A stretch of DNA of 5,902 nucleotides from Actinomycetes bacterium. Its GTDB lineage: Bacteria > Actinomycetota > Acidimicrobiia > Acidimicrobiales > Palsa-688. The stretch is from NCBI GenBank assembly GCA_021811865.1, contig JAKAQB010000139.1, positions 1 to 5,902 of the forward strand, written 5' to 3'. This document shows, in pieces, positions 1-5,902 of this stretch. The translations under genes and the position numbers were made by a program. Position 1 is the stretch's first letter; the number at the start of each line of letters is the position of its first letter. The notes beneath the pieces are model-generated. The model was given only the letters and a program-made list of their open reading frames with translations, did not search any database and had not been told where the DNA came from.

Positions 1-18
1 AACAGGCGTGGCGGCGAT

Positions 19-47
19 TGTGAAGTAGCAGTCGCACTTCATGTGTG
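19..47 (+). repeat. 29-bp palindromic spacer repeat, copy A (diverged)
   Basis: This is the most diverged of four related 29-bp units, the others being at 1242, 1970 and 5853. It keeps the opening TGTGAA, the central AGTCGCAC and a closing TGTG. It has an extra A that creates an ATG at 41, which opens the reading frame of the HicB fragment. The central AGAAGT/ACTTCT inverted repeat seen in copy D is mostly lost here. Confidence 0.55.
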
Positions 48-184
48 ATTTCGTCGGTGTGCGATTCACGGCAGCGATCGCGCATGAGGGCGAGTGGTTC
101 GCCGCTCGCGCCCTCGAGGTCGAGGTGACGACCCAGGACCACAGCAGCGATGAGGCGCCGGCCAACCTCCGACGAGCGCTACGA
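41..184 (+). pseudogene. Truncated HicB-type antitoxin fragment
   Basis: About 45 codons clearly match the HicB encoded at 2545-2336: FTAAIAHEGEWFAARALEVEV here against FTAAVTHEGGWYVARALEVEV there, followed by DEA.ANLR.AL in both. The match covers the strands and first helix of the HicB fold and stops after the helix. The C-terminal part of the partner (the LYFEDE segment and the PPIIATVQL strand) is missing, and no hicA lies next to it. The frame stays open through a basic linker (about residues 48-70) into the XRE antitoxin at 251, so a 177-residue chimera is formally possible. I judge it a remnant because the fold is incomplete and the downstream gene has its own ribosome binding site. Its plus orientation is opposite to the two hic operons nearby. 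Confidence 0.7.
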
Positions 185-236
185 CGCCCATCTCAGCGGG
201 GTGAACGCCGAGCAGGGTCACGCGAAGGGAAGTGGC

Positions 237-243
237 GGGAGGT
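237..243 (+). promoter_or_regulatory. Strong Shine-Dalgarno site for the XRE antitoxin
   Basis: GGGAGGT lies 7 bases before the ATG at 251. It is the clearest ribosome binding site in the window and supports 251 over the upstream in-frame ATG at 41 as the start of the antitoxin. Confidence 0.7.
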
Positions 244-250
244 AGGGAAG

Positions 251-574
251 ATGAGCGCACGAGACTGGGAGAAAGAGGTCCTTGCGACGAAGTGCGCCGA
301 GAAGCGAGTTGCCGAGATCGAACGGGAGCTCCTTCTCGCCAGCCGGCTCACGGCGTTGCGTGAAGGCGCTGGGGTCAGCCAGCGTGAGCTCGCGAAGCGT
401 CTGGGCGTCTCCCAGCCACGCGTCGCTGCCATCGAACGCTCGCACAACATGACGATCGAGGTACTCGAGCAGTACGTCGAGGCGCTCGGCGCAATGCTCG
501 AGGTGAACGTCCTCAAGGGCCGACGGAAGACCCGGCTGCTGGGGACGGGCAACGAAGGTGCCGAGTCAGCCTGA
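251..574 (+). CDS. XRE-family (HigA-like) antitoxin, orphan
   Basis: A 107-residue helix-turn-helix protein. Residues about 29-66 form the XRE/Cro HTH: SRLTALREGAG, then VSQRELAKRLG, then VSQPRVAAIER, the last being the recognition helix. It ends in a VLEQYVEALGAMLEVNV segment typical of HigA-type antitoxins, where the end of the helical domain is followed by a short beta strand. Such proteins neutralise a RelE/HigB-fold mRNA-cleaving toxin and repress their own operon. No toxin gene is visible beside it: upstream is the HicB fragment and a linker of about 65 bp, and downstream is a transposase relic. A short frame ending in TAG at 243-245 could be the last trace of a toxin 3' end, but this cannot be shown. 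The N-terminal 25 residues are charged and helical. It could equally be a solitary XRE regulator. Confidence 0.75.
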   Translation: MSARDWEKEVLATKCAEKRVAEIERELLLASRLTALREGAGVSQRELAKRLGVSQPRVAAIERSHNMTIEVLEQYVEALGAMLEVNVLKGRRKTRLLGTGNEGAESA

Positions 575-602
575 TCGTGACCCATACTGACGGGGCTCGG
601 CG

Positions 603-1090
603 GGAACCTTGGCAGCGGCGCTTCTGCGCGCGTACACAGACGGCGTCTCTCCCGGCGACGTGCTCTGCGACTGCGGGTACTCCAATCGTGACCCGAAGAC
701 CTTTGCCTCCATCTTGGTCATAGTGGAGATCGACGCCAAGCGCCGCCAGAAGCACCAGTACCCCTCCAATGCACACCGGTTCTCCTGCAGCCGGAGGACT
801 GCCGCGGAGCGCACGTTCGCGTGGTTCTCAGACCCCGCCACCGGCGGGGCCCGGCGGGGCTGGTCCCGCTGTTGAGGATCGGACGCGTGCCCGACGCGCT
901 CATGTACGCGCTGTGCGCCGCCGTGAGATGCGTCCGGCTCGCCCTGGGCGCAGAGGAACCGGAGAACGAAGCGGCACGGCGAGCGGCTATCGGCATCTCT
1001 CCACTCCGACGAAGGCGACGCCGTGAGCGGAACGCTGAGGAAGAGTCGAGCGAATCAGCAGACGGCGTGCCGGACCCCACACTCGGATAG
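603..1090 (+). pseudogene. Decayed IS4-like DDE transposase (N-terminal loss, internal deletion, frameshift)
   Basis: This is a relic of a transposase related to the intact one at 4132-5700. Homology starts near LLRAYTDGV, matching residue 237 onward of the intact protein, and includes the second catalytic Asp (DCGYSNRD). It then jumps from TFAS directly to ILVIVEIDAKRRQKH, skipping intact residues 268-396 (129 codons, in frame, near 711/712). The catalytic Glu motif follows (AAERTFAWF). The Tyr of the Y-R-E signature is lost and the Lys position is Ser. About 5 extra bases near 870-890 create a TGA at 873-875 and shift the frame. The rest of the match (DALMYALC...RRAA.G.SPLRRRRRR...ADGVPDPT) continues in the other frame to TAG at 1088-1090. 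Divergence from the intact copy shows it is not a recent deletion of that copy. It should not be active. Confidence 0.88.
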
Positions 1091-1215
1091 CTCCGGCAAA
1101 GTCCGCGCCCTGGGCGCCAGCTCGAACGACGCCTCGCTCGCCTGCGACACGCGCCCGGGTGCTTGTCGGGGAGTCTTGACCGGCTTGACGCCGCCGCACT
1201 CACCCTGAGCGCGCC
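1091..1215 (+). repeat. 3' flank of the transposase relic, homologous to 5701-5826
   Basis: This noncoding stretch follows the relic stop codon and aligns closely with the 3' flank of the intact element. Shared blocks include CCCTGGGCGCCAGCTCGAAC and GACGCCTC.CTCGCC.GCGACAC. It shows that the relic keeps the complete right side of its element. The small hairpin after the stop in the intact copy is disrupted here. Confidence 0.75.
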
Positions 1216-1241
1216 ACTTCACCAGGACGCCTGGGGGATTT

Positions 1242-1270
1242 TGTGAACAAGAATCTGCAACTTCTGTGAA
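1242..1270 (+). repeat. 29-bp palindromic spacer repeat, copy B
   Basis: Begins TGTGAACAAGAA and ends ACTTCTGTGAA. It sits at the right end of the transposase relic, the position that copy D takes at the end of the intact element. It contains a 9-codon GTG...TGA frame reading VNKNLQLL, similar to VNEKSQLL in copy D. I treat that frame as a consequence of the repeat, not a gene. Confidence 0.75.
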
Positions 1271-1279
1271 GAATATCGG

Positions 1280-1387
1280 GCGCCCCCGACCTCCCAGAAT
1301 GCGAACCTCGAGCCGCTGGTCGAAGGACCGGCAATCAGACTGGCGATCCGGCACACGAAGATCCGTCGCGAGGGCTACCTCAGGTGA
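1280..1387 (+). pseudogene. C-terminal coding tail of an unrecognised protein, copy 1
   Basis: The frame reads NLEPLVEGPAIRLAIRHTK, then IRREGYLR and TGA at 1385-1387. Compared with the copy at 2008-2115, many differences are synonymous third positions (V, E, G, A, T, K, R, R), and I/V and K/R replacements are conservative. That is the mark of past protein-level selection. No plausible start exists: an in-frame TGA lies at 1243-1245, inside the 29-bp core. It is therefore a 3' remnant of a gene. I do not recognise the family. It converges on hicB, whose stop codon is 25 bp away. Confidence 0.5.
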
Positions 1388-1412
1388 TGGCGCGCCACGG
1401 GCTCGTCACCGT

Positions 1413-1631
1413 TCATGCCACCCGGACCTTCGTCGAGCCCATCGCCGTCGGCGGGGGAATCGGCTCGCCATGCTCGCGCAGCGACTGGATGTGCAGAGGG
1501 ATCGCTTCGGCGATGAGCTCTTCGACCTCGTCGCGGGAGCAGCCAGCCGCCACGCACCCAGGAAGATCGGGTACATACGCGCCCCAGGCGTCGCCTTCCT
1601 GCTCGATCACGACGACGTACTCAGTCACCAT
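1413..1631 (-). CDS. hicB: HicB antitoxin (HicB-fold only, short form)
   Basis: A 72-residue protein with the textbook HicB fold: a first strand EYVVVIEQEGDAWGAYVPDLPGCV, then AAGCSRDEVEELIAEAIPLHIQSLREHGEPIPPP. HicB is a partly degraded RNase-H-like domain that binds and blocks the HicA mRNA interferase, and with its partner it usually represses the operon. Here the protein stops after the fold, with no added HTH or ribbon-helix-helix domain, so DNA binding would need the C-terminal segment (about residues 60-72) or another factor. The ATG at 1631 lies inside the end of hicA, an 11-bp overlap, with GGGAAGG five bases upstream, so the pair is co-transcribed and probably translationally coupled. 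It looks intact. It is the downstream gene of a hicA-hicB operon. Confidence 0.93.
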   Translation of the reverse strand: MVTEYVVVIEQEGDAWGAYVPDLPGCVAAGCSRDEVEELIAEAIPLHIQSLREHGEPIPPPTAMGSTKVRVA

Positions 1632-1824
1632 TCTGCCTTCCCGGCCTGCCGGCCTGCCGACAGATCGATCTCAGCGTACCCTTCGGCACTTCACCACTCG
1701 GCTTGCCTGCCACCGTCACCGTTCCAGGCCGGCCGGGATGGCGGAACTGGCGATGAGAGTCAACCTGCCTGTCGAGGCACCAGCCGTCTTGCTCCAAAGT
1801 ACGGATGACGTCTCGAACCTTCAC
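1621..1824 (-). CDS. hicA: HicA mRNA interferase toxin
   Basis: A 67-residue HicA with a small double-stranded-RNA-binding-like fold: VKVRDVIRTLEQDGW, the catalytic segment SHRQFRHP, then GTVTVAGKPS.EVPKGTLRSICRQAG. HicA cleaves mRNA and arrests growth when free of HicB. The His at residue 24 is the expected catalytic residue. The residue two before it is Asp (VDSH), where HicA proteins nearly always have Gly (GSH). This could weaken the toxin or reflect drift. The start is GTG at 1824, chosen because the family begins MKVRDV; no Shine-Dalgarno is evident. The frame is open further upstream, but that sequence is the 172-bp repeat and promoter region read backwards. It is first in the operon with hicB. 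Confidence 0.9.
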   Translation of the reverse strand: MKVRDVIRTLEQDGWCLDRQVDSHRQFRHPGRPGTVTVAGKPSGEVPKGTLRSICRQAGRPGRQNGD

Positions 1825-1943
1825 GGACTGAGGGTACGAGAAGGGTGTGACGACCGCGTCAAGCGACGCTAAGCTCCAGGTTCGGGCCGTGGAAGAGCCC
1901 ACCGCGGAAACTTGCCGGTCATCGGGTCGGTCGGCAGCGAACC
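1825..1943 (-). promoter_or_regulatory. Upstream region of hicA-hicB with a motif shared with the second hic operon
   Basis: This 119-bp stretch between the hicA start and the 172-bp repeat should hold the promoter. I cannot assign -35/-10 boxes with confidence. At 1879-1895, GGTTCG.GCCGTGGAAG (plus strand) occurs again at 2559-2575 with 16/17 identity. Both copies lie upstream of a hic operon and in the same orientation, although at different distances from the start codon. It may be a common promoter or regulator element, or sequence carried along with the modules. Confidence 0.4.
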
Positions 1944-1969
1944 TGTTCACCAGGCCGCTTGGGGACCTC

Positions 1970-1998
1970 TGTGAACAAGAAGTCGCACGTTCTGTGTA
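1970..1998 (+). repeat. 29-bp palindromic spacer repeat, copy C
   Basis: Begins TGTGAACAAGAAGTCGCAC and ends TTCTGTGTA. It matches copies B and D but is not next to any transposase sequence, so the unit is not simply a transposon end. Confidence 0.75.
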
Positions 1999-2007
1999 AT
2001 ATCTTCG

Positions 2008-2115
2008 GCGCCCCCGGCCTCCCAGAATGCGAACCTCGGTCCGCTGGTGGAGGGGCCGGCCATCACCCTGGCCGGCCGGCACACCAAAGTGCGCCGTGAG
2101 GGCTACGCCAAGTGA
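2008..2115 (+). pseudogene. C-terminal coding tail of an unrecognised protein, copy 2
   Basis: Reads NLGPLVEGPAITLAGRHTK, then VRREGYAK and TGA. It is the partner of the tail at 1280-1387, and the codon-aware pattern of differences is described there. The DNA upstream of the tail in this frame is the 29-bp core and offers no convincing start. It converges on the second hicA, whose stop is 5 bp away. Confidence 0.5.
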
Positions 2116-2120
2116 GGGCG

Positions 2121-2339
2121 TCAGAGAAGCGCGAAGAACTCCGCGGGCGTGAGACCGGCCTGTCTGAGCACCGAGCGGAGGGTGCCGATCGCAAGCTCCC
2201 GATGCATCGGCACGATGACCGTTCGATCGCCGCCTCGGAGCTTGACGTGGCTGCCTCGTTGACTGACCTGCACGAAACCGGCCTTGGACAAGGCGGCGAT
2301 GACGTCGGCACCACCGACGACCGGCAGTGCCGGGCTCAC
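2121..2339 (-). CDS. hicA: HicA mRNA interferase toxin (second operon)
   Basis: A 72-residue HicA: LPVVGGADVIAALSKAGF, the catalytic RGSHVKLR motif with His at residue 31, then DRTVIVPMHRELAIGTLRSVLRQAGLTPAEFFALL. All key family positions are present, including the Gly-Ser-His that is altered in the neighbouring HicA. Expected role: translation-independent mRNA cleavage when not held by HicB. The start is GTG at 2339, which overlaps the hicB stop by four bases (GTGA). This is typical of translational coupling and explains the lack of a Shine-Dalgarno. The order is hicB then hicA, opposite to the adjacent operon, and the two HicA proteins are of different subtypes, so this is not a recent tandem duplication. 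Confidence 0.92.
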   Translation of the reverse strand: MSPALPVVGGADVIAALSKAGFVQVSQRGSHVKLRGGDRTVIVPMHRELAIGTLRSVLRQAGLTPAEFFALL

Positions 2340-2545
2340 GCCGACAGCTGGACCGTCGCGATGATGGGAGGTTCGACGACCTCGGGCATGGTCTCGTCCT
2401 CGAAGTACAGCTCGAGCGCTTCCCGCAAGTTCGCCAAGGCCTCGTCGACCGTCCGACCCTGGCTGGTCACCTCGACCTCCAGGGCGCGCGCGACGTACCA
2501 CCCACCCTCGTGCGTGACCGCTGCGGTGAACTGCACGAGAACCAC
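2336..2545 (-). CDS. hicB: HicB-like antitoxin (second operon)
   Basis: About 69 residues from GTG at 2545: VVLVQFTAAVTHEGGWYVARALEVEVTSQGRTVDEALANLREALELYFEDETMPEVVEPPIIATVQLSA. This is the short HicB fold, with strands, the helix DEALANLREALELYFED, and a final strand PPIIATVQL. It should bind and inhibit the HicA encoded directly downstream. Start choice is uncertain: GTG at 2545, GTG at 2536 or TTG at 2581 are all in frame, and none has a good Shine-Dalgarno. I prefer 2545 because homology with the HicB fragment at 41-184 begins about there and because a palindrome (2541-2561) adjoins it, as expected for an operator at a promoter. The homologous fragment on the left of the window shows this subtype was once present twice. 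Confidence 0.88.
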   Translation of the reverse strand: MVLVQFTAAVTHEGGWYVARALEVEVTSQGRTVDEALANLREALELYFEDETMPEVVEPPIIATVQLSA

Positions 2546-2561
2546 TCTACGGCGTAGTGGT
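2541..2561. promoter_or_regulatory. Palindrome at the start of hicBA, candidate operator
   Basis: ACCACT at 2541-2546 is matched by AGTGGT at 2556-2561. Inside lies a second perfect palindrome, CTACG-G-CGTAG (2547-2557). The site overlaps the preferred GTG start of hicB. TA complexes commonly repress their own promoters through such dyads. Alternatively it is an mRNA hairpin at the start codon. Confidence 0.45.
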
Positions 2562-2581
2562 TCGCGCCGTGGAAGGTCCAA

Positions 2582-2794
2582 CCTGATGAAGTGACGCTGG
2601 TAGCGGATGTGGTGGTGAGGTCATCACACAAGGGTCTGAGCAGCCCCGACGCGCCGGGATCGACTGGTCACCCACGCGATGAGCGACGCCAGCCCACACC
2701 GCCAACTGCCCCACCAGGGACGTCGCGCGAAGGCCCGCTTCCATGGGGTCGGTCGGCCCCCTCTGTCCACTCTTGGACGGCGGGGCCCGGCGGC
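2582..2794. other. Gene-free interval between the hic promoter and the DUF6788-like gene
   Basis: No convincing gene is present. It should contain the left boundary of the three-gene element. A GTCCA-CTCT-TGGAC hairpin at 2765-2778 lies 17 bp beyond the stop of the minus-strand gene and could end its transcript, although no T-run follows it. Confidence 0.4.
2621..2632 (+). repeat. Tentative left inverted repeat of the element
   Basis: TCATCACACAAG compares with the inverted right end TCTTCACAGAAG, two mismatches in twelve. The position fits, but a match this short could be chance. Confidence 0.25.
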
Positions 2795-3172
2795 TCAGCG
2801 CTTCGAGCGGGGGTCGTCTTCGACGAGGGCGAGCCCGAGCTCTTCGAGCTCGTGGAGCAGGCGCTTCAATCGGCGGTCGTTGTCGAAGAAGACCTGGTAG
2901 TCGGCGAGCTGCTCGTCGGACAAAAGGCGCGTGACCGTCTTCTTCGAGACCTTGCGGGTCCAAGAGCGGAAGGGCCCGTGCAGGCGTGGCGGTGTCCTGC
3001 GGCACGAGCAGGCCGCCTTGCCGCAGCGTCCCTCCCTCACGACGACGCTACCGGGGAGGCAGGGCCCGATCGTCTGGAGCTCCGCTTGGATGCGCGCCAA
3101 CGCGGCGCCCTGGCGTGAGCTGAGGCGCACGCCCGAGAGCTTCCCAGAGGATCCACCGCTCCGAGAGGACAT
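2795..3172 (-). CDS. DUF6788-like transposon-associated protein
   Basis: A 125-residue protein from ATG at 3172. A helical N-terminus (SSRQGAALARIQAELQTIG) is followed by the family core: PGSVVVREGRCGKAACSCRR, then PPRLHGPFRSWTRKVSKKTVTRLLSDEQLADYQ, and a charged C-terminal helix DNDRRLKRLLHELEELGLALVEDD. Cysteines 50, 55 and 57 (CGKAACSC) plus nearby His65 could form a small metal site. The GPF.SWTRKV.KKTVTR segment is the most recognisable part of the family, whose function is unknown to me. It diverges from the integrase-like gene with start codons 21 bp apart, so the two are probably controlled together. There is no Shine-Dalgarno. TACTGT at 3185-3180 ends 7 bases before the ATG, as a -10 box for a leaderless transcript would. 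An accessory DNA-binding or regulatory role in transposition is inference. Confidence 0.8.
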   Translation of the reverse strand: MSSRSGGSSGKLSGVRLSSRQGAALARIQAELQTIGPCLPGSVVVREGRCGKAACSCRRTPPRLHGPFRSWTRKVSKKTVTRLLSDEQLADYQVFFDNDRRLKRLLHELEELGLALVEDDPRSKR

Positions 3173-3201
3173 TGTGCCAACAGTACATACACTGTGGCAC
3201 A
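3173..3201. promoter_or_regulatory. Imperfect palindrome filling the divergent start region, candidate shared operator
   Basis: TGTGCCA (3173-3179) is the exact inverse of TGGCACA (3195-3201). After one bulged A, CAGT (3181-3184) is the inverse of ACTG (3191-3194), giving 11 paired positions around the loop ACATAC. The dyad covers the whole 21-bp gap between the ATG at 3172 and the GTG at 3194 and runs into the second gene. A dimeric regulator bound here would block both promoters. Confidence 0.65.
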
Positions 3202-4099
3202 CGAGCTCCCTGCGGCCGTCGCCCAGGCGATCGAGCGGTTCTGCCCGAGCGGCGTCGACGAAGAAGCCGCCCGCTTCGCACGAGAGCTCGTCGCACACGC
3301 CGCTCCAGAGTCGGTCAACCGGGCCAAGGCCTTTTTGTTCGCGGCCTCTCGTCTGGGCGCCTTCGGCGAGGCCTGTGGCCTCGAGCTCAGCGCAGAGGTG
3401 CTGGTGCGCCCGTCGGTGATCGAGCGGTTCTGTGCGCCGGGGGTGAGCGCCATGTCTGCTGCGACGCGCCGGACCGTGCGCACCAACCTGCGGGCGATCG
3501 CCCGGCGGGTCGCGCCTTTGGGGCCCGAGGCGCCCCGCCTTTCGCGCGAGCGGGCCAAGGCCCCCTACAGCAGAGCCGAGATCGCGGCCTACCTCGCCCT
3601 CTCAGACGCCCAGCCGACCGAGGGGCGCCGGCTGCGGGCGTCAGCGCTCGTCTGCCTCTCGGCGGGTGCGGGGCTCGTCGGAGCTGACTTGAAGGCCGTC
3701 TGTGGCACCGACGTCGCCCTGCGCTCGGGGGGCGTCGTGGTCGTGGTGCGCCAGGGGCGCCGTCCGCGCGTGGTCCCGGTGCTCCGCCGCTTCCACGAGC
3801 GGCTGGTGCACGCCGCGGACCTCGCCGGCACCGGTCTTCTCATCGGCGGCACATCTGTGTCCCGGCGCAACGTGACGACGCCCATCACCGCGTCGCTTGC
3901 GGGCGGACGAGACCTTCCACGCCTCGACGTCTCGAGGCTTCGGGCGACGTGGCTGTGCGAGGTGGCCGAGGCGATCGGCCTGCGCGCCTTCATGGACGCG
4001 GCCGGCATCGTCTGCTCGCAGCGCCTGGGCGATCTCGTCGCTCACCTGGAGAAGGGGAGCGAGGCTGATGTGGTCGCGCTCGTCGGGGGACCGCTCTGA
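3194..4099 (+). CDS. Tyrosine-recombinase-fold protein without the catalytic tetrad (integrase-like accessory)
   Basis: A 301-residue protein. Residues about 43-118 look like an integrase core-binding (SAM-like) domain: a helix bundle, then VIERFC...MSAATRRTVRTNLRAIARRV. Residues 125-285 look like the catalytic fold: YSRAEIAAYLAL, then ALVCLSAGAGLVGADLKAV, a beta hairpin SGGVVVVVRQGRRPRVVPV, and DVSRLRATWLCEVAEAIGLRAFMDAAGI. Aligned to active recombinases by eye, Arg-I is Val162, the HxxR box is S247-R-L-R250 (only Arg kept), the second His is about Ile272, and the Tyr nucleophile is about Leu281. The C-terminal part after residue 254 has no Tyr at all. It is therefore unlikely to recombine DNA but may still bind it. 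The GTG start at 3194 gives MAHELP, a beginning I recall from homologs. It is followed by the transposase gene, probably in one operon. Confidence 0.75.
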   Translation: MAHELPAAVAQAIERFCPSGVDEEAARFARELVAHAAPESVNRAKAFLFAASRLGAFGEACGLELSAEVLVRPSVIERFCAPGVSAMSAATRRTVRTNLRAIARRVAPLGPEAPRLSRERAKAPYSRAEIAAYLALSDAQPTEGRRLRASALVCLSAGAGLVGADLKAVCGTDVALRSGGVVVVVRQGRRPRVVPVLRRFHERLVHAADLAGTGLLIGGTSVSRRNVTTPITASLAGGRDLPRLDVSRLRATWLCEVAEAIGLRAFMDAAGIVCSQRLGDLVAHLEKGSEADVVALVGGPL

Positions 4100-4131
4100 G
4101 CCGGGCCCCCAGGAGAGCGGCCATCGAGGCC

Positions 4132-5700
4132 GTGATCGTCGCGTCGGGGGTCGCAGACCTGCTCGAAGGGCTGATGCCCACCGGTGGCCGGCCCCGCCAG
4201 CTTCGGGCGGCCACGGTGCTGTTGGCCATGGCCTTTTCCATCGACGAGGGCCGCCCCGCGCACCTTGCGGCCGGATGGCGGACGCTCTGCGGCCTCCCCG
4301 GTGCGACACGGCTGCGCCTTCGTGCCGCTGAGACACGCACAGGCACCCTCCACGACGCGACCTACCGCCAGTTCGCCCACGCGCACCGCGCGATGGTGGT
4401 GACCCTCGACCCCGCGCCCGTCCCCTCGTTTGCCGGCGTCGCCGAAGACGGCCGCGCCGCCTACCTCGACGCCGCGCGCATCGGCGTCGACGCCGAGGTG
4501 CGAGAAGAACGCCTCGACAGGGTCCTCGACCAGCTGGTGGAGGCCTCGGTCCCCAGCCGCTACAAGACGTCGTCGCGCGCGCTCGCGGTCGACTGGACCG
4601 ACCACGAGACCTGGTCGAGACCGAGGGCGAAGGACGACCCGGTCCCGGCCAACGACCCGACAGCCTCCTGGGGCCACGCCAAGCGCAACGCCCCGGGCGC
4701 AAAGGACCAGCTCTTCTTCGGCTACTACGCGCAGGTGGCGACGATGGTGAAAGAAGAGCGCGGGGAGGCGGTGCCCGAGCTCGTCCGCCGGATCGCCTTC
4801 GCCGCACCGAGAAAGGACCCGCCGGCCGTCATGAAAGAGGTGCTCGTGCGCGCGTACACGGCCGGCGTCGAAGCCGGTGACGTCCTGGCCGACTGCGGGT
4901 ACTCGAACCGTGACCCCGAGACCTTCGCCTCCCCGCTCAGGCGTGCGGGGGCGAGCCTCGTCGTGGACCTCCACCCCACAGACCGCGGGCCGCGGGGCAC
5001 CCACCACGGGGCGATCGTCTCCAACGGCAACCTCTATTGCCCGGCCACGCCCCTCGCCCTTTTGGAGCTCTCCCCGCTCGCACGACAGGCGTCGGCGGAG
5101 GAGACCGCCGCCCACGACGAAAGGACCAAGGAGCTCTCCTGCTACAAGCTCGGGCGGATCTCTTCTGACGACGAGGACGGGACGCACCGGGTCATGTGCC
5201 CGGCCGTGATGGAAAAGGTCCGGTGCCCATTGCGCCCTGCGTCGATGGCGCTCGACTACACCCACCCAGAGGTGGCCTCCCCTCCCGACGAGCCCCCCAC
5301 CTGCTGCACCCAGAAGACGATCTCGGTCCCGGTCAGCGTCGACACGAAGCGCCGCCAGAAGCACGACTATCCCTCCAGAGCCCACCGGCTCTCCTACAAC
5401 CGAAGGACCGCGTCCGAGCGCACGTTCTCGTGGATCCAAGACCCCGCCACCGGGGGGATCCGGCGCGGCTGGTCGCGTCTTTTCGGCCGCGCGCCGAACG
5501 CGCTCATGTACGCGCTGTGCGTCGTCGTGAGAAACGTCCGGCTCGTCTTGGCTCACGAGGACCGAGAAGCAGAGGCGGCGCGGCGAGCGGCGATGGGCCT
5601 GTCTCCACTCCGGCGCAGGCGACGGCGGCGGCGTGAGCGGCGCGCGCGGCCTGCGTGCAGCGAACCGGCGGATGGCGTGCCGGATCCCACACCCGAATAG
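4132..5700 (+). CDS. IS4-like DDE transposase with Cys-containing insertion domain
   Basis: 522 residues from GTG 4132. An N-terminal helical domain (PRQLRAATVLLAMAFSIDEGRPAHL) precedes the DDE core: Asp154 (LAVDWTD), Asp254 (ADCGYSNRD) and Glu429 (TASERTFSW). The Y-(2)-R-(3)-E-(6)-K signature of IS4-type transposases is present as Y422, R425, E429, but the last position is Gln436. Between Asp254 and Glu429 lies a large insertion (about 268-396) with C303, C337, C356, C365 and C391-392, a possible metal site. The C-terminus has an Arg run (494-505). It should cut and join the element's ends. The start may instead be CTG at 4096, whose CTGA overlaps the previous gene's stop and gives the LSRAPRRAAIEAVI beginning seen in homologs I recall. 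AGGAG at 4111-4115 is rather far (16 bases) from 4132. No frameshift is seen, so it could be functional. Confidence 0.88.
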   Translation: MIVASGVADLLEGLMPTGGRPRQLRAATVLLAMAFSIDEGRPAHLAAGWRTLCGLPGATRLRLRAAETRTGTLHDATYRQFAHAHRAMVVTLDPAPVPSFAGVAEDGRAAYLDAARIGVDAEVREERLDRVLDQLVEASVPSRYKTSSRALAVDWTDHETWSRPRAKDDPVPANDPTASWGHAKRNAPGAKDQLFFGYYAQVATMVKEERGEAVPELVRRIAFAAPRKDPPAVMKEVLVRAYTAGVEAGDVLADCGYSNRDPETFASPLRRAGASLVVDLHPTDRGPRGTHHGAIVSNGNLYCPATPLALLELSPLARQASAEETAAHDERTKELSCYKLGRISSDDEDGTHRVMCPAVMEKVRCPLRPASMALDYTHPEVASPPDEPPTCCTQKTISVPVSVDTKRRQKHDYPSRAHRLSYNRRTASERTFSWIQDPATGGIRRGWSRLFGRAPNALMYALCVVVRNVRLVLAHEDREAEAARRAAMGLSPLRRRRRRRRERRARPACSEPADGVPDPTPE

Positions 5701-5826
5701 CTCCGGCGCAGTCTGCGCCCTGGGCGCCAGCTCGAACGACGCCTCACTCGCCGGCGACACGCGCCCAGGTGCTCGTTCGGAGGGTCTCGACCGGCCTGAC
5801 GCAGCCGTGCTCATCCTGAACGTGCC
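5701..5826 (+). repeat. 3' flank of the intact transposase, homologous to 1091-1215
   Basis: Noncoding sequence after the stop that is strongly conserved with the relic flank. Homology fades between about 5826 and the 29-bp repeat copy D. This shows what the element's right side contains beyond the gene. Confidence 0.75.
5705..5719 (+). terminator. Hairpin just after the transposase stop, possible terminator
   Basis: GGCGCA-GTC-TGCGCC is a perfect 6-bp stem starting 5 bases after the TAG. No T-run follows, so it may be a weak or factor-assisted terminator, or an mRNA-stabilising stem. The relic's copy has lost the pairing. Confidence 0.35.
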
Positions 5827-5852
5827 TGTCCAGAGGGCACTCGGTCGGCTTC

Positions 5853-5881
5853 TGTGAACGAGAAGTCGCAACTTCTGTGAA
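5853..5881 (+). repeat. 29-bp palindromic spacer repeat, copy D, at the right end of the element
   Basis: The best-formed copy. It has a perfect inverted repeat, AGAAGT (5861-5866) and ACTTCT (5871-5876), around CGCA. It is flanked by two direct repeats of CTTCTGTGAA (5849-5858 and 5872-5881). Such a layout could be a binding site for the transposase or its accessory protein at the right end. Confidence 0.65.
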
Positions 5882-5883
5882 GA

Positions 5884-5902
5884 TTTTGTGGTCGGGCTGC
5901 CC
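5884..5902. other. Flanking DNA beyond the element
   Basis: The last 19 bases no longer match the relic flank. They are too short to assign. Confidence 0.4.

Follow-up and report, generated by a model that had tools for sequence, protein, structure and literature searches.

We describe a family of transposons located at the very end of tRNA and tmRNA genes, in which a disarmed protein of the tyrosine-recombinase superfamily may choose the site. Tyrosine integrases and DDE transposases represent separate chemistries, and it is classically the integrases that use tRNA genes as their address. The member that we analysed lies in the window, that is, the whole stretch of 5,902 nucleotides under study, and the names of its two central proteins, TRL (encoded at 3194-4099) and TNP (encoded at 4132-5700), were coined in this work.

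The element and its ends

Comparison with relatives delimits a transposon in the window, with the following features.

2617..5887, + strand: transposon of 3271 bp, with termini GAGGTCATCAC (left) and GTGAAGATTTT (right) taken from comparison with relatives and a 5-bp direct repeat outside
2612..2616, unstranded: left copy of the target-site duplication, GTGGT, identical to 5888-5892
5888..5892, unstranded: right copy of the target-site duplication, GTGGT, identical to 2612-2616
2617..2632, + strand: left terminal inverted repeat (GAGGTCTTCACGTTTGG in relatives), from comparison with relatives
5872..5887, - strand: right terminal repeat, CTTCTGTGAAGATTTT, which matches the right end of a fragment copy at 593-1276
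5849..5881, + strand: two copies of CTTCTGTGAA at the right end, 5849-5858 and 5872-5881, 23 bp apart, read in the sequence
2795..3298, - strand: divergent ORF with a DUF6788 domain at residues 67-159 (PF20586, E 1.9e-24)
3173..3201, unstranded: imperfect palindrome over the TRL start, TGTGCCAACAGT ACATAC ACTGTGGCACA, a possible operator read in the sequence
3194..4099, + strand: TRL, a tyrosine-recombinase-like protein of 301 aa without a catalytic site, from ORF, profile, predicted fold and alignment
4132..5700, + strand: TNP, a DDE transposase of 522 aa, from an invariant triad in homologues and a structure model
5893..5902, - strand: CGGGCTGCCC, 10 bases only, probably from the 3' end of a tRNA-Pro-like tRNA gene that is truncated where the window stops, resembling the flank CGGGCTGCCGGGATTTGAACC of locus L009

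In close relatives the DUF6788 ORF belongs to the element, the left terminus is GAGGTCTTCACGTTTGG with its inverse at the right, and on the right side the repeat recurs some 23 bp further inward. Relatives likewise have a pair of short repeats, with similar spacing, in the same place at the right end. ARAGORN and Rfam called no tRNA in the window, the final 10 bases being too few for a call. tRNA-like remnants are also seen in the window beside older right ends.

Exact direct repeats of 5 or 6 bp flank 6 of 21 copies, a number that 0 of 20,000 shuffles reach. One of these loci, L010, proves nothing about duplications, its contig being tandem or circular; without it the count is 5 of 20 copies, again reached by no shuffle. 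Leaving out all tandem loci gives 5 of 18, which 2 of 20,000 shuffles reach, and in the 13 remaining copies of these 18 there is no duplication. At L010-L013 and at L021 the element is present in tandem, the copies being 5 to 7 nt apart. When the terminal 37 nt on the right were compared with the upstream stretch, only L018, L023 and L036, all from the close family, scored above all 50 shuffles, and the same 37-nt inverted-repeat comparison found no clear left end in the distant modules. The statement that the element abuts a tRNA gene is accordingly exact for the close family only. The empty site of L126 was sought through its left flank in 60 relatives; the flank was not found beside tRNA-Ala at the four places fetched, and partial matches to it occurred in ten relatives besides G319.

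TRL is a recombinase homologue that has lost its catalytic residues

An earlier note on this DNA, made from the sequence, had read the 3194-4099 protein as an integrase, and both profile homology and the predicted fold bear this out. Searched against PDB sequences, a TRL profile (A4) matched 4a8e, a XerA-like chain, at E 1.3e-15, 1a0p at 6.1e-8 and 5hxy at 3.4e-5, and all six chains matched at E <= 0.01 were Xer or integrase proteins. The predicted structure has the core-binding and catalytic-domain fold of tyrosine recombinases, and its structural matches include MrpR, YopR and SroF. Pfam and PHROGs gave a family at a useful score for neither TRL nor TNP, and the NCBIfam model XerC, matched by TRL at E 0.032, was far under its cut-off. 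The 301-aa translation contains no CxxC motif, and its N-terminus enters the core-binding domain directly.

The earlier note was also right that the catalytic residues are replaced: R250 (Arg-II) is the sole survivor in the window of the catalytic set R-K-H-R-H/W-Y. Nor do homologues keep these residues elsewhere, since Lys, His-II and His/Trp-III are present in none of 60 rows of TRL homologues and in none of a further 40 diverse rows (0 of 100 overall). Arg-II (R250), conversely, is invariant in all 100 rows; of the 40 diverse ones, 10 retain Tyr and 9 Arg-I. The TRL reading frame stays open, and surface residues are invariant across 60 homologues. TRL is a homologue of tyrosine recombinases whose catalytic residues have been lost.

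TNP has the triad of DDE transposases

The triad D154, D254 and E430 (numbering of P0121, which is one residue longer) is invariant in 59 TNP homologues. The structure model of TNP reached a pTM of 0.82, and its best PDB matches were the P element transposase (E 1.8e-3) and Tn5 (E 5.1e-3), with none at or below 0.001. From this evidence we infer that TNP works by DDE chemistry. The TNP of the window matched the NCBIfam model IS1182 (NF033551, E 2.8e-4), with 18.6-19.9 bits against a curated cut-off of 270; among the homologues, 21 of 59 resembled this model at E <= 0.001, the best at 2.5e-10. Similarity to the IS1182 family is thus weak and far under the curated cut-off, and IS1182 elements are not known to carry a TRL-like gene.

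TRL and TNP are neighbours across deep divergence

Our searches found at least 5271 relatives of TRL and at least 4887 of TNP. Among 42 genome loci fetched via TRL (tblastn), TNP lay downstream in 35 and the divergent DUF6788 gene upstream in 33, several of the loci without one or the other stopping at contig ends. Two scans of 296 genomes each, covering the classes of the L024 genome (Acidimicrobiaceae) and of the L034 genome (Streptosporangiaceae), detected TRL in 13 and 13 genomes, in a total of 30 mostly distant modules (E 1e-10 to 1e-38), three of which come from G002 and G005, the scan-centre genomes picked because they bear the element. TNP adjoins TRL on the same strand in all 30 modules. 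The position of TRL directly upstream of a DDE transposase, described in the earlier note for the window, was confirmed there (TNP at 4132-5700), and homologues of TRL do not usually occur without the transposase.

Independent TNP scans of the same genomes matched 26 and 16 genomes, which contain 13 of 13 and 12 of 13 TRL genomes, respectively (hypergeometric 6e-16 and 3e-17, ignoring the relatedness of the genomes); in G511, the TRL genome missed by the TNP scan, TNP does adjoin TRL. From the 17 genomes with TNP only, 14 were examined with a broader TRL profile, which revealed TRL beside or near TNP in six and none in eight. Among these eight loci, L154 alone has an intact-looking TNP away from a contig end.

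Distances between TRL proteins and between TNP proteins are correlated (r 0.87, 38 loci), and the TRL stop overlaps the TNP start by 4 nt in 30 of 75 pairs. Both genes are adjacent on plasmid pSCL3 of Streptomyces clavuligerus and on a plasmid of Streptomyces sp., and two TRL genes in tandem precede TNP on a plasmid of Rhodococcus opacus. TRL and TNP are annotated merely as hypothetical in three annotated plasmid records, so that elements of this kind have probably been overlooked. No close relatives of TRL or TNP were found in viral contigs, and positions 3190-5902 had no match at the DNA level in a plasmid collection. Together, TRL and TNP form one transposon.

Right ends face tRNA and tmRNA genes

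In 25 of the 28 modules judged in the two scans, the DNA downstream of TNP contains a complete tRNA or tmRNA gene oriented towards the right end; the other two of the 30 modules stop at contig ends. tRNA genes were counted in 20 of these modules and tmRNA genes in four; at L132 the gene lies 654 nt past the TNP frame, outside the limits of the systematic scan, and was found by separate inspection. Locus L103 has a T-arm motif only, and L133 and L136, without a tRNA or tmRNA gene, precede L135 in a series of three consecutive modules (G455), L135 itself being at a tRNA-Ser gene.

Among all 80 loci with a TNP that extends into its C-terminal part, a whole gene lies beyond it in 44 (39 tRNA, 5 tmRNA), on the opposite strand, 178-424 nt past the end of the TNP match and with its 3' end towards the element. 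A T-arm motif alone was found in 10 of the 80 loci (chance rate of the scan, 105 of 1600 stretches) and neither gene nor T-arm in 26, of which 11 have at most 355 nt of DNA remaining; considering the loci with enough flank, 15 of 69 show neither. The target set comprises Arg, Leu, Ser, Gly, Ala, Met, Lys, Ile and Val tRNA genes and tmRNA.

In the close family, 17 right ends could be assessed, six others running into a second copy and four having too little flank. At 11 of the 17, a T-loop motif of a tRNA gene on the opposite strand begins 17 or 18 nt past the right terminus. At the remaining six of the 17, the motif is at 22 nt in one and absent in five. Right ends stop beside whole tRNA genes, with short exact duplications in 5 of 20 copies. 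The 1.2 kb preceding the module contained no tRNA in any of 92 loci, many of which have less DNA than that, and the three plasmid modules (L001, L002 and L004) have no tRNA.

As a control, we inspected 30 loci of an unrelated transposase domain, PF00665, drawn from 20 genomes of the same set: a tRNA in either orientation lay no further than 1.5 kb away in 3 of 30 and a facing tRNA within 460 nt in 0 of 30, with one facing at 621 nt, distances here running from the end of the PF00665 domain, which makes the comparison approximate.

Which protein reads the target

The best explanation for these observations is, in our view, the domestication of an integrase: TRL would read tRNA and tmRNA genes on behalf of TNP, a model to which we assign a probability of about 0.6. 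Sitting next to the transposase, a disarmed integrase is the evident candidate for this task. TRL would bind the T-arm and acceptor part of the gene, as integrases do at their attachment sites, and would recruit TNP through a presumed contact; TNP would hold the terminal repeats and insert the element at a fixed distance beyond the T-arm, and the tRNA would retain its whole sequence after insertion. The constant spacing to the T-loop suggests that the insertion point is measured from the T-arm, and the T-arm and acceptor end are what the tRNA and tmRNA targets have in common.

Several observations count against TRL as the reader. Locus L154 has an intact TNP beside a tRNA-Leu gene, with no TRL detected, and 10 loci at tRNA or tmRNA genes are without a recognised TRL, mostly truncated or at contig ends. 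The three plasmid modules that have no tRNA, and the 15 of 69 loci with neither gene nor T-arm, also speak against it. In partial Mantel tests, with six target labels assigned by eye, target identity was unrelated to TRL given TNP distance (r -0.01, p 0.56) and related to TNP given TRL (r 0.12, p 0.01), slightly favouring TNP; a target that follows the phylogeny of TRL rather than that of TNP is thus unsupported. The proposal of the earlier note, that the fold had been kept for DNA binding as a targeting or end-recognition subunit of the DDE enzyme, consequently stands only in part: a matching target exists in the tRNA and tmRNA genes, but the Mantel tests do not single out TRL and L154 sits at a tRNA gene without it. 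Separately, we considered the terminal repeats as mimics of the T-loop, an idea dropped because these repeats vary in sequence between families, as judged by eye.

The same observations would fit a specificity set by TNP, or by the terminal repeats with TNP, TRL being an end-binding assembly factor somewhat like TnpI of Tn5401. The pair of short repeats at the right end is a natural site for such an accessory protein, and Tn5401 carries copies of the TnpI binding site near each end (PMC7157771). We nevertheless consider this rather unlikely, as TRL descends from a superfamily whose integrases typically target tRNA and tmRNA genes (PMC4383910), and as the target class is constant across families whose terminal repeats, by eye, are not. 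A role for TRL as transcriptional repressor of the element, unrelated to the target and comparable to that of the phage regulator MrpR (YopR), appears to us quite improbable. MrpR, which has the tyrosine-recombinase fold and is without key catalytic residues, is a repressor (PMC10516654), and it appears with YopR and SroF among the structural matches of TRL. Also suggestive is that many relatives have a palindrome immediately before TRL: requiring 9 or more of 11 arm positions to be paired, one was found in 15 of 28 TRL-upstream stretches, versus 5.6% of shuffles, and in 4 of 28 stretches when the same scan was run inside the gene. The palindrome of the window has a 1-nt offset and was hence missed by this ungapped scan. 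TNP or another regulator could bind the palindrome, however, and a repressor leaves the tRNA and tmRNA target unexplained; besides, the roles of repressor and target reader are mutually compatible.

A last reading, hardly credible, takes TRL for a resolvase in decay, or for a recombinase with activity left, that acts on cointegrates and perhaps does so together with host XerC/D. Tyrosine recombinases do serve as resolvases in Tn3-family transposons (TnpI; PMC7157771), and the Tyr and Arg-I retained by a minority of the diverse TRL rows would agree with this reading, but three catalytic positions are lost from all 100 rows of a protein that stays open and conserved.

Comparison with known systems

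The closest parallel to TRL as target reader is TnsF of the Tn7-like Tn6022, a disarmed tyrosine recombinase that acts as target selector of a DDE transposon; both are non-catalytic tyrosine-recombinase domains encoded by such an element (PMC10293859). TnsF has an N-terminal zinc-finger region, works with TniQ and the Tn7 core and targets a protein gene, comM, whereas TRL has no zinc-finger region, a single transposase partner and tRNA or tmRNA targets. Target choice has been shown for TnsF, and it is inferred for TRL. Homing downstream of a tRNA gene by a DDE-type transposon with a protein selector is known from CAST I-D (CyCAST), in which TnsD homes to tRNA-Leu; the selector of our element would be a putative counterpart. 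Unlike the element, CyCAST uses TnsD, of the TniQ family, inserts 30-33 nt downstream and has no tyrosine-recombinase-like protein (PMC10293859).

Tyrosine integrases typically have tRNA or tmRNA genes as targets (Islander, PMC4383910), and thus share their target class with the element and their superfamily with TRL. Integrase islands use tyrosine chemistry to interrupt their target gene, which sequence of the island then makes whole again; the element differs in encoding a DDE transposase and a non-catalytic accessory protein, in being bounded by terminal inverted repeats and, for some copies, in being flanked by short duplications. MrpR/YopR and SroF share the tyrosine-recombinase fold with TRL, and MrpR, without recombinase activity, uses it for DNA binding (PMC10516654); unlike TRL, they are phage regulators with no link to a transposase, and MrpR retains the Lys and Tyr, neither of which is present in the TRL of the window.

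Discussion

The individual components of this system have precedents: a disarmed recombinase as regulator (MrpR, PMC10516654) or target selector (TnsF, PMC10293859), and a DDE transposon homing to a tRNA gene (CyCAST via TnsD, PMC10293859). What appears to be new is that an element of two genes, not of the Tn7 kind, unites them at tRNA and tmRNA genes; a literature search at the level of listings, with little subscription content, found no tRNA-targeting IS of this kind. By a slight balance, we favour the view that a disarmed integrase became, independently of TnsF, the tRNA/tmRNA-gene reader of an unrelated DDE transposase, in a two-gene module without Tn7 machinery, so ancient that its TRL and TNP have co-diverged to identities of about 25% with no change in the class of target.

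In this family, the tRNA address and a disarmed integrase accompany a DDE transposase. If TRL is the reader, the element would be a small two-protein system, simpler than the Tn7-like ones, for inserting DNA at a conserved and largely harmless site in many genomes, and would add to TnsF a second example of integrases recycled as target selectors. It also opens the questions of which features of a tRNA gene an integrase recognises once cutting has been removed, and of how a simple transposase acquires a target.

Variants of the TRL-TNP module and its targets

Among loci of relatives, the module formed by TRL (the tyrosine-recombinase-like protein without a catalytic site, proposed to read tRNA and tmRNA genes) and TNP (the DDE transposase encoded downstream) was found in several altered forms. 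Two TRL genes lie in tandem ahead of TNP in loci L002 (4109-7562) and L138, and L105 carries extra TRL-like stretches downstream of TNP, suggesting that the reader may be a heterodimer in some lineages. At locus L154 (3921-5747), an intact TNP of 608 aa adjoins a tRNA-Leu gene; TRL is not recognisable there, and the upstream neighbour of TNP, on the opposite strand, encodes an AAA/OLD-like ATPase. Locus L163 (1555-3258), which adjoins a tRNA-Ala gene, consists of one frame whose C-terminal part is the C-terminal part of TNP, fused to an N-terminal part that we take to resemble an IS256-type transposase. Modules were also found at six tmRNA (ssrA) genes (L091, L093, L104, L106, L139 and L151), with the whole tmRNA called in five of them and the T-arm only in L106.

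Region upstream of TRL

Palindromes of about 26 bp, centred on TATA, were observed upstream of TRL in L009, L010, L014, L021, L022 and L041, among others. Their arm sequences vary between relatives while complementarity is kept, and they are possible operators. The DUF6788 gene (window 2795-3298) is divergent from TRL in 33 of 42 relatives; a literature search found no paper naming this family.

Older copies and other genes in the window

The window contains two remnants, representing older right ends, and a set of genes between element copies:

593-1276: truncated second element copy, comprising the C-terminal part of TNP and the right end, 73-82% identical
1936-2004: right-end-only element copy
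41-574, 1413-1631 and 2121-2581: toxin-antitoxin-like set (HTH protein, HicB-like antitoxin, HicA toxin and another HicB-like ORF)

By eye, the same tRNA-Arg-like 3' sequence follows both older right ends.

Copies in series and a possible island

Element copies are arranged head-to-tail in L010, L011, L012, L013 and L021, with spacers of 5 to 7 nt. The same junction occurs at the two ends of L010, so this locus could be circular or represent a tandem array. On one contig of a scanned genome, G455, modules L133, L136 and L135 occur in a series that ends at a tRNA-Ser gene, separated by gaps of some 9 and 18 kb that hold mixed genes (cargo loci L184 and L185), including those for a kinase, ThiF, radical SAM, MFS and IstB proteins, among others. 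This row of three modules has the appearance of an island that grew beside a tRNA gene through repeated insertions.
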